From Stutzerimonas xanthomarina (GTDB lineage Bacteria; Pseudomonadota; Gammaproteobacteria; Pseudomonadales; Pseudomonadaceae), in contig NZ_RHQM01000009.1 of the NCBI RefSeq assembly GCF_003935375.1, positions 124,001 to 188,000 on the forward strand: a DNA stretch of 64,000 bases. The letters are read 5' to 3'. Both the position numbers and the translations under genes were made by a program. This document shows, piece by piece, positions 1 to 64,000 of the stretch; position 1 is the stretch's first letter, and each line of letters opens with the position of its first letter. The notes beneath the pieces are model-generated. The model searched no databases and was not told the DNA's origin. It was given only the letters and a program-made list of their open reading frames with translations.

Positions 1-115
1 CCAGCAACTCATCGGTGGTCTGCTGAATGACCTGGTGGGCTGTCAGTGCAGCGTGGGAGAACATGGGCAGAACGGCCAACAGAATCAGCAGGCCGCGGCG
101 CAAGGCAGTCATCAT
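1..115 (-). CDS. mlaC: MlaC, phospholipid-binding ABC transport protein (5' part only)
   Basis: Only the first 38 codons lie in the window; the gene continues past position 1. The reading starts at ATG 115, with a second ATG at 112. It has a Sec signal peptide (positive RR, then a leucine-rich core, cleavage likely after SHA) followed by LTAHQVIQQTTDELL, which resembles mature MlaC. MlaC is the periplasmic shuttle that carries phospholipids between the outer-membrane MlaA complex and the inner-membrane MlaFEDB complex. It lies directly downstream of mlaD, as in other Pseudomonas. Confidence 0.85.
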   Translation of the reverse strand, partial: MMTALRRGLLILLAVLPMFSHAALTAHQVIQQTTDELL

Positions 116-126
116 GTGCATCTCCT

Positions 127-585
127 TCAATCTTTGTTAACCGAGTTGAGCAGGAATTTGCCGATCAGATCCTCGAGCACCAGCGAGGACTGGGTGTCCT
201 GAATGGTGTCGCCATCCGCGAGCAACTCCTCCTCACCGCCGACGCTGATGCCGATGTACTTCTCACCCAGCAGCCCTGCGGTAAGGATCGAAGCCGTCGA
301 GTCGGCCGGCAGGATGTCGACATCCTGCTGGATTTCCAACGTGACTCGTCCGGTGTAGCTGTCACGATCCAGGTCGATCGCGGTGACCTTGCCGATGGTC
401 ACGCCAGCCATGGTCACCTTGGATCGGACAGTCAATCCGGCAATATTGTCGAAATAGGCATACAGCTTGTAAGTGTCGGCATCAGTGACGCTCAGCCCGC
501 TGACACGCAGTGACAGCAGCAGCAAGGCCAGCAGCCCGGCAAGCAGGAACAGCCCGACACCCATTTCCAGTGTGCGGATACGCAT
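127..585 (-). CDS. mlaD: MlaD, MCE-domain subunit of the Mla phospholipid transporter
   Basis: 152 aa. An N-terminal membrane anchor (about residues 9-28, Leu-rich) precedes one MCE domain with the typical GLTVRSKVTMAGVTIGKV segment. MlaD forms the periplasmic hexameric ring on the MlaE permease and passes lipids to or from MlaC. The start is ATG 585 (MRIRTLEMG), the usual family N-terminus; it overlaps the mlaE stop as ATGA, which argues for translational coupling. The reading frame stays open upstream to 843, but that part is a shadow of mlaE. The gene is 11 bp from mlaC, so it is part of one operon mlaF-E-D-C. Confidence 0.95.
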   Translation of the reverse strand: MRIRTLEMGVGLFLLAGLLALLLLSLRVSGLSVTDADTYKLYAYFDNIAGLTVRSKVTMAGVTIGKVTAIDLDRDSYTGRVTLEIQQDVDILPADSTASILTAGLLGEKYIGISVGGEEELLADGDTIQDTQSSLVLEDLIGKFLLNSVNKD

Positions 586-1382
586 CAGAAATCTCCAAAC
601 ATCAACGCGGTCAAAATGAAATCGAGGCCGAGCACCGCCAGCGAGGCGTAAACCACAGTCCGGGTGGTGGCACGGCTGATACCTTCGGAGGTCGGGTCGC
701 AATCGTAGCCCTGGAACACGGCGATCCAGGTCACTACCAGCGCAAAGACGACGCTCTTGATAACGCCGTTGAGCACATCGGAACTGAAGTCGACACTGTT
801 CTGCATGTTGGCCCAAAACGAGCCTTCGTAGACACCGAGCCACTCCACCGCCACCATCGCTCCGCCCCAGATACCGACCACGTTGAAGATCAGCGTCAGC
901 AGCGGCAGCGAGATGAAACCGGCCCAGAGGCGCGGAGCGATGATGTACTTGAGCGGATCGACTCCGATCATTTCCAGGCTCGAGAGCTGCTCGGTCGACT
1001 TCATGTTGCCGATCTCAGCCGCCAGAGCCGAGCCGGCACGCCCGGCGAACAGCAGCGCAGTAACCACCGGACCGAGCTCGCGCAACAGGGTCAGTGCGAC
1101 CATCTGCCCAACCGCCTGCTCGGAGCCGTAGCTGCTGAGAATGTTGTAGCCCTGCAGCGCCAGCACCATGCCGATGAAGATGCCGGAGACAACTACAATG
1201 GCCAGTGACAGCACACCAACCGAATAGAGCTGCTTGACCAGCAGCGAAAAACCGTTACGCAGCCCGCTTCGCCCGAACAGCGCATGCACGAGAAATATCG
1301 TCGAGCGCCCCAGGGCTGCCAGCACATCCAGTCCGGCGCGACCGAGCAGGGCAATCCGATCCAACAACGAACGCTTACGCAT
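585..1382 (-). CDS. mlaE: MlaE, permease of the Mla phospholipid transporter
   Basis: 265 aa, the usual length for MlaE-family (DUF140) permeases, with about five to six hydrophobic segments. The conserved family stretch with [19 protein letters not shown] and the following [13 protein letters not shown] is present at about residues 98-130. It forms the inner-membrane core of the Mla importer that keeps the outer membrane asymmetric. It overlaps mlaF by 8 bp upstream and mlaD by an ATGA downstream, so the operon is tightly coupled. Confidence 0.96.
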
Positions 1383-2190
1383 CGGTGCCTCTCAGTAGAT
1401 CGTCGGCATAGGCCGGTGCAGGAAAATGGAATGGCACCGGCCCGTCGGCTGCGCCCGTCATGAATTGCCTGATGCGCGGATTGTTCGACTCCATCAGCTC
1501 CGCCGGCGTGCCCTGGCCAAGCACCTGGGCATCGCCAACCACGTAGATGTAGTCAGCAATGGACGCGGTTTCGGCCAGATCGTGCGAGACGACAATACTG
1601 GTGATACCCAGCGCGTCGTTGAGCAGACGAATCAGCCGCACGAGGACGCCCATCGCTATCGGATCCTGTCCGGCAAAGGGTTCGTCATACATCAGAATCT
1701 GCGGATCCAGAGCAATCGCCCGCGCCAGCGCGACACGCCGCTTCATACCACCGGACAGCTCGTCGGGCATCAGCTCGATGGCGCCACGTAGCCCTACCGC
1801 TTCGAGCTTCATCAGCACGATGTCGCGGATCATCTCGTCTGGGAGCTTGGTATGCACCCGCAGCGGAAACGCAACGTTCTCGAACACGTCGAGATCTGTG
1901 AACAGTGCCCCGCTCTGGAACAGCACACCCATCTGCTTGCGCATGTCGAACAGCTCGCTGCGCGAGAGGCTCGGCAGATTGTTGCCAGCCACCCAGACTT
2001 CACCACGCGACGGCATCAGCTGCGCAGCGATCAGGCGCAGCAGCGTCGTCTTGCCACAACCGGACGGCCCCATGATGGCCGTAACCTTCCCTCGCGGTAT
2101 GGCGATATCGACATCGTTGAAAATACTGCGCTCGCCTCGCTTGAAGGTCACTCCCTTCAGCTCGACGGCGAAGTCATTGCAGGCGCTCAT
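1375..2190 (-). CDS. mlaF: MlaF, ATPase of the Mla phospholipid transporter
   Basis: 271 aa ABC ATPase. Walker [10 protein letters not shown] is at residues 41-49, the signature LSGGM at 145-149 and Walker B ILMYDE at 165-170. It powers the MlaFEDB phospholipid transporter. I chose ATG 2190 (MSACNDF) over ATG 2205 because AAGGAG lies a few bases upstream of 2190 and the family N-terminus starts there. It is the first gene of the leftward mla operon; kdsD diverges from it. Confidence 0.95.
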
Positions 2191-2430
2191 CTGGTCTCCT
2201 TGCATGCAGTCTGCGAAACAGACGGCTCCCGATGACGCTGGGATACTTTCTGCCCTGACCGTTTTCGGCGGCGCACTATAGCATCGCGCCAGAGGCCGCC
2301 CAACCGATGAGCGTTTCGGCAGATGACGAGCGACGCCCCGTTCAGCTTCGGTTCAGCTCAGGCTGATCAAATTGATTGTGCCGACCCACAGTGATGTGCC
2401 GACATTTTCCATGAGCCCGCAACGGATTCT

Positions 2431-2450
2431 CGCTATAATCCCCGCCTTTT
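2431..2450 (+). promoter_or_regulatory. Candidate sigma-70 promoter of the kdsD-lpt operon
   Basis: A perfect TATAAT (2434-2439) lies 33 bp upstream of the kdsD start, in the context CGCTATAATCCCCGCCTTTT. No convincing -35 is visible. The C-rich stretch just after the -10 is a GC-rich discriminator, a feature of many growth-rate controlled promoters. The same 20-mer with one change lies upstream of prfC (47680-47699). Confidence 0.55.
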
Positions 2451-2471
2451 AATCGGACGACCTCGCCAGCC

Positions 2472-3446
2472 ATGAGCCAGAGCAGCCAATTGATCGAAAC
2501 CGCGCAACGCACCATCCGCCTGGAAATAGAAGCGGTTGAGCAGTTGAACGCACGTATCGATGCCGATTTCGTGCAGGCTTGCGAGCTGATCCTTGGCTGC
2601 AAGGGCCGAGTGGTCGTGGTTGGCATGGGCAAGTCCGGGCACGTCGGCCGCAAGATCGCCGCCACATTGGCCAGCACCGGCACCGCCGCCTTCTTCGTGC
2701 ACCCTGCCGAAGCCAGCCATGGCGACATGGGCATGATCACTCAGGACGACGTGGTCCTCGCCCTTTCCAACTCCGGCACCACCAGCGAGATCGTCACCCT
2801 GCTACCGCTGATCAAGCGGCTCGGCATCACCCTGATCAGCATGACCGGCAACCCCAACTCGGTGCTGGCCAAGGCCGCTGCGGTGAATCTGGACGCCAGC
2901 GTCGCCATCGAAGCATGCCCGCTGAATCTCGCGCCGACCTCCTCCACCACTGCCAGCCTGGTGCTCGGCGATGCCCTGGCTATCGCGCTGCTCGAGGCTC
3001 GCGGGTTCACTGCTGAAGATTTCGCCTTCTCTCACCCGGGCGGCGCGCTGGGCCGCCGCCTGCTGTTGAAAGTCGAGCACGTCATGCATACCGGCGAGCG
3101 CTTGCCGAGGGTTCCGCGCGGCACATCGCTGCGCGACGCCCTGCTGGAAATGACGCAGAAGGGCCTGGGCATGACCGTCATCGTCGAAGCGGACGGACGA
3201 CTCGCCGGCATCTTCACCGACGGCGATCTGCGCCGTGCGCTGGACAAGGGAGTCGACGTTCGCCAGACGCGCATCGACGAGATCATGACCGTGCACGGCA
3301 AGACCGCCCATGCCGAGATGCTCGCCGCCGAGGCTCTGAAGATCATGGAGGACCACAAGATCAGTTCGCTGGTAGTCGTCGATGACCAGGAGTTGCCGAT
3401 TGGTGCGCTGAACATGCACGACCTCCTGCGCGCGGGGGTGATGTAA
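2472..3446 (+). CDS. kdsD: KdsD, D-arabinose 5-phosphate isomerase
   Basis: 324 aa, normal length. It converts ribulose-5-phosphate to arabinose-5-phosphate, the first step of Kdo synthesis for the LPS inner core. A SIS domain occupies about residues 35-190 (VVVVGMGKSGHVGRK at 47-61, LSNSGTTSE at 98-106, SHPGGALG near 190). Two CBS domains fill the C-terminal part (VEHVMHTGERLP and IDEIMTVHGKTA mark their starts). It overlaps kdsC by one base (TAATG). Confidence 0.96.
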   Translation: MSQSSQLIETAQRTIRLEIEAVEQLNARIDADFVQACELILGCKGRVVVVGMGKSGHVGRKIAATLASTGTAAFFVHPAEASHGDMGMITQDDVVLALSNSGTTSEIVTLLPLIKRLGITLISMTGNPNSVLAKAAAVNLDASVAIEACPLNLAPTSSTTASLVLGDALAIALLEARGFTAEDFAFSHPGGALGRRLLLKVEHVMHTGERLPRVPRGTSLRDALLEMTQKGLGMTVIVEADGRLAGIFTDGDLRRALDKGVDVRQTRIDEIMTVHGKTAHAEMLAAEALKIMEDHKISSLVVVDDQELPIGALNMHDLLRAGVM

Positions 3447-3970
3447 TGCACGAACAGCTGCTGCAACGCGCCCGCGACATTCGCCTGGCGATCTTCGACG
3501 TCGATGGTGTGCTCACCGATGGCCGCCTTTATTTCCTGACCGACGGCAGCGAGTTCAAGACGTTCAACACACTGGACGGCCACGGCATCAAGATGCTGAT
3601 CAACTCCGGCGTGCGTACCGCGATCATCAGCGGGCGCAAGACGCCCGTGGTAGAGCGTCGAGCGCAGAACCTCGGTATCCAGCACCTTTATCAGGGGCGC
3701 GAGGACAAGCTGGTCGTGCTCGACGAACTGCTGACCGAACTTGGCCTGAGCTACTCTGAAGTAGCCTATCTCGGTGACGACCTGCCTGATCTGCCGGTGA
3801 TACGCCGCGTAGGCCTCGGCATGGCCGTGGCCAGCGCCGACACCTTTGTTCGTGAACATGCCCATGGCGTTACCCTGGCCCGCGGCGGCGAGGGTGCGGC
3901 ACGCGAGTTCTGCGAACTGATCATGCGCGCGCAGGGCACCCTCGCCGCCGCGCAAAACGCATATCTGTAG
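3446..3970 (+). CDS. kdsC: KdsC, Kdo-8-phosphate phosphatase
   Basis: 174 aa HAD-superfamily phosphatase (type C0, no cap). The catalytic motif FDVDGVLTDG gives nucleophile D18 and acid/base D20; motif II is IISGRK and motif IV is YLGDDLPD. It hydrolyses Kdo-8-phosphate to Kdo. The start codon overlaps the kdsD stop, so the two Kdo enzymes are translationally coupled. Confidence 0.96.
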   Translation: MHEQLLQRARDIRLAIFDVDGVLTDGRLYFLTDGSEFKTFNTLDGHGIKMLINSGVRTAIISGRKTPVVERRAQNLGIQHLYQGREDKLVVLDELLTELGLSYSEVAYLGDDLPDLPVIRRVGLGMAVASADTFVREHAHGVTLARGGEGAAREFCELIMRAQGTLAAAQNAYL

Positions 3971-3978
3971 GGGTCTGC

Positions 3979-4551
3979 ATGCTTCGCAAAATGCGCTTCG
4001 CTGTCCTGCTGACGCTGATCGCCGCCCTGCTGGTGGCGGTCGGCTACTGGAACATCCGACCGGAAAGCTTCATGCAGGAGCCGTCCGTCGCCAGTGGCGC
4101 AACGCCTGATGTCGACTTCTATGTGATCAATTCCCGCACGGTGCAATATCAGCCCGACGGCAAGCGCAACTACGAACTGACCGCAGACAAACTCGAGCAC
4201 ATCAAGGCGAGCGACATCAGCCTGCTGACCAAACCGGATCTGCTGTCCTATCGCGGCACCGAACTGCCGTGGCACGTGCGTAGTGAGCGCGGCGAAGTAT
4301 CGGCCGAAGGCGACGAGGTGCTGCTGATTGATCAGGTCAAGGTCGAGCGCACCGACGCCAAGGGGCGCCCGACGATCCTGACCACCAGCCGCCTGACGGT
4401 GTGGCCGGAGAAGGATTATGCCGAAACAAACCAAGCCGTTAGAATCGAGGCCGCCAATGGCGTGACCACGGCAACCGGCATGAAAGCGTACATGGATGAT
4501 GGCAGGATGCTCCTGCTGTCCAACGTAAGAGGCCAGCATGAGCTGCGTTAA
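3979..4551 (+). CDS. lptC: LptC, LPS export system inner-membrane-anchored protein
   Basis: 190 aa. A single N-terminal transmembrane anchor (about residues 7-24) is followed by a periplasmic beta-jellyroll (YrbK family) with the typical VQYQPDGKRNYELTADKLEH stretch. LptC receives LPS from LptB2FG and passes it to LptA. It starts 8 bp after kdsC behind AGGGG and overlaps lptA by 14 bp. Confidence 0.93.
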   Translation: MLRKMRFAVLLTLIAALLVAVGYWNIRPESFMQEPSVASGATPDVDFYVINSRTVQYQPDGKRNYELTADKLEHIKASDISLLTKPDLLSYRGTELPWHVRSERGEVSAEGDEVLLIDQVKVERTDAKGRPTILTTSRLTVWPEKDYAETNQAVRIEAANGVTTATGMKAYMDDGRMLLLSNVRGQHELR

Positions 4552-5082
4552 GACTCTCCCCCTCCTGCTCGGTTTGAGCGCATTCTGGCTTGGCGCCAGC
4601 GCCTGGGCGCTTCCCGAGGATCGTGAACAACCAATCCGCGTTCAAGCCGACACCGCCGAACTGGACGACCGACAGGGCGTGGCGGTCTACCGCGGCGACG
4701 TGGTCATCACCCAGGGCACGATGAAGATCACCGGCGACACGGTGACCATTACCCAGGATGACAACGGCGACGTCGAAGTATTCACCTCCATCGGCAAGCC
4801 GGCCTACTACGAGCAGAAGCCTGCGGTGGACAAGGAGATCGTCAAAGCCTACGGCCTGACCATCCAGTATTTCGCCGCCAACGAGCGGATCGTGCTCATC
4901 GATCAGGCCAAGGTCGTTCAGGAAGGCAACACCTTCGAAGGCGAGAAGATCGTCTATGACACCCGTCGGCAGATCGTCAACGCCGGTCGCGCCACCAATG
5001 CCGATGTCACCACGCCGCGCCCGCGCGTGGACATGGTGATCCAGCCGCGCAAAAACGGTCAGGCTGCGGAGCAGCCCGAGTA

Positions 5083-5083
<1 letters not shown>
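4538..5083 (+). CDS. lptA: LptA (LptH) periplasmic LPS transport protein
   Basis: 181 aa. It has a signal peptide with cleavage likely after AWA near residue 23, then an OstA-like jellyroll ([20 protein letters not shown]). It forms the periplasmic bridge that carries LPS from LptC to LptD. In Pseudomonas the protein is often named LptH. A GAGG lies 5-8 bp before ATG 4538. The stop overlaps the lptB start (TAATGG). Confidence 0.93.
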
Positions 5084-5797
<714 letters not shown>

Positions 5798-5808
<11 letters not shown>

Positions 5809-5821
5809 GGCGGATTTTTTG
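5798..5821 (+). terminator. Rho-independent terminator after lptB
   Basis: The stem TCCGCC (5798-5803) pairs with GGCGGA (5809-5814) across a 5-nt loop that contains the lptB stop TAA, followed by six T. The coding end of lptB forms the 5' arm. It separates the LPS-export operon from rpoN. Confidence 0.8.
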
Positions 5822-5867
5822 CTCGGCTCGGCAAATCGGCTCTAGGCAAAGGCTTCATCGGCAGGCA

Positions 5868-5873
5868 TATAAT
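5868..5873 (+). promoter_or_regulatory. Candidate -10 of an rpoN promoter
   Basis: A perfect TATAAT lies 82 bp before the rpoN ATG and just after the lptB terminator, so rpoN probably has its own promoter here. No good -35 is visible. Confidence 0.4.
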
Positions 5874-5954
5874 TTGCTTTCTGCCGTCGCCCCGCGCACG
5901 GCATGTCGGAATGGGCGCGGTTGCGCCGGCATAAAAGGTTCGAAGTCCTCTGCC

Positions 5955-7469
5955 ATGAAACCATCGCTAGTCCTGAAGATGGGCCAGCAGCTGACGATGA
6001 CACCGCAGCTGCAACAGGCCATAAGGCTCCTCCAGCTATCCACCCTCGATCTGCAACAGGAGATCCAGGAGGCGCTGGACTCCAATCCCATGCTCGAGCG
6101 CGAAGAAGACGGAGACGACTTCGACAGCTCCGACCCTATGGCCGAGGCCGCTGAACGGCCAGGCGACACCGTCACCGAGAAGAGCAGCAGCCAGGAAAGC
6201 ACCTACGAGGAGCCCTCTCATAGCAGTGACAGCCTGGACGACAGCGACGGCGACTGGGGCGAGCGGATTCCCAGCGAGCTTCCGGTCGACACCGCCTGGG
6301 AAGACATCTACCAGACCAGCGCCAGCAGCCTGCCCAGCAACGATGACGACGAGTGGGATTTCACCAGCCGGACGTCGAGCGGCATAAGCCTGCAGAGCCA
6401 TCTACTGTGGCAGCTCAACCTCGCGCCAATGAGCGACACCGACCGGCTGATCGCGACCACCCTTATCGACTGCATCAATGAACAGGGTTATCTCGAAGAG
6501 ACGCTGCAGGAAATCGTTGACTCGTTCGATCCCGAGCTGGAAATCGAACTCGACGAGGTCGAGGTCGTTCTGCGTCGTATCCAGCAATTCGAACCGGCCG
6601 GCATCGGCGCACGTGACCTGCGCGAGTGCCTGTTGCTGCAGCTGCGCCAACTGCCCGACCGCACTCCGTGGCTGAGCGAAGCGAAGCGTCTGGTCAGCGA
6701 CTATCTGGATATCCTCGGCAGCCGGGATTACAGCCTGCTGATGCGGCGAATGAAGATCAAGGAAGACGATCTGCGTCAGGTCATCGAACTGATCCAGAGC
6801 CTGAACCCGCGCCCGGGGTCGCAGATCGAGGCGAGCGAACCGGAATACGTGGTGCCCGACGTGATCGTGCGCAAGCACAATGATCGCTGGCTGGTCGAGC
6901 TGAATCAGGAAGCCATGCCGCGCCTTCGCGTCAACGCGCAATACGCCGGCTTCGTCAAACGCGCCGACTCCAGCGCGGACAACACCTTCATGCGCAACCA
7001 GCTGCAGGAAGCGCGCTGGTTCATCAAGAGCCTGCTCAGCCGCAACGAGACCCTGATGAAGGTGGCGACTCAGATCGTCGAACACCAGCGCGCCTTCCTC
7101 GAGCATGGTGACGAGGCGATGAAGCCTCTGGTACTGCACGACATCGCCGAGGCGGTGGGCATGCATGAGTCGACCATCTCCCGCGTGACCACGCAGAAAT
7201 ACATGCACACGCCACGCGGCATCTACGAACTCAAATACTTCTTCTCCAGCCACGTCAGCACGGCGGAAGGCGGCGAATGTTCGTCCACCGCGATCCGCGC
7301 GATCATCAAGAAACTGGTCGCCGCGGAAAACCAGAAAAAGCCGTTGAGCGACAGCAAGATCGCTGGTTTACTGGAAGCGCAGGGCATCCAGGTGGCCCGC
7401 CGCACAGTTGCGAAGTATCGCGAGTCGCTCGGTATCGCACCATCCAGCGAGCGCAAACGTCTACTGTGA
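5955..7469 (+). CDS. rpoN: RpoN, RNA polymerase sigma-54 factor
   Basis: 504 aa. The Gln/Leu-rich activator-interacting region I ([19 protein letters not shown] onward) is followed by an acidic, Ser-rich linker (about 50-130), the core-binding domain, the HTH region and the C-terminal RpoN box ([10 protein letters not shown]). It directs transcription from -24/-12 promoters (nitrogen, flagella and others) with enhancer-binding proteins. I chose ATG 5955 because the family starts with MKPSL; the 27 extra upstream codons have no homologue I recognise. The following hpf-ptsN-rapZ-ptsO order is the classic rpoN neighbourhood. Confidence 0.97.
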
Positions 7470-7543
7470 TCGGCCCCTGGTCGAACTGTCCCGGCGGCAG
7501 GCCTACCAACCTGCTCTTCGTACAAGGCAAAGGAGATAGCAGT

Positions 7544-7852
7544 ATGCAAGTCAACATCAGCGGTGTTCATCTGGAAGTAACCGATGCCCTGCGTGACTAC
7601 ATCGAGGAGAAATTCGATCGGCTTGCTCGCCACTTCGACCGCATCATCAGCGTTCAGGTGATCCTCCAGGTCGAGAAACTCAAGCAGAAAGCCGAAGCAA
7701 CCTTGCACGTCGCAGGCCGCGAAGTCGTGGCCATCGCCGATCACGAAGACATGTACGCTGCCGTCGACCTGTTGGTCGACAAGCTCGATCGCCAGTTGAT
7801 CAAGCACAAGGAGAAGCAGCTCGACCACACACAGGGCGCTGTCACCCGCTGA
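7544..7852 (+). CDS. hpf: Short ribosome hibernation-promoting factor
   Basis: 102 aa, the size of short HPF/YhbH. MQVNISGVHLEVTDALRDYI starts a S30AE/sigma-54-modulation domain. It binds the 30S subunit and helps form inactive 100S ribosomes in stationary phase. The start ATG 7544 has AAGGAG about 8 bp upstream; the open frame before it is the rpoN 3' shadow. It lies 74 bp after rpoN and 7 bp before ptsN. Confidence 0.95.
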   Translation: MQVNISGVHLEVTDALRDYIEEKFDRLARHFDRIISVQVILQVEKLKQKAEATLHVAGREVVAIADHEDMYAAVDLLVDKLDRQLIKHKEKQLDHTQGAVTR

Positions 7853-7859
7853 CTCCAAT

Positions 7860-8324
7860 ATGATCCGACTCGAAAACATCCTCACCCCCGGGCGTTCCTT
7901 GGTGAACGTCCCGGGCGGTAGCAAGAAGCGCGTCCTGGAACAGATCGCCAAGGTGATCGCCCAGGACCTTATCGATCTCGACTCCCAGACCATCTTCGAA
8001 AGCCTGATCGCGCGCGAGAAGCTCGGCTCGACCGGCTTCGGCAACGGCATCGCCATCCCGCACTGCCGCATGGTTGGCTGCAATGCGCCGCTGAGCGCCG
8101 TTCTGCGCCTGCAGACGCCAGTGGATTTCGACGCCATCGACGGCGCGCCGGTGGACCTGCTGTTCGTCCTGCTGGTACCGGAGGCCGCCACTGACGAGCA
8201 TCTCGAACTGCTGCGCCAGATCGCCAGCATGCTCGACCGCGAAGACGTACGCCAACGACTGCGCCAGGCGCCGAGCAACGAAAGCCTCTACCAGGTAGTG
8301 GTCGACGTGCAGAACGGGGCATAG
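7860..8324 (+). CDS. ptsN: PtsN, nitrogen-PTS EIIA component
   Basis: 154 aa, PTS EIIA type-2 domain. The phosphorylated histidine is H68 in GIAIPHCRM. EIIA-Ntr is the last acceptor of the PtsP-PtsO-PtsN chain and controls K+ uptake, carbon/nitrogen balance and other targets by its phosphorylation state. It abuts rapZ directly (stop then ATG). Confidence 0.96.
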   Translation: MIRLENILTPGRSLVNVPGGSKKRVLEQIAKVIAQDLIDLDSQTIFESLIAREKLGSTGFGNGIAIPHCRMVGCNAPLSAVLRLQTPVDFDAIDGAPVDLLFVLLVPEAATDEHLELLRQIASMLDREDVRQRLRQAPSNESLYQVVVDVQNGA

Positions 8325-9182
8325 ATGCGGCTGATCATCGTCAGTGGACGCTCGGGTTCGGGCAAGAGCACTGCACTGAACGTGCTCGAGGACAACGGTT
8401 TCTATTGCATCGACAACCTGCCTGCCGGACTGTTGCCTGAGCTTGCCGAGCGCGCCCTACTGCACACTGAGCTGCTGCATCCGCAGGTCGCCGTGTCGAT
8501 CGACGCACGCAACCTGCCCAGCCAGCTCAAGCGCTTCCCCGAGCTACTCGAAGAAGTCCGCGCCAGGCACATCCAGTGCGATGTGCTCTATCTGGACGCC
8601 GACGATGAGACCCTGCTCAAGCGCTTCTCGGAAACCCGCCGCCGCCATCCGTTGACCAACGAAAATCGCTCTCTGGCCGAAGCGATCCATGATGAGGAGT
8701 TGCTGCTCGCAGCAATCATCGATCACGCCGACCTGAAGATTGACACCACCCATCTCAATCTCTATCAGCTGCGCGACGTGCTCAAGTTGCGCTTGCTCAA
8801 CAAGCCTGAGCCGGGCACCGCTTTTCTGGTCGAGTCATTCGGTTTCAAGCGCGGGATGCCGGTCGATGCCGATCTCGTGTTCGACGTACGTTGCCTGCCC
8901 AACCCTTACTGGAAAGCCGAGCTTCGCGACTTTTCCGGGCTAGACCAGCCGGTAATCGACTACCTCAGCGCCCAGGCCGACGTGGAAGAAATGTTCCAGG
9001 ATATCCACGGCTATCTGAGCAAATGGCTGCCGCGCTTTGCAGCCAGCAACCGCGCATATGTCACCATCGCCATCGGCTGCACCGGCGGCCATCATCGCTC
9101 GGTCTACCTGGCCGAACGGCTAGGCCAGGCGTTGCGAGAACCGCTGAAGAACCTGCAGGTCCGTCATCGGGACCTCGCCTAG
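8325..9182 (+). CDS. rapZ: RapZ, RNase adapter / nucleotide-binding protein
   Basis: 285 aa, usual length. Walker A GRSGSGKS is at residues 8-15; the conserved DNLP and C-terminal [16 protein letters not shown] stretches are present. In E. coli RapZ binds glucosamine-6-phosphate and guides RNase E to the sRNA GlmZ; whether Pseudomonas RapZ does the same is not shown by the sequence. Its place between ptsN and ptsO is conserved. Confidence 0.95.
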
Positions 9183-9195
9183 GAATACCTGCACC

Positions 9196-9468
9196 ATGCC
9201 CGCCCGCGAAGTCACCATCATCAACAAACTCGGCCTGCACGCGCGCGCTGCCGCCAAGTTCGTCGCCGTTGCCAATCGCTACCCCTGCAAGATTCGCGTT
9301 GGCCGCTGTCCGGCCACGCTGGTCGACGGAAAGAGCATCATGGCGGTCATGATGCTCGCCGCCAGCAAAGGCACCACAGTGCACCTGGACACCGAAGGTG
9401 AACAGGAAGAGGACGCACTGAACGCGCTGACCGCGCTGATCGACGACTATTTCGAAGAAGGCGAGTAG
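9196..9468 (+). CDS. ptsO: PtsO, HPr-like phosphocarrier NPr
   Basis: 90 aa HPr-family protein. The phosphorylated histidine is H15 in KLGLHARAAA; the regulatory Ser region DGKSIM has S47. It transfers phosphate from PtsP to PtsN in the nitrogen PTS. It is the last gene of the rpoN block, 13 bp after rapZ. Confidence 0.96.
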   Translation: MPAREVTIINKLGLHARAAAKFVAVANRYPCKIRVGRCPATLVDGKSIMAVMMLAASKGTTVHLDTEGEQEEDALNALTALIDDYFEEGE

Positions 9469-9481
9469 ACACCTTGCCACG

Positions 9482-9510
9482 GCGGCGCGAATCGTTGCCG
9501 ACCGCGCCGC
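9482..9510. terminator. Possible bidirectional hairpin between ptsO and pmbA
   Basis: GCGGCGCG (9482-9489) pairs with CGCGCCGC (9503-9510) across a 13-nt loop, between the convergent ptsO and pmbA genes. There is no T-run, so termination is uncertain. Confidence 0.35.
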
Positions 9511-9517
9511 GCCTGCC

Positions 9518-10864
9518 TCACTTGCCAGCGACCATCATTCGCTCCATCAACACCGAGCCGGTCCGCACGTTGCCGCGCGTTTCCACATCGCAACCGACCG
9601 CCACGATCTGGCGGAACATGTCGCGCAGATTTCCGGCAATCGTTACTTCCTGTACCGGGAACTGGATCTCGCCATTCTCGATCCAGTAGCCGCCGGCGCC
9701 GCGAGAATAGTCGCCGGTCACCAGATTCAGGCCCTGTCCCATCAGCTCCGTCACCAGCAGGCCTCGGCCCATGCGCCGGATCAACGCCGCCTGATCCTCG
9801 TCCCCATGGCTGACGAACAGGTTGTGCACACCCCCAGCGTTGGCCGTACTGGGCATACCAAGCTTGCGTCCGGAATAGGTCGAAAGCACATAGGACAGCA
9901 AGCGACCGTTTTCCACGAACGGCTTGGCATAGGTTGCCAGGCCATCGCCATCGTAGCTGGCACTACCGAGGGCACGGGGAATGTGCGGACGCTCATCGAG
10001 GCTCAGCCACTCGGGAAACAGCGTCTGCCCCAGGGCATCCTCGAGATAGGACGCCTTGCGGTAGAGATTTCCGCCGGAAATCGCTGCAATGAAGTGGCCA
10101 AACAGACCGGTCGCCAGCTCGGGGGCGAAAAGTACCGGCACTTCGCAGGTAGGAACCGGGCGCGCGCCCAGACGTCGCACGGCACGTTCGGCTGCGCGCC
10201 GGCCGATGGTCTGCGGGTCGAGCAGCGCCTCGCCGATGCGATTGACGTCGTAGAAATAGTCACGCTGCATCTGCCCTTCGCTCTCGGCGATCATCACGCA
10301 ACTCAGGCTGTGACGGCTGCTGCAATAGCCCCCGATGAAGCCGTTGCTGTTGCCATAGGCGCGGCAGCCCTGATGGGTATTTAGCGTAGTGCCGTCTGCG
10401 TTGCGGATACGCTGATCGAAGGCGAACGCGGCGTCTTCACAGCTGAGCGCCTGCTCGATGGCCTGTTCGGGGGTGACCGCCCACGGATGGTAAAGATCGA
10501 GATCGGGAAGCTCGCGCGCCATCAGCGTAGCGTCAGCGAGGCCAGCAAATTCGTCCTCCGAGGCATGCCTGGCGATGGCCAGCGCGGCGGCTACGGTTTC
10601 ACGGATGGCGTCGTCACCACTGCCGGTGGTGCTCGCAGTGCCTTTGCTCTGGCCGACATAGAGCGTGATGCCGAAGCCCTGGTCGCGATTGAACTCGACC
10701 GTCTCCACCTCGCGCTGACGCACTGTGGTCGACAGCCCCTGCTCCATGGAGACCGAAACCTCGCTGGCGCTGGCGCCCTGCCGACGCGCTTCCTCGATGA
10801 TGCGCTCGACCTTCTCGCGCAAACCGGGCAGCGCGTGCGGGCCGATGCCCTCTTCTTCACTCAT
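9518..10864 (-). CDS. pmbA: PmbA (TldE), metalloprotease-related subunit
   Basis: 448 aa, U62/TldE family. The N-terminal half has TVRQREVETVEFNRDQGFGI and the C-terminal half has SRGAGGYWIENGEI. TldD-TldE form a heterodimeric protease that trims unfolded peptides (microcin B17, CcdA in E. coli). TldE lacks the zinc HEXXXH motif, as here. I start it at ATG 10864 (MSEEEG) because GGGAG lies upstream; a TTG at 10876 has no such site. Its partner tldD lies about 0.7 kb away on the same strand, separated by the oppositely oriented darP. Confidence 0.94.
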   Translation of the reverse strand: MSEEEGIGPHALPGLREKVERIIEEARRQGASASEVSVSMEQGLSTTVRQREVETVEFNRDQGFGITLYVGQSKGTASTTGSGDDAIRETVAAALAIARHASEDEFAGLADATLMARELPDLDLYHPWAVTPEQAIEQALSCEDAAFAFDQRIRNADGTTLNTHQGCRAYGNSNGFIGGYCSSRHSLSCVMIAESEGQMQRDYFYDVNRIGEALLDPQTIGRRAAERAVRRLGARPVPTCEVPVLFAPELATGLFGHFIAAISGGNLYRKASYLEDALGQTLFPEWLSLDERPHIPRALGSASYDGDGLATYAKPFVENGRLLSYVLSTYSGRKLGMPSTANAGGVHNLFVSHGDEDQAALIRRMGRGLLVTELMGQGLNLVTGDYSRGAGGYWIENGEIQFPVQEVTIAGNLRDMFRQIVAVGCDVETRGNVRTGSVLMERMMVAGK

Positions 10865-10976
10865 AAGCACTCCCAAACCACTGCAATCGAATCAAGTTGC
10901 AACCTGGCGCCGCTCCTCTGAAGCCTGCTGCCAGGGCTGCTGTTATCATGGCGGCATTTCCTAGTGGACCATCCCC

Positions 10977-11498
10977 ATGTCTGAACACTCCGACGCCGAC
11001 GATTTCGACGAAAAAAGCAAGTCCCAGGTCAAACGCGAGCTGCTTGCCCTGCAGGAGCTAGGCGAGCGGCTAACTACCCTCAAGCCCGACCTCATCGCTC
11101 GCCTGCCGCTGAGCGACGCGTTGCAGAAGGCGCTGGCCGACGCGCCGAAACACAAGGCGCATATCGCGCGCAAACGGCACATCCAGTACATCGGTAAGCT
11201 GATGCGCGACCAGGATGTCGATGCCATTCTCGCGCTGGTCGATCAACTGGACGCCTCGACGCGCCAATACAACGAGCGCTTCCATGCGCTGGAGCGCTGG
11301 CGCGACCGTCTGATCGGCGGTGACGACGCCACCCTGGAAGCGTTCGTAACCGAATACCCCGAGACCGACCGCCAGCATCTGCGCGGGCTGATCCGCCACG
11401 CCCAGCACGAGGCGGCGCGCGACAAGCCGCCGGCCGCCAGCCGCAAGATATTCAAGTACATCCGCGAACTGGACGAAGCCAAACGCGGCTTGCGCTGA
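10977..11498 (+). CDS. darP: DarP (YjgA), ribosome-associated protein
   Basis: 173 aa, DUF615 family, helical and charged. It starts [20 protein letters not shown] and contains [14 protein letters not shown] near residue 62. In E. coli DarP helps late 50S subunit assembly. A -10-like TTATCAT (10943-10949) lies 28 bp upstream. It stands alone between pmbA and tldD, which are on the other strand. Confidence 0.92.
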
Positions 11499-11562
11499 CG
11501 GCGATCTCAACCCGTACCTCAACCTCTACCCTTGAAGCTCGCGGCTGGCACTCGCCGCGGCT

Positions 11563-13005
11563 TCACGCACCCGTTCCGCCTACGGTTATCTCGTCGATCT
11601 TCACGGTCGGCTGGCCGACGCCCACCGGCACCGACTGCCCATCCTTGCCACAGGTGCCGACACCGCTGTCGAGCGCCAGGTCGTTACCGACCATCGACAC
11701 CCGGTTCATCACCTCGGGGCCATTGCCTATCAGCGTCGCGCCCTTCACCGGCGCGGTGATCTTGCCGTCCTCGATCAGATAGGCCTCACTGGTGGAGAAG
11801 ACGAACTTGCCGCTGGTGATGTCGACCTGACCGCCGCCGAGGCTGGCGCAGTAGATGCCCTTCTTCACCGAGCGAATGATTTCCTGCGGATCGCTTTCGC
11901 CGGCCAGCATGTAGGTGTTGGTCATGCGCGGCATCGGTAGATGCGCGTAAGACTCGCGGCGGCCGTTACCGGTCGGCGTGACGCCCATCAGGCGGGCGTT
12001 TAACTTGTCCTGGATATAACCCTTGAGAATGCCGTTCTCGATCAGCGTGGTGCATTGGGTCGGCGTGCCTTCGTCATCGACGCTGAGCGAACCTCGGCGA
12101 TCCGCCAGGGTACCGTCATCGACGATGGTGCACAGGCTCGATGCCACCTTCTGCCCGATCCGGCCACTGTAGGCCGAGCTGCCCTTGCGATTGAAATCAC
12201 CCTCCAGGCCATGGCCGACGGCCTCGTGCAACAGCACGCCGGACCAGCCAGGCCCAAGCACAACCGGCAAGGAACCGGCCGGTGCCGGCACCGCTTCGAG
12301 GTTGACCAGCGCCTGACGCAGTGCCTCGCGGGCGTAGCCCATGGCGCGATCCTCGCTGAGGAAGTACTGGTAGCCGGTACGCCCGCCGCCACCCTGGCCA
12401 CCGCGCTCGCGGCGGCCGTTCTGCTCGACGATCACGCTGACGTTGAAACGCACCAGAGGGCGGATGTCGGCCGCCATACCACCGTCCATTCCGGCCACCA
12501 GGATATGCTCCCAGACGCCCGCTAGGCTTACAGTCACCTGCTTGATGCGAGGGTCCAGCGCCCTGGTCGCGACGTCGATGCGCTTGAGCAGCTCGACTTT
12601 CTCGGCACGGCCGAGCCCGTCGAGCGGATTGTCCTGCGCGTACAACGGCGCGAATGCCTCCCTGGACAGCACCTTGACCTGGCCTTGCTGGCCGCTGCGC
12701 GCGATGGAGCGTGCAGCCTGAGCCGCCTGACGCAATGCATCGGCAGTGATCGCGTTGCTGTAGGCGAAACCGGTTTTCTCGCCGGACAGTGCGCGCACGC
12801 CGACGCCCTGCTCCAGATGGAAGCCGCCCTCCTTGACGATGCCATCCTCGAGCACCCAGGACTCGGAAACCTGATCCTGAAAGTACAGGTCCGCCGCATC
12901 CACGCCGGGCCCGGCGAGTTCACCGAGCAAGCCTGGCAGGTCATCGATACCCAGGCCGCCAGGTGTCAGCAGTCGCTCGGTGACAGGTAACAGCAGTTCA
13001 CTCAT
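11563..13005 (-). CDS. tldD: TldD, zinc metalloprotease
   Basis: 480 aa, normal length. The zinc motif [11 protein letters not shown] puts the ligands at H260 and H265 with catalytic E261. It is the catalytic subunit of TldD/TldE. The start ATG 13005 ([10 protein letters not shown]) matches the family; the open frame to 13242 is a shadow of the next gene. The nitrilase gene ends 2 bp upstream, so the two are probably cotranscribed. Confidence 0.95.
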
Positions 13006-13007
13006 AT

Positions 13008-13853
13008 TCACTCCAAACGGTCCGTGGCCAGGCACGGTACGGAAAATCGGCGGTGGCGCTGCAGCGGCATTCGCTGGCGGATGGCAGCCTGTTCGGACGC
13101 ATCCCGAGCGGCAACCAAAGCCGCCTCGCCAGTCGCCTGCTCGCACAGCAGACGGCCCCATGGGTCCACGATAGACGAATGCCCATGGGTGAGGCGACCA
13201 CCAGGATGCTCTCCACCCTGTGCGGCAGCCAGGATATAGCACTGAGTCTCGATGGCACGGGCACGAATCAACGTCGCCCAGTGCGCTTCACCGGTCACCG
13301 TGGTGAACGCCGACGGCACGCTGATCAACTCGGCACCTGCCGCCCTCAGCGCACCATACAGCTCGGCGAAACGCAGGTCATAACACACGCTCAGCCCCAA
13401 GCGTCCAACCGGTGTGTCGGCGATCACCAGCCGTTGCCCCGCCGCATAGTCGTCCGATTCACGGTAGTGACCACGGTTGTCAGCGACCTCCGCATCGAAC
13501 AGATGCAGCTTGTCGTAGCGCGCCACCCGCTGCCCCTGATCATCGAACAGCAGCGAGCAGGCATTCGGCTTGCCCTGCGGGTCGTCGTCGGGTGGTAACG
13601 GCAAGGTGCCAGCCACGATCCACAACCTGAGGTCACGGGCGACCTGCTTCAACCAGGGCAGGATCGGCCCGTCGCCAGCGGCTTCGGCGCGACCCAGTCG
13701 CGGTAGATCGCTGCGGCCCATTGCGGCGAAGTTCTCCGGTAGCACCGCCAGCCGCGCGCCCGCTTCGGCCGCCTGCTCGAGCAGCTCGCGCGCGCGGGCC
13801 AGATTGAGCGTTACATCCGCCTGGCTGGCCATCTGAATCACGGCTAAGGACAT
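13008..13853 (-). CDS. Carbon-nitrogen hydrolase (nitrilase family, Nit/deaminated-glutathione amidase type)
   Basis: 281 aa. The nitrilase-fold triad is visible: E40 (VLPENF), K115 (YDKLHLFD) and C157 (SVCYDLRF). It is the PA4475-type protein found between yhdP and tldD in Pseudomonas. The nearest characterised relatives are Nit1-like amidases that repair deaminated glutathione; that specificity is an inference. Start ATG 13853 ([10 protein letters not shown]). Confidence 0.9.
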
Positions 13854-13890
13854 GCTATCCCCGATGCTGAAAGACCCGGCTCGATGCGGA

Positions 13891-16800
13891 TCAGTTGGGC
13901 TTTTCGAATGGTTTGTCGAAGCTGATCTTAGGCGCCTGCCAAGGCCCCTTGACGTCGTACTGTACGCTGGCGAAACGCGCCACGCGGTCGCCGAGCAGCT
14001 TGTCCACCACGAACAGCGCCCCGCCGATCGCCGGTGCGCCGACAATCAGCGCCGCCAGCGGCAGGTTGTTGCTGATCGGCAAGGTAACCAGCAACTTGGC
14101 GTCGATCTCGTCACGCGCCATATCCAGCCTGCCATCCAGCTCAAGGTTGGTCGACGGACCGCTGACAGTGATGGGCTCGCGGGTATTGAACACACCCTCC
14201 TCGGCCAGCAACCGCCCATCCAGCCGGTCGTAACTGAGCCCCTTGCTGAACAGATCGGAGAAGTCCAGCCGCAGGCGGCGCCCTATCGAATTGAAGTTGA
14301 GCACGCCGAACACGCGCAGCGCCTGGGCGCTGCCGTCGATCTCGACAAACTGCCCCTTGCGCAGCCGAGGTCGCATGCTGCCGGAATAGCGCGCCATGGC
14401 GAACCAGGCCGGCGAACCAGGCCACTGCCCATCCACATCTAGGCGAAAACTGTCACTGGTCACCGAAGGCGCAAAGCCCCACGCAAGCAATACGTCAGCG
14501 AGATTGCGCCCTTCGAGGCGGCCCTTGTACCAGGTCTGCGCACTGCCCCAGCCGCCGTTCCCGGTAATCTTCAGGCCCTTGAGGTCGAGAGCGATATCGC
14601 GGAACTCGGTCCCGCCGCTGACCGGGCGCAGCTTCAACGCCCAGGCGCCGAGCACATCGTCGCCCAGGGAAACCCGTTCGATCGCGACATCCATTGCCGG
14701 CAGGCTTTGCGGGTCGACATCAGCCAGCGGATCGGGTCGTTCCTTGACCGCCTCGTCGGATTGCGCGGCAGCCGGCAGACGCAGGCGCTGGAGATCGGCA
14801 ACGATGATGCCGCCCTCGGTATCTGGCAGGCGAACCGAGCCGCTGATGATCGAACTGCGAAGGCCAAGGTCCCAGGCTTCGCTCATTCGCCGCAGGTCCA
14901 GCCCAAGATTGTCGATCCGGGTGCCAAAACCTTCGAAACGATCGATATCGACCTGCGCCCGGCGCAGCAGCGAGCCAGTCGTCTGCTGCGCTTGTGCCTT
15001 GCCGTGTTGTTCGAGCACCGCCTGCCAGGCTTTCAAGTCGAACTGCGGCAGGCGCCCCCTGACATAAAGCCCGGCACTGGCCGGAAGATTGGCCGCCCCA
15101 GGCCCGAGACGCAGCTCGCCGCGCCCCTGCGCCCAGACACCCGGCGGCGCAGCGAACGTCAGTGCGGCGAGTGACCCGTGCCGGACACCGTAGCGACGCT
15201 CGGCTCCTTGCAGGGACATCCGCAACGAGGTGTCACGGCGCTCGCGTGCAGGCTTGCCGAACGGCGCTGGCAGATCGATGCGCAGCCCCTGTAGCGAAGA
15301 GTCGATCTGCAACTGACTGTCCTCACCCGCCAGATCCAGTCGCAACTGATAGGCCAGCTCACCGCTGGCGGGCAGCGACTGCTCGATCGCGAGCCACTCA
15401 GCCAGACGCTTCAACCCCACGGCGCCCTGTGCCTCCACGCGAGAGGCAGGCTTGCCAGTCGCTCCTGTCGCTACCGCCTTGCCCTTGACCGGAGCGCCGA
15501 ACAGACGCGCCTGGATGGCCTCTGCACTCAAGCCTCGCGCGGTGTCGTAGCGGAAACTGCCGCTGAGTTGCTCGAAGGCAAGCTCCGGCTCGGGAATCTT
15601 CAGTTTCGCATCGTCGCTGGCGAAATCCACGATGACCCGCGGCGTGCCCTTGCCCAGCGGGATCTGCAGATCGAGCGCGCCGCTGAGCGCACCCTGCCCC
15701 TGCCAGCCTGCGAAGATCTCACCGGTTCCGATCGGCGCCTCCTGAAGCAGCTTCAAGGCATCCGCCAGGCTGCTGGCGACCTGCCCCTTCACGGCCAACT
15801 GCGGCACGTTGCCGGCGCCGACGCGAGGAATGTCCGCTGTCGCATCACGCACGTGACTGTCGAGAATCCGCCCTTCCGCGAGCCGGACGCGAACCCCGCT
15901 GTCTTCGATCAGCACCTCGCCACGGCCCTGCTGCAGCACGGGCCAGCCGGGCTGAAACGCCAGCTCGGCATCGCGCACCTTGAAGTACAGGCTCAGGCTG
16001 CGCGCGCTGTCGGAAGCTCCCTTGCTCAATGCGCCCTGGTACTGGAAATAACCTTGCTCGACCGTACCGCTGCGAATTGCTTCCTTGAGCCAGCTGACCA
16101 ACGCCGGGCTTAACGCCGGTGAGCGTGTCGGCAAGTATTTTTCGGTAAAGCGCGCGTCGCCTTCGCTCAAGCCAACCCGCAGGTCCATGTAATCCTCTGC
16201 CGCGGGATCCCTGGCCAGGCGGATCAGGAAGTCACCGGCGATCTTGCCTTCCTCGCCGTCGATACGCAGATAGGGCGCAGCCAGCGTGAAGGCCTGCTCG
16301 TCCAGCGCCCAGGTCAGACGCCCGCCGGCGTGTCGGTAGCGCCAGGGCTCGGGATACAGTGGCGCAAGCTGCAGGCTGAAGTCGTCGCTGTCCACGCGCA
16401 GTTCTCCGCCGCCCAGGTCACCGCGTATGCTGCCACTCGCATTGCCCACCGCCGGTATCCAGTTGTGTGCGGCGAAACTGATGCGGTCCAGATTGGCTGC
16501 GAACTGCAGCCGCTGCGGCGATTCCATCTGGTGGTAGTAGTCGAGCTGCAGATTGCGCAGTGTTCCGCTGGGCTGCAGCGCGGTCAGCGTCTCGGTTGCG
16601 GCCGGTGGTAGCGGCGCCAGTGCACGGACGAGTGTGGCGATCGGCGCGATACCCAACCGATCAGCCTGCAGCTGCCAATGCTGCTGAGTCTGATCCTGCT
16701 GAACCTGGATTCGCGCATCGCCCCAGCGCTCGCCTTCGAGATCGAACGCCAGCCGGTCCAGCAGCAGCCGGTAGCCCTGCTCGTTGCGATCGATATAAGC

Positions 16801-17694
16801 CTCGCCCCCAAGGTCCTCGAGCTGAACAGGCTCACGATCGGCAAAGGACGTGATCAGTTGCGGCGCGTTAATCCGTAGAACAGCACGCTCCAGCGCCTTT
16901 TCGCGCCAGGTTGCCCACAGCTCACCTCCCATCTTCAACGTCTGCAGATGCCAGTCGGCAGTCAGTCGGCGCGGCAACCAGGCGGCCCAGTCGCTTTGTG
17001 GCAGGCTGAGATAAACCTGCGCCTCGGCGTGCTGCCAGCGTTGCGGCTGCACCCGCCCCTCAATGCGCAAGGCCAGGGGCAGGCCATCCGGCAGGATGCT
17101 GCGCCCGTCCAACCGGAGCCGCACACCGTCGACGAGCAGGCCCAGATCGGTGTAGCTCAGGGTCAGCGGCGGTTCTCCGAATGGCTCCAGCGTGATCTGG
17201 CTGTTGCGCACCGCCAGCCCACGCACCCGCTGCAACGACTCGAGAATCTTCTGCGGTTCGGGCGGTTTCTGCTCGGTACGGGTCGGCAAGCCCTCCACTC
17301 GCCACTTGCCCTCGGCATCTTCAGCGACAGACAGCTGCACGCCGCTAAACTCCAGCCGGCTCAGCCGCCACTCTCGCGCCCAGAGGCTGGCCGCCAGGTC
17401 TGGGACGATGGCAATACGGTCCAGGCGCATCGCGCTGCCACCCTCGCCGAGCAATACATCATGCGCCAGCAAACGGGGAGCGAAACCCTCCCAGCGGCCT
17501 TCGAGCCTGCCCAGCGCGATTGGCATGCCCAGCGCCGCCTGCGCCTTCTCCTGCACCTCGGCCCGGTACTCGGCGATTACAGGCACCAGCTGCCGCCCCA
17601 GGCTCACGTAGAGCGCGGCCAGAATCAGCCCGAACGCGATTACCCAGAACAGCTGGCGCGACAGTGTCACGAGGAAGGCAGCGAGGCGGTTCAT
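13891..17694 (-). CDS. yhdP: YhdP, AsmA-like inner-membrane lipid-transport protein
   Basis: 1267 aa, typical for YhdP (TIGR02099/DUF3971 plus AsmA C-terminal region). One N-terminal membrane helix (about residues 9-30: LSRQLFWVIAFGLILAALY) is followed by a long periplasmic beta-rich part. YhdP, TamB and YdbH are thought to bridge the envelope and carry phospholipids to the outer membrane. It is 38 bp upstream of the nitrilase gene and 49 bp downstream of rng, in one leftward run. Confidence 0.94.
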   Translation of the reverse strand: MNRLAAFLVTLSRQLFWVIAFGLILAALYVSLGRQLVPVIAEYRAEVQEKAQAALGMPIALGRLEGRWEGFAPRLLAHDVLLGEGGSAMRLDRIAIVPDLAASLWAREWRLSRLEFSGVQLSVAEDAEGKWRVEGLPTRTEQKPPEPQKILESLQRVRGLAVRNSQITLEPFGEPPLTLSYTDLGLLVDGVRLRLDGRSILPDGLPLALRIEGRVQPQRWQHAEAQVYLSLPQSDWAAWLPRRLTADWHLQTLKMGGELWATWREKALERAVLRINAPQLITSFADREPVQLEDLGGEAYIDRNEQGYRLLLDRLAFDLEGERWGDARIQVQQDQTQQHWQLQADRLGIAPIATLVRALAPLPPAATETLTALQPSGTLRNLQLDYYHQMESPQRLQFAANLDRISFAAHNWIPAVGNASGSIRGDLGGGELRVDSDDFSLQLAPLYPEPWRYRHAGGRLTWALDEQAFTLAAPYLRIDGEEGKIAGDFLIRLARDPAAEDYMDLRVGLSEGDARFTEKYLPTRSPALSPALVSWLKEAIRSGTVEQGYFQYQGALSKGASDSARSLSLYFKVRDAELAFQPGWPVLQQGRGEVLIEDSGVRVRLAEGRILDSHVRDATADIPRVGAGNVPQLAVKGQVASSLADALKLLQEAPIGTGEIFAGWQGQGALSGALDLQIPLGKGTPRVIVDFASDDAKLKIPEPELAFEQLSGSFRYDTARGLSAEAIQARLFGAPVKGKAVATGATGKPASRVEAQGAVGLKRLAEWLAIEQSLPASGELAYQLRLDLAGEDSQLQIDSSLQGLRIDLPAPFGKPARERRDTSLRMSLQGAERRYGVRHGSLAALTFAAPPGVWAQGRGELRLGPGAANLPASAGLYVRGRLPQFDLKAWQAVLEQHGKAQAQQTTGSLLRRAQVDIDRFEGFGTRIDNLGLDLRRMSEAWDLGLRSSIISGSVRLPDTEGGIIVADLQRLRLPAAAQSDEAVKERPDPLADVDPQSLPAMDVAIERVSLGDDVLGAWALKLRPVSGGTEFRDIALDLKGLKITGNGGWGSAQTWYKGRLEGRNLADVLLAWGFAPSVTSDSFRLDVDGQWPGSPAWFAMARYSGSMRPRLRKGQFVEIDGSAQALRVFGVLNFNSIGRRLRLDFSDLFSKGLSYDRLDGRLLAEEGVFNTREPITVSGPSTNLELDGRLDMARDEIDAKLLVTLPISNNLPLAALIVGAPAIGGALFVVDKLLGDRVARFASVQYDVKGPWQAPKISFDKPFEKPN

Positions 17695-17743
17695 CTGGAT
17701 GCGCTCCGGTCATCCTGGCCCTTGCGGCCCGGTCTACCATTGT

Positions 17744-19201
17744 TCAGAGCAACACCACGTCATACTGTTCCTGGGAGTACATGCTTTCCACCTGGAACTT
17801 GATCGAGCGACCGATAAAGGCCTCCAGGTCGGCGACATTGCCCGACTCCTCGTCGAGCAGACGATCGATCACCTTCTGATTGGCCAGCACCCGGTAGCCT
17901 TCCGCCTGGTAGGCCCGCGCCTCACGCAGGATCTCGCGGAATATCTCGTAGCAGACGGTCTCCGGCGTCTTCAGCTTGCCGCGCCCCTGACAGCACATGC
18001 AGGGTTCGCACAGCACCTGTTCGAGGCTTTCGCGGGTGCGCTTGCGGGTCATCTGCACCAGGCCGAGTTCGGTGATGCCGATGATGTTGGTCTTGGCGTG
18101 ATCGCGCTCGAGCTGCTTCTCCAGCGTGCGCAGGACCTGGCGACGATGCTCCTCGTCCTCCATGTCGATGAAGTCGATGATGATGATGCCGCCCAGATTG
18201 CGCAGCCTGAGCTGGCGGGCAATGGCAGTGGCCGACTCGAGATTGGTCTTGAAAATGGTTTCTTCCAGCGTGCGATGACCGACGAATGCACCGGTGTTGA
18301 CGTCGATGGTGGTCATCGCCTCGGCCGGATCGATGATCAGGTAACCGCCGGACTTGAGCATGACCTTGCGCTCCAGCGCCTTCTGGATCTCGTCCTCGAC
18401 GCCATAGAGATCGAAGATCGGCCGCTCGCCCGGATAGTGTTCGAGGCGGTCGCCCAGCTCGGGCATCAGCTCGCCGACGAATTGGGTGACCTTCTGGAAA
18501 TTCTCCCGCGAATCGATACGGATCTTCTCGATCCGCGGATTGACCAGATCACGCAGGGTCCGCATGGCCAGAGAGAGGTCTTCGTAGATCATCGTGGGCG
18601 CTTCGACGGTCTTGATCTGACTGGCGATCTGCTCCCACAGACGGCGCAGATAGCGGATATCCATGAGTATCTCGTCGCTGCCGGCCCCTTCAGCCGCGGT
18701 ACGCAGGATGAAGCCACCGGCTTCCTGGATGCCCTCTGCCTCAACGCATTCGGCAACGACCTGCTTGAGCCGCTCGCGCTCGGCTTCATCTTCGATACGC
18801 AGGGAAATGCCGACATGGCTGGTGCGCGGCATGTACACCAGGTAGCGCGATGGGATCGACAGCTGCGTGGTCAGGCGCGCGCCCTTGGTACCAATGGGGT
18901 CCTTGGTGACCTGCACCACCAGACTCTGGCCTTCGTGAACCAGGGCGTTGATCGGCTCGACCGCATTACCCTCGCGGGCGGAAATCTCGGAAGCATGGAT
19001 GAACGCGGCGCGATCCAGCCCTATGTCGACGAACGCCGCCTGCATACCCGGCAGGACGCGCACCACCTTGCCCTTGTAGATGTTGCCGACGATGCCGCGG
19101 CGCTGGGTGCGCTCGACATGCACCTCCTGCAGGACACCGTTCTCCACCACCGCCACCCGCGACTCCATGGGGGTGATGTTCATCAGGATTTCTTCGCTCA
19201 T
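17744..19201 (-). CDS. rng: RNase G
   Basis: 485 aa. An N-terminal S1 domain (about 37-125, RGIVGNIYKGKVVRVLPGMQ) is followed by the RNase E/G catalytic domain, with metal-binding aspartates in TTIDVNTG and IIIDFIDM and a Zn-link cysteine cluster CEPCMCC. It lacks the long C-terminal scaffold of RNase E. It matures 16S rRNA 5' ends and degrades some mRNAs. A long frame on the opposite strand is a codon-bias shadow. Confidence 0.96.
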   Translation of the reverse strand: MSEEILMNITPMESRVAVVENGVLQEVHVERTQRRGIVGNIYKGKVVRVLPGMQAAFVDIGLDRAAFIHASEISAREGNAVEPINALVHEGQSLVVQVTKDPIGTKGARLTTQLSIPSRYLVYMPRTSHVGISLRIEDEAERERLKQVVAECVEAEGIQEAGGFILRTAAEGAGSDEILMDIRYLRRLWEQIASQIKTVEAPTMIYEDLSLAMRTLRDLVNPRIEKIRIDSRENFQKVTQFVGELMPELGDRLEHYPGERPIFDLYGVEDEIQKALERKVMLKSGGYLIIDPAEAMTTIDVNTGAFVGHRTLEETIFKTNLESATAIARQLRLRNLGGIIIIDFIDMEDEEHRRQVLRTLEKQLERDHAKTNIIGITELGLVQMTRKRTRESLEQVLCEPCMCCQGRGKLKTPETVCYEIFREILREARAYQAEGYRVLANQKVIDRLLDEESGNVADLEAFIGRSIKFQVESMYSQEQYDVVLL

Positions 19202-19286
19202 TGTTGTTCTCGGCGGTGGCTTGATGTGCAGCGCTAGCTGGTGGTTGAGTCGATTCTAACCGGCCTGCGCGCCGAAGCCACGGGCT

Positions 19287-19877
19287 CTAGCTTGAGCCTT
19301 TGGTCCAACGTGGAAGTCCGAAGGCGTCGATCAGCTGCGCCGTTTCACATAACGGCAGGCCAACCACCGCCGAATAGCTGCCGTGCAACTGGCTGACGAA
19401 CACTGCGCCCCAGCCCTGGATGGCGTAACCGCCCGCCTTGTCCGCCGGCTCTCCGCTGTCCCAATAGCGTTCTGCTTCGGCTTCGTCGATGGTACGGAAG
19501 GTCACCTCGCTGATGACCACACGCACCTCGCAGGCACTTCGACTGGCCAGCGCGACGGCGGTCATGACCCGGTGCGTACGCCCGGATAGCGCCGCCAGCA
19601 TGGCGAGCCCGTCGGCACGGTCGGCAGGCTTGCCGAGAATATGCTGATCGAGCACCACGCTGGTGTCGGCACCCAGCACGCAGCCGTCGCGATCCCCCAG
19701 ACTAACGAGCCCGGCGAGCGCCTTGTCGCGCGCAACGCGCTCGACATACGCCTCGGGCGACTCGGTTGGCGAGGGCGTTTCATCGACGGAAACACTGACG
19801 AGAGAAAACGGCACGCCGATCTGCGCGAGCAATTCGCGGCGGCGGGGTGATGCCGAGGCAAGAAACAGAGCGCCCAT
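19287..19877 (-). CDS. maf: Maf-like nucleotide pyrophosphatase (YhdE type)
   Basis: 196 aa. The Maf signature [10 protein letters not shown] is at residues 8-17 and the catalytic D is in [11 protein letters not shown]. The YhdE type hydrolyses dTTP/UTP and modified nucleotides. It sits next to rng as in most gammaproteobacteria; here an extra gene separates it from mreD. Confidence 0.94.
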
Positions 19878-19944
19878 GGCAGTTCCTCAGACGGTAAAGC
19901 GACAGCGTCGCATATCCGGGGTACGTCGAGGAAGGCGCAGAGGA

Positions 19945-19965
19945 CCGGCGTAAGGACTACGCCGG
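19945..19965 (-). terminator. Hairpin after the PEGA/coiled-coil gene
   Basis: CCGGCGTA (19945-19952) pairs perfectly with TACGCCGG (19958-19965) across 5 nt, just past the stop of the 19973-21127 gene. Only a weak pyrimidine tract (TCCTCT) follows on the minus strand. Confidence 0.4.
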
Positions 19966-19972
19966 GCATGGA

Positions 19973-21127
19973 TCAGAACTTGAAGTTGACCACCTGATCA
20001 CCCTTGAGCGACAGCGTGCGCTTCTGGGTAATGCCACCGGAGGTGACCTGAATGTCATAGACACCGCTGTCGAGTACCAGCGAAACCGGCGTGGCGCCAT
20101 GCTCCTGGTCGTTGATGCGGACCCGATCGTCGTACTTGTTGCTACGCACGATCAGCGAGTGGGTCTTGCTGTCGCATTGCTCGTAGGGCACATCGAGGAT
20201 CGCGCACGGCATCATCTTCTTCGCCGTAATGGTCGCCTCGACGTTCATCTGCGCGTTGACGGTGCCGTCCAGGCTCATGCTTGCCTGGGCGAAATCGGTA
20301 CGTGTGCGGTAGCGGTACCAGGCGGTATCCAGGTCGACATCGGCAATCTGCTCGCGGATATCCTCGGCCAGCACACGCTGGTAGTTTTCCAGCACCCATT
20401 GCGACATCTGACCATCGTTGCGGTGCTCGGCCAGGCAGGCCGCGAGGCTCTTGCTGGCGGAACAGCGGAATGAAACCGACTGCTCGAAGCGAATGGTCTT
20501 GTCCAGCTTGCGGGCAATGGCCTGAATCTTCTTGCTGTTGCGCTCGCGAACCTCGGCCGCCAGCTGGGTCTTGAGACGATCGACGTCACGCGCGGCAAGC
20601 GAGAACTTCAGGTGCTGGCTGCCGAGATCCTTCTCCAGAGCTTCGACGCGTTCGCCAATGGCTTTCTCGGCTTCGGCACTACGTTTGTGCTCGTCCAGCA
20701 GCTCATCGAGACGCTTGCGCTCGGCGCTCTGACCGAGGAAGTCGTCGACCTCCAGGCGAATCAGCTTCTTGCTGTTGGCCAGCTGCAATTGCACGGCAGC
20801 GAGCTCGCTCTTCTCGGCTCGCAGCGCATCTTCAAGCTTCTGCTTTTCAAGGAGAATGGCGTCGAGCTCTGCAATCTTGCCGGCCAGCTGCTCGGCGCGA
20901 GGCGAATCGGCAGCGGACTCAGAGGGAGCGGTAACGGTGGAGAGCGTACCTGGGGCCGACAGCTTGGCCAACTGAGGGGCCTGCGGGGCGCTATCGGCCT
21001 GAGAGTAACCAGTGCTCATGACCAGCGTCATCAGCAGCGACCCTACCGCGCCGGCAGCCAGCACCGCACGGGCGCCACGAGAGCCTTGCGGCCTGGAAAA
21101 AATCGAACTGCCAGCTTCCATACTCAT
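19973..21127 (-). CDS. Unrecognised membrane-anchored coiled-coil protein with C-terminal PEGA-like domain
   Basis: 384 aa from ATG 21127; in-frame ATGs also lie at 21187 and 21121, and none has a clear ribosome site. Visible parts: a basic N-terminus, one hydrophobic segment (about residues 20-40, ARAVLAAGAVGSLLMTLVM), a long coiled coil (about 80-190, rich in K/E/L heptads), a middle region with cysteines (FRCSASKSLAACL), and a C-terminal about 60-residue PEGA-like beta domain (VRINDQEHGATPVSLVLDSG onward). I do not recognise a named family. It lies between mreD and maf on the same strand, a spot with no gene in the P. aeruginosa order I recall. A role in the cell envelope or cell shape is inference from position and topology only. 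Confidence 0.75.
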   Translation of the reverse strand: MSMEAGSSIFSRPQGSRGARAVLAAGAVGSLLMTLVMSTGYSQADSAPQAPQLAKLSAPGTLSTVTAPSESAADSPRAEQLAGKIAELDAILLEKQKLEDALRAEKSELAAVQLQLANSKKLIRLEVDDFLGQSAERKRLDELLDEHKRSAEAEKAIGERVEALEKDLGSQHLKFSLAARDVDRLKTQLAAEVRERNSKKIQAIARKLDKTIRFEQSVSFRCSASKSLAACLAEHRNDGQMSQWVLENYQRVLAEDIREQIADVDLDTAWYRYRTRTDFAQASMSLDGTVNAQMNVEATITAKKMMPCAILDVPYEQCDSKTHSLIVRSNKYDDRVRINDQEHGATPVSLVLDSGVYDIQVTSGGITQKRTLSLKGDQVVNFKF

Positions 21128-21315
21128 CGCCCGTGCTGTTGTGCTTATCGTCTTCTGAAGCAGAAACCAGTAATGGCGGAACGCCATAGCGGCAGCATGA
21201 TTTCAGAATTGCTTTGGAGCAGCAAGGCGTAAGCCGTGCCCGGCGGCACAAACCCACACAAAAGATCAGATTTTTTCAGCGCAGAGTACGACGGACGAAA
21301 TCGACCGGGCGTTGG

Positions 21316-21804
21316 TCAATACACCGCAAATCGCTGACGCAGCCCCTGCAACGCGACATAAACCCAAGGCCAGAGCAATGCGCTGATCGGCACAGGCACG
21401 AGGAACAGCAGCGTCGGCGGCCGATTACCGGTCAGCGTGTTCAGCCAGAGCTGCACCAACTGGGCGAGGCCGAGCACAACCAGCAGCACCATGCTCTGTT
21501 GCCACAGCGGAAACATGCGCAGGCGTTGTTGCAGGCTCAGCACCAGAAAAGCGATCAGAATCAGCGGCAAGGCGCTCTGGCCGAACAGCGTGCCGGCCAG
21601 CACGTCCTGCGCGAGCCCGAAACAGAACGCGGCGCCCAGCCCACCGCGATGCGGCAGAACCAACGACCAGAAGGCGATGACCAACCCCAGCCATAGCGGC
21701 CGTGCGATCTCCGCGCTGCCGGGCATGGGCGCGACGCTGAGCAGCAGCGCGATCGTCAGGCTGAACCAGATGACCCATCCATTATTTGGCCGCCCGCTGA
21801 TCAT
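21316..21804 (-). CDS. mreD: MreD, rod-shape-determining membrane protein
   Basis: 162 aa, with about five hydrophobic helices and almost no loops, as usual for MreD. It is part of the MreBCD-RodA-PBP2 elongasome. Its ATG overlaps the mreC stop (ATGA), so it is translationally coupled to mreC. Confidence 0.93.
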   Translation of the reverse strand: MISGRPNNGWVIWFSLTIALLLSVAPMPGSAEIARPLWLGLVIAFWSLVLPHRGGLGAAFCFGLAQDVLAGTLFGQSALPLILIAFLVLSLQQRLRMFPLWQQSMVLLVVLGLAQLVQLWLNTLTGNRPPTLLFLVPVPISALLWPWVYVALQGLRQRFAVY

Positions 21805-22811
21805 TGCGCCTCCTCCGATACCGTTGTCGACGACGGAGCGGCGGGCGCCTGCTCGGAATCGCTCGTTTCAGCCCCCGCCTCATCAGCAGGTGCGGGCGCA
21901 GGTGCGGCTGCCTCCGCGCCTTCGGCAGCGGCTTTCTGATCGGCATCGGCCTGGGCCTCGGCAGCGTCGGCGGCCCGCTCTTCCGGCGTCCGCGAATCGC
22001 TGAAGACCAGCATCAGATAGCGGCTGCGATTGAGCATGGCGGTCGGCACCGCACGTACGATGGCGAACGGCTGGCCGGAGCCGTGCACCACCTCGGTCAC
22101 CTGCGCCACCGGATAGCCGCTAGGGAATCGCTGACCGAGCCCGGAACTGACCAGCAAATCTCCTGCTTTGACATCAGCCGTTTCGGCCACATGGCGCAGC
22201 TCGAGATAGTCCGGATTGCCGGTGCCCACGGCGATCGCACGCAGTCCGTTGCGGTTGACCTGCACCGGAATGCTATGGGTGACATCGGTCAGCAGCAGCA
22301 CGCGCGCGGCATACGGCAGCACCTCGACGACCTGCCCCATCAGGCCGCTGGCATCGAGCACCGGCTGCCCCATGAAGACGCCGTCCTTCTCGCCCTTGTC
22401 GATCAGGATGCGATGGGTGAACGGGTTTGGGTCCAGTCCGATCAGTTCGGCGACGATGACCTTGTCATCCACCAGCGCCGCCGAGTTGAGCAACTCGCGC
22501 AGGCGCACGTTCTGCTCGGTGAGCATCGCCAGCTTCTGCAGGCGCCGCTGCATCAGCAGCGCCTCGGCCTTGAGCTTCTCGTTCTCGGCCATCAGGCTGC
22601 TGCTGCTGGCGATCTGCTCGGTCGCACCTCTCCAGATCCGCACCGGCATGTCGGCGACCCAGTAGAACGGCGTCAGTACCAGCCCCATCTGGCTGCGTAC
22701 CGCCTTCAGCGCGTCGAAGCGTGCATCCACCACCATCAGCACGACACAAAGCACGACGAACACCAACAGGCGCACACCGAGCAAAGGTCCCTTGGCAAAT
22801 AGCGGCTTGAT
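21801..22811 (-). CDS. mreC: MreC, rod-shape-determining protein, probable ATC start
   Basis: 336 aa if it starts at the ATC at 22811. One N-terminal transmembrane helix (RLLVFVVLCVVLMVVDARF) is followed by a coiled coil (about 70-110) and the periplasmic beta domain; the C-terminal tail is Ala/Pro/Glu-rich. Upstream of a TTG at 22784 the frame is open to a TAG and has no ATG, GTG or TTG. It encodes IKPLFAKGP, which aligns with the family N-terminus (E. coli MreC begins MKPIFSRGP, recalled), so translation must start before the TTG. The ATC at the Met position has GAGG 8 nt upstream. A TTG start at 22784 would clip this conserved segment. Confidence 0.9.
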   Translation of the reverse strand: MKPLFAKGPLLGVRLLVFVVLCVVLMVVDARFDALKAVRSQMGLVLTPFYWVADMPVRIWRGATEQIASSSSLMAENEKLKAEALLMQRRLQKLAMLTEQNVRLRELLNSAALVDDKVIVAELIGLDPNPFTHRILIDKGEKDGVFMGQPVLDASGLMGQVVEVLPYAARVLLLTDVTHSIPVQVNRNGLRAIAVGTGNPDYLELRHVAETADVKAGDLLVSSGLGQRFPSGYPVAQVTEVVHGSGQPFAIVRAVPTAMLNRSRYLMLVFSDSRTPEERAADAAEAQADADQKAAAEGAEAAAPAPAPADEAGAETSDSEQAPAAPSSTTVSEEAQ

Positions 22812-22849
22812 TGCAACTACCTCACGAGTAAAAGCTTGAGACTAAACGC

Positions 22850-22890
22850 GACAAGCCGAAAGCCGGTGCGACCGGATCTTTCGGCTTGTC
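22850..22890 (-). other. Large hairpin between mreB and mreC
   Basis: GACAAGCCGAAAG (22850-22862) pairs perfectly over 13 bp with CTTTCGGCTTGTC (22878-22890); the loop holds a second small hairpin (CCGGT/ACCGG). No T-run follows, so it is more likely a partial attenuator or mRNA-stability element that sets the mreB to mreC ratio than a full terminator. Confidence 0.7.
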
Positions 22891-22910
22891 ATGAGCGCAG
22901 CGGCGCAGGC

Positions 22911-24023
<1,113 letters not shown>

Positions 24024-24266
24024 GGCGAGAGTCCGCCCGCGTGGCGCCAGAAATGAGGCATTGCGTGCCAGGTCGCATGACGGTGGTCGCCGCTCATCCT
24101 AAGGCCGCGCACCGCGTCCACGCTACCGATAACCGCCTCGGGCATGTAAGATTGACGGCTTTTCCGGGCCAGAAAGCCCATTGCCGCGGCTCGTCCCGTG
24201 CTGCCATGCGCCCCGTCCAGTCGACGGAAGGTGCAGTCCCGATTCGCTTTCCGCTGGAGATACCCG

Positions 24267-24554
24267 ATGGCGCTTGAACGCACCGAGGTGGAGAAGATCG
24301 CTCATCTGGCCCGCCTGGGCCTGTCTGAAGCCGACCTGCCCCGCACCACCGAGACCCTCAACAATATCCTCGGCCTGATCGACCGCATGCAGGCGGTCGA
24401 CACCACTGGTATCGAGCCGCTGGCCCACCCGCTGGAAACCACCCAGCGCCTGCGTGCCGATGCAGTCACCGAGAGCAACCAGCGTGATGCCTACCAGGCC
24501 ATCGCACCCGCCGTGGAAGAAGGCCTCTATCTGGTTCCGCGAGTGATCGAGTGA
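24267..24554 (+). CDS. gatC: GatC, Asp/Glu-tRNA amidotransferase subunit C
   Basis: 95 aa, normal GatC length; [20 protein letters not shown] is the typical N-terminus. It stabilises GatA-GatB, which converts misacylated Glu-tRNA(Gln) and/or Asp-tRNA(Asn) to the amidated forms. Start ATG 24267 follows a CTGGAG site; the open frame upstream is non-coding. Its 3' end is just upstream of gatA. Confidence 0.94.
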
Positions 24555-24571
24555 TGATGAAGGATTCCGAC

Positions 24572-26023
<1,452 letters not shown>

Positions 26024-26034
26024 GGAGATTGAAG

Positions 26035-27480
26035 ATGCAATGGGAAACCGTGATCGGGCTGGAGATTCACGCACAGCTCGCGACCCAGTCGAAGATCTTT
26101 TCCGGCAGCGCCACCACCTTCGGCGCCGAGCCCAACACCCAGGCCAGCCTGGTCGACCTCGGCATGCCCGGCACACTGCCGGTGCTCAATGCCGAAGCCG
26201 TGCGCATGGCCTGCAAGTTCGGCCTGGCGATCGATGCCGAGATCGCGCCGAAGAACGTCTTCGCGCGCAAGAACTACTTCTACCCCGACCTGCCCAAGGG
26301 CTACCAGACCAGCCAGATGGACCATCCCATCGTCGGCAAGGGCTATCTGGACATCACCCTGGAAGATGGCAGCACGCGGCGCATCGGCATCACCCGCGCG
26401 CACCTGGAAGAAGACGCTGGTAAGAGCCTGCACGAAGACTTCCACGGCATGAGCGGCATCGACCTGAACCGCGCCGGCACACCGCTGCTGGAGATCGTCT
26501 CCGAGCCGGACATCCGATCGGCCAAGGAAGCGGTCGCCTACGTCAAGGCGATCCACGCCCTGGTGCGCTACCTCGGCATCTGCGACGGCAACATGGCCGA
26601 AGGTTCGCTGCGCTGCGACTGCAACGTCTCGGTGCGGCCGAAAGGCCAGGCCGAGTTCGGCACCCGCGCCGAGATCAAGAACGTCAACTCCTTCCGCTTC
26701 ATCGAGAAGGCGATCAACCACGAGGTGCAGCGGCAGATCGAGCTGATCGAGGACGGCGGCAAGGTGGTGCAGGAAACCCGCCTGTACGACCCGAACAAGG
26801 ACGAGACGCGCTCGATGCGCAGCAAGGAAGAAGCCAACGACTACCGCTACTTCCCCTGCCCCGACCTGCTGCCCGTAGTGATCGAGCAGAGCTTCCTCGA
26901 CGAAGTCCGCGCCAGCCTGCCCGAGTTGCCGGTACAGAAACGCGAACGCTTCGAGCGCGAGTTCGGCCTGTCGGCCTATGACGCCGACGTGCTGGCGGCC
27001 AGCCGTGAACTGGCCGACTACTTCGAACAGGTCAATGCCACCTGCAGCGATGCCAAGCTGGCGGCCAACTGGGTGATGGGCGAGCTGTCCAGCTTGCTCA
27101 ACAAGGAAGCCCTGGAGATCGCGCAGTCACCGGTTAGCGCCGAGCAGCTGGGCGGCATGATCCTTCGCATCAAGGACGACACCATCAGTGGCAAGATCGC
27201 CAAGATGGTCTTCGAGTCCATGGCCGCCGGCGAAGGTTCGGCTGACGAGATCATCGAGAAGAAGGGCCTCAAGCAGGTCACTGATTCCGGCGCCATCGAG
27301 TCGATGCTGGACGAAGTGCTGGCAGCGAATGCCGAGCAGGTCGAACAGTACCGCTCCAGCGACGAAGCCAAGCGCGGCAAGATGTTCGGCTTCTTCGTCG
27401 GCCAGGCGATGAAGGCTTCCAAGGGCAAGGCCAACCCTGGCCAGGTGAACCAACTGCTGAAGAAAAAACTCGAAGGCTAA
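26035..27480 (+). CDS. gatB: GatB, Asp/Glu-tRNA amidotransferase subunit B
   Basis: 481 aa. The kinase/transamidase part begins [13 protein letters not shown] and holds [15 protein letters not shown]; the YqeY-like tail domain is at the C-terminus. It binds tRNA, phosphorylates the misattached Glu/Asp and amidates it. Start ATG 26035 follows GAGGAG, 11 bp after gatA; an earlier frame start at 25993 is inside gatA. Confidence 0.96.
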
Positions 27481-27496
27481 GCTGAGCGATGGCCCT

Positions 27497-27523
27497 CCGC
27501 GGTTGCCCCTGCTGCAACCGCGG
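27497..27523 (+). other. Hairpin downstream of gatB
   Basis: CCGCGGTTGC (27497-27506) pairs perfectly with GCAACCGCGG (27514-27523) across 7 nt. No T-run follows, so it may be a 3'-end stabiliser or Rho-dependent end of gatCAB rather than an intrinsic terminator. Confidence 0.5.
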
Positions 27524-27620
27524 ACATCGCTGCATCACCGCTCCCGGCATCGCCACAACGTCACGACACCTGCCGCGGGCCATCGCCGACTCAGCGATCG
27601 ACCCAACGGAAGGATTGTTC

Positions 27621-28022
27621 ATGCGCCTGACACGCTTCACCGCCCTATTGTTGCTGGTCTTGCTGGTCAGCGGCTGCGCAGATCGCCAGCCGGCCCAACC
27701 CGCCAAGGCACCACCGACCACGCAAGAGCGCTTCAGCCAGAGCGGCAAGGCCTCTTATTACGCGCGGATGCATCACGGCCAACGCACCGCCAACGGCGAA
27801 ACCCACGATCAGAACGCGCTGGTGGCGGCCCATCGCAGCCTGCCTTTCGGCACGCGGGTGCGGGTCACCAACGAGCAGAACGGCAAGCAGGTGGTGGTAC
27901 GTATCAACGACCGCGGACCATTTCGCCGCGGCCGCATCATCGACCTTTCCCGCGCCGCGGCGGCACAACTGGACATGCTCAAGAGCGGCGTGATCCGCGT
28001 GCGTATCGAAACCCTCCCATGA
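27621..28022 (+). CDS. RlpA-like double-psi beta-barrel lipoprotein
   Basis: 133 aa. A lipoprotein signal peptide ends in LVSGC (lipobox Cys near residue 19), followed by a short linker and an RlpA-type DPBB domain: [41 protein letters not shown] and [10 protein letters not shown]. It lacks the C-terminal SPOR domain of RlpA. RlpA in P. aeruginosa is a lytic transglycosylase acting on naked glycan strands; whether this short version is enzymatic is unknown. It matches the PA4485 position after gatB. ATG 27621 follows GGAAGGA. Confidence 0.87.
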
Positions 28023-28089
28023 AGGAACAGGCACCTGCAGTGATGTCACAGAGCACAGACTGCGCTACCCAAGCCAAGGGAGCGCCCGC

Positions 28090-29175
28090 ATGTCGCTGAT
28101 TACCTTTGGCTACCTCATCAGCGGCTTGGTACTGCTCGTCGTCGGTGCCGAAGCGCTGGTACGCGGCGCGGCCAAACTGGCCAGCCGCTTCGGCATTCCG
28201 CCCCTGATCATCGGATTGACGGTGGTGGCCTTCGGCACCAGCGCCCCGGAAACAGCCGTCAGCGTGCAGGCGTCACTTAATGGCAGCGGTGACATCGCAG
28301 TAGGCAACGTGATCGGCAGCAACATCGCGAACATCCTGCTGATTCTCGGCATTTCCGCACTGATCGCACCGCTGGTGGTATCCCGGCAACTGATCCGCCT
28401 CGATGTGCCAGTGATGATCGGCGCCGGCCTGCTCTGCTATGGACTGGCCTGGAACGGCAGCATCAGCCGACTGGACGGTATCCTGCTGCTCGTTGCCCTG
28501 ATTGGTTACACGCTGTTTCTGGTCCTCGCTAGCAAGCGGGACAAGCCGGGACCAGGCGTCGATGAATTCGACACCGAGTTCGGCCCGGACGCTGGCGACA
28601 AGCCTTATGCCTGGGTGCTCCAGCTGCTGCTGATCCTGCTCGGCCTGGGGCTGCTGGTGGGAGGCTCGAATCTGCTGATCGAAGGTGCCGTTGGCCTTGC
28701 GCGCGCGCTCGGTCTTTCCGAGCTGGTCATCGGCCTGACGGTGGTTGCGGTCGGCACCTCGATGCCGGAGCTGGCGACCTCGGTGCTGGCGGTCATCAAG
28801 GGGGAGCGCGACATTGCTGTCGGCAATGTGGTGGGCAGCTGCATCTTCAACCTGCTGCTGGTACTCGGCGCCGGCGCCGCGGTGGCCGCGGAAGGCCTGT
28901 CCATTTCCCCCAATGCGCAGTCCTTCGACTTCCCGGTAATGCTGGCCGTGTTCGTCGCCTGCCTGCCGATTTTCTTTTCCGGGTATTGCATACGGCGCTG
29001 GGAAGGTCTGATGTTTTTCGCCTATTACCTGGCCTACACCCTGTACCTGGTGATGTTCGCCACCGGCCTGGGTGCCATCGAGCTGCTGCGCGACGCGATG
29101 CTCTGGTTCGCGTTCCCCTTGACGGCCGTCACGCTTTTGGTGATCTTCCTGCGCGCCTGGCAACACCAGCGCTGA
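28090..29175 (+). CDS. Calcium/sodium antiporter, CaxA/YrbG type, copy 1
   Basis: 361 aa, with about ten transmembrane helices in two inverted halves. The alpha repeats are GTSAPE (49-54) with GNVIGSNIAN (72-81), and GTSMPE (222-227) with GNVVGSCIFN (245-254). In the second repeat the usual Asn of GSNIFN is Cys (C251, codon 28840-28842). These antiporters exchange Na+ (sometimes K+) for Ca2+ in the inner membrane. It is followed 38 bp later by a close paralogue in the same direction. Confidence 0.92.
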   Translation: MSLITFGYLISGLVLLVVGAEALVRGAAKLASRFGIPPLIIGLTVVAFGTSAPETAVSVQASLNGSGDIAVGNVIGSNIANILLILGISALIAPLVVSRQLIRLDVPVMIGAGLLCYGLAWNGSISRLDGILLLVALIGYTLFLVLASKRDKPGPGVDEFDTEFGPDAGDKPYAWVLQLLLILLGLGLLVGGSNLLIEGAVGLARALGLSELVIGLTVVAVGTSMPELATSVLAVIKGERDIAVGNVVGSCIFNLLLVLGAGAAVAAEGLSISPNAQSFDFPVMLAVFVACLPIFFSGYCIRRWEGLMFFAYYLAYTLYLVMFATGLGAIELLRDAMLWFAFPLTAVTLLVIFLRAWQHQR

Positions 29176-29213
29176 AACACCCACTTTCTGGATTTTTTGC
29201 GGAGCGCCCCATC

Positions 29214-30299
29214 GTGACCCTGATGACCTTTGTCTACCTCATAGCCGGCCTGGTGCTGCTCGTTGCCGGCGCGGAGGTCCTGGTGCGAGGTGCAGCCAAA
29301 CTCGCCGCCCAGTTCGGCATCTCCCCACTGGTCATTGGCCTCACCGTGGTCGCCTTCGGCACCAGCGCGCCGGAGACGGCCGTCAGCGTGCAGGCCGCAC
29401 TCAATGGCAGCGGTGACATCGCGATCGGTAACGTCGTGGGCAGCAACATCGCCAACGTGCTGCTGATTCTCGGCATGACCGCACTGGTCGCACCACTGGT
29501 GGTATCGCGTCAACTGATCCGTCTGGACGTGCCGATCATGATCGGTGCCAGCCTGGTGACTTTCGGCCTGGCCTGGGACGGCGAGCTCAGCCGTATCGAC
29601 GGTGCGCTGCTGTTCGCCGGGGTTGTGGCCTACACGTTGTTCCTGATCATCAGCAGTCGCCGCGAAAAGGCCGCGGAAGCCGACGACGAGTTTGCCAAGG
29701 AGTTCGGCCTGCACGAGCCGGCCAAGCCGCATGCGGGGCTGATCAATGCTGGCCTAGTGATCGCAGGCCTGGTGCTGCTGGTAGTGGGCTCCAACTTTCT
29801 CGTCGAGGGCGCGGTCGCCCTGGCCCGCGCGCTCGGGCTATCCGAACTGGTCATCGGCTTGACCGTGATCGCCATCGGCACGTCGCTGCCGGAACTGGCC
29901 ACCTCGATCATGGCGGCCATCCGCGGCGAGCGCGATATCGCCGTTGGCAACATCGTTGGCAGTAACATCTTCAATCTGCTCTGCGTACTCGGCCTGGCCT
30001 CGCTGGTGTCGCCGCAGGCGATCGGTGTGTCTTCGAACGCGCTAGCCTTTGACTTCCCGGTGATGATCGCGGTAGCGGTGGCCTGCCTGCCGATCTTCTT
30101 CGCCGGCTACTGCATCAAGCGCTGGGAAGGCGCCCTGTTCGTCGCCTATTACGTGGCTTACACCCTGTACCTGGTGCTGACCAGTACCGGCCGCCCGTTC
30201 GCGGAAACCTTTGGCGACGCCATGCTGGGCTATGCACTGCCGCTGACCGCGATCACGCTGCTGGTCATCGCCGGCCGCGCCTGGAAAACCCAGCGCTGA
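29214..30299 (+). CDS. Calcium/sodium antiporter, CaxA/YrbG type, copy 2
   Basis: 361 aa, collinear with copy 1 over its whole length and very similar (start VTLMTFVYLIAGLVLLVAGAE against MSLITFGYLISGLVLLVVGAE). Both alpha repeats are intact: GTSAPE/GNVVGSNIAN and GTSLPE/GNIVGSNIFN. I start it at GTG 29214, which has GGAG 9 nt upstream and gives the same length as copy 1; ATG 29223 is the alternative. An open frame extends back to 28986 inside copy 1 but is not homologous. Confidence 0.92.
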   Translation: MTLMTFVYLIAGLVLLVAGAEVLVRGAAKLAAQFGISPLVIGLTVVAFGTSAPETAVSVQAALNGSGDIAIGNVVGSNIANVLLILGMTALVAPLVVSRQLIRLDVPIMIGASLVTFGLAWDGELSRIDGALLFAGVVAYTLFLIISSRREKAAEADDEFAKEFGLHEPAKPHAGLINAGLVIAGLVLLVVGSNFLVEGAVALARALGLSELVIGLTVIAIGTSLPELATSIMAAIRGERDIAVGNIVGSNIFNLLCVLGLASLVSPQAIGVSSNALAFDFPVMIAVAVACLPIFFAGYCIKRWEGALFVAYYVAYTLYLVLTSTGRPFAETFGDAMLGYALPLTAITLLVIAGRAWKTQR

Positions 30300-30317
30300 C
30301 AACAGGACGAACCACCG

Positions 30318-30336
30318 GCGGGCCTGGCTGGCCCGC
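30318..30336. terminator. Hairpin between antiporter copy 2 and bactofilin
   Basis: GCGGGCC (30318-30324) pairs with GGCCCGC (30330-30336) across 5 nt in the 43-bp convergent gap, followed on the plus strand by the pyrimidine stretch TCTCACTC. A weak intrinsic terminator is likely. Confidence 0.5.
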
Positions 30337-30342
30337 TCTCAC

Positions 30343-30768
30343 TCAGCCGTCACGGACCTGAGGCCGCGGCAACTCGAACACCTGGGCACTCTCCTCTTCG
30401 TCACCCATGCGGTTGAGGGTGCCATCGACCACCGCGCCGTTCTCCATGCTCAACTGGCGATAGCGGATGTTCCCGCGCACGCGTGCATTGGAATGCAGCT
30501 CGAGCAGATGCTCCACCACCAGATCGCCGACGATGGTGCCGTCGATCAGCGCATCGTAACTGCTCACGTTGCCCTCGATCCGTCCCTCGGCACTCAGCGC
30601 CAGCAGGCTATGGGTACCCGGCTTGTGGCAGACATCGCCTCGCACTTCGCCGCTGACCTTCAATCCTTCCTCGAAGGTCACGTCCCCGTCCAGGGACAGA
30701 TTGCCGGAGATCAGGCTGGAAAATTGATCGATGGTGACGCGTGGTGCCGGCTTTTTCTTGTGAAACAT
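30343..30768 (-). CDS. Bactofilin (polymer-forming cytoskeletal protein)
   Basis: 141 aa. A short N-terminal tail (MFHKKKPAP) precedes a central bactofilin/DUF583 right-handed beta-helix (LISGNLSLDGDVTFEEGLKV, EGRIEGNVSSYDALIDGTIV) of about 100 residues, with a short acidic tail. Bactofilins polymerise without nucleotides and often position wall enzymes. It is 18 bp downstream of a one-TM coiled-coil gene and of an M23 peptidase gene, a pairing seen in several bacteria. Confidence 0.92.
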   Translation of the reverse strand: MFHKKKPAPRVTIDQFSSLISGNLSLDGDVTFEEGLKVSGEVRGDVCHKPGTHSLLALSAEGRIEGNVSSYDALIDGTIVGDLVVEHLLELHSNARVRGNIRYRQLSMENGAVVDGTLNRMGDEEESAQVFELPRPQVRDG

Positions 30769-30786
30769 CGTCTACTCCCAAAAAGG

Positions 30787-31143
30787 TTAACGGGCCTTCT
30801 TCTGCTGACGGAAGAAAGCCAGATCGGTCTGCAGCCGCTCGACCTGCGCAGAGAGGGTGGCTATTCGCCTTAGCAATTGCTCTTCGGTGGCCTGGATTTC
30901 CTTACGCTTCAAGCGGCTCTGCCCCAGTGCGGTCCTGAGTGCCTGGCTGTCCTGCGTCAGCGCCTCGAGCTGCCGCGCATGAGCTGCGTGCTCGTGGTTG
31001 CGCAGGAACAGCAGCGCGCCGATCACGCAGAGCAGTGCAAAGATGAGCCAACCTCCGCTACGCACGCTACGCGCAGCCTGCAGTCGGTGCTCAGCGCGTA
31101 GCAGCTCGCGGGTGGAGGGGCGTTTAGTCCTCAGCCAGGCCAT
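30787..31143 (-). CDS. One-TM coiled-coil protein of unknown function
   Basis: 118 aa from ATG 31143 (MAWLRTKRPSTRE); 31164 is an alternative start deeper in the upstream gene. The Arg-rich N-terminus (about 1-33) is cytoplasmic by the positive-inside rule, one transmembrane helix follows (GGWLIFALLCVIGALLFL), then a coiled coil (about 55-110) with heptads. I do not recognise the family. Its start lies inside the 3' end of the M23 peptidase gene (20-bp overlap), and the bactofilin follows, so the three genes are probably one operon. Confidence 0.75.
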   Translation of the reverse strand: MAWLRTKRPSTRELLRAEHRLQAARSVRSGGWLIFALLCVIGALLFLRNHEHAAHARQLEALTQDSQALRTALGQSRLKRKEIQATEEQLLRRIATLSAQVERLQTDLAFFRQQKKAR

Positions 31144-32101
31144 CGCTGTCACGCTCCAGATCACCTAGGGCCAGGAAACGCTGCGGGTCGACGAAGCGGC
31201 CCTTGTGCAGCACCTCGAAATGCAGATGAGGACCGGTGGATCGGCCTGTCGAGCCCACCGCACCGATACGCTGTGCCGGCGTGACGACCTCGCCCTGGCG
31301 TACATCCAGCCGAGACAGGTGGGCATAGCGCGTGACCAGGCGATTGCCATGGTCGATCTCCACCAACTTGCCGTAGGCGCCTCGGTAGCCGGCGAAGCGC
31401 ACCCGGCCTCCCGCCGCAGCGACCACTTCGGAGCCGCTGCGCAAGGCGAAGTCCACCCCGGAATGGAACGCCAGCTTCTTGCGGAAAGGGTCGACGCGAT
31501 TGCCGAATGCCGAACCCAGCCGCGCCTCGCCTACCGGTCGCCGTGACGGAATCGCCATGAGCGCCGCGTTTCGCTCGGCGACCTGCTGCATCAGCCCATC
31601 CAGCATCACCCGCATGCAGCGCGCCGAGGTCTCGCTGCGCTGCAGGTGAGCAAGGCTCAGCCGCTCGGCATCGACCAGCAGTTCCCCCGAACAGCCCCGA
31701 GGCGGCAACAGCGCGCCGCCCTGCCCTGCGCCGTCCGTGCGTGCCGGCACCAGCACGGGCAACAGCGTCGGGTCCAGCGCCGACAGCTGGCCATGCAGAA
31801 CACGCTGTTGATCCATCATCTGCTGCAGGGCGAGCAGATCGGATTCGAGAGTTTTCAACCGGCCGACCACCTCGCCGACCCGGGCGATGGCAAAGCGGTC
31901 CTCATCCTCGACGGGTACATCACTCTGATGCGTGGCCAGGTGCGGCGTGCGCAGATCGCTGCCAAGCCAGACACCGCCGGCAAAGCTTCCCAGACTCAGC
32001 ACCAGCAACAGCGCAAAACCCGGAACCGCAAGGCGCCGCAGGTTCACCACGCGGATGTCGTCACGCGTCAGCGAGCGGCTCGAAGGTGTGAAAAATGCCA
32101 T
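31124..32101 (-). CDS. M23-family (LytM) metallopeptidase, membrane-anchored
   Basis: 325 aa. N-terminal transmembrane anchor (about residues 24-46), a coiled-coil stretch (about 75-105), then a LytM domain with all zinc/catalytic residues: H213 and D217 (HSGVD), H292 and H294 (PHLHFE). It is expected to cut cross-links in peptidoglycan; substrate not shown. I chose ATG 32101 (MAFFTPSSRS), which has AGGGA upstream. It heads a run with a coiled-coil protein and a bactofilin. Confidence 0.93.
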   Translation of the reverse strand: MAFFTPSSRSLTRDDIRVVNLRRLAVPGFALLLVLSLGSFAGGVWLGSDLRTPHLATHQSDVPVEDEDRFAIARVGEVVGRLKTLESDLLALQQMMDQQRVLHGQLSALDPTLLPVLVPARTDGAGQGGALLPPRGCSGELLVDAERLSLAHLQRSETSARCMRVMLDGLMQQVAERNAALMAIPSRRPVGEARLGSAFGNRVDPFRKKLAFHSGVDFALRSGSEVVAAAGGRVRFAGYRGAYGKLVEIDHGNRLVTRYAHLSRLDVRQGEVVTPAQRIGAVGSTGRSTGPHLHFEVLHKGRFVDPQRFLALGDLERDSDGLAED

Positions 32102-32287
32102 GAGAGATTCCCTAGAACACGGAGCGGCTGCCTCGCTAGGCAAGCCGTTGAACGTCCAGGGCAATTTGACGCAAATGCACTTTTTTTTCTGAGGCCTGAT
32201 GACCGATTACGACCATCGCGACGCGATTCTTAAGCTGAGAGCCGCATTGGCGACGAACGGCGCGGCGAATCGCAGCCAAGGTCTCGA

Positions 32288-33229
32288 CTAGATCCAGCCC
32301 AGCCAGCCCAGCAGAAACAGCCCGGCGTTGATGCTCAGCGCTGCCATCAGCGTCGTGATGACAATGATGGTCGCGGCCAGCTGATGATTGGAATTGACCG
32401 CGCGCGCCATGACGAAACTCGCCGCCGCCGTTGGGCTGGCAAAGTAGAGAAACAGGATACCCAGCTCCGCATCGCGAAAGCCGTAGGCCCAAGCACCCAG
32501 GGTTGCGAGTGCCGGCAGCCAGACCATCTTCATCAGGCTCGAACTGAGCGCACTGCCGCTGCTCTTGCGCAACACATCCAATGACAGCGTGGCGCCGATG
32601 CAGATGAGCGCCAGTGGCAAGGTCATCTGCGCAAAGTACTGACCGGAGGTCATCAGCCAGCCCGGCAAGTCAATCTGCCAATAGGCAAAGGGCACGGCCG
32701 CGACCACACCAATGATCAGCGGATTACGCAGGATGCTGAGCAAAATTTCTTTCGGGCCGACCTGTCCATCCGGGCTGTAGATGGCGAGCACCATCGCCGA
32801 GAGGCTGTTGTAGACCAGAATCACCACCCCGGCGAGCACACCGCCAACCGACAGGCCGTAGTCACCGTAGAGGCTGCTGGCCAGCGCCAGACCGACGATG
32901 CCGTTGTTGCCACGAAAAGCGCCCTGCACGTACACGCCGCGATCGGATGCCGGGCAACGCCACAAGGCCCAGACCCAGGCCACGGTGAATGTCGCAATTG
33001 TGGCGAGCACGAAATAGAGCAGCAGTGCCGGCTGCAGCGCCGCTGTCAGATCGGCCTTGATCATGGAGATGAACAGCAGCGTCGGCATGGTGCCCCTGAA
33101 CACCAGCGCCGAAGCCGTATACACGAACGCAGCGTCGATCCAGCCGAGGCGCTTGAGCGCGACACCGAGAAACAACATGGCAAACACCGGCGCAGTGACG
33201 CTCAGGGTTTGCAGTACGAGGGGGAGCAT
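32288..33229 (-). CDS. AEC-family (auxin efflux carrier-type) transporter
   Basis: 313 aa, with about ten hydrophobic helices in the AEC/BASS arrangement; FRGNNGIVGLALA and the C-terminal FLYFASPTAAASFVMA are family-like stretches. Bacterial AEC members move small organic acids such as malate, but no substrate can be read here. ATG 33229 is preferred over TTG 33244. The 186-bp gap to the M23 gene (32102-32287) holds only that gene's upstream region. Confidence 0.88.
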   Translation of the reverse strand: MLPLVLQTLSVTAPVFAMLFLGVALKRLGWIDAAFVYTASALVFRGTMPTLLFISMIKADLTAALQPALLLYFVLATIATFTVAWVWALWRCPASDRGVYVQGAFRGNNGIVGLALASSLYGDYGLSVGGVLAGVVILVYNSLSAMVLAIYSPDGQVGPKEILLSILRNPLIIGVVAAVPFAYWQIDLPGWLMTSGQYFAQMTLPLALICIGATLSLDVLRKSSGSALSSSLMKMVWLPALATLGAWAYGFRDAELGILFLYFASPTAAASFVMARAVNSNHQLAATIIVITTLMAALSINAGLFLLGWLGWI

Positions 33230-33335
33230 GGAAGACGCCTGCAACTACAAAGCTCGCAAGCATAAAGCATGCGTTACGCGAGGGCTCGGGCGTCGTGTGA
33301 TGACAACCGCCGCCCCCGCGAGACGATGACGCCGG

Positions 33336-33896
33336 TTAGCGTCGCACCGGACGTTTCTGTAGCTTGCGCTGCAAGGTCCGTCGATGCATGCCCAGGGCAC
33401 GGGCGGTAGCGGAGATATTGCCGTCGTGCTCACTGAGCACCCGCTGGATATGCTCCCACTGCAGGCGATCGACCGACATGGGATTTTCCGGCACCAGGCT
33501 GTCGAGATCGGCATGCTGCGACAACAATGCCGCCAGCACGTCGTCGGCATCGGCAGGCTTGCACAGGTAATTGCAGGCGCCGCGCTTGATCGCTTCCACC
33601 GCTGTGGCGATGCTCGAGTAACCGGTCAGGATCAACACCCGCATCTCGGGGTCCAGCTCGAGCAACTTGGGCAGCAGCACCAGGCCCGAATCGCCTTCCA
33701 TCTTAAGGTCGAGCACTGCGTAGTCAGGAATATCCTGCTTGGCCAGGGCCAGGCCCTCCTCGGCAGAACCAGCAATGCTGACCTGCAGGCCCCGGCGACT
33801 CATGGCGCGCGCCATTACCCGGGTGAACGTCGGATCGTCATCCACCAACAGCAGGTGAGGTTGTTCTTCACCCTCTTGCTGCAACTCGTCGGTCAT
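33336..33896 (-). CDS. roxR: RoxR, redox-responsive response regulator
   Basis: 186 aa. The receiver domain has D19/D20 and phospho-acceptor D63 (YAVLDLKM); a short linker follows, and the Fis-type HTH (GNISATARALGMHRRTLQRK) lies at the C-terminus. This is the RegA/PrrA/ActR/RoxR architecture that controls respiratory oxidases and redox genes. I start it at ATG 33896, which has GAGGA upstream; a GTG at 33920 is an alternative. roxS ends 32 bp upstream. Confidence 0.93.
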   Translation of the reverse strand: MTDELQQEGEEQPHLLLVDDDPTFTRVMARAMSRRGLQVSIAGSAEEGLALAKQDIPDYAVLDLKMEGDSGLVLLPKLLELDPEMRVLILTGYSSIATAVEAIKRGACNYLCKPADADDVLAALLSQHADLDSLVPENPMSVDRLQWEHIQRVLSEHDGNISATARALGMHRRTLQRKLQKRPVRR

Positions 33897-33928
33897 CTGT
33901 GCATTCCTCGCATTGGTCACGATCAGGA

Positions 33929-35182
33929 TCAGGCGCGTACCGAACCATGCGGTAGGCGCAGTTCGGTCAGTGTGCCACCTTCTTCGTGATTGTAGAGCTT
34001 CACCGTGCCGCCGGCGCGCGTGACGCTGGCCTGACTGAGAAACAGACCAAGGCCGAAACCCTTGCCCTTGGTCGTGATGAAGGGTCTGCCGATCTGCTCG
34101 GCGATGGCCAGCGGAACACCGGCGCCGTGGTCACGGATGGTCAGCTTGATCCACTGCGGATCCCAGTCCAGACGTATTTCCAGATCCTCGGGACTGGCAT
34201 CGGTGGCGTTGTTCAACAGGTTGAGCAGCGACTGGCTGAGGTCCGCCGGCGGCATCAGCTTCGGCGCACTGCCAAGGCCGACGCACTGGAAGCGGAATGT
34301 TGCCTCTGGACGCATCAGGTGCCAGCGCTGCAGGACCGAGTCGACCCATTCGCGTGCGGTCTGCTCGACGACCGCCTGGCGCCGGTCTGCCTCGGCGGCG
34401 CGGACCAGCTGACGCAGGCTCTCCTTGCAGAGCTGGACTTGCGACTGCAGCAGGCCGAGATCCTCGCTCAGCTGCGGGTCCTTGTATTCCTGGCGCAACT
34501 CCTTGAGCAGCACGCTCATGGTTGCCAGCGGCGTGCCCAGTTCATGAGCGGCGCCAGCGGCCTGGGTGGCCACGGCGAGCAGTTGCTGGTCACGCATGCT
34601 CTCCTCGCGGCGCTGGGCCTGCTGCTGTTCCTGTCGGCGCAGCTGTTCGGCCATGCGCGCGACGAAGAACGTGATCAGCGCGGCCGCCAGCGCGAAACTC
34701 AGCCACATGCCGTAAACCTGCAGCGTCGCCCGCTCGAAGGGTGGCAGGGTGAGCGGGTCGTACCAGACCAGCATCAGCGTGTAACCCAGCAGCGCCAGGC
34801 CGGAAAGCACGATGGAATAAAGCCACGGCAGGGTTGCCGCAGCGATGGTCAGCGGCACCAGGTAGTAGGACACGAACGGATTGGTCGAGCCGCCGGAGTA
34901 GTACAGTAGCGCGCTGTGGATCATCAGGTCGCAGCCCAGATGCACGGCGTATTCCAGCTCGGTGACGGGCCAGGGGCCGCGCAAACGCAGTGCCGTACCC
35001 AGACAGAGCACCGCCGACACGGCCAGCGTGATGCCCAGCGCCAGCCAAGGCAGCGTCAGCATCTGCGTCGCGTAAGCCACGCCCACGGCGCCGGACTGTG
35101 CAGCCAGCACCACGATGCGAATAAGGGTCAGAAGCCGAAGGTTCTGCCGGCTGGCAGATAGCAGCGGGACGGATGTGTACAT
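33929..35182 (-). CDS. roxS: RoxS, redox-sensing histidine kinase
   Basis: 417 aa. Six N-terminal transmembrane helices (about 15-180), a DHp domain with H213 in AAHELGTPLA, then a HATPase domain (LLNLLNNATDA, DHGAGVP, GKGFGLGLFL). The RegB/RoxS family senses quinone or redox state. ATG 35182 has GGAG 5 nt upstream. It lies just upstream of roxR in the same direction. Confidence 0.94.
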   Translation of the reverse strand: MYTSVPLLSASRQNLRLLTLIRIVVLAAQSGAVGVAYATQMLTLPWLALGITLAVSAVLCLGTALRLRGPWPVTELEYAVHLGCDLMIHSALLYYSGGSTNPFVSYYLVPLTIAAATLPWLYSIVLSGLALLGYTLMLVWYDPLTLPPFERATLQVYGMWLSFALAAALITFFVARMAEQLRRQEQQQAQRREESMRDQQLLAVATQAAGAAHELGTPLATMSVLLKELRQEYKDPQLSEDLGLLQSQVQLCKESLRQLVRAAEADRRQAVVEQTAREWVDSVLQRWHLMRPEATFRFQCVGLGSAPKLMPPADLSQSLLNLLNNATDASPEDLEIRLDWDPQWIKLTIRDHGAGVPLAIAEQIGRPFITTKGKGFGLGLFLSQASVTRAGGTVKLYNHEEGGTLTELRLPHGSVRA

Positions 35183-35334
35183 GGAGTCTCCAAGAATTCG
35201 GCGGAGTATAACCAAGCCTTCTGGCGGCCAAACCGAAATGCGGCAACTCGACGCACGGGCAGCTGCATACATTCACTGGCGCAGGTAGAGTCTTGCGCTA
35301 TCGCACCGGCCGGTGCACATGCCAAGGATCCGTT

Positions 35335-36039
35335 ATGCAGCCAACTCTCTTCCGCAGCGCAGCCCTCATGGCGCTGATCACCAGCCTCGTCAGCCTGCCC
35401 GCCATGGCCGAGGGACCACGCTACAACCAGGTCGCCCTGCGCGCCGAGGTCAGCAGCGAAGTGGCCCATGACCGCATGCACGTCACGCTCTACAGCGAAG
35501 CACAACACAACGACCCCGCCCAGCTCGCGGCAGAGACCACCCGCGCGCTGAACCAGGCGCTGCAGACCGCTCGGCAGAGCAAGGATGTGATCGTCAGCCA
35601 AGGCAGCCGCAACAGCTATCCAGTCTATGACGACAAGGGCCAGCAGATCTCCGGCTGGCGGGAGCGTGCCGAGCTGCGCCTGGAGAGCGGCAACTTTGCC
35701 AGCCTGTCGAAGCTGACCGCCGAGCTGATGAAGAGCCTGAAGATGAGCAGCATGCACTTCAGTGTCTCTGACCCGATCCGCAAGCAGAACGAGGATGCCC
35801 TGCTCAAGGAGGCGGTCGCCGCGTTCCAGGCGCGCGCCGAACTCGCGACCGAGGCGCTCGGCGGCAGCGGATACAAGCTGGTGAGCCTCAACCTCAACGG
35901 CGGCGGATTTCAACCTGTCATGCGCAGCAGCGCGATGAAGATGGACATGATGGAATCGGCACCCATCCCTGAAATCGAAGCGGGCACTCGCCAGGTCACG
36001 ATCAACGCCGACGGCGTCATCGAAGTTCAGATGCCGTGA
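35335..36039 (+). CDS. SIMPL-domain (DUF541) periplasmic protein
   Basis: 234 aa. It has a Sec signal peptide (cleavage likely after AMA near residue 25), then a SIMPL/DUF541 domain with QSKDVIVSQGSRNSYPVY and GWRERAELRLES. It corresponds to PA4495, next to roxSR in P. aeruginosa. Function unknown; related SIMPL proteins have been linked to oxidative-stress tolerance and outer-membrane integrity. ATG 35335 follows AAGGA. Confidence 0.88.
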   Translation: MQPTLFRSAALMALITSLVSLPAMAEGPRYNQVALRAEVSSEVAHDRMHVTLYSEAQHNDPAQLAAETTRALNQALQTARQSKDVIVSQGSRNSYPVYDDKGQQISGWRERAELRLESGNFASLSKLTAELMKSLKMSSMHFSVSDPIRKQNEDALLKEAVAAFQARAELATEALGGSGYKLVSLNLNGGGFQPVMRSSAMKMDMMESAPIPEIEAGTRQVTINADGVIEVQMP

Positions 36040-36063
36040 CCGAAACTGACCGTTCGGACCACT

Positions 36064-36176
36064 TCTAAATATTCGCTTACAAATAGCCAGCCCGCGCTGT
36101 GCAAGGGCTGGCAACCGATTTGACGACCCAGATGAGAAACCAATGCAGTAAAGTCTAAATTCTCGTTTACGAATGA
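36064..36176. repeat. Two 23-bp direct repeats upstream of the CirA-like gene
   Basis: TCTAAATATTCGCTTACAAA (from 36064) and TCTAAATTCTCGTTTACGAA (from 36154) are imperfect direct repeats, 90 bp apart, about 17 of 23 bases equal. Between them lies a hairpin (CCAGCCC 36087-36093 / GGGCTGG 36105-36111) that could end the SIMPL transcript. The second copy runs into the Fur-like box. Confidence 0.55.
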
Positions 36177-36183
36177 TTATCAT
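36165..36183. promoter_or_regulatory. Fur-like box upstream of the CirA-like receptor
   Basis: On the minus strand the core ATGATAATCATT matches the centre of the Fur consensus GATAATGATAATCATTATC. It lies 35-53 bp before the receptor start, where Fur would block transcription in iron-replete cells. Read from sequence only. Confidence 0.65.
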
Positions 36184-36217
36184 GCGGTCGCCAACGAGAC
36201 GGCTACAAGGAGCCCGC

Positions 36218-38422
36218 ATGTCTATCCCCTTCGCACGTACCGCCCTATCCTGCGCCATGATCGGCTGCAGCTGGACGGCTCTCGCCCAGAACGCGCCTGT
36301 CACGCTCAACGACACGGTCGTCAGCGCCTCCGGCTTCGAACAGAAGATCACCGAAGCACCGGCCAGCATCAGCGTCATCAGCCGTGAAGACCTGCAGCAG
36401 AAGCGCTACAACAACCTGGCGCAGGCCCTGGGTGACGTGGAAGGCATCGACATCGGCCAGGGCACCGGCAAGACCGGCGGGCTCAACATCAGCATTCGCG
36501 GCATGCCCAGCCAGTACACCCTGATCCTCATCGACGGCCGTCGACAGAACGCCGCAGGCAATGTCACGCCAAACGGCTTCAACGAAACCTCCACCAGCTT
36601 CATGCCGCCGCTGTCGGCCATCGAGCGCATCGAAGTGATCCGTGGCCCGATGTCGACGCTCTACGGCTCCGACGCCATGGGCGGGGTAATCAACATCATC
36701 ACCCGCAAGGTCGGCAAGGAGTGGACCGGCTCGCTGACACAGGATTACACCTACCAGCAAGATCGCGACTTCGGCGACACCCGCAACACCAGTGTCTACG
36801 CCAGTGGTCCGCTGATCGACGGCCTGCTCGGCCTGCAGGTCCGCGGCAGCCTGTTTGATCGCCAGGAGTCGGATCTGAGTTACGGCAATGGCATTGATGT
36901 CAGCAAGCGCGGCCCCTCACCCGTCGATGGTCGCAACCAGAACATCGGCGCCCGCCTGGCTCTGACCCCGCATCAGGACCATGACTTCGCGCTGGATATC
37001 GAGCGTGGGCGACAGGCATACAACAACGACGAATGCCAGCTCGGCACCCTCGACGGCTTGAACAGGGCTTGTACCGCACCGGATACCGCAGCGAACGGCT
37101 ATGACGACGAGCTTCGCTTCGAGCGCGAACAGATCGCCTTGACCCACACCGGCCGCCTCGGCTTCGGCACGCTGGATTCCAGCCTGATGCACAACACCAC
37201 CGAAACCTTTGGCCGGACCATTCCCGGCGCCATCGGTGCGCCGACCGCCGTACCCGGGGCAATCGGCGGGGACGATCGCGAGCTGAAAACCACCAACCTG
37301 GTCTTCGACACCAAACTCGTTGCCCCCATCGGCGACTCACACATCGCCACCGTAGGCGGCCAATGGTGGAAGGCCGAGATGACCGATGGCATCGCCCAGA
37401 CGGAGTTCGAGCAGAAGACCTGGGCACTGTTTGCCGAAGACGAATGGCGCCTGCGCGATGACCTGGCCCTGACCCTGGGCGCCCGCTATGACGACCACGA
37501 GTCCTTTGGTGGACATGTCAGCCCGCGGGCTTACCTGGTCTGGAACACCACCGATAGCTGGACGCTCAAGGGCGGCATCAGCAAGGGCTACAAGACGCCG
37601 GACCTGAACGACCTGCACGGCGGCATCAATGGCGTAACCGGCCAGGGCTCCATCATCACCATCGGCAACCCGGACCTGGACCCCGAAACGACTACCAGTA
37701 CCGAGATCGGTGCCTATTTCGACAGCCTGACCGGCTTCAGCGCCAACGCCACGCTGTTCCACAACAAGTTCAAGGACAAGATCGCCAGCGGCGACCCGAT
37801 CACCGATCCACTGTGCGCAGACAACAACAACGGCACCTGCTCGCAGCAGATCAACGTCGACGAAGCGGTGACCCGTGGCCTGGAGCTGGCTGGCAGCTGG
37901 CAGTTCGCACCAGCCTGGAAACTGAGCGCCAACTACACCTACACCGACAGCGAGCAGAAGAGTGGCGATAACCAGGGAGAGCCGCTGACCAACACGCCCA
38001 AACACCTGGCCAACGCCAAACTCGACTGGCAGACCACCGACCGCCTGAGCCTGTGGCTGAAGAGCGAGTACCGCGGTGAGCGCGCGCGCTTCACCTCCAG
38101 CTATGCCAACCTCGCGAACGCCGACGGCAGCTACTCCACCAGCCAGTCGATCTACGACACGCTGGGCAAGAACGCCAAGGCATACACACTGTTTCACCTG
38201 GGCGGGTCGTATCGGGCTACGGAGAACCTGACGCTCAACGCGACGATCTACAACCTCTTCGACAAGGACTTCATCGACGGCAAGGCCTACACCACCTACT
38301 CCAATGGCGGGAGCGCAAACGGCACGGCCTACGGCACCGACTACAGCCACTCCGGCGCCGCCACCACCGGTATCGTGGAAGAAGGCCGCCGCCTGTGGCT
38401 GTCAGCCAACCTGACCTTCTGA
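36218..38422 (+). CDS. TonB-dependent receptor, CirA/FepA-type (catecholate siderophore class)
   Basis: 734 aa. Signal peptide (cleavage likely after LAQ), TonB-box region near NDTVVSAS, plug domain (about 40-150, with IRGMPSQYTLILIDGRRQN and RGPMSTLYGSDAMGGVINI), then a 22-strand barrel ending in Phe (LWLSANLTF). It is likely to import iron-catecholate or a linear catechol siderophore. ATG 36218 has AAGGAG 6 nt upstream; a start at 36173 would lie in the operator. It has a Fur-like box upstream and a strong terminator downstream, so it is its own transcription unit. Confidence 0.93.
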   Translation: MSIPFARTALSCAMIGCSWTALAQNAPVTLNDTVVSASGFEQKITEAPASISVISREDLQQKRYNNLAQALGDVEGIDIGQGTGKTGGLNISIRGMPSQYTLILIDGRRQNAAGNVTPNGFNETSTSFMPPLSAIERIEVIRGPMSTLYGSDAMGGVINIITRKVGKEWTGSLTQDYTYQQDRDFGDTRNTSVYASGPLIDGLLGLQVRGSLFDRQESDLSYGNGIDVSKRGPSPVDGRNQNIGARLALTPHQDHDFALDIERGRQAYNNDECQLGTLDGLNRACTAPDTAANGYDDELRFEREQIALTHTGRLGFGTLDSSLMHNTTETFGRTIPGAIGAPTAVPGAIGGDDRELKTTNLVFDTKLVAPIGDSHIATVGGQWWKAEMTDGIAQTEFEQKTWALFAEDEWRLRDDLALTLGARYDDHESFGGHVSPRAYLVWNTTDSWTLKGGISKGYKTPDLNDLHGGINGVTGQGSIITIGNPDLDPETTTSTEIGAYFDSLTGFSANATLFHNKFKDKIASGDPITDPLCADNNNGTCSQQINVDEAVTRGLELAGSWQFAPAWKLSANYTYTDSEQKSGDNQGEPLTNTPKHLANAKLDWQTTDRLSLWLKSEYRGERARFTSSYANLANADGSYSTSQSIYDTLGKNAKAYTLFHLGGSYRATENLTLNATIYNLFDKDFIDGKAYTTYSNGGSANGTAYGTDYSHSGAATTGIVEEGRRLWLSANLTF

Positions 38423-38436
38423 CCTGAAGGCGACAA

Positions 38437-38469
38437 AACAGAGCCGGGGTCATCCCGGCTCTGTTGTTT
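38437..38469 (+). terminator. Rho-independent terminator after the CirA-like gene
   Basis: A 12-bp perfect stem AACAGAGCCGGG (38437-38448) / CCCGGCTCTGTT (38454-38465) with a 5-nt loop, followed by GTTTC. Confidence 0.85.
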
Positions 38470-38580
38470 CTCGCCCATACGGATCATGAAAAACGCGAAT
38501 GTATGCTGTTTGTAAATCTTTAGCATCGCCGCGTCAGTCGCCCTAGAATTCGCCCACCCTCCCATACGCCAAGGACCACC

Positions 38581-39174
38581 ATGCATATCTGGCTCGGCAC
38601 TCTGCGCCAATGGCACTGGATCAGCTCCGCGCTGTGCCTGGTCGGCATGCTGCTGTTTGCGGTCACCGGCATCACGCTGAACCACGCCGGGCAGATCGAG
38701 AGCAAACCGCTGGTGGAAATCCGCGAAGGGCAGCTGCCCGAGCGGCTGCTCAACAGTCTGCAGGCCGACACTCCGGAGGACGGTCTGCCAGCTGACCTGC
38801 AGCGATGGCTGGAACAGACCCTGGACGTGCAGTTGGCCGGTCGCGAAGCCGAGTGGAGCGATGGCGAACTCTACATCGCCCTGCCCCGCCCTGGCGGCGA
38901 TGCCTGGCTGAGCCTGAGCCTGGAAAGCGGTGAGCTGGAATACGAGTCGACCGATCGCGGCTGGATCGCCTACTTCAACGACCTGCACAAGGGCCGTCAC
39001 AGCGGCGAAGCCTGGAGCTGGTTCATCGACCTGTTCGCCGTTGCCTGTGTGGTGTTCAGCCTCACCGGCCTGCTGCTCCTGCAACGCCATGCCGGCAATC
39101 GCCCCGGTACCTGGCCCCTGGTTGGCCTGGGGCTGGTGATACCGCTGCTGCTGGCGCTGCTCTTCATTCATTAA
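38581..39174 (+). CDS. Small PepSY-associated transmembrane protein
   Basis: 197 aa. Three hydrophobic helices (about 14-34, 146-167 and 178-196) flank one PepSY-like periplasmic segment. Conserved-looking histidines are at the membrane edges (WHW near 12, NHAG near 34, LHKGRH). Larger PepSY proteins of the PiuB/FoxB type reduce ferric siderophores in the periplasm; this is a shortened version. It heads the operon with DUF2271, DUF4198 and flavoreductase genes, so a role in periplasmic iron reduction is inferred. Confidence 0.82.
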   Translation: MHIWLGTLRQWHWISSALCLVGMLLFAVTGITLNHAGQIESKPLVEIREGQLPERLLNSLQADTPEDGLPADLQRWLEQTLDVQLAGREAEWSDGELYIALPRPGGDAWLSLSLESGELEYESTDRGWIAYFNDLHKGRHSGEAWSWFIDLFAVACVVFSLTGLLLLQRHAGNRPGTWPLVGLGLVIPLLLALLFIH

Positions 39175-39183
39175 GGACTGCTC

Positions 39184-39693
39184 ATGCGTAAACGCCTGTT
39201 GTTCCCCCTCGCCCTGCTTAGCGCCCCGCTATACGCGGCGGACCTGCAGCTGGACGTGGAAATCCCCCGCCTGGATGTCGCCGAGTACCACCGCCCCTAT
39301 GTCGCCATCTGGCTCGAGCGCCCGGACCAGAGCCACGTTGCCAATCTGGCGGTGTGGTACGACACCAAGCTCAAGGACAAGGAAGGTGAAAAGTGGCTCA
39401 AGGATCTGCGTCAGTGGTGGCGCCGTAGCGGCCGCAGCCTGGAAATGCCTGTTGATGGCGTCAGCGGCGCCACCCGTGCCGTGGGCAGTCACAGGTTGCA
39501 GTTCTCCGACCGGCAGGCGCCGTTCAAGACGCTGGAAGCCGGCGACTACCGCCTGGTGGTCGAAGCGGCTCGAGAGGTCGGCGGCCGCGAGCTGCTACGC
39601 GTCCCATTCAGCTGGCCGCCCCAGCAGAACGCCGAACAGCAAGCCCAGGGCAAGAGCGAGCTGGGCGCCATCACCCTCACGCTGACCCCATGA
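39184..39693 (+). CDS. DUF2271-domain periplasmic protein
   Basis: 169 aa. It has a signal peptide (cleavage after YAA near residue 19) and a DUF2271 domain: RPYVAIWLERPDQSHVANL, the Trp-rich LKDLRQWWRRSG and DGVSGATRAVG. It lies 9 bp after the PepSY gene. Family members are often found beside PepSY and flavoreductase genes, which suggests it is a periplasmic partner of the electron-transfer system; the exact role is unknown. The next gene's alternative start overlaps its stop. Confidence 0.85.
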   Translation: MRKRLLFPLALLSAPLYAADLQLDVEIPRLDVAEYHRPYVAIWLERPDQSHVANLAVWYDTKLKDKEGEKWLKDLRQWWRRSGRSLEMPVDGVSGATRAVGSHRLQFSDRQAPFKTLEAGDYRLVVEAAREVGGRELLRVPFSWPPQQNAEQQAQGKSELGAITLTLTP

Positions 39694-39707
39694 ACAGGAA
39701 GCCCGTC

Positions 39708-40583
39708 ATGAAAACCGCCATCAAATGGACCGCCCTGGCCCTCGCCGTCTGCCTGCCACTGTCGGCCCAGGCCCACCGCGCCTGGATGCTGCCGTCCGCC
39801 ACCGTGCTCTCCGGGGAAGAACCGTGGATCACCGTCGACGCCGCCGTTTCCAACGATCTGTTCTATTTCGAACACGTGCCGATGCGCCTCAAGGGCATTG
39901 GCGAGGCAGCCCAAGCGCCGGCGGGCGGCCCGCCGGGCATGCGCGGGCGACCGGTGCCGGAACTGCAGATCATCGCGCCGGATGGCTCCAAGGTCGCGGC
40001 ACAGAATGGCGCCATCGGCCGCTACCGCAGCACCTTCGATGTGCAGCTGAGCCAGAAAGGCACCTACAAGCTGGCGGTCGCCAACAACGGCCTGTTCGCC
40101 AGCTGGAAGGAAAACGGCCAGATGCGCCGCTGGATGGGCACCCCGGAAAGCTTCGCCAAGGACGTCCCGGCCAAGGCCGAAGGTCTCAAGGTCAGCCAGA
40201 CCAGCAACCGCATGGAACTGTTCGTGACCTCCGGTGCGCCCAGCACTGACATACTCGCGCCCAGCGGCCAGGGCCTGGAACTCAAGCCCGTCACCCACCC
40301 CAACGACCTGTTCGCCGGCGAAGCGGCGGAGTTCGTCTTTCTGCTCGATGGCAAGCCGGCCGCGGATGTCGAGATCAGCGTGATCCCGGGCGGCAACCGC
40401 TACCGCGACCAACTGGGAGAGATCAGGACGAAAACCGACAAGGCCGGTAAGGCCAGCATCACCTGGCCGGAAGCTGGCATGTACTGGCTGGAAGCCGAGC
40501 TCACTACCGACAAGGGCGTCAGCAAGCCGGCCACCGAGCGACGCGCCAGCTACAGCGCAACCCTGGAAGTGCTGGCGCCCTGA
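39708..40583 (+). CDS. DUF4198-domain periplasmic protein (metal-uptake associated)
   Basis: 291 aa. A signal peptide with cleavage after AQA is followed at once by HRAWMLPS, the DUF4198 N-terminus. The body is beta-rich with two Ig-like parts. DUF4198 proteins accompany metal (Fe, Ni, Co) transport genes. I start it at ATG 39708 with AGGA 8 nt upstream; ATG 39690 overlaps the DUF2271 stop and would add six residues. Confidence 0.85.
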   Translation: MKTAIKWTALALAVCLPLSAQAHRAWMLPSATVLSGEEPWITVDAAVSNDLFYFEHVPMRLKGIGEAAQAPAGGPPGMRGRPVPELQIIAPDGSKVAAQNGAIGRYRSTFDVQLSQKGTYKLAVANNGLFASWKENGQMRRWMGTPESFAKDVPAKAEGLKVSQTSNRMELFVTSGAPSTDILAPSGQGLELKPVTHPNDLFAGEAAEFVFLLDGKPAADVEISVIPGGNRYRDQLGEIRTKTDKAGKASITWPEAGMYWLEAELTTDKGVSKPATERRASYSATLEVLAP

Positions 40584-40655
40584 CGCCAGCCCGCTGCCTG
40601 AGCACTGACGCTCAGGCAGCGCCCGATAGCGCATTCCCCGCAACGAGTTCGCTTC

Positions 40656-42179
40656 TTGCCCAGACCTTTCCAATCCGTCCGGCGCCTGTCGCCGCTGCTC
40701 GGCTGCCTCGCGGTCGCTGCGCTGCTGCTGTGGTGGCAGCCGCCGCGAGCGATCAGCGTTGCCGTGGTCGTCCTCGTCTATCTGGTCATGTCGCTGTATT
40801 GCTGGCGTGGACAGCTACCCCGCAAAGCAGCATCTACCGACGCGACCTCGGCGCTTGTGGTGACCTATGCCAGCCAGGGCGGGCAAGCCCGGCTCTATGC
40901 CGAGCGCAGTGCTGAGCAGCTTCGCGAAGCTGGCCTGAACGTGCAGCTGCTGCCGCTGAATGCGCTGGAGCCGAGCCGGCTGCCAGCGCGGCGCATCCTG
41001 TTCGTCGTCAGCACCTATGGCGAAGGCGAGGCGCCGGACAACGGCGCGCGTTTCGAGCGGCGCCTGAGGACGGCAAACCTGCAGCTGCAGGACCTCGAAT
41101 ATGCCGTGCTGGCCTTCGGTGATCGCCAGTACCGCCATTTCTGTGCGTTCAGCCAGCGTCTGGATGAACGAATGCGCCAATGCGGCGCCACGCCACTGTT
41201 CGATCGGCTGGAAGCTGACCGAGCCGATCCCGGCGTGCTGCGTCACTGGCAACAGCAGCTGGCCCATTTAAGTGGCAACAGCGATTTCAGCGACTGGCTG
41301 CCGGCGCCCTATCGGCACTGGCAGCTCACCGAGCGCCGCTGCCTCAACCCCGGCAGTGCCGGCGCGCCAGTGCAGCATCTGACGCTCGTGCCAGTCGACG
41401 ATCAGCAACGCTGGCGCGCCGGCGATATCGTCGAGGTCGGCCCGCAGCACGAACTGGCCCGCATGGAACGCTTGCTGCAGCAGCTGGGTCTCGACCCGCA
41501 GCAGCGGCTCGATGGCCAGCGTCTGGCAAGCCAGCTGGCCGGATTACGCCTGCCGGACCTCGACGTGTTGCGCACGCTCGACCTGCCCGCCTTGCTGGCC
41601 CTGCCGCCCTTGCCGCACCGCGAATACTCCATCGCCTCGATACCCGCGGACGGCGCCGTGCAGCTGATGGTGCGCGAAGCTCGTCATCCGGACGGCACGC
41701 TCGGCCTCGGCTCCGGCTGGCTGTGCCGTCACGCGGCGATTGGCGAGCGGATCGCCCTGCGCATCCGCAGCAACCCCGGTTTTCATGGGCCCTCGGTCGA
41801 TACACCGCTGATCCTGATCGGCAACGGCACCGGGATCGCCGGATTGCGCGCGCACCTGCGCGAACGCGCAGCCGCTCCCCAAGGCTCACGCAGCTGGCTG
41901 CTGTTCGGCGAACGCAACGCCGTCCACGACTTCTTCTTTCGAGACGAACTGCAGCATTGGCTCGACAGCGGCCTGCTGGAGCGGCTGGACCTGGCGTTCT
42001 CTCGTGACCAGCCGGAGAAGCGCTATGTGCAGCAAGTCCTGCGGGACGCGGCCGACGACCTGCGCCGCTGGATAGATCAGGGCGCGGCGATCTACGTTTG
42101 CGGCAGCCTGGAAGGCATGGGCAGGAAGTGCAGCAGATCCTGCTCGGTCTGCTCGGCCAGGCGCGGCTGGAACAGCTGA
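40656..42179 (+). CDS. Membrane-anchored NADPH flavodoxin reductase (CysJ-like), frameshifted at the 3' end
   Basis: 507 aa as read. Two N-terminal transmembrane helices (about 11-27 and 33-49) anchor a cytoplasmic flavodoxin domain (65-205: TYASQGG, STYGEGEAPDNG, AFGDRQYRHFC), an FAD domain (REYSIAS at 322-328) and an NADPH domain (GNGTG at 389-393, YVCGSLEGMG near 480-489). After G489 the frame is lost: one missing base after about 42122 replaces the native end. The +1-corrected reading gives a normal 30-residue tail ending RRDLY at 42214. It can start only at TTG 40656 or further upstream without ATG. It likely feeds NADPH electrons to the PepSY partner. Confidence 0.85.
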   Translation: MPRPFQSVRRLSPLLGCLAVAALLLWWQPPRAISVAVVVLVYLVMSLYCWRGQLPRKAASTDATSALVVTYASQGGQARLYAERSAEQLREAGLNVQLLPLNALEPSRLPARRILFVVSTYGEGEAPDNGARFERRLRTANLQLQDLEYAVLAFGDRQYRHFCAFSQRLDERMRQCGATPLFDRLEADRADPGVLRHWQQQLAHLSGNSDFSDWLPAPYRHWQLTERRCLNPGSAGAPVQHLTLVPVDDQQRWRAGDIVEVGPQHELARMERLLQQLGLDPQQRLDGQRLASQLAGLRLPDLDVLRTLDLPALLALPPLPHREYSIASIPADGAVQLMVREARHPDGTLGLGSGWLCRHAAIGERIALRIRSNPGFHGPSVDTPLILIGNGTGIAGLRAHLRERAAAPQGSRSWLLFGERNAVHDFFFRDELQHWLDSGLLERLDLAFSRDQPEKRYVQQVLRDAADDLRRWIDQGAAIYVCGSLEGMGRKCSRSCSVCSARRGWNS

Positions 42180-42227
42180 GCGAGCAGGGACGCTATCGCC
42201 GCGACCTGTATTGATGTCCGCCATAAC

Positions 42228-42264
42228 GACAAAGGCCGCTTCGAAGAGCGGCCTTTGTCATTTT
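42228..42264. terminator. Bidirectional terminator between the flavoreductase and PiuA-like genes
   Basis: A 13-bp perfect stem GACAAAGGCCGCT (42228-42240) / AGCGGCCTTTGTC (42247-42259) with a 6-nt loop, followed on the plus strand by ATTTTC. It sits between two convergent genes. Confidence 0.85.
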
Positions 42265-42274
42265 CACAGCGGGA

Positions 42275-44533
42275 TCAGAAGTGGAAGTTGGTGCTCAGTA
42301 ACGCAGTACGACCGGCCGCGACGTGGGCATAGTGGCTGCCGTAGACCTGATCGAAATAGCGCTTGTCGGTCAGATTCTGCACGTTCAGCTGCAGGTCCAG
42401 ATTCTTGCTCACGCGATAGGCGGCCATCGCATCGTAGCGCCAGTATTCCGGCACCTCGATGTTGTTGGCCGTGTCGCCGAAGCGGGAGTCGACGTAGGTC
42501 GCACCGCCACCGATGGTCAGGTCCTGGGTGAGGTTGTAGTTGTTCCAGAAGCTGAAGCTGTGCTTCGGCGTGCTCGGCACCTCGTTACCGTCGTACAGCC
42601 CTTCCACGTATACCGGCGCCGCACGGGTGCCGACGTTGGCGGCACCGGACTTGACCAGTTCGGCGTCCAGGTAGGTATAGCTGGCGAACACCTGCCAGTT
42701 ACGGGTGATCTGGCCGGTCGCGCCCAGTTCCAGGCCGTCGACCTGGGTTTCACCGATGCTTTCCTGGAAGCCGCTGGCGTTGGTCACCCGCGCGTTGGTC
42801 TTCTCGGTGCGGAACAGCGCGGCGGTCAGGCCGAGACGCTCGTCGAAGAAATCCCATTTGGTGCCGATCTCGTAGTTGCGGTTGCGCTCCGGATCGAGGA
42901 CCTGGTTATTCACGTTGAGCGCATCGGAACCTTCGCCGCCGGTCTCACCGGACGGGTTGCTGGAGGTCGACCACGCCGCGTAGATGCTGCCATTGGGCAG
43001 CGGATTGAAGACCAGACCCAACTGGTAGTTCCAGAAGTGGCTCTTGTTCTCCGGCCGGGTGACGACACCGGCGGTGGAGACGGCCTTCTGCTCCGTCTCG
43101 TAGTCGTCGTAGCGCAGGCCCATGTTCAGCGACCACTGCTCATTGAACTTCAGCGTATCGAAGACATAGGCCGCCAGCGTTTCGGTGTCGGTATCGGTCG
43201 TCGCCGCGCTGCGCGCGATGCTGCCGGTCCAGGCATCCTTGGAGCTCGGATTGGACAGGCTGGTGCAGTCGCCCGAAGTCAGGTGCGCCGACGAACAGGT
43301 GTTGCCGCTGGTGCCCGGAGTGACCACGTAGGGTCGGTTGTGCACGCCGACATCGCTGATTTCCACGCCGGTCACCAGGGTGTGCTCGATGCTGCCGGTG
43401 TCGAATCGCGCCGTCAGATCGGTCTGGTTGACCCAGCTCTGGGTATCGGAATTGCGGCTCTTGGCAGAGCGCGAAACCAGTCCATTGGGCACGTTGCCAC
43501 GCGAGTCGTCCGGGTTGGTGACGATGTAGTCCAGGGTGGTGCGGGCGATACGCGTGGTGTTGGAGACGGTCAGGTTCTCGCTCAGGTCGTGCTCGAGCCG
43601 AATGGTGCCGGCATCCGTGGTGCTCTCGCGGAAGTCGCGGCTTTCAAGGCCGTAGAAGTTGTCGCGATCCACGCTCACTGGCTCGCGACCTGGATTGCCT
43701 GGCGTAGCCACGGTCAGCGGAATGCCGTAGTCCGGCATATCGTCTGTTTCCAGGTGGTAGTAAGACAGCGTCGCCCGGGTCGGCGTATCGAAGCCGAAGG
43801 TGATGGTCGGCGCCACGCCCCAACGACTGACATCCACGCCATCGCGGCCGGCAACGTTGGCCTCGTGTTTCATCAGGTTCAGACGGCCGGCGACGTTGTC
43901 ATCGAGCACGCGGTTGACATCCAGCGTATAGCGGCGGGTCTGGTCCGAGCCGAGGGTGACGCTGGCATCGCCGAAGTCGCGTTGCTTGGCGGTCTTGCTG
44001 ATCAAATTGAGGCTGCCACCCGTGGAGCCGGCACCGGTGTAGGCTGAGCCCGGCCCCTTGCTCACTTCGATGCTCTCGACGTTGAAGATCTCGCGGGTTT
44101 GCGAGCCAACGTCACGCAGGCCGTCGATGAAGGTGTCGCTCTCGGCGTTGAAGCCGCGGATGATCGGCCGGTCGCCCGCCGGATTTCCGCCCTCGCCCGC
44201 ACCGAAGGTGATGCCGGAAGTGGTGCGCAAGGCATCGACCAACGTCAGCGAACCGGTGTCGCGAATCACCTGGTCGGTGATCACGGTGACCGACTTCGGT
44301 GTTTCGCGCAGCGATGCCGTGTATTTCTTCGAGGCGGATGTATCGGCCTTGTAGGCCTGTTCCTGCTCACCGATCACCGTCACTTCATCGAGCGCAACCG
44401 GCGCTTCGCTGGGCGATGACGCGGCAGGGACGACCTGAGCCATGGAGGGAGCGGAGAAAGCGGTAAGGGCGACACCAATAGCCGAAGCCAACACGCGAGG
44501 TGGCTGGGCCAGTTCTAGAGACTGACGCGACAT
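42275..44533 (-). CDS. piuA: PiuA-like TonB-dependent siderophore receptor (Fiu family)
   Basis: 752 aa. Signal peptide (cleavage after SMAQ near residue 33), TonB-box region (LDEVTVIGEQ), plug domain with RETPKSVTVITDQVI, GDRPIIRGFN and GSAYTGAGSTGGSLNLISK, and a barrel ending in Phe (LLSTNFHF). The Fiu/PiuA family takes up monomeric catechols and catechol-bearing compounds. Divergent piuC and the following Sel1 gene match the P. aeruginosa PA4514-PA4516 order, which supports the name. Confidence 0.92.
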   Translation of the reverse strand: MSRQSLELAQPPRVLASAIGVALTAFSAPSMAQVVPAASSPSEAPVALDEVTVIGEQEQAYKADTSASKKYTASLRETPKSVTVITDQVIRDTGSLTLVDALRTTSGITFGAGEGGNPAGDRPIIRGFNAESDTFIDGLRDVGSQTREIFNVESIEVSKGPGSAYTGAGSTGGSLNLISKTAKQRDFGDASVTLGSDQTRRYTLDVNRVLDDNVAGRLNLMKHEANVAGRDGVDVSRWGVAPTITFGFDTPTRATLSYYHLETDDMPDYGIPLTVATPGNPGREPVSVDRDNFYGLESRDFRESTTDAGTIRLEHDLSENLTVSNTTRIARTTLDYIVTNPDDSRGNVPNGLVSRSAKSRNSDTQSWVNQTDLTARFDTGSIEHTLVTGVEISDVGVHNRPYVVTPGTSGNTCSSAHLTSGDCTSLSNPSSKDAWTGSIARSAATTDTDTETLAAYVFDTLKFNEQWSLNMGLRYDDYETEQKAVSTAGVVTRPENKSHFWNYQLGLVFNPLPNGSIYAAWSTSSNPSGETGGEGSDALNVNNQVLDPERNRNYEIGTKWDFFDERLGLTAALFRTEKTNARVTNASGFQESIGETQVDGLELGATGQITRNWQVFASYTYLDAELVKSGAANVGTRAAPVYVEGLYDGNEVPSTPKHSFSFWNNYNLTQDLTIGGGATYVDSRFGDTANNIEVPEYWRYDAMAAYRVSKNLDLQLNVQNLTDKRYFDQVYGSHYAHVAAGRTALLSTNFHF

Positions 44534-44571
44534 GTAATGCGGATCCTTGGAAGTTGACGCAACTGCGAATT

Positions 44572-44585
44572 GCTATTATTAGCAG
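44572..44585. promoter_or_regulatory. Palindrome TGCTATTATTAGCA near the piuA promoter
   Basis: Perfect inverted repeat TGCTA-TTAT-TAGCA, 39 bp upstream of piuA. On the minus strand it contains TAATAAT, a possible -10 for piuA. It could be an operator or simply the AT-rich promoter core. Confidence 0.35.
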
Positions 44586-44590
44586 GTAGC

Positions 44591-44620
44591 ATTCTGATAC
44601 ATTCTGTCGCATTCTGAAAC
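44591..44620. repeat. Three tandem 10-bp repeats CATTCTGnnn in the piuA-piuC promoter region
   Basis: CATTCTGATA, CATTCTGTCG and CATTCTGAAA follow one another without a gap, so the CATTCTG heptamer recurs exactly once per DNA helical turn. They lie upstream of the probable piuA -10. Such phased direct repeats are typical of OmpR-family response-regulator sites. Confidence 0.7.
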
Positions 44621-44629
44621 ACCTAAATG

Positions 44630-44648
44630 CAAACTAATATCATTCGCC
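44630..44648. promoter_or_regulatory. Fur-like box upstream of piuC
   Basis: GCAAACTAATATCATTCGC matches the palindrome GCAAATGATAATCATTTGC at 14 of 19 positions, 25 bp before the piuC ATG. Candidate Fur site for piuC. Confidence 0.5.
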
Positions 44649-44672
44649 AATTCCACATCCTGTCGGTGATCC

Positions 44673-45353
44673 ATGCTCCTACGCATTGCCAATGTGTTTT
44701 CCCGTGAAGAAACCGACCGTATTCGCTCCGCGCTGGAACAGGCCAACTGGCAGGACGGCCGCGTCACCGCTGGCTATCAGTCGGCCAAGGCCAAATACAA
44801 TCTGCAGCTGGCGGAGGACGACCCACTCGCCCACGAGATTGCCGAAGCCATGCTGCAACGGCTCTGGCAGCACCCGCAGTTCATGTCTGCCGCGCTGCCG
44901 AGCAAGGTCTTTCCGCCCCTGTTCAACTGCTACACGGCAGGCGGCGAGTTTGGCTATCACATCGACAATGCGGTGCGTCAGGTACGCAACAGCGCCGAAC
45001 GCGTGCGCACCGACCTGTCCGCCACACTGTTCTTCAGCGATCCCGAGGAGTACGACGGCGGCGAACTGGTGATCCACGACACCTACGGCACCCAGCGGGT
45101 GAAGTTCGCTGCCGGCGACATGGTGCTCTACCCCAGCACCAGCCTGCACAAGGTCGAGCCGGTCACCCGCGGCGCACGGCTAGCTTCGTTCTTCTGGATT
45201 CAGAGCCTGGTGCGCGAGGATGCGCAGCGCACGCTGCTCTACGAGATGGACCAAGCCATCCAGCAGCTGACCGCCGATGTGCCGGAGCACCCATCCCTGG
45301 TGCAACTGACCGGCACCTATCACAACCTGCTGCGCCGCTGGGTCGAGGTCTGA
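44673..45353 (+). CDS. piuC: PiuC, PKHD-type Fe(II)/2-oxoglutarate hydroxylase
   Basis: 226 aa. The iron ligands H96 and D98 (YHIDNA) and H159 (SLHKVEP) are visible, with 2-oxoglutarate-binding R169. PiuC/YbiX proteins are iron-regulated hydroxylases found beside Fiu/PiuA receptors; substrate unknown. It is transcribed away from piuA and overlaps the next gene by ATG/TGA (TGATG). Confidence 0.93.
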
Positions 45354-46111
45354 TGCCTCATCTTCTGCGCCGTGAGGAAGCCCTCGACAGCGACCAGCTG
45401 GGCAAGCTGGCCGAGGAACCGCACCGAGCCGCACGCCTGGTCCTCGCGGCCGCCGCGACCGCGGAAATCGACGCGCAGGCGCTGCTCGGGCAAATCCTGC
45501 TGGAGGGCCGCGGCATCCAGGCCGATCCCGAACTGGCCCTGACCTGGTTCGGCATCGCCGCCGGCCGCGGCCACGCCATGGCCTGCAACATGGCCGGACG
45601 CTGCCACGAGCTTGGCTGGGGCTGCCCGGCCAATCCCGCACGCGCCGCCGAGCGGTACCGGCGCGCAGCAGACATGGGGTTGGACTGGGGCATGTACAAC
45701 CTGGCCAATCTGCTCGCCACCGGTCGCGGTGTTTCACAGGATGAAGCCGTGGCCTATCGCCTATACCGCCAGGCCGCCGAGCTGGGCCACGCCAAGTCGA
45801 TGAACCTGACCGGACGCTGCCTGGAAGAAGGCCGCGGTGTGTCGCGCGACGTGTCAGCGGCGCACAGCTGGTATCGACGTTCCGCGGAGGCTGGCGACTT
45901 TCGCGGCCAGTTCAGCCATGCCGCCGTGCTGCTCACCCAGCAGCAATGGGACGCCGCCCGGCATTGGCTGGACCGCGCGCTTGAGGTTGGCCACCTGAAG
46001 TTCGTCGAGACCGCGCTGGCCAGCCTGCAGGCCGCCGAATTGCCTCAGATCGCCGATATCGTCGAGGCCTACGCGCGGCGACGCGACGAGCTACGCGCCG
46101 GGTTGCTGTGA
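45353..46111 (+). CDS. Sel1-repeat protein
   Basis: 252 aa. At least four Sel1-like repeats of about 36 residues span residues 40-220 (AQALLGQILLEGRG, MACNMAGRCHELGWG, WGMYNLANLLATGRG, KSMNLTGRCLEEGRG). No signal peptide. Sel1 repeats bind proteins. Its start overlaps the piuC stop, so the two are translationally coupled; this matches PA4516 next to piuC. A role with PiuC is inferred from coupling only. Confidence 0.9.
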   Translation: MPHLLRREEALDSDQLGKLAEEPHRAARLVLAAAATAEIDAQALLGQILLEGRGIQADPELALTWFGIAAGRGHAMACNMAGRCHELGWGCPANPARAAERYRRAADMGLDWGMYNLANLLATGRGVSQDEAVAYRLYRQAAELGHAKSMNLTGRCLEEGRGVSRDVSAAHSWYRRSAEAGDFRGQFSHAAVLLTQQQWDAARHWLDRALEVGHLKFVETALASLQAAELPQIADIVEAYARRRDELRAGLL

Positions 46112-46129
46112 ACGAAGCACAGAAACGAA

Positions 46130-46152
46130 AACGCCCCGCAATGCGGGGCGTT
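46130..46152. terminator. Bidirectional terminator between the Sel1 gene and speC
   Basis: AACGCCCCGC (46130-46139) pairs with GCGGGGCGTT (46143-46152) across a 3-nt loop. The minus strand continues TTCGTTTC, with T-runs suited to speC; the plus side follows with TCGTTC. It lies between convergent genes. Confidence 0.8.
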
Positions 46153-46169
46153 CGTTCATCGTCTACGGC

Positions 46170-47333
46170 TTAGATGTAGTAAGCCTTCAGCGGCGGGAAG
46201 CCGTTGAATTCGACGGCGCTGTAGCTGGTGGTGTAGGCACCGGTGGACAGCCAGTACAGACGGTCGCCGATGGCCAGGTTAAGCGGCAGGCCGTACTTGT
46301 AGTTCTCGTACATGATGTCGGCGCTGTCGCAGGTCGGACCGGCGATCACCACTTCCTCGACTTCGCCCTTCTTCTCGGCATAGATCGGGAACTTGATCGA
46401 CTCGTCCATGGTTTCGATCAGGCCGCTGAACTTGCCCACATCGACATACACCCAACGCTCGACCGCGGTACGCGACTTGCGTGCTACCAGCACCACTTCA
46501 CTGACGAGGATGCCGGCGTTGGCTATCAGCGAGCGCCCCGGCTCGAGGATGATTTCCGGCAACTCGTCGCCGAAGTCTTCCTTGAGGAAGCGGATGATTT
46601 CCTCGGCGTAGGTTTCAAGGCTGTTGGTGCGGGTGATGTAGTTGGCGGGGAAACCGCCACCCATGTTGATCATCTTCAGCTCGATGCCGTCTTCTTCCTT
46701 CAAACGCTCGAAGATCACCTTGACCTTGGCGATGGCGGCATCCCACACGGAAATGTCGCGCTGCTGCGAGCCGACATGGAAGGAAATGCCGTAGGGCTCC
46801 AGCTTCAGCTGACGGGCGAGGATCAAGAGATCCATCGCCATGTCGGTCTGGCAGCCGAACTTGCGCGACAGCGGCCAGTCCGCAGTAGTGGAGCCTTCGG
46901 TGAGGATGCGTACATAAACTTTCGAACCCGGCGCGGCCTTGGCGATGTTGCGCAGGTCGGCTTCCGAGTCGGTGGCGAACATGCGCACACCCTTGTCGTA
47001 GAAGTAGCGGATGTCCTTGGCTTTCTTGATGGTGTTGCCGTAGCTGATGCGCTCCGCGCCAACGCCGCGGGACATTACTTTGTCCAGCTCATAGATCGAG
47101 GCGATATCGAAGCTCGAACCCTTGTCGCGCAGCAGATCGATGATCTCGACCGCCGGGTTGGCCTTGACGGCGTAGTACACGCTGGCGAATTCGAAACCGG
47201 CGCGCAGGTCGTCATAGGCCTTGCTGATGGTTTCGGTGTCGATCACCACGAAGGGGGTTTCGTGCTGGTCGGCAAATGCCTTCATCTTCTGGAAGGTGGC
47301 GCGAGGGTAATAGTCTTCGATCTTGACCGTCAT
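46170..47333 (-). CDS. speC: SpeC, ornithine decarboxylase
   Basis: 387 aa, alanine-racemase-fold (group IV) PLP decarboxylase. PLP-binding K57 lies in YYAVKANP, and the active-site Cys is in GPTCDSAD; SFHVGSQ is also conserved. It makes putrescine from ornithine. ATG 47333 follows a GGAG site. It has a long untranslated leader region and no operon partner. Confidence 0.95.
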   Translation of the reverse strand: MTVKIEDYYPRATFQKMKAFADQHETPFVVIDTETISKAYDDLRAGFEFASVYYAVKANPAVEIIDLLRDKGSSFDIASIYELDKVMSRGVGAERISYGNTIKKAKDIRYFYDKGVRMFATDSEADLRNIAKAAPGSKVYVRILTEGSTTADWPLSRKFGCQTDMAMDLLILARQLKLEPYGISFHVGSQQRDISVWDAAIAKVKVIFERLKEEDGIELKMINMGGGFPANYITRTNSLETYAEEIIRFLKEDFGDELPEIILEPGRSLIANAGILVSEVVLVARKSRTAVERWVYVDVGKFSGLIETMDESIKFPIYAEKKGEVEEVVIAGPTCDSADIMYENYKYGLPLNLAIGDRLYWLSTGAYTTSYSAVEFNGFPPLKAYYI

Positions 47334-47739
47334 GCGTGGGACTCCAAAAAACGGGAAACAAAAGTCGGATGAGGGATGGAGGGCATCAGCCCTGACAAGA
47401 ACGCCTGATCAGTTTCCCCACTTTGGTTCGCCTACTTCCCAAGGCATGTCGCCGAGTATCACGGAGGATCTCTCGTCGTCAGTACTTGAGCCGGATGGAT
47501 CGTTGCCAGCATGGACGTTCGGGCGCGAACTTTAGGACCAAGGGGGGCATAGATCAATCAAAAAAACGTCCCGAAGGTGCATCCGTTTCGAGTTGTTGTC
47601 GATTCAAAACAAAGCGTCATGGAAACTGCACAAATCGGCGATTTCCGCAGCCGTGCGGGCCGCAGCGAAATCCATTTGCCGCTATAATCGCCGCCTTTTT
47701 TGACAGACCGACTACTCGTCGACGGGTTCCTTAATTCCG
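47334..47739. other. 406-bp divergent gap between speC and prfC
   Basis: No gene is supported here: the small open frames lack ribosome sites and conserved features. The right end holds the prfC promoter candidate (47680-47699). The speC side has no obvious TTGACA/TATAAT pair, and I see no long hairpin or tRNA. Confidence 0.6.
47680..47699 (+). promoter_or_regulatory. Candidate promoter of prfC
   Basis: CGCTATAATCGCCGCCTTTT contains a perfect TATAAT (47683-47688) 52 bp before prfC and a GC-rich discriminator. It differs at one base from the kdsD element at 2431-2450. Confidence 0.55.
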
Positions 47740-49323
<1,584 letters not shown>

Positions 49324-49333
49324 CCCAAGAATG

Positions 49334-49358
49334 CGCCTGCTGCGGGGTACAGCAGGCG
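49334..49358 (+). terminator. Hairpin after prfC
   Basis: CGCCTGCTG (49334-49342) pairs perfectly with CAGCAGGCG (49350-49358) across 7 nt, 10 bp after the stop codon. The T content after it is modest (TAGTTGGTTCT). Confidence 0.6.
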
Positions 49359-49446
49359 TAGTTGGTTCTGCGCATTACTGCCGCTGCGCTCATTTAGATG
49401 CGCTCTCGCATGGAAGCGAGTGGCTGCCTTTTCACAAGGACCGTGT

Positions 49447-49854
49447 ATGCCCACCGAACGCGCCTCCCGCGAACAACGCCAGTTCGCCAGACACCTGCGA
49501 TACCAACTCACCGAGTGCGAGCGCCTGCTGTGGCGCCAGCTGCGCAACCGCGGTTTAGCAGGATTCAAATTTCGTCGGCAACATCCGTGTCCGCCGTATG
49601 TTCTGGACTTCTACTGTGCAGAGTTGCGACTTGTGGTCGAACTCGATGGCGGTCAGCACTTCGACGAAGCTGGTCGGGCGAAAGACCGTTTGCGCACGGC
49701 CTACCTGCAGCACCACGGGCTGGAGGTTCTACGCTGCAGCAATCTGGATGTGATACGGAATCTAGAGGGTGTTCTGACTGAAATCTTGAGCTGGATTGAG
49801 ACCCGTACCCCTCACCCCAACCCTCTCCCCAATGGGGAGAGGGAGCTGGATTGA
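49447..49854 (+). CDS. DUF559 (PD-(D/E)XK-like) protein
   Basis: 135 aa. The DUF559 core covers about residues 10-110: ARHLRYQLTECERLLWRQLR, FKFRRQHPCPPYVLDFYC and LVVELDGGQHFDEAG, with the D...ExD spacing of the nuclease fold (related to Vsr/MTES endonucleases). No activity is shown. The last ~15 residues (TPHPNPLPNGERELD) are encoded by a REP-like palindrome, so the stop codon is inside a repeat. ATG 49447 follows AAGGA. Likely an acquired accessory gene. Confidence 0.85.
   Translation: MPTERASREQRQFARHLRYQLTECERLLWRQLRNRGLAGFKFRRQHPCPPYVLDFYCAELRLVVELDGGQHFDEAGRAKDRLRTAYLQHHGLEVLRCSNLDVIRNLEGVLTEILSWIETRTPHPNPLPNGERELD
49771..49843. repeat. Repeat copy 1: DUF559 3' end plus REP-like palindrome
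   Basis: It starts GTTCTGACTGAAATCTTGAG and ends in the perfect hairpin CCCTCTCCCC (49821-49830) / GGGGAGAGGG (49834-49843). The same unit recurs at 50003-50074. Confidence 0.7.
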
Positions 49855-50002
49855 GGCAGCCGGATCACTTGTGCTCATGCCGTGCAGAGCAAGCGAGGGG
49901 AGTGAGCGTGGGCTGTGCCCATCAAGCAGTTGCAACCACCACCAGCACGCTCTCACCCCAGCACCCAATCCGCGCATTACCGATACACCGGCCTGAATCC
50001 GA

Positions 50003-50074
50003 GTCCTGACTGAAATCTTGCACCGGATCGAGGCCCGCGCCCCTAACCCCAAACACTCTCCCCTCCGGGGAGAG
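50003..50074. repeat. Repeat copy 2: orphan DUF559 3' end plus REP-like palindrome
   Basis: It starts GTCCTGACTGAAATCTTGCA and ends in CTCTCCCC (50056-50063) / GGGGAGAG (50067-50074), with a longer imperfect outer stem (CCCCTAACCCC against AGGGTGAGGGG). Read in frame it would encode LTEILHRIEARAPNP, like the end of the DUF559 protein, but no upstream coding part remains. The rest of the 288-bp gap 49855-50142 shows nothing else I recognise. Confidence 0.7.
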
Positions 50075-50142
50075 GGCTAGGGTGAGGGGCTGGTGGCTAT
50101 GTCGAGCGCCGCAGTCGACGTCGCCACCTGCCCCCACTTCAC

Positions 50143-52536
50143 CTACTCCTCAAGGGTCCACGCGATCAAGGAATCCCCCAGCTTGGTGCCGAACGAGCCA
50201 TGCCCGCCGGCCATCTGCACCACGTACTGCTTGCCGGTCTTCTCGGACACGTAGGTCATCGGAGTCGCCTGGCCACCGGCAGGCAGGCGGCCCTTCCACA
50301 GTTCCTTACCGGTCTGTAGATCATAGGCGCGCAAATAGTAATCCAGCGTTCCGCTCATAAAGGCCACTCCACCGGCGGTGACGATCGGCCCGCCCAGTGC
50401 TGGCGTACCCACCGGGAAGGGTATGCCCAAGGGCGCACTGTCGCGGCTGGTGCCGTTCTTGTGCATCCAGACCTTCTTCATGCTGCGCAGGTCCAGCGCG
50501 GTGACGAAGCCCCATGGCGGCGTCTGGCACGGCAGGCCGATGACCGACATGAACGGCTCCAGCCGCACCATGTACGGCGCACCCAGGTTGGGCTGCAGGC
50601 CGGTCTCGCCGCCGCCGGTACGTTCATCGGGGTCAACCTCGCTGCGCTTGACCATGGTCGAGATGAAGGCCAGGTAATTCGGCGCGCCGAACAACAGCTG
50701 GCGGCTCGGATCGACCGCCACCGATGGCCAGTTGAAAGTACCCACGTTACCCGGATAGATCAGCGAGCCCTGCTCCGACGGCGGCGTGAAGTCGCCCTCG
50801 TAACGCAGCTTGCGGAACTGGATTCGGCACATCATCTGATCCAGCGGCGTACCGCCCCACATGTCACGCTCGCGCAGCGGTTCTTGCGGGGCGTAGCTGA
50901 CGGCCGATGCGGGTTGGGTCGGCGCGGTGAACTCGCCGTAGTCAGTGCCTTGGGGCACGGGCATCTCTTCCACCGGCACGATCGGCTCGCCGGTACGGCG
51001 GTCGAGGATGTACAGATCGCCACGCTTGGTCGGCTGGATGATGGCCGGCACCTGGCCTTGCGGCCCTTCGATATCCACCAGCGTCGGCTGCGATGGCAGG
51101 TCGCGGTCCCAGAGGTCATGGTGCACGGTCTGGAATTCCCAGCGCACCTGGCCGGTCGCCAGGTCCAGCGCCACCAGGGTGTCGGTGAAACGCTCGGACT
51201 CCGGCGTGCGCGGCTGCGCCCACTGGTCCGGGGTCTGGTTGCCGGTGGGGATGTAGACCAGCCCCAGCGACTCGTCGGCAGTGGCGATGGTCCAGGAGTT
51301 TGGCGTGCTGCGCACGTAGGTTTCGCCGGGTGGCAAGGGCTCTGTGGCGTCCGGGTTACCCGGGTCGAAATTCCATACCAGCTCGCCGCTGCGCACGTCG
51401 TAGGCGCGAATCACGCCGCCGGGTGAATCCACCGCGCCGTTGTCGGTGATCGAGCCGCCGACGATGACCAGCTTCTCGGTCACCACCGGTGGTGAAGTCG
51501 GCAGGTAAACGCCCAAAGCGTCCTCACCGAGTCCAGCCTTCAGATCCACCACGCCGGCATTGCCGAAGTCCTCGCACGGCTTGCCGTCCTCGACATCCAG
51601 CGCGACCAGAGTGCCGTCGTTAGTCGGCAAAAACAGCCTCCGCGCGCAACGCGCTACGGGCTGGTCGGACGGCGCCGTCGCTGCGGGCCCGTAGGCGTTG
51701 GCGTCATGGAAGGCCAGGCCACGGCAGGTCATGTGCTGGTAGTACTCGGCATCGCGGTTGATGCTCGGGTCGAAGCGCCAGCGCTCCTCACCGCTGTCGG
51801 CATCGACGGCGATGGCGATGCTGTGCGGCGTGCAGATGAACAGATTGTCGCCAACCTTCAACGGCGTCACCTGATAGGTGATCTCGCCGGGGTCACCCTC
51901 GCCGGAAAGGTCACCGGTGTGGAACTCCCAGGCCTTTTTCAACTTGCCGACGTTGTCCGGCGTGATCAGATCGGCCGTCGAGTAACGATCGCCGCGGTCG
52001 GAGCCGCCGTAGGCTTTCCATTCGCTGGCAACCCGACCGGCCTGCCCCTCGGGATTCGAGCCCTGCATCTGCGCGTCGCTGAATTCACCCGTGATTGAGT
52101 GGTAATCCTGGGTCAGCGAGTACCCCGCGATCAGCGCGCCGGCCAGCAGCCCCAAGCCGAGCAACCCACTGGCGCCATCACGCCAGACCAGTCGGCCGCC
52201 CACGTAACGATTGATGAACGGCAGAATCAGCCAGAGCCCGAGGATGCACCAGAGGTCGATTCGCGGCGCCAGCTGCCACCAGTCGAAGCTGACTTCGTAC
52301 AGCGTCCACGCCAGCGTCGCCAGCAGTAGCACCGCGTAGAGCCAGATCGCGGCGCGGCGTCGAGCGAACAACAGCCCGGCCACGCCCAGCAGTCCGATGC
52401 CGGCCAGCAGGTAGTACCAGGAGCCACCCAGCATTGCGAGGTAGCCGCCACCGACCGCCATCAGCGCTCCCAGCAGCAGGACCACCACGGCGGTCAGGGT
52501 GATGCGCATGGGCCGCGGCCCGTAATCGATACTCAT
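50143..52536 (-). CDS. gcd: Gcd, membrane-bound PQQ-dependent glucose dehydrogenase
   Basis: 797 aa, normal length. Five N-terminal transmembrane helices (about 10-135) are followed by the periplasmic PQQ propeller (AWEFHTGDLSGEGD, the catalytic Asp-bearing propeller motifs, VTALDLRSMKKVWMHKNGTS near the C-terminus). It oxidises glucose to gluconate in the periplasm and passes electrons to ubiquinone. ATG 52536 has GGAG 9 nt upstream. PQQ biosynthesis genes are not in the window. Confidence 0.95.
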   Translation of the reverse strand: MSIDYGPRPMRITLTAVVVLLLGALMAVGGGYLAMLGGSWYYLLAGIGLLGVAGLLFARRRAAIWLYAVLLLATLAWTLYEVSFDWWQLAPRIDLWCILGLWLILPFINRYVGGRLVWRDGASGLLGLGLLAGALIAGYSLTQDYHSITGEFSDAQMQGSNPEGQAGRVASEWKAYGGSDRGDRYSTADLITPDNVGKLKKAWEFHTGDLSGEGDPGEITYQVTPLKVGDNLFICTPHSIAIAVDADSGEERWRFDPSINRDAEYYQHMTCRGLAFHDANAYGPAATAPSDQPVARCARRLFLPTNDGTLVALDVEDGKPCEDFGNAGVVDLKAGLGEDALGVYLPTSPPVVTEKLVIVGGSITDNGAVDSPGGVIRAYDVRSGELVWNFDPGNPDATEPLPPGETYVRSTPNSWTIATADESLGLVYIPTGNQTPDQWAQPRTPESERFTDTLVALDLATGQVRWEFQTVHHDLWDRDLPSQPTLVDIEGPQGQVPAIIQPTKRGDLYILDRRTGEPIVPVEEMPVPQGTDYGEFTAPTQPASAVSYAPQEPLRERDMWGGTPLDQMMCRIQFRKLRYEGDFTPPSEQGSLIYPGNVGTFNWPSVAVDPSRQLLFGAPNYLAFISTMVKRSEVDPDERTGGGETGLQPNLGAPYMVRLEPFMSVIGLPCQTPPWGFVTALDLRSMKKVWMHKNGTSRDSAPLGIPFPVGTPALGGPIVTAGGVAFMSGTLDYYLRAYDLQTGKELWKGRLPAGGQATPMTYVSEKTGKQYVVQMAGGHGSFGTKLGDSLIAWTLEE

Positions 52537-52570
52537 GCAACGCTCTCCAGCCAATTCATCTTCAAAACAA

Positions 52571-52617
52571 AAAGCAAAAAGCTGGCGAAACTTTCTGACA
52601 CAAAGTCTCGCCAGCTT
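52571..52617 (-). terminator. Rho-independent terminator after fruA
   Basis: AAGCTGGCGA (52579-52588) pairs with TCGCCAGCTT (52608-52617), extended inwards by ACTTT/AAAGT. On the minus strand T-rich runs (TTTTTGCTTTTTG) follow the stem. Confidence 0.85.
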
Positions 52618-52665
52618 GTAGTGGATACGATAGGCGGGGCTTTAGTTCAGCCGTTTTGCGACTGC

Positions 52666-54402
52666 TTACGCCGTCGCCCCGACACTGAGCGGCTGCGTTT
52701 CAGGCCGCTTGATTACTGCGTAGATCACCCCGGTTACCAAGCTGCCGGCGAGGATTGCAGCCAGATACAACAGCGCGTGATTGATGGCGTTGGGGATCAG
52801 CATCACGAACAGCCCGCCATGGGGCGCCAGCAGCTTTGCGCCGAAGGCCATGGACAGCGCGCCGGTCAGCGCACCACCGGCGATGCTGGCCGGAATCACC
52901 CGCAACGGGTCTTTCGCAGCGAACGGAATCGCGCCTTCGGAAATGAAGCAGCAGCCCAGCACCAGCGCGGCCTTGCCAGCTTCGCGCTCGGTCTGGGCGA
53001 ACTTGCGCCGGGCGATCAGAGTGGCAATGCCCATGCCGATTGGCGGCACCATCCCCGCCGCCATGGTGGCGGCCATCGGCGCGTAACTCTGGGACGCGAG
53101 TAGCCCGACGGAGAAGGCATAAGCGGCCTTGTTCACCGGTCCGCCGAGGTCGACGCACATCATGGTGCCGAGCAGCAGCCCGAGCAGGATGGCGTTGGAG
53201 GTGCCCATGGTGTCGAGGAATTCGGTCAGCCCGGCGAGCAGCTGCGCCACCGGCGTGCCGACCACGTAAATCATCACCAGGCCGGTAACCAGGCTCGCCA
53301 ACAACGGAATGATCAGGATCGGCTTGAGCGATTCGATACTCCCTGGCAAGGGAATCCAGCGGCTGACAGCCTTGGCCGCGTAACCGGCGACGAAGCCGGC
53401 AATGATGCCGCCGATAAAGCCCGCCCCCAGCGTGCCAGCCAGCAGCCCACCGATCATCCCCGGCGCCAGTCCTGGGCGATCAGCGATGGAATAGGCGATG
53501 TATCCCGCCAGCAGCGGCACCATCAACTGGAAGGCCGTTTCGCCACCGATCTTCATCAGCGCGGCGGCCAGCGTGCCCTCCTCCTTGAACGCTTCGATGC
53601 CGAAGACGAACGACAGCGCGATCAGCAAACCGCCCGCCACCACCATCGGCAGCATGTAGGACACGCCGGTCAGCAGGTGCTTGTAGACGCCAGCCTTCTC
53701 GCCCTTCTGTTCACCACTTGCGCTGGCAGCGGCGCCTCCAGCGAGCACCGCGCCTTCTTCCAGCGCGCGATCCAGGGTCGCATCGGGTTGCTTGAGGGCG
53801 ACGCCAGTACCGCAGCGAAATACGCGCTTGCCGGCGAAACGGGTGACATCCACCTCGATATCCGCAGCCAGCAGCACCACGTCGGCCTCTTCGATGGCCT
53901 GGGCTTCGAGCACATTGCGCGCCCCCACCGAGCCGCGGGTTTCAACCTGCAGGTCGTAACCCTTGCGGATCGCCGCCTGCTGCAGGGCTTCAGCGGCCAT
54001 GAAGGTGTGTGCCACGCCGGTCGGACAGGCGGTGATGGCCACCAGCTTGGGCTTGCCACTCGTATGCGCCGCATCCGCTTCATCAGCCTGCTGCAGCTCG
54101 CTGGCAGTGTCAGCGGCGCTGCGCAGGAAGGCTTCAGGGTCGAGCAACGCCTCGGATGGCGTGGATTGAGCGACGCGCTTGCCGATGAAGCGTTGCAGCG
54201 AGAGCGGCCCGGTCTTCACCACGACCACCAGATCGGCATTCGCAATCTGTGCCGGGGTCAGCGGCGAACCGATGGCTTTGGGATCGTGGACTTCCACGGC
54301 GGTCGACCAGCCCAGGCGATGGGCAGCCGCTTCGAGCAGGCGTGAAGTCAGCACGCTAGTGACCATTCCGTTGGGGCAGGCCGTGACGATGAGAAGATTC
54401 AT
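52666..54402 (-). CDS. fruA: FruA, fructose PTS EIIB'BC permease
   Basis: 578 aa. Two EIIB-like domains at the N-terminus: the first has C9 (VTACPNGM), the second the phosphorylated C126 (ITACPTGVAH). A linker rich in Ala/Gly follows at about 225, then the membrane EIIC (about 240-570). It imports fructose as fructose-1-phosphate, using phosphate from FruB. It is the last gene of the fruBKA operon, followed by a terminator. Confidence 0.95.
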   Translation of the reverse strand: MNLLIVTACPNGMVTSVLTSRLLEAAAHRLGWSTAVEVHDPKAIGSPLTPAQIANADLVVVVKTGPLSLQRFIGKRVAQSTPSEALLDPEAFLRSAADTASELQQADEADAAHTSGKPKLVAITACPTGVAHTFMAAEALQQAAIRKGYDLQVETRGSVGARNVLEAQAIEEADVVLLAADIEVDVTRFAGKRVFRCGTGVALKQPDATLDRALEEGAVLAGGAAASASGEQKGEKAGVYKHLLTGVSYMLPMVVAGGLLIALSFVFGIEAFKEEGTLAAALMKIGGETAFQLMVPLLAGYIAYSIADRPGLAPGMIGGLLAGTLGAGFIGGIIAGFVAGYAAKAVSRWIPLPGSIESLKPILIIPLLASLVTGLVMIYVVGTPVAQLLAGLTEFLDTMGTSNAILLGLLLGTMMCVDLGGPVNKAAYAFSVGLLASQSYAPMAATMAAGMVPPIGMGIATLIARRKFAQTEREAGKAALVLGCCFISEGAIPFAAKDPLRVIPASIAGGALTGALSMAFGAKLLAPHGGLFVMLIPNAINHALLYLAAILAGSLVTGVIYAVIKRPETQPLSVGATA

Positions 54403-54422
54403 TCCTTCACCTCTTGTTCGAA

Positions 54423-55361
54423 TTATTGGCTGAGCGACTGCAGGCGCACCGCAGCTTCAAGCTCCGCAAGTTCAGCCGTGTCGGTGATGCCGAACCCAAC
54501 CTGCCCGACCGCCTGCGCGGCGATGGCCGTGGCCTGTGTGAGGGTGCGCTCGGCCGGCCAGCCTTGCAGCAGGCCGTGAAGCATCCCGGCAAGCAGCGAG
54601 TCGCCTGCACCGACGGTGCTGACGACCCGAACCCTGGGCGGATTTGCATGCAGTGCCGCGCCTGGTGAAAACCAGCTGACACCGTCAGCGCCCTGCGAAA
54701 CCACCACGTGCTCGATGCCTTCACCTTGCAGCCGCCGCGCTTCGGCAACCAGCGCCGACGACCCGATGAGCTCAACGCCACGGGCCTCGGCCAGTTCCTC
54801 CTCGTTGGGCTTGATCAGCCACGGCCGGGTCGCCAGCCCGTCACGCAATGCGGCGCCACTGGTATCCAGCGCCACCCGCATGCCGAGCGCTTTGAGCGTA
54901 TTCAGCATCTCCACGAACCACTGACTGTCGATGCCACGCGGCAAGCTGCCGGCGACGACCACGAGGTCATGAGCGGGCGCCAGCCGCTGGAGGCGCGTCA
55001 GCAGCTCCGTGCAGTGCGCCTCGCTCACCGTCAGCCCTGGGCCGTTGATGTCGGTGACCTGCCCGTCCGCTTCGGCGAGTTTGATGTTGCTGCGGGTATC
55101 GCCCGGCACGCGGACGAATTCGTCGGCAAATCCACGCGCGGCGAACAACTGCTCGAAGGCCAGAGGATTGCCCTCGCCGAGAAAGCCGGTGACGGTCAGC
55201 TGATGGCCGAGGTCGGCCAGCACCTGCGCGACGTTGAGCCCCTTACCGGCGGCATGCACCTGCAGGCTTTCGCTGCGATTGACTTCGCCCAGGCGCAGCG
55301 CGGGCAGCTGCACGGTCAGGTCCAGGGCCGGGTTGAGGGTGACGGTCAGCACGCGAGCCAT
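54423..55361 (-). CDS. fruK: FruK, 1-phosphofructokinase
   Basis: 312 aa PfkB-family sugar kinase. PfkB signatures are AGKGLNVAQVLADLG near 38 and VSTVGAGDSLLAGMLHG near 245, with catalytic D in GAGD. It converts fructose-1-phosphate to fructose-1,6-bisphosphate. Its ATG overlaps the fruB stop (ATGA); fruA follows after a 20-bp gap. Confidence 0.96.
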   Translation of the reverse strand: MARVLTVTLNPALDLTVQLPALRLGEVNRSESLQVHAAGKGLNVAQVLADLGHQLTVTGFLGEGNPLAFEQLFAARGFADEFVRVPGDTRSNIKLAEADGQVTDINGPGLTVSEAHCTELLTRLQRLAPAHDLVVVAGSLPRGIDSQWFVEMLNTLKALGMRVALDTSGAALRDGLATRPWLIKPNEEELAEARGVELIGSSALVAEARRLQGEGIEHVVVSQGADGVSWFSPGAALHANPPRVRVVSTVGAGDSLLAGMLHGLLQGWPAERTLTQATAIAAQAVGQVGFGITDTAELAELEAAVRLQSLSQ

Positions 55362-58237
55362 CAGCAGTGCTCCCCGACGAAGGCGCGGACTTCATGGGCG
55401 CCGGGCAGCATCAGCGCTTGCTGAGCCAACCTCTGGCACGCGGCGAAATCCAGCTCGCGGACCCGCGCCTTCACCAAGGCGATGCTGCGCGCCGACACGC
55501 TCAGCTCATCCACGCCCAGGCCCACCAGCATCGGCACCGCCAATGCATCAGCGGCCAGCTCGCCACAAACGCCCACCCACTTGCCGTGCGCGTGAGCGGC
55601 CTCGACGGTCATGCCGATCAAACGCAACACCGCCGGGTGCAAGCCGTCGGCCTGGCCGGAGAGCGTCGGATGCCCGCGGTCGATGGCCAGGGTGTATTGC
55701 GTCAGGTCATTGGTGCCGATGCTGAAGAAGTCGACTTCCTGCGCCAGCACCGGCGCGATCAAAGCTGCTGAGGGGATCTCGATCATAATGCCGACCTGCA
55801 GATCAGCTACCGGCAGCTCAACGCGCAGGCGATCGACCATGGCCTTGGCCGCGCGCCATTCATCAATGTTGCCGACCATGGGGAACATGATCCGCAGCGG
55901 GCGGCCATCGGCCGAAGCGAGCAAGGCACGCAGCTGGGTTTCAAGGATGTCCGGGCGTTGCAAACTCAGGCGAATGCCACGCACGCCGAGGAAGGGGTTT
56001 TCCTCGGCAGGCATCGGCCAGTACGGCAGCGGTTTGTCCCCGCCGACATCCAGCGTGCGCACCACCAAAGGGCGCCCTTCGAGGGCTTCCAGCACGCGGC
56101 GGTACTCGGCCTCCTGGGTAGCCTGATCCGGCGCCTGGGAATGGTTCATGAACACCAGCTCGGTACGCAGCAGGCCAATGCCTTCGGCGCCCATCGCCAC
56201 CGCTTCCAGAGTTTCGCCGGCAGCGCCGATGTTGGCAGCGATCTCTACCGGATGGCCGTCGCGGGTGATGGCCGGCTCCAGGCGACGCTCATTTGCCAGG
56301 CGCTTGCGCTCCTCGCGGGTGGCGCGCTCGTTGCAGGCCTGGTCCAGCTGCGCATCGGTTGGGGCGACCAGCAGTTCACCGCGCTCGCCGTCAAGCAGCA
56401 GCAAGGTGTTTGGCGCTAGCCCAAGCACACCCGGCCCAGCACCGACTATCGCCGGAATGCCCAGCGCGCGGGCGATGATGGCGCTGTGCGAAGTGGCGCC
56501 GCCGCCAGCGGTAAGAATGCCTGCGACCCGCTGGGCATTGAGCGTGGCGACGTCCGAAGGCGCCACCTCGTCCATCACCAGGATGTAGGGCTCATCTGGG
56601 GCCTGATCGGCTTCCACACCAGTCAGGCAGGCCAGCACGCGACGCCCGACGTCACGCAAATCGGCCGCACGTTCGGCCAGCAGCTTGTCGTGGAGCGCCT
56701 CCTGCTGCTGCGCCGCAGTTTCGATTTCCTCCATCCAGGCCGCTTCGGCGCTCAGTCCCTTTTGCAGCCGAACCTGCACTTCCTCGCGCAACGCCGGGTC
56801 CTTGAGCATGGCCTGATGGGTGGTGAAGATGTCGCGGATGCTGGCGACCTGACTCTCATCGATCAGCGTGCCGATCTCCGCATGGACCTTGTCCAGCGCC
56901 GCATCCAGCCGCTGCAGTTCGATCACCGGAGACTGGCCGCGCTTGGGGTAGTCGATCACCTGCGGCTTGCGTACCAGGACCGGACCGATGGCGATGCCGG
57001 GCGCGGCGGCGATGCCGATGACCTGCTCGCCGGCCCGCAAGACGGGCACGTCCTGGGCTGCCTCATTCAGTTGCACGGCCCCCTGCTCCGCCGGCGCCCC
57101 GCCGGCCGGCAGCGGCTCGATTTCCTCGCCCAGCCCTTCCTCCACCGCGCGGACCAGCGCCGGCAACGCATCGTCGGCGATCGAGGGCTCGGCGATGAAC
57201 TCCAGCATCTGGCCGCGATGCGAGCCCATCGCCAGCAATTTGCTCAAACTCTTGGCCGATACCCCGGCGCTCTCACTGCCAGCCAGCCGCACACGGATTT
57301 CTCCATCGAAGGCCTGAGCGATTTCGGTCAGTACCTTGGCCGGACGCGCATGCAAGCCATGGGCGTTAGCCAGTGTCACCTGGGCACTAGGCCAGTCTGC
57401 AGCCACTTCTCCGCCCAGGGCTTCGAGCACTGTGCGACTGGACGTCGCCTGACTCAGCTCCTGCCCGCGGCCTTCGATCAGCAGGTTGCACAGGCGCTCG
57501 AGCATCGCCCGATGCGCTTCGCCCAGGCTGGCCAGCACGAAAAGACCGTTGAGGGGCTGGCCTTGGTGTTCAAGATTCGACGCCGGCGTAACGAACGCCA
57601 GTCCAGGGCGCTGCACCGCCTGCTCGCTGCTGAGCCACCAGAGGCCATCACCCAGCGGCAACGCCTGGCCAAGCGGCAGACTGGCGTTGAAACCCGGCTC
57701 CACGCACTGCGCGCGCTTGAGCAGCTTGACGCCCTGCCAGGCCAGCTCGTCGAAATCATCCGCAGCGACACCCAGCGAGACCAGCTCGCCATCCAGCGCC
57801 AGTGCCTGCGGTGCGCCCTGCAGCAAGTCGATGATGGTTTCGGGACTTTCGGCTTTTTGCAGCGCCTCGCTCAGATCGCCTTCACCCAATGCTCGGGTCA
57901 GCAGCTGTAGAAGGCGCAGGTGTTCGTCGGAACGCGCAGCGATACCGATGGCCAGATACACCAGCTGGCCGCTGCCCCAGTCGACGCCGGCCGGAAAATG
58001 CAGCAGCCGCACGCCGGTGGTGAACACCTGATCGCGGGTTTCCGGCGTGCCATGGGGAATCGCAAGGCCCTGACCGAGAAAGGTCGAGCCCTGCGCTTCA
58101 CGCGCACGCAGCCCGTCCAGATAACCCGGCGCGACCAGCCCATCGGCGACCAGAACTTCACCCAGCAGGGCCAGCGCCGCTGGCTTGTCCGCCGCGGCCT
58201 GATGCATGTGGATGTGCTGTGCATTCAACTCAAGCAT
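55361..58237 (-). CDS. fruB: FruB, multiphosphoryl transfer protein (EIIA-HPr-EI)
   Basis: 958 aa fusion. EIIA-Fru has H62 (LAIPHGTPETRD); an HPr domain has H296 (NAHGLHARPAK); the EI domain (from about 405) has H584 (GGATSHSAIIA) and the PEP-binding C-terminal barrel. It takes phosphate from PEP and hands it to FruA. The only complete sugar PTS phosphorelay in the window; the nitrogen PTS uses separate proteins. ATG 58237 has AGGAG 7 nt upstream. It is divergent from fruR with a FruR-type operator between. Confidence 0.96.
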   Translation of the reverse strand: MLELNAQHIHMHQAAADKPAALALLGEVLVADGLVAPGYLDGLRAREAQGSTFLGQGLAIPHGTPETRDQVFTTGVRLLHFPAGVDWGSGQLVYLAIGIAARSDEHLRLLQLLTRALGEGDLSEALQKAESPETIIDLLQGAPQALALDGELVSLGVAADDFDELAWQGVKLLKRAQCVEPGFNASLPLGQALPLGDGLWWLSSEQAVQRPGLAFVTPASNLEHQGQPLNGLFVLASLGEAHRAMLERLCNLLIEGRGQELSQATSSRTVLEALGGEVAADWPSAQVTLANAHGLHARPAKVLTEIAQAFDGEIRVRLAGSESAGVSAKSLSKLLAMGSHRGQMLEFIAEPSIADDALPALVRAVEEGLGEEIEPLPAGGAPAEQGAVQLNEAAQDVPVLRAGEQVIGIAAAPGIAIGPVLVRKPQVIDYPKRGQSPVIELQRLDAALDKVHAEIGTLIDESQVASIRDIFTTHQAMLKDPALREEVQVRLQKGLSAEAAWMEEIETAAQQQEALHDKLLAERAADLRDVGRRVLACLTGVEADQAPDEPYILVMDEVAPSDVATLNAQRVAGILTAGGGATSHSAIIARALGIPAIVGAGPGVLGLAPNTLLLLDGERGELLVAPTDAQLDQACNERATREERKRLANERRLEPAITRDGHPVEIAANIGAAGETLEAVAMGAEGIGLLRTELVFMNHSQAPDQATQEAEYRRVLEALEGRPLVVRTLDVGGDKPLPYWPMPAEENPFLGVRGIRLSLQRPDILETQLRALLASADGRPLRIMFPMVGNIDEWRAAKAMVDRLRVELPVADLQVGIMIEIPSAALIAPVLAQEVDFFSIGTNDLTQYTLAIDRGHPTLSGQADGLHPAVLRLIGMTVEAAHAHGKWVGVCGELAADALAVPMLVGLGVDELSVSARSIALVKARVRELDFAACQRLAQQALMLPGAHEVRAFVGEHC

Positions 58238-58330
58238 GGAGAACTCCTGCGGGGACTCGCGATTGTTGTGGCCGACGGTCGCGCCGGCTTTGCCCGAATC
58301 CTGGGCTGGCGCTTCAGACAGAAACACTGC

Positions 58331-58342
58331 TGAAACGTTTCA
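58331..58342. promoter_or_regulatory. FruR/Cra-type operator
   Basis: Perfect 12-bp palindrome TGAAACGTTTCA, in the fruB-fruR gap. It matches the Cra/FruR consensus (TGAAWCG core; P. putida Cra operator TTAAACGTTTCA, recalled). Binding by the adjacent LacI-family FruR, relieved by fructose-1-phosphate, is the obvious model. Confidence 0.85.
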
Positions 58343-58418
58343 CCTAAGGCTGGCACATTACGCAATATTGGGTAATTCTAGAAGCCCGAGTTCATACCAC
58401 CCGTCTCAGGACCCTCTG

Positions 58419-59408
58419 TTGAAACTGACCGACATCGCCCGCCTCGCCAACGTTTCGGTAACCACCGCCAGCTATGTGCTCAATGGCAAGGCCGCGCAGC
58501 GCCGTATCAGCGCGGCCACGGTCGAGCGGGTGATGGCCGTGGCCGAACAGCAGGGCTTTCAGCTCGACCAGCAGGCGGCGGGTCTGCGTCGCGGGCAGTC
58601 GCGCACCCTCGGCTTCATCGTTCCGGATCTGGAAAACCCCAGCTACGCACGTCTGGCCAAACTGCTCGAGCAGCGCGCGCGGCAGCGCGGCTACCAGCTG
58701 CTGATCGCCGGCACCGACGACGAGCCGGACACCGAGCGCCAGGTCATCCAGCTGCTGCGCTCGCGCCGCTGCGATGCGCTGATCGTCGCCAGCTGCCTAC
58801 CAGCCGACGACCAGAGCTATCGCAAGGTGCAGGCGGCTGGCACGCCGGTGATCGCCCTCGACCGTGCGCTGGACGCCGAGCACTTCTGCTCGGTGGTCAG
58901 CGATGATTGTGAAGCGGCCGCCCTGCTTACCCGCTCGCTGGCAGTTCCGGCCGCCGCCCATATCGCCCTGATCAGCGCACGCCCGGCATTGCCCATCAGT
59001 CAGCAGCGCGAGGAAGGTTTCCGCCAGGCACTGTCGCAGCACAGCGGTCAGGTCAGCATCCTGCAGGCCGAACAGTTCAGCCGTGCGTGCGGCCGTGAAC
59101 AGATGCTCGCCCTGCTCGACCGCGGCCCGCTGCCCGATGCGCTGATCACCACCGCCTACGTCTTGCTCGAAGGCGTCTTCGATGCGCTGCGCGAGCGGAA
59201 CCTGCTGTGGCCAGAGCAGCTGCGACTGGCGACCTTTGGTGACGCGCAGTTGCTGGATTTCCTGCCGATCCGGGTCAATGCGATTTCCCAGCAGCACGAG
59301 CAGATCGCCGAGCAAACCCTGGAACAGGCAATCCGCGCCATAGAGCAGGGCGATTACCGTCCCGGCGTGATCGCCATCGAACGTGAGCTGAAAGTGCGCC
59401 GCGGCTGA
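58419..59408 (+). CDS. fruR: FruR (Cra-like), LacI-family fructose-operon regulator
   Basis: 329 aa. LacI HTH at residues 1-50 (LTDIARLANVSVTTASYVLN) followed by a periplasmic-binding-like ligand domain. It starts at TTG 58419 with AGGA 8 nt upstream; no ATG gives a proper N-terminus. It faces away from fruB with a TGAAACGTTTCA site in between, so it most likely represses fruBKA and perhaps itself until fructose-1-phosphate binds. Confidence 0.93.
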   Translation: MKLTDIARLANVSVTTASYVLNGKAAQRRISAATVERVMAVAEQQGFQLDQQAAGLRRGQSRTLGFIVPDLENPSYARLAKLLEQRARQRGYQLLIAGTDDEPDTERQVIQLLRSRRCDALIVASCLPADDQSYRKVQAAGTPVIALDRALDAEHFCSVVSDDCEAAALLTRSLAVPAAAHIALISARPALPISQQREEGFRQALSQHSGQVSILQAEQFSRACGREQMLALLDRGPLPDALITTAYVLLEGVFDALRERNLLWPEQLRLATFGDAQLLDFLPIRVNAISQQHEQIAEQTLEQAIRAIEQGDYRPGVIAIERELKVRRG

Positions 59409-59474
59409 CGCCCCTTGCGGGCGCTGCCGCACTGGCGGAAGCTTGTCGTCTTTCGAACACGCCCACCCTCCCAG

Positions 59475-59780
59475 ATGAACATCGAACAGATCACCCAACG
59501 CCTGCACGCCATCCGCGACCAGAACGACTGGCAGCGCTTTCACAGCCCAAAGAACCTCGCCATGGCCGCCAGCGTGGAAATGGCCGAGCTGGTGGAAATC
59601 TTCCAATGGCAGACCGAGGACGAATCGCGCCAGCTCTCGGCCGACAAGCTCGCACACGCTGGCCAGGAAGTCGGCGACATCCTCATGTACCTGCTGCTGA
59701 TGTGCAGCGAGTTGGGCATCGACATGGAACAGTCGCTGCTGGCGAAGCTGGCCGACAACGAGCGGCGGTTCGCCCGATGA
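59475..59780 (+). CDS. MazG-like nucleotide pyrophosphohydrolase
   Basis: 101 aa, single-domain MazG/RS21-C6 type. The metal-binding E-x-x-E...E-x-x-D motif is E35, E38, E65 and D68. It probably hydrolyses non-canonical dNTPs. ATG 59475 (MNIEQITQRL) is the family start. It overlaps the next gene (ATGA). Confidence 0.87.
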   Translation: MNIEQITQRLHAIRDQNDWQRFHSPKNLAMAASVEMAELVEIFQWQTEDESRQLSADKLAHAGQEVGDILMYLLLMCSELGIDMEQSLLAKLADNERRFAR

Positions 59781-60526
59781 GCGACCGGCATTTCGACGAG
59801 CTGGCGACGCGCTTCGCCGAGAAGATCTACGGCGGCGCCAAAGGCGCGATCCGCGTTGCCGTGCTGCAGGCCGACCTGACGGAAGCCCTGCCGCAACGGC
59901 CACTGCGGGTGCTGGATATCGGCGCCGGCCTCGGCCACATGAGTCTGTGGCTGGCTCAGCAGGGCCATGATGTGACCCTGGCAGAACCGGCAGAGCCGAT
60001 GCTGGAAGGCGCGCGCAAACAGTTTGCCGCAGCCGGCCAGCAGGCAACCTTCATTCAGGCGCCCTGGCAGACAGTCGAAAGCCAGGTCGAGGGCCGTTTC
60101 GATCTGGTGATCTGCCACGCGGTGCTGGAATGGCTGGCCGAGCCGCAGGCGATCCTGCCGGTGCTTCATCGCCTGACATCGGCCGATGGCTGGCTATCGC
60201 TGGCCTTCTACAACCGCGACGCGTTGATCTACCGCAACCTGCTCAAGGGCCATTTCAAGAAGTTGCGCAGCCAGACCTATGCCGGCGAGCGCCAGAGCCT
60301 GACGCCTCAGCAGCCGCTGGACCCACGCGAGCTGGCGGCGCAACTCGCACCGCACTGGCAGGTCGAAACAACCAGTGGCGTGCGCGTATTCCATGACTAC
60401 ATGCCCGCCGATTTCCAGGCCCGCACCGAGCCTACCGAACTGATCGAGATGGAACTGGCCTACCGCCGCCATCCGCAATTTGCCGGTCTCGGGCGCTACC
60501 TGCACTGGATGTGTCGGCCGCTCTGA
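59777..60526 (+). CDS. cmoM: CmoM-like tRNA uridine 5-carboxymethoxy methyltransferase
   Basis: 249 aa SAM-dependent methyltransferase. Motif I LDIGAGLGHMS at 46-55, and the CmoM-like N-terminus RHFDELATRFAEKIYGGAKG. CmoM methylates cmo5U34 to mcmo5U34 in tRNAs. The start overlaps the MazG-like stop by ATGA. The name rests on N- and C-terminal resemblance, not on a search. Confidence 0.85.
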   Translation: MSDRHFDELATRFAEKIYGGAKGAIRVAVLQADLTEALPQRPLRVLDIGAGLGHMSLWLAQQGHDVTLAEPAEPMLEGARKQFAAAGQQATFIQAPWQTVESQVEGRFDLVICHAVLEWLAEPQAILPVLHRLTSADGWLSLAFYNRDALIYRNLLKGHFKKLRSQTYAGERQSLTPQQPLDPRELAAQLAPHWQVETTSGVRVFHDYMPADFQARTEPTELIEMELAYRRHPQFAGLGRYLHWMCRPL

Positions 60527-60544
60527 GCCGACCGGGAGGTACCG

Positions 60545-61153
60545 ATGTCGATCCGCGCCATGCTGCCGGTGCTCTGCCTGGGCCTTGCAGCCTGCCAGAG
60601 CCAGAACCCCTATACCGACGAATCCGCGCCGATTCCTCCGGCGCCACCGATCGAGCAGATCCAGTCACCGATCTATCCGGCGGCGCCACGGGACTTTTCC
60701 AGCTACCAGAACTGGAGCTGGCAAGCACCACCAGCCGGCACCGCGTCGATCACCGGCGAGGAGCTGCAGGAAATGGTCGCCGGCGCGCTCGATCAACTCG
60801 GCTTGCGCCCTGCGCAGGCCGAGCGCAAGGGCGAGCTGTTGATCAGCGCCCGCGCCAGCAAGGAGACCCGCATTCGGCAGACTTACGATGATTACGGCCC
60901 GCATGTCGGCGTAGGCCGCTACGGTGGCGGCTACGGACACGGCTCGGGTTATGGCGTGGGGACGAGCGCACCCATCGTGCGCAACTACGAGGAAGAGGTG
61001 CTCTCGGTGCGTATCGAGATGTTCGACGCGGCTTCCGGCCAATCGATCTGGAGCAATCGCGCCGAAGCACGTAGCGGCGGCAGCCGCGCCAAGCAGCAGG
61101 ATGCGCTACGCGAGGCGGTGCAGCGGGCGCTGGCGGACTACCCGCCGCGCTGA
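60545..61153 (+). CDS. DUF4136 lipoprotein, copy 1
   Basis: 202 aa. Lipoprotein signal with LGLAAC (lipidated Cys near 17), a Pro-rich spacer and a DUF4136 domain (DFSSYQNWSWQ, LISARASKETRI), with a Gly/Tyr-rich insert (GVGRYGGGYGHGSGYGVG). The C-terminus is ALADYPPR. It resembles the next gene (about 185 aa) and was probably produced by duplication. Function unknown. Confidence 0.88.
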   Translation: MSIRAMLPVLCLGLAACQSQNPYTDESAPIPPAPPIEQIQSPIYPAAPRDFSSYQNWSWQAPPAGTASITGEELQEMVAGALDQLGLRPAQAERKGELLISARASKETRIRQTYDDYGPHVGVGRYGGGYGHGSGYGVGTSAPIVRNYEEEVLSVRIEMFDAASGQSIWSNRAEARSGGSRAKQQDALREAVQRALADYPPR

Positions 61154-61225
61154 GCGTGACGGCGATGCAGACTCAGCACCGCGCCGAGGCCTAGACTGAA
61201 CAGATTCCACCCCCGGAGAACAATC

Positions 61226-61783
61226 ATGTTGCGCTGCCTGTTGCTGATACCTCTGCTCTTCGCGCTAGCCGCCTGCCAGGGCCCACAGGTGCAGCGCGAT
61301 TTCGATCCGACGCGGGATTTCTCGGCCTATCGGGTCTGGAGCTGGCAGGAACCGGCGCTGCAGTACCGGCCTGACGATCCACGAATCAAAAGCGACCTCA
61401 CCGAACAACGCATCCGCGCGGCGATCGCCGAACAGCTCGATCAGCAGGGACTGCGTCCCGCCACGGCCGGCCAAGCGGCGGACCTCAAGGTGCAGGCCTG
61501 GTACATCGTCGACCAGCGTACCCAGCAGTACACGACCACCTCCGGCGCCTGGGGCAATCCCTGGTACGGCTACTGGGGTGGGCCGATGTTCACCGACACC
61601 CGCACCATCGACTACCAGGTCGGCACGCTGCAGATCGACCTGTATGACGCCGCTGACGGCAAACTGGTCTGGCGCGGCAGCGCCGAGCAGACCCTGAGCA
61701 ACCGCCAGGGCACCCCCGAGCAGCGCGCCGGCAGCATGCGCGAGCTGGTGACACGGGTGCTGTCGCAATACCCGCCGCGCTGA
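61226..61783 (+). CDS. DUF4136 lipoprotein, copy 2
   Basis: 185 aa. Lipoprotein signal with FALAAC near residue 17 and a DUF4136 domain (DFSAYRVWSWQEP, GQAADLKVQAWYIVD, VLSQYPPR). It shares the DFSxYxxWSWQ and xYPPR blocks with copy 1. ATG 61226 follows CGGAG. Function unknown. Confidence 0.88.
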   Translation: MLRCLLLIPLLFALAACQGPQVQRDFDPTRDFSAYRVWSWQEPALQYRPDDPRIKSDLTEQRIRAAIAEQLDQQGLRPATAGQAADLKVQAWYIVDQRTQQYTTTSGAWGNPWYGYWGGPMFTDTRTIDYQVGTLQIDLYDAADGKLVWRGSAEQTLSNRQGTPEQRAGSMRELVTRVLSQYPPR

Positions 61784-61810
61784 GCCAAGCGCGGCGAACC
61801 GCTGTCCCGC

Positions 61811-61839
61811 TATGGCGAGTCGTATCCCGGCTCGCCATA
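61811..61839. other. Hairpin between copy 2 lipoprotein and the DMT-type gene
   Basis: TATGGCGAG (61811-61819) pairs perfectly with CTCGCCATA (61831-61839) across 11 nt. No T-run, so it may be a weak terminator or leader structure. Confidence 0.4.
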
Positions 61840-61868
61840 CTGTCGCGCCCTGATTCCGGAGATCCGAA

Positions 61869-62318
61869 ATGCCTGCCGTTGCCTGGTGGTTACTCACCCT
61901 TCCGTTCATTGCCGGCGCGATGCTGCCGCTGCAGGCCGGAATCAACGGCCAGGTCGCGCGTCACCTCGGCAACGTGATGGGCGCGGCACTGCTTTCGTTT
62001 ACCGTGGGCACACTGGCGCTGTTCGTCATCGTGGCAGTCCAGCGCGATATCCCGGCGTTGCAGACGCTCAAAGGCCTGCACTGGTGGCACTGGTGTGGTG
62101 GGCTGCTGGGGGCCTTTTTCATCGCCACGGCCGCCTTCGCCGCACCGCGCACGGGAGCGCTGCTGTTCATGGCGCTATTGCTGGCCGGCCAGCTGTTCGT
62201 CGCCTTGCTGCTGGATCACTTCGGCTGGGCCGGCTTTCGCCAGTCCAGCATCAGCTTCGGCAAGGTCTCCGGTCTGCTGCTGATCTTCGCCGGCGTCTGG
62301 CTGATCCAGCGCGGCTAG
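61869..62318 (+). CDS. YdcZ-type (DUF606) DMT-superfamily membrane protein
   Basis: 149 aa, four to five transmembrane helices filling nearly the whole protein, with an LPLQAGINGQVARHLGN stretch at about 20-37 and LLLIFAGVWLI at the end. The YdcZ family belongs to the drug/metabolite transporter superfamily; substrate unknown. No operon partner on this strand. Confidence 0.85.
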   Translation: MPAVAWWLLTLPFIAGAMLPLQAGINGQVARHLGNVMGAALLSFTVGTLALFVIVAVQRDIPALQTLKGLHWWHWCGGLLGAFFIATAAFAAPRTGALLFMALLLAGQLFVALLLDHFGWAGFRQSSISFGKVSGLLLIFAGVWLIQRG

Positions 62319-62335
62319 CAGGTGCGCGGTGGGCG

Positions 62336-63268
62336 TCACTCGTGCTCGAAGGCGTAGAACAGGTTGGGCTCGCTGACCAGGTAGAGATTGCCCTGTGCAT
62401 CGAAGGTCATCCCTTCGGCCTGCGGCACGCTGCGCTCGAGTCCGGCAAACCCGCTCCAGAGCGAGCGGAAGCTGACCAGCTCGCCCTCGGCATCGAGTTC
62501 CAGCATCATCTTCGCCTCGTCGCTGAGCAGCACCAGATGGCCGGTACGCTCGTCGAAGTGCACCGAGGACAGATCACTGGCCATGTCCAGCTTCTCAATC
62601 CAGGCCTCACGGTCGATGATCTTGATGTCCATGTCACCTGCCAGACTGCGCTTGATGCCCTGGATCTCGTAGAGCTTGCGCGGTGAGTGCTCCTTGACCA
62701 CGAACAGCCGATCACCGGCGCGGTCGTACCCGACGCCCTCGAAACCGGTATTGTCCTCGTCGTTCAGGGCCAGAGTGATGGAGCGGGCGTCGGTACGTTG
62801 CAGCGGCCCGGCAATCTTGGGAACCTGCACGATCAACAGCGACTGCTTGCGCTCCTCGGTCAACACAAGCAGGTCATCACCCAGATAGGTCACGCCCTCG
62901 ACGTCCTGGAACCCGCGCAGCGGGTAGCGCGCAAGGAAGCCGCCATCCTTGTCCAGCGCCAGCAGCTCTTCGGGGTTATTGACGACGCCCCAGAGATGAT
63001 CGCGGCGTTCGTCATAGGTCAGCCCGGAAAGATTGTCTTCCACCGTGGCTACCTGCAGCGCGTCGATCTTCACCCGGTATTCGGGTAGCCAGAGGCTATG
63101 CCTTTCCCAGCTGCTTTCATGCCAAGTGGTTTTCAGCGTATAGAACAGCCGCTCGTCCAGATGAGTGGCGGTGACAACGTAGAGCAGGCCGAAAAAGACG
63201 CAGCCATAGGCCCAGGCGGGGCGCAGTGTCTTGATTCGTTCCAGGCGCGCTCTGGCAATGGCCAGCAT
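62336..63268 (-). CDS. YjiK-like (SdiA-regulated) membrane-anchored beta-propeller protein
   Basis: 310 aa. One N-terminal membrane helix (about 19-37, WAYGCVFFGLLYVVTATHL) followed by a beta-propeller-like domain of SdiA-regulated/YjiK type (DNLSGLTYDERRDHLWGVVN, VEGVTYLGDDLLVL, GFEGVGYDRAGDRLFVVKE). Role unknown. ATG 63268 has an AGAAG site; the frame further upstream is not homologous. Confidence 0.85.
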   Translation of the reverse strand: MLAIARARLERIKTLRPAWAYGCVFFGLLYVVTATHLDERLFYTLKTTWHESSWERHSLWLPEYRVKIDALQVATVEDNLSGLTYDERRDHLWGVVNNPEELLALDKDGGFLARYPLRGFQDVEGVTYLGDDLLVLTEERKQSLLIVQVPKIAGPLQRTDARSITLALNDEDNTGFEGVGYDRAGDRLFVVKEHSPRKLYEIQGIKRSLAGDMDIKIIDREAWIEKLDMASDLSSVHFDERTGHLVLLSDEAKMMLELDAEGELVSFRSLWSGFAGLERSVPQAEGMTFDAQGNLYLVSEPNLFYAFEHE

Positions 63269-63498
63269 CGTTGGTCTTCTCGTTCTGGGAATGGTAGGCA
63301 GGCTGCCTGGCGCTTGTTGCAGTTGCATGAAGGTCGGGAACGCATGATGCGCTAAGGACTCACAGCGACATTCCGACCGCCTCCTGCCCTGGTGGTTCCA
63401 GTGCAGCGGCGACCGTTCGGAACTCTCGGGCGCACTCGAGAGCCCAATGCCCAGAGCCGTGCTTGGGCACCGCAATCGAACGTTCAGGAGAGTGATAC

Positions 63499-63792
63499 AT
63501 GCGGGTAGAAGGATTCTTCGAATGGCTGGGACAGGCGCTGGGCGCGGTCATACGTTTCATCGTCGAGGCGCTGGGCGACTTCTTCGGCCTGTTTGCCAGG
63601 GCCGGACACAATTTCCTCGAGGGGTTGTCGCGTACGCTGGGCATGGACCGCTCTCTGATCAGCCTGGTAGCACTGGCGATCGGCCTGCTGTTGCTGGTTG
63701 CGGCGGTCCGCGCGTTCTTTCGCGGCTCGATCATCGGCGGGCTGATCTGGCTGTTCCTCGGGCTGTGGCTGCTGAGCTGGTTGATTCACTGA
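63499..63792 (+). CDS. Small two-helix membrane protein
   Basis: 97 aa. It has an amphipathic N-terminal half (FFEWLGQALGAVIRFIVEAL) and two transmembrane helices (SLISLVALAIGLLLLVAAV and IIGGLIWLFLGLWLLSWLI). AGGAG lies 12 bp upstream. I do not recognise the family. The 230 bp before it (63269-63498) holds only the two divergent upstream regions. Confidence 0.75.
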   Translation: MRVEGFFEWLGQALGAVIRFIVEALGDFFGLFARAGHNFLEGLSRTLGMDRSLISLVALAIGLLLLVAAVRAFFRGSIIGGLIWLFLGLWLLSWLIH

Positions 63793-63868
63793 CGCGCAGC
63801 CTAAAGCTCGGACTTTCCCTCTTTCATTGCATGCCACGTATAGTGCCGGGCCGTCCCGGAGGCCCGTA

Positions 63869-64000
63869 ATGTCCAGCATGCTTGCCGCCTGGCGCCACGC
63901 CCCAACCCACAGCAAGGTGTGGGCGCTGGCGGCGCCGATGATCCTGTCGAACCTATCCGTTCCGCTGGTCGCACTGGTGGACAGCAGCGTGATCGGCCAT
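63869..64000 (+). CDS. dinF: DinF-like MATE-family efflux protein (5' part only)
   Basis: The first 44 codons are in the window and the gene runs off the right edge. The N-terminus carries a short cytoplasmic part and the first MATE helix (VWALAAPMILSNLSVPLVAL) followed by VDSSVIGH, as in DinF-type multidrug/toxin exporters. GGAGG precedes the ATG. Confidence 0.85.
   Translation, partial: MSSMLAAWRHAPTHSKVWALAAPMILSNLSVPLVALVDSSVIGH

Follow-up and report, generated by a model that had tools for sequence, protein, structure and literature searches.

The mreC gene of Stutzerimonas xanthomarina is predicted to begin at an AUC codon that is conserved as AUH across much of its class

The cell-shape gene mreC of Stutzerimonas xanthomarina is predicted to begin with an ATC codon. 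In the window, which is the whole stretch of 64,000 nucleotides analysed here, the ATC at 22809–22811 on the minus strand is in all likelihood the true mreC start, where the initiator tRNA would insert formylmethionine behind a strong Shine-Dalgarno (SD) sequence and the resulting MreC level would be low and capped; this reading is built on comparison of genomic sequences. A codon of the same kind, ATT, ATC or ATA (hereafter ATH), occupies the corresponding position in most of the mreC loci compared from genus to class level, and mreC very likely belongs, with infC and pcnB, to the genes whose AUH start is conserved, as far as alignment can tell. To our knowledge very few bacterial genes start with AUU, AUC or AUA. 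Among the papers listed in a literature search, none treats a non-AUG start of mreC in its title or abstract opening.

Read from ATC, the mreC coding sequence spans 21801–22811 on the minus strand (336 codons plus stop) and scores 224.7 bits against the TIGR00219 profile, whose cut-off for family membership is 92.75. The identification is supported by the minus-strand gene order mreB-mreC-mreD, in which mreB (22911–23948) has an ATG start and begins MFKKLRG, and mreD (21316–21804) has an ATG start and a 4-nt ATGA overlap with the mreC stop. The nearest named records are from S. kunmingensis and S. chloritidismutans, with MreC matches of 98–99%. On the minus strand, an in-frame TAG (22842–22844) lies 11 codons upstream of ATC and is followed by TCT CAA GCT TTT ACT CGT GAG GTA GTT GCA and then ATC, with no ATG, GTG or TTG in between. 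The codons after ATC are AAG CCG CTA TTT GCC AAG GGA (KPLFAKG), CCT, and then TTG (22782–22784), which is codon 10 and the first canonical start downstream of ATC. The GAGG core of the SD sequence is at 22820–22823, with a spacer of 8 nt to ATC, and the upstream stretch forms a duplex of -7.0 kcal/mol with the anti-SD sequence. The first-pass annotation of this DNA had pointed to a frame empty of canonical starts from the TAG down to the TTG, and to a GAGG 8 nt upstream of ATC; both can be read directly in the letters. It had also given E. coli MreC as starting with Met, and the codon in K-12 is ATG. Its proposal that ATC serves as the mreC start finds strong support in the comparison across loci, and the check that it suggested, the codon at this position in other Stutzerimonas mreC genes, gave ATC, ATT or ATA throughout a first survey of 75 loci.

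In 190 of the 241 ATH loci, the window included, the interval from the preceding in-frame stop to ATH holds no canonical start (49 hold one and 2 are without a call), and in 12 loci a single codon separates that stop from ATH. An SD sequence at initiation distance has a median energy of -7.0 kcal/mol over the 241 loci, 12 of them being weaker than -5. Coding periodicity, with a free third position, sets in at ATH, and the conserved block upstream is the SD sequence. Within the family the pairwise difference at the three codon positions is 0.55/0.58/0.59 upstream and 0.15/0.10/0.47 from codon 2 onward, and among more distant loci the values are 0.70/0.70/0.69 and 0.41/0.28/0.66. The mreB gene served as a negative control: its motif was located in 127 of the 144 ATH loci whose upstream DNA was long enough, and the codon preceding it was ATG in 120 (the other seven were three GTC, two TTC, one ATT and one GTT). 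That ATH is an internal Ile codon of a longer reading frame is ruled out by the nearby in-frame stops and the lack of upstream coding periodicity. An upstream start, as implied by database entries that begin [MV]AHKEQVIKPLF, was likewise rejected: the GTG in question precedes the SD sequence, and where a canonical codon does occur upstream (49 loci), the SD energy was stronger at ATH than at the nearest such codon in 48.

Translation from TTG 22784, with IKPLFAKGP left untranslated, is very improbable. TTG is a recognised start type preceded by an SD-like AAGGGA (-4.5 kcal/mol), it serves as the annotated start in several database entries of close relatives, and the membrane helix would survive, with the best 19-residue hydropathy window running from residue 10; yet codons 2–9 carry both coding periodicity and amino-acid conservation, and TTG stands at codon 10 in just 12 of the 241 ATH loci. 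A downstream start is also at odds with the position of the first canonical codon, which has its median at codon 16 and lies beyond codon 37 in 4 loci, and with SD energies, which are stronger at ATH than at that codon in 238 of 241. It is unlikely, too, that two N-terminal forms of MreC are made, with ATH giving the full-length protein and a GTG, TTG or ATG further downstream giving a shorter one. Such a codon is present among the first 27 codons in 237 of the 241 loci, but the downstream sites have a weak SD (median -2.4) and variable positions, and some of these starts would cut into the membrane helix. An error of sequencing or assembly in place of ATG, or a frameshift that hides an upstream start, is scarcely credible, because the same kind of codon recurs in independent genomes and in named records that include the complete S. 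kunmingensis chromosome; nothing was found in favour of such an error, and the comparison across genomes refutes it, rules out chance and shows that the codon is no local oddity.

Among 277 distinct mreC loci from genus to class, the start-position codon is ATH in 241 (ATC 116, ATT 101, ATA 24), a share that may be overstated since the sample consists of the better-scoring matches and of regions whose match reaches the N-terminus, and the search profile itself begins with Ile. All but one of the other 36 loci have a canonical start (ATG 31, TTG 3, GTG 1), the last having GTT. The 277 remain from 311 loci after 34 identical to another over -60 to +60 had been removed, and conservation of the AUH start is wide on this count, from which 26 loci with an N-terminus or start that could not be placed by alignment (L194, L208, L211, L232, L312 and L335–L355) are left out; if all 26 are taken as non-ATH, the share becomes 241 of 303. 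The loci L335–L355 have a different mreC N-terminus; several of them appear to resemble Burkholderiales and Xanthomonads, and several have an ATG a short way upstream. Also outside the 277 are 17 further family loci, all ATH (L134–L150), L301 (same genome as L180), L300 (part of the E. coli gene counted as L356), L382–L401 (larger fetches of loci already counted) and L402–L405, of which L402 has ATC.

The first survey, with ATH in 75 of 75, combined 30 genomes of the same genus with 45 named Pseudomonas and Stutzerimonas records, the species being partly shared. At the family level a pattern that also admitted ATG, GTG and TTG matched 218 of 298 genomes, with ATH throughout among the matches listed, and gave no match in 80. 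Of 30 family genomes chosen for a protein search, 28, representing 18 genera, yielded mreC, and all 28 had ATH; in one locus (L118) the ATC sits one codon ahead of the matched position. Two nearly complete family genomes (G079 and G093) gave no mreC match at the threshold used, perhaps owing to assembly gaps. At the order level ATH was found in 13 of 13 mreC loci and in 42 of 48 fetched regions, the others being ATG, TTG or unplaced. At the class level it was found in 24 of 28 loci and in 54 of 60 fetched regions (ATC 29, ATT 16, ATA 9), with ATG in 5 and GTT in 1. The phylum search brought E. coli-like families with ATG in all 19 regions read (L316–L334), together with mreC loci that have a different N-terminus. 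From the window's relatives and E. coli K-12 we infer that the class is Gammaproteobacteria and that the ATG group is Enterobacterales-like. A protein tree built quickly from 92 loci places these 19 E. coli-like ATG loci together in a single group (SH-aLRT 94), nested within the class where ATH is commoner; the start label needs 9 changes on the tree, and most ATG mreC loci may go back to one event. Ile codon bias was considered as an explanation of the ATH codons and set aside. Compared with expectation from internal Ile codons (n=208), ATT (90 versus 70.1) and ATA (21 versus 12.4) exceed it at the start position overall and ATC falls below (97 versus 125.4), a result of little weight given that the sequences are related and the groups mixed, ATT being in excess in the family, none in the order and ATA in the class.

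In the aligned loci the weak codon pairs with a strong predicted SD sequence, and E. coli-like lineages mostly show the reverse, ATG with a weak SD. The median mreC SD energy is -7.0 kcal/mol for ATH (n=241) and -3.9 for ATG (n=31). Restricting ATH to order and class (n=141) gives p=2e-11 against ATG, and ATH outside the family (-6.9, n=45) against ATG lineages (-3.9, n=20) gives p=4e-8; these and all other SD p-values are inflated, since the sequences are related and most ATG loci are perhaps one event. The neighbouring genes showed no such difference: the comparison of ATH loci outside the family with ATG lineages gave -4.1 (27) versus -4.0 (16) with p=0.16 for mreB, which was found in 27 of the 45 ATH and 16 of the 20 ATG loci, and -7.0 (43) versus -5.8 (18) with p=0.33 for mreD. 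Within the E. coli-like group a weak SD (above -5) occurs in 17 of 23 loci. Outside it, a weak SD occurs in 5 of 12 canonical-start loci against 10 of 141 ATH loci (Fisher p=0.002), with the threshold of -5 picked after the energies were known and 2 of the 12 loci sharing one family; thresholds of -4 and -6 give p=0.0002 and 0.01. The trade-off is not strict, since the SD is at -5 or stronger in 7 of these 12 canonical-start loci and in 6 of the 23 E. coli-like ones. Independent pairs on well-supported branches numbered 3 for codon against SD, too few for a test.

Database entries disagree on where MreC begins, and this codon is already taken as the start in some of them. Of the 4809 homologues found in the database, 120 protein entries were listed; 40 of these begin with M at this position, 16 begin upstream and 64 downstream. 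If the ATH start is correct, many MreC entries would be truncated or overextended at the N-terminus. In a P. aeruginosa-like genome (G168), whose MreC is identical (100%) to the 6zlv chain, the start region reads TAG GAG CGG ATC ATC AAA. This locus (L402) and two others (L070 and L076) carry ATC ATC AAA at the mreC start, where either ATC would be usable. The published residues Pro114, Phe115, Arg175, Glu188 and Arg190, as they appear in the excerpted text of PMC8137920, all fit an offset of 16, and the numbering in that excerpt is thus consistent with GTG codon 17 as the start, a codon that lies within the membrane helix or hydrophobic stretch. Were the upstream ATC the true start, constructs built on the numbering in this part of PMC8137920 would lack the cytoplasmic end.

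Between mreB and mreC, a stem-loop of 13+5 bp lies at 22850–22890 on the minus strand, with no terminator-like site called. A 136-nt stretch with this stem-loop folds with a z of -2.28, and the stem is kept in most aligned Stutzerimonas loci. A terminator or Rfam element was tried as a cause and rejected, there being no terminator-like site and, up to E 1, no Rfam hit. Three Pseudomonas loci (L066, L069 and L074) have a different stem with TTTGTGTTTT after it, an arrangement that resembles an intrinsic terminator and is possibly a second brake on mreCD.

The pcnB gene of E. coli has an AUU start and is non-autoregulatory, a likeness to mreC. Another gene that shares the AUH start is infC, which encodes initiation factor IF3 and starts with AUU or AUC; it differs in that its product discriminates against its own start codon and closes a feedback loop, whereas mreC is a cell-shape gene, and we know of no link between mreC and IF3. 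In our infC survey, 25 of the 26 genomes searched had a match, and inspection by eye showed that in 10 of these 25 loci an in-frame stop closely precedes ATH and no canonical codon intervenes. Pseudomonas-type infC (L360, L362, L364 and L367) reads ATT AAG CGT GAA ATG AGA, and its start is ambiguous between ATT/ATC and ATG. The infC start is often misannotated in Streptomyces, according to the consulted portion of PMC5472188. The same portion describes sigR of Streptomyces, which resembles mreC in having a conserved non-canonical start that keeps one partner below the other and that is misannotated in public records, and which differs in that its codon is GTC rather than ATH, it belongs to another phylum and its repression by IF3 has been demonstrated experimentally (PMC5472188).

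By analogy with infC and sigR, IF3 would be expected to discriminate against the mreC ATC, and IF3 control of mreC is plausible. A possible but doubtful reading accepts the ATC start and takes IF3 sensing as its conserved function, so that a fall in free IF3 per ribosome would raise MreC and couple wall elongation to translation. The IF3 regulation of infC AUH starts and the repression of sigR GTC by IF3, both in the excerpt of PMC5472188, speak for it, as does the retention of AUH when a single base change would give ATG; against it, the E. coli-like combination of ATG and mostly weak SD would drop IF3 discrimination and keep weak initiation. Its fullest form is tentative: infC apart, no AUH-start gene would be conserved as widely as mreC, the ratio of IF3 to ribosomes would set MreC and hence PBP2-RodA activity, and enterobacteria would have rewired an equally low set-point to AUG with a weak SD. 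If this were true, wall elongation in most of the class would be wired to the fidelity of translation initiation.

A low rate of initiation, and not IF3 sensing, is suggested as the property shared across lineages, because the E. coli-like clade mostly combines ATG with a weak SD. Under the ATC start, weak AUH initiation would keep MreC capped and low relative to MreB, and coupling through the 4-nt ATGA overlap would perhaps do the same for MreD. Selection probably acts on the low initiation rate of mreC, as may be expected if MreC has to stay in balance with the PBP2-RodA complex that MreC and MreD regulate. E. coli cells become shorter and wider when MreC is in excess; at least the shortening is suppressed by MreD, and the MreC:MreD balance has been proposed to set PBP2 activity (PMC7793260, in the sections drawn on here). 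From ribosome profiling, MreC in E. coli is estimated to be about twice as abundant as MreD and PBP2-RodA (same sections of PMC7793260), so that "low" there cannot mean below MreD. For P. aeruginosa the proposal has been made that wall synthesis could be switched on once MreC has accumulated beyond a threshold (PMC8137920, excerpted text). If the AUH start of mreC is real, a weak start codon would be a long-lived regulatory trait, kept over much of a class and no accident, and the setting of the MreB:MreC:MreD ratio would become testable by a one-base change.
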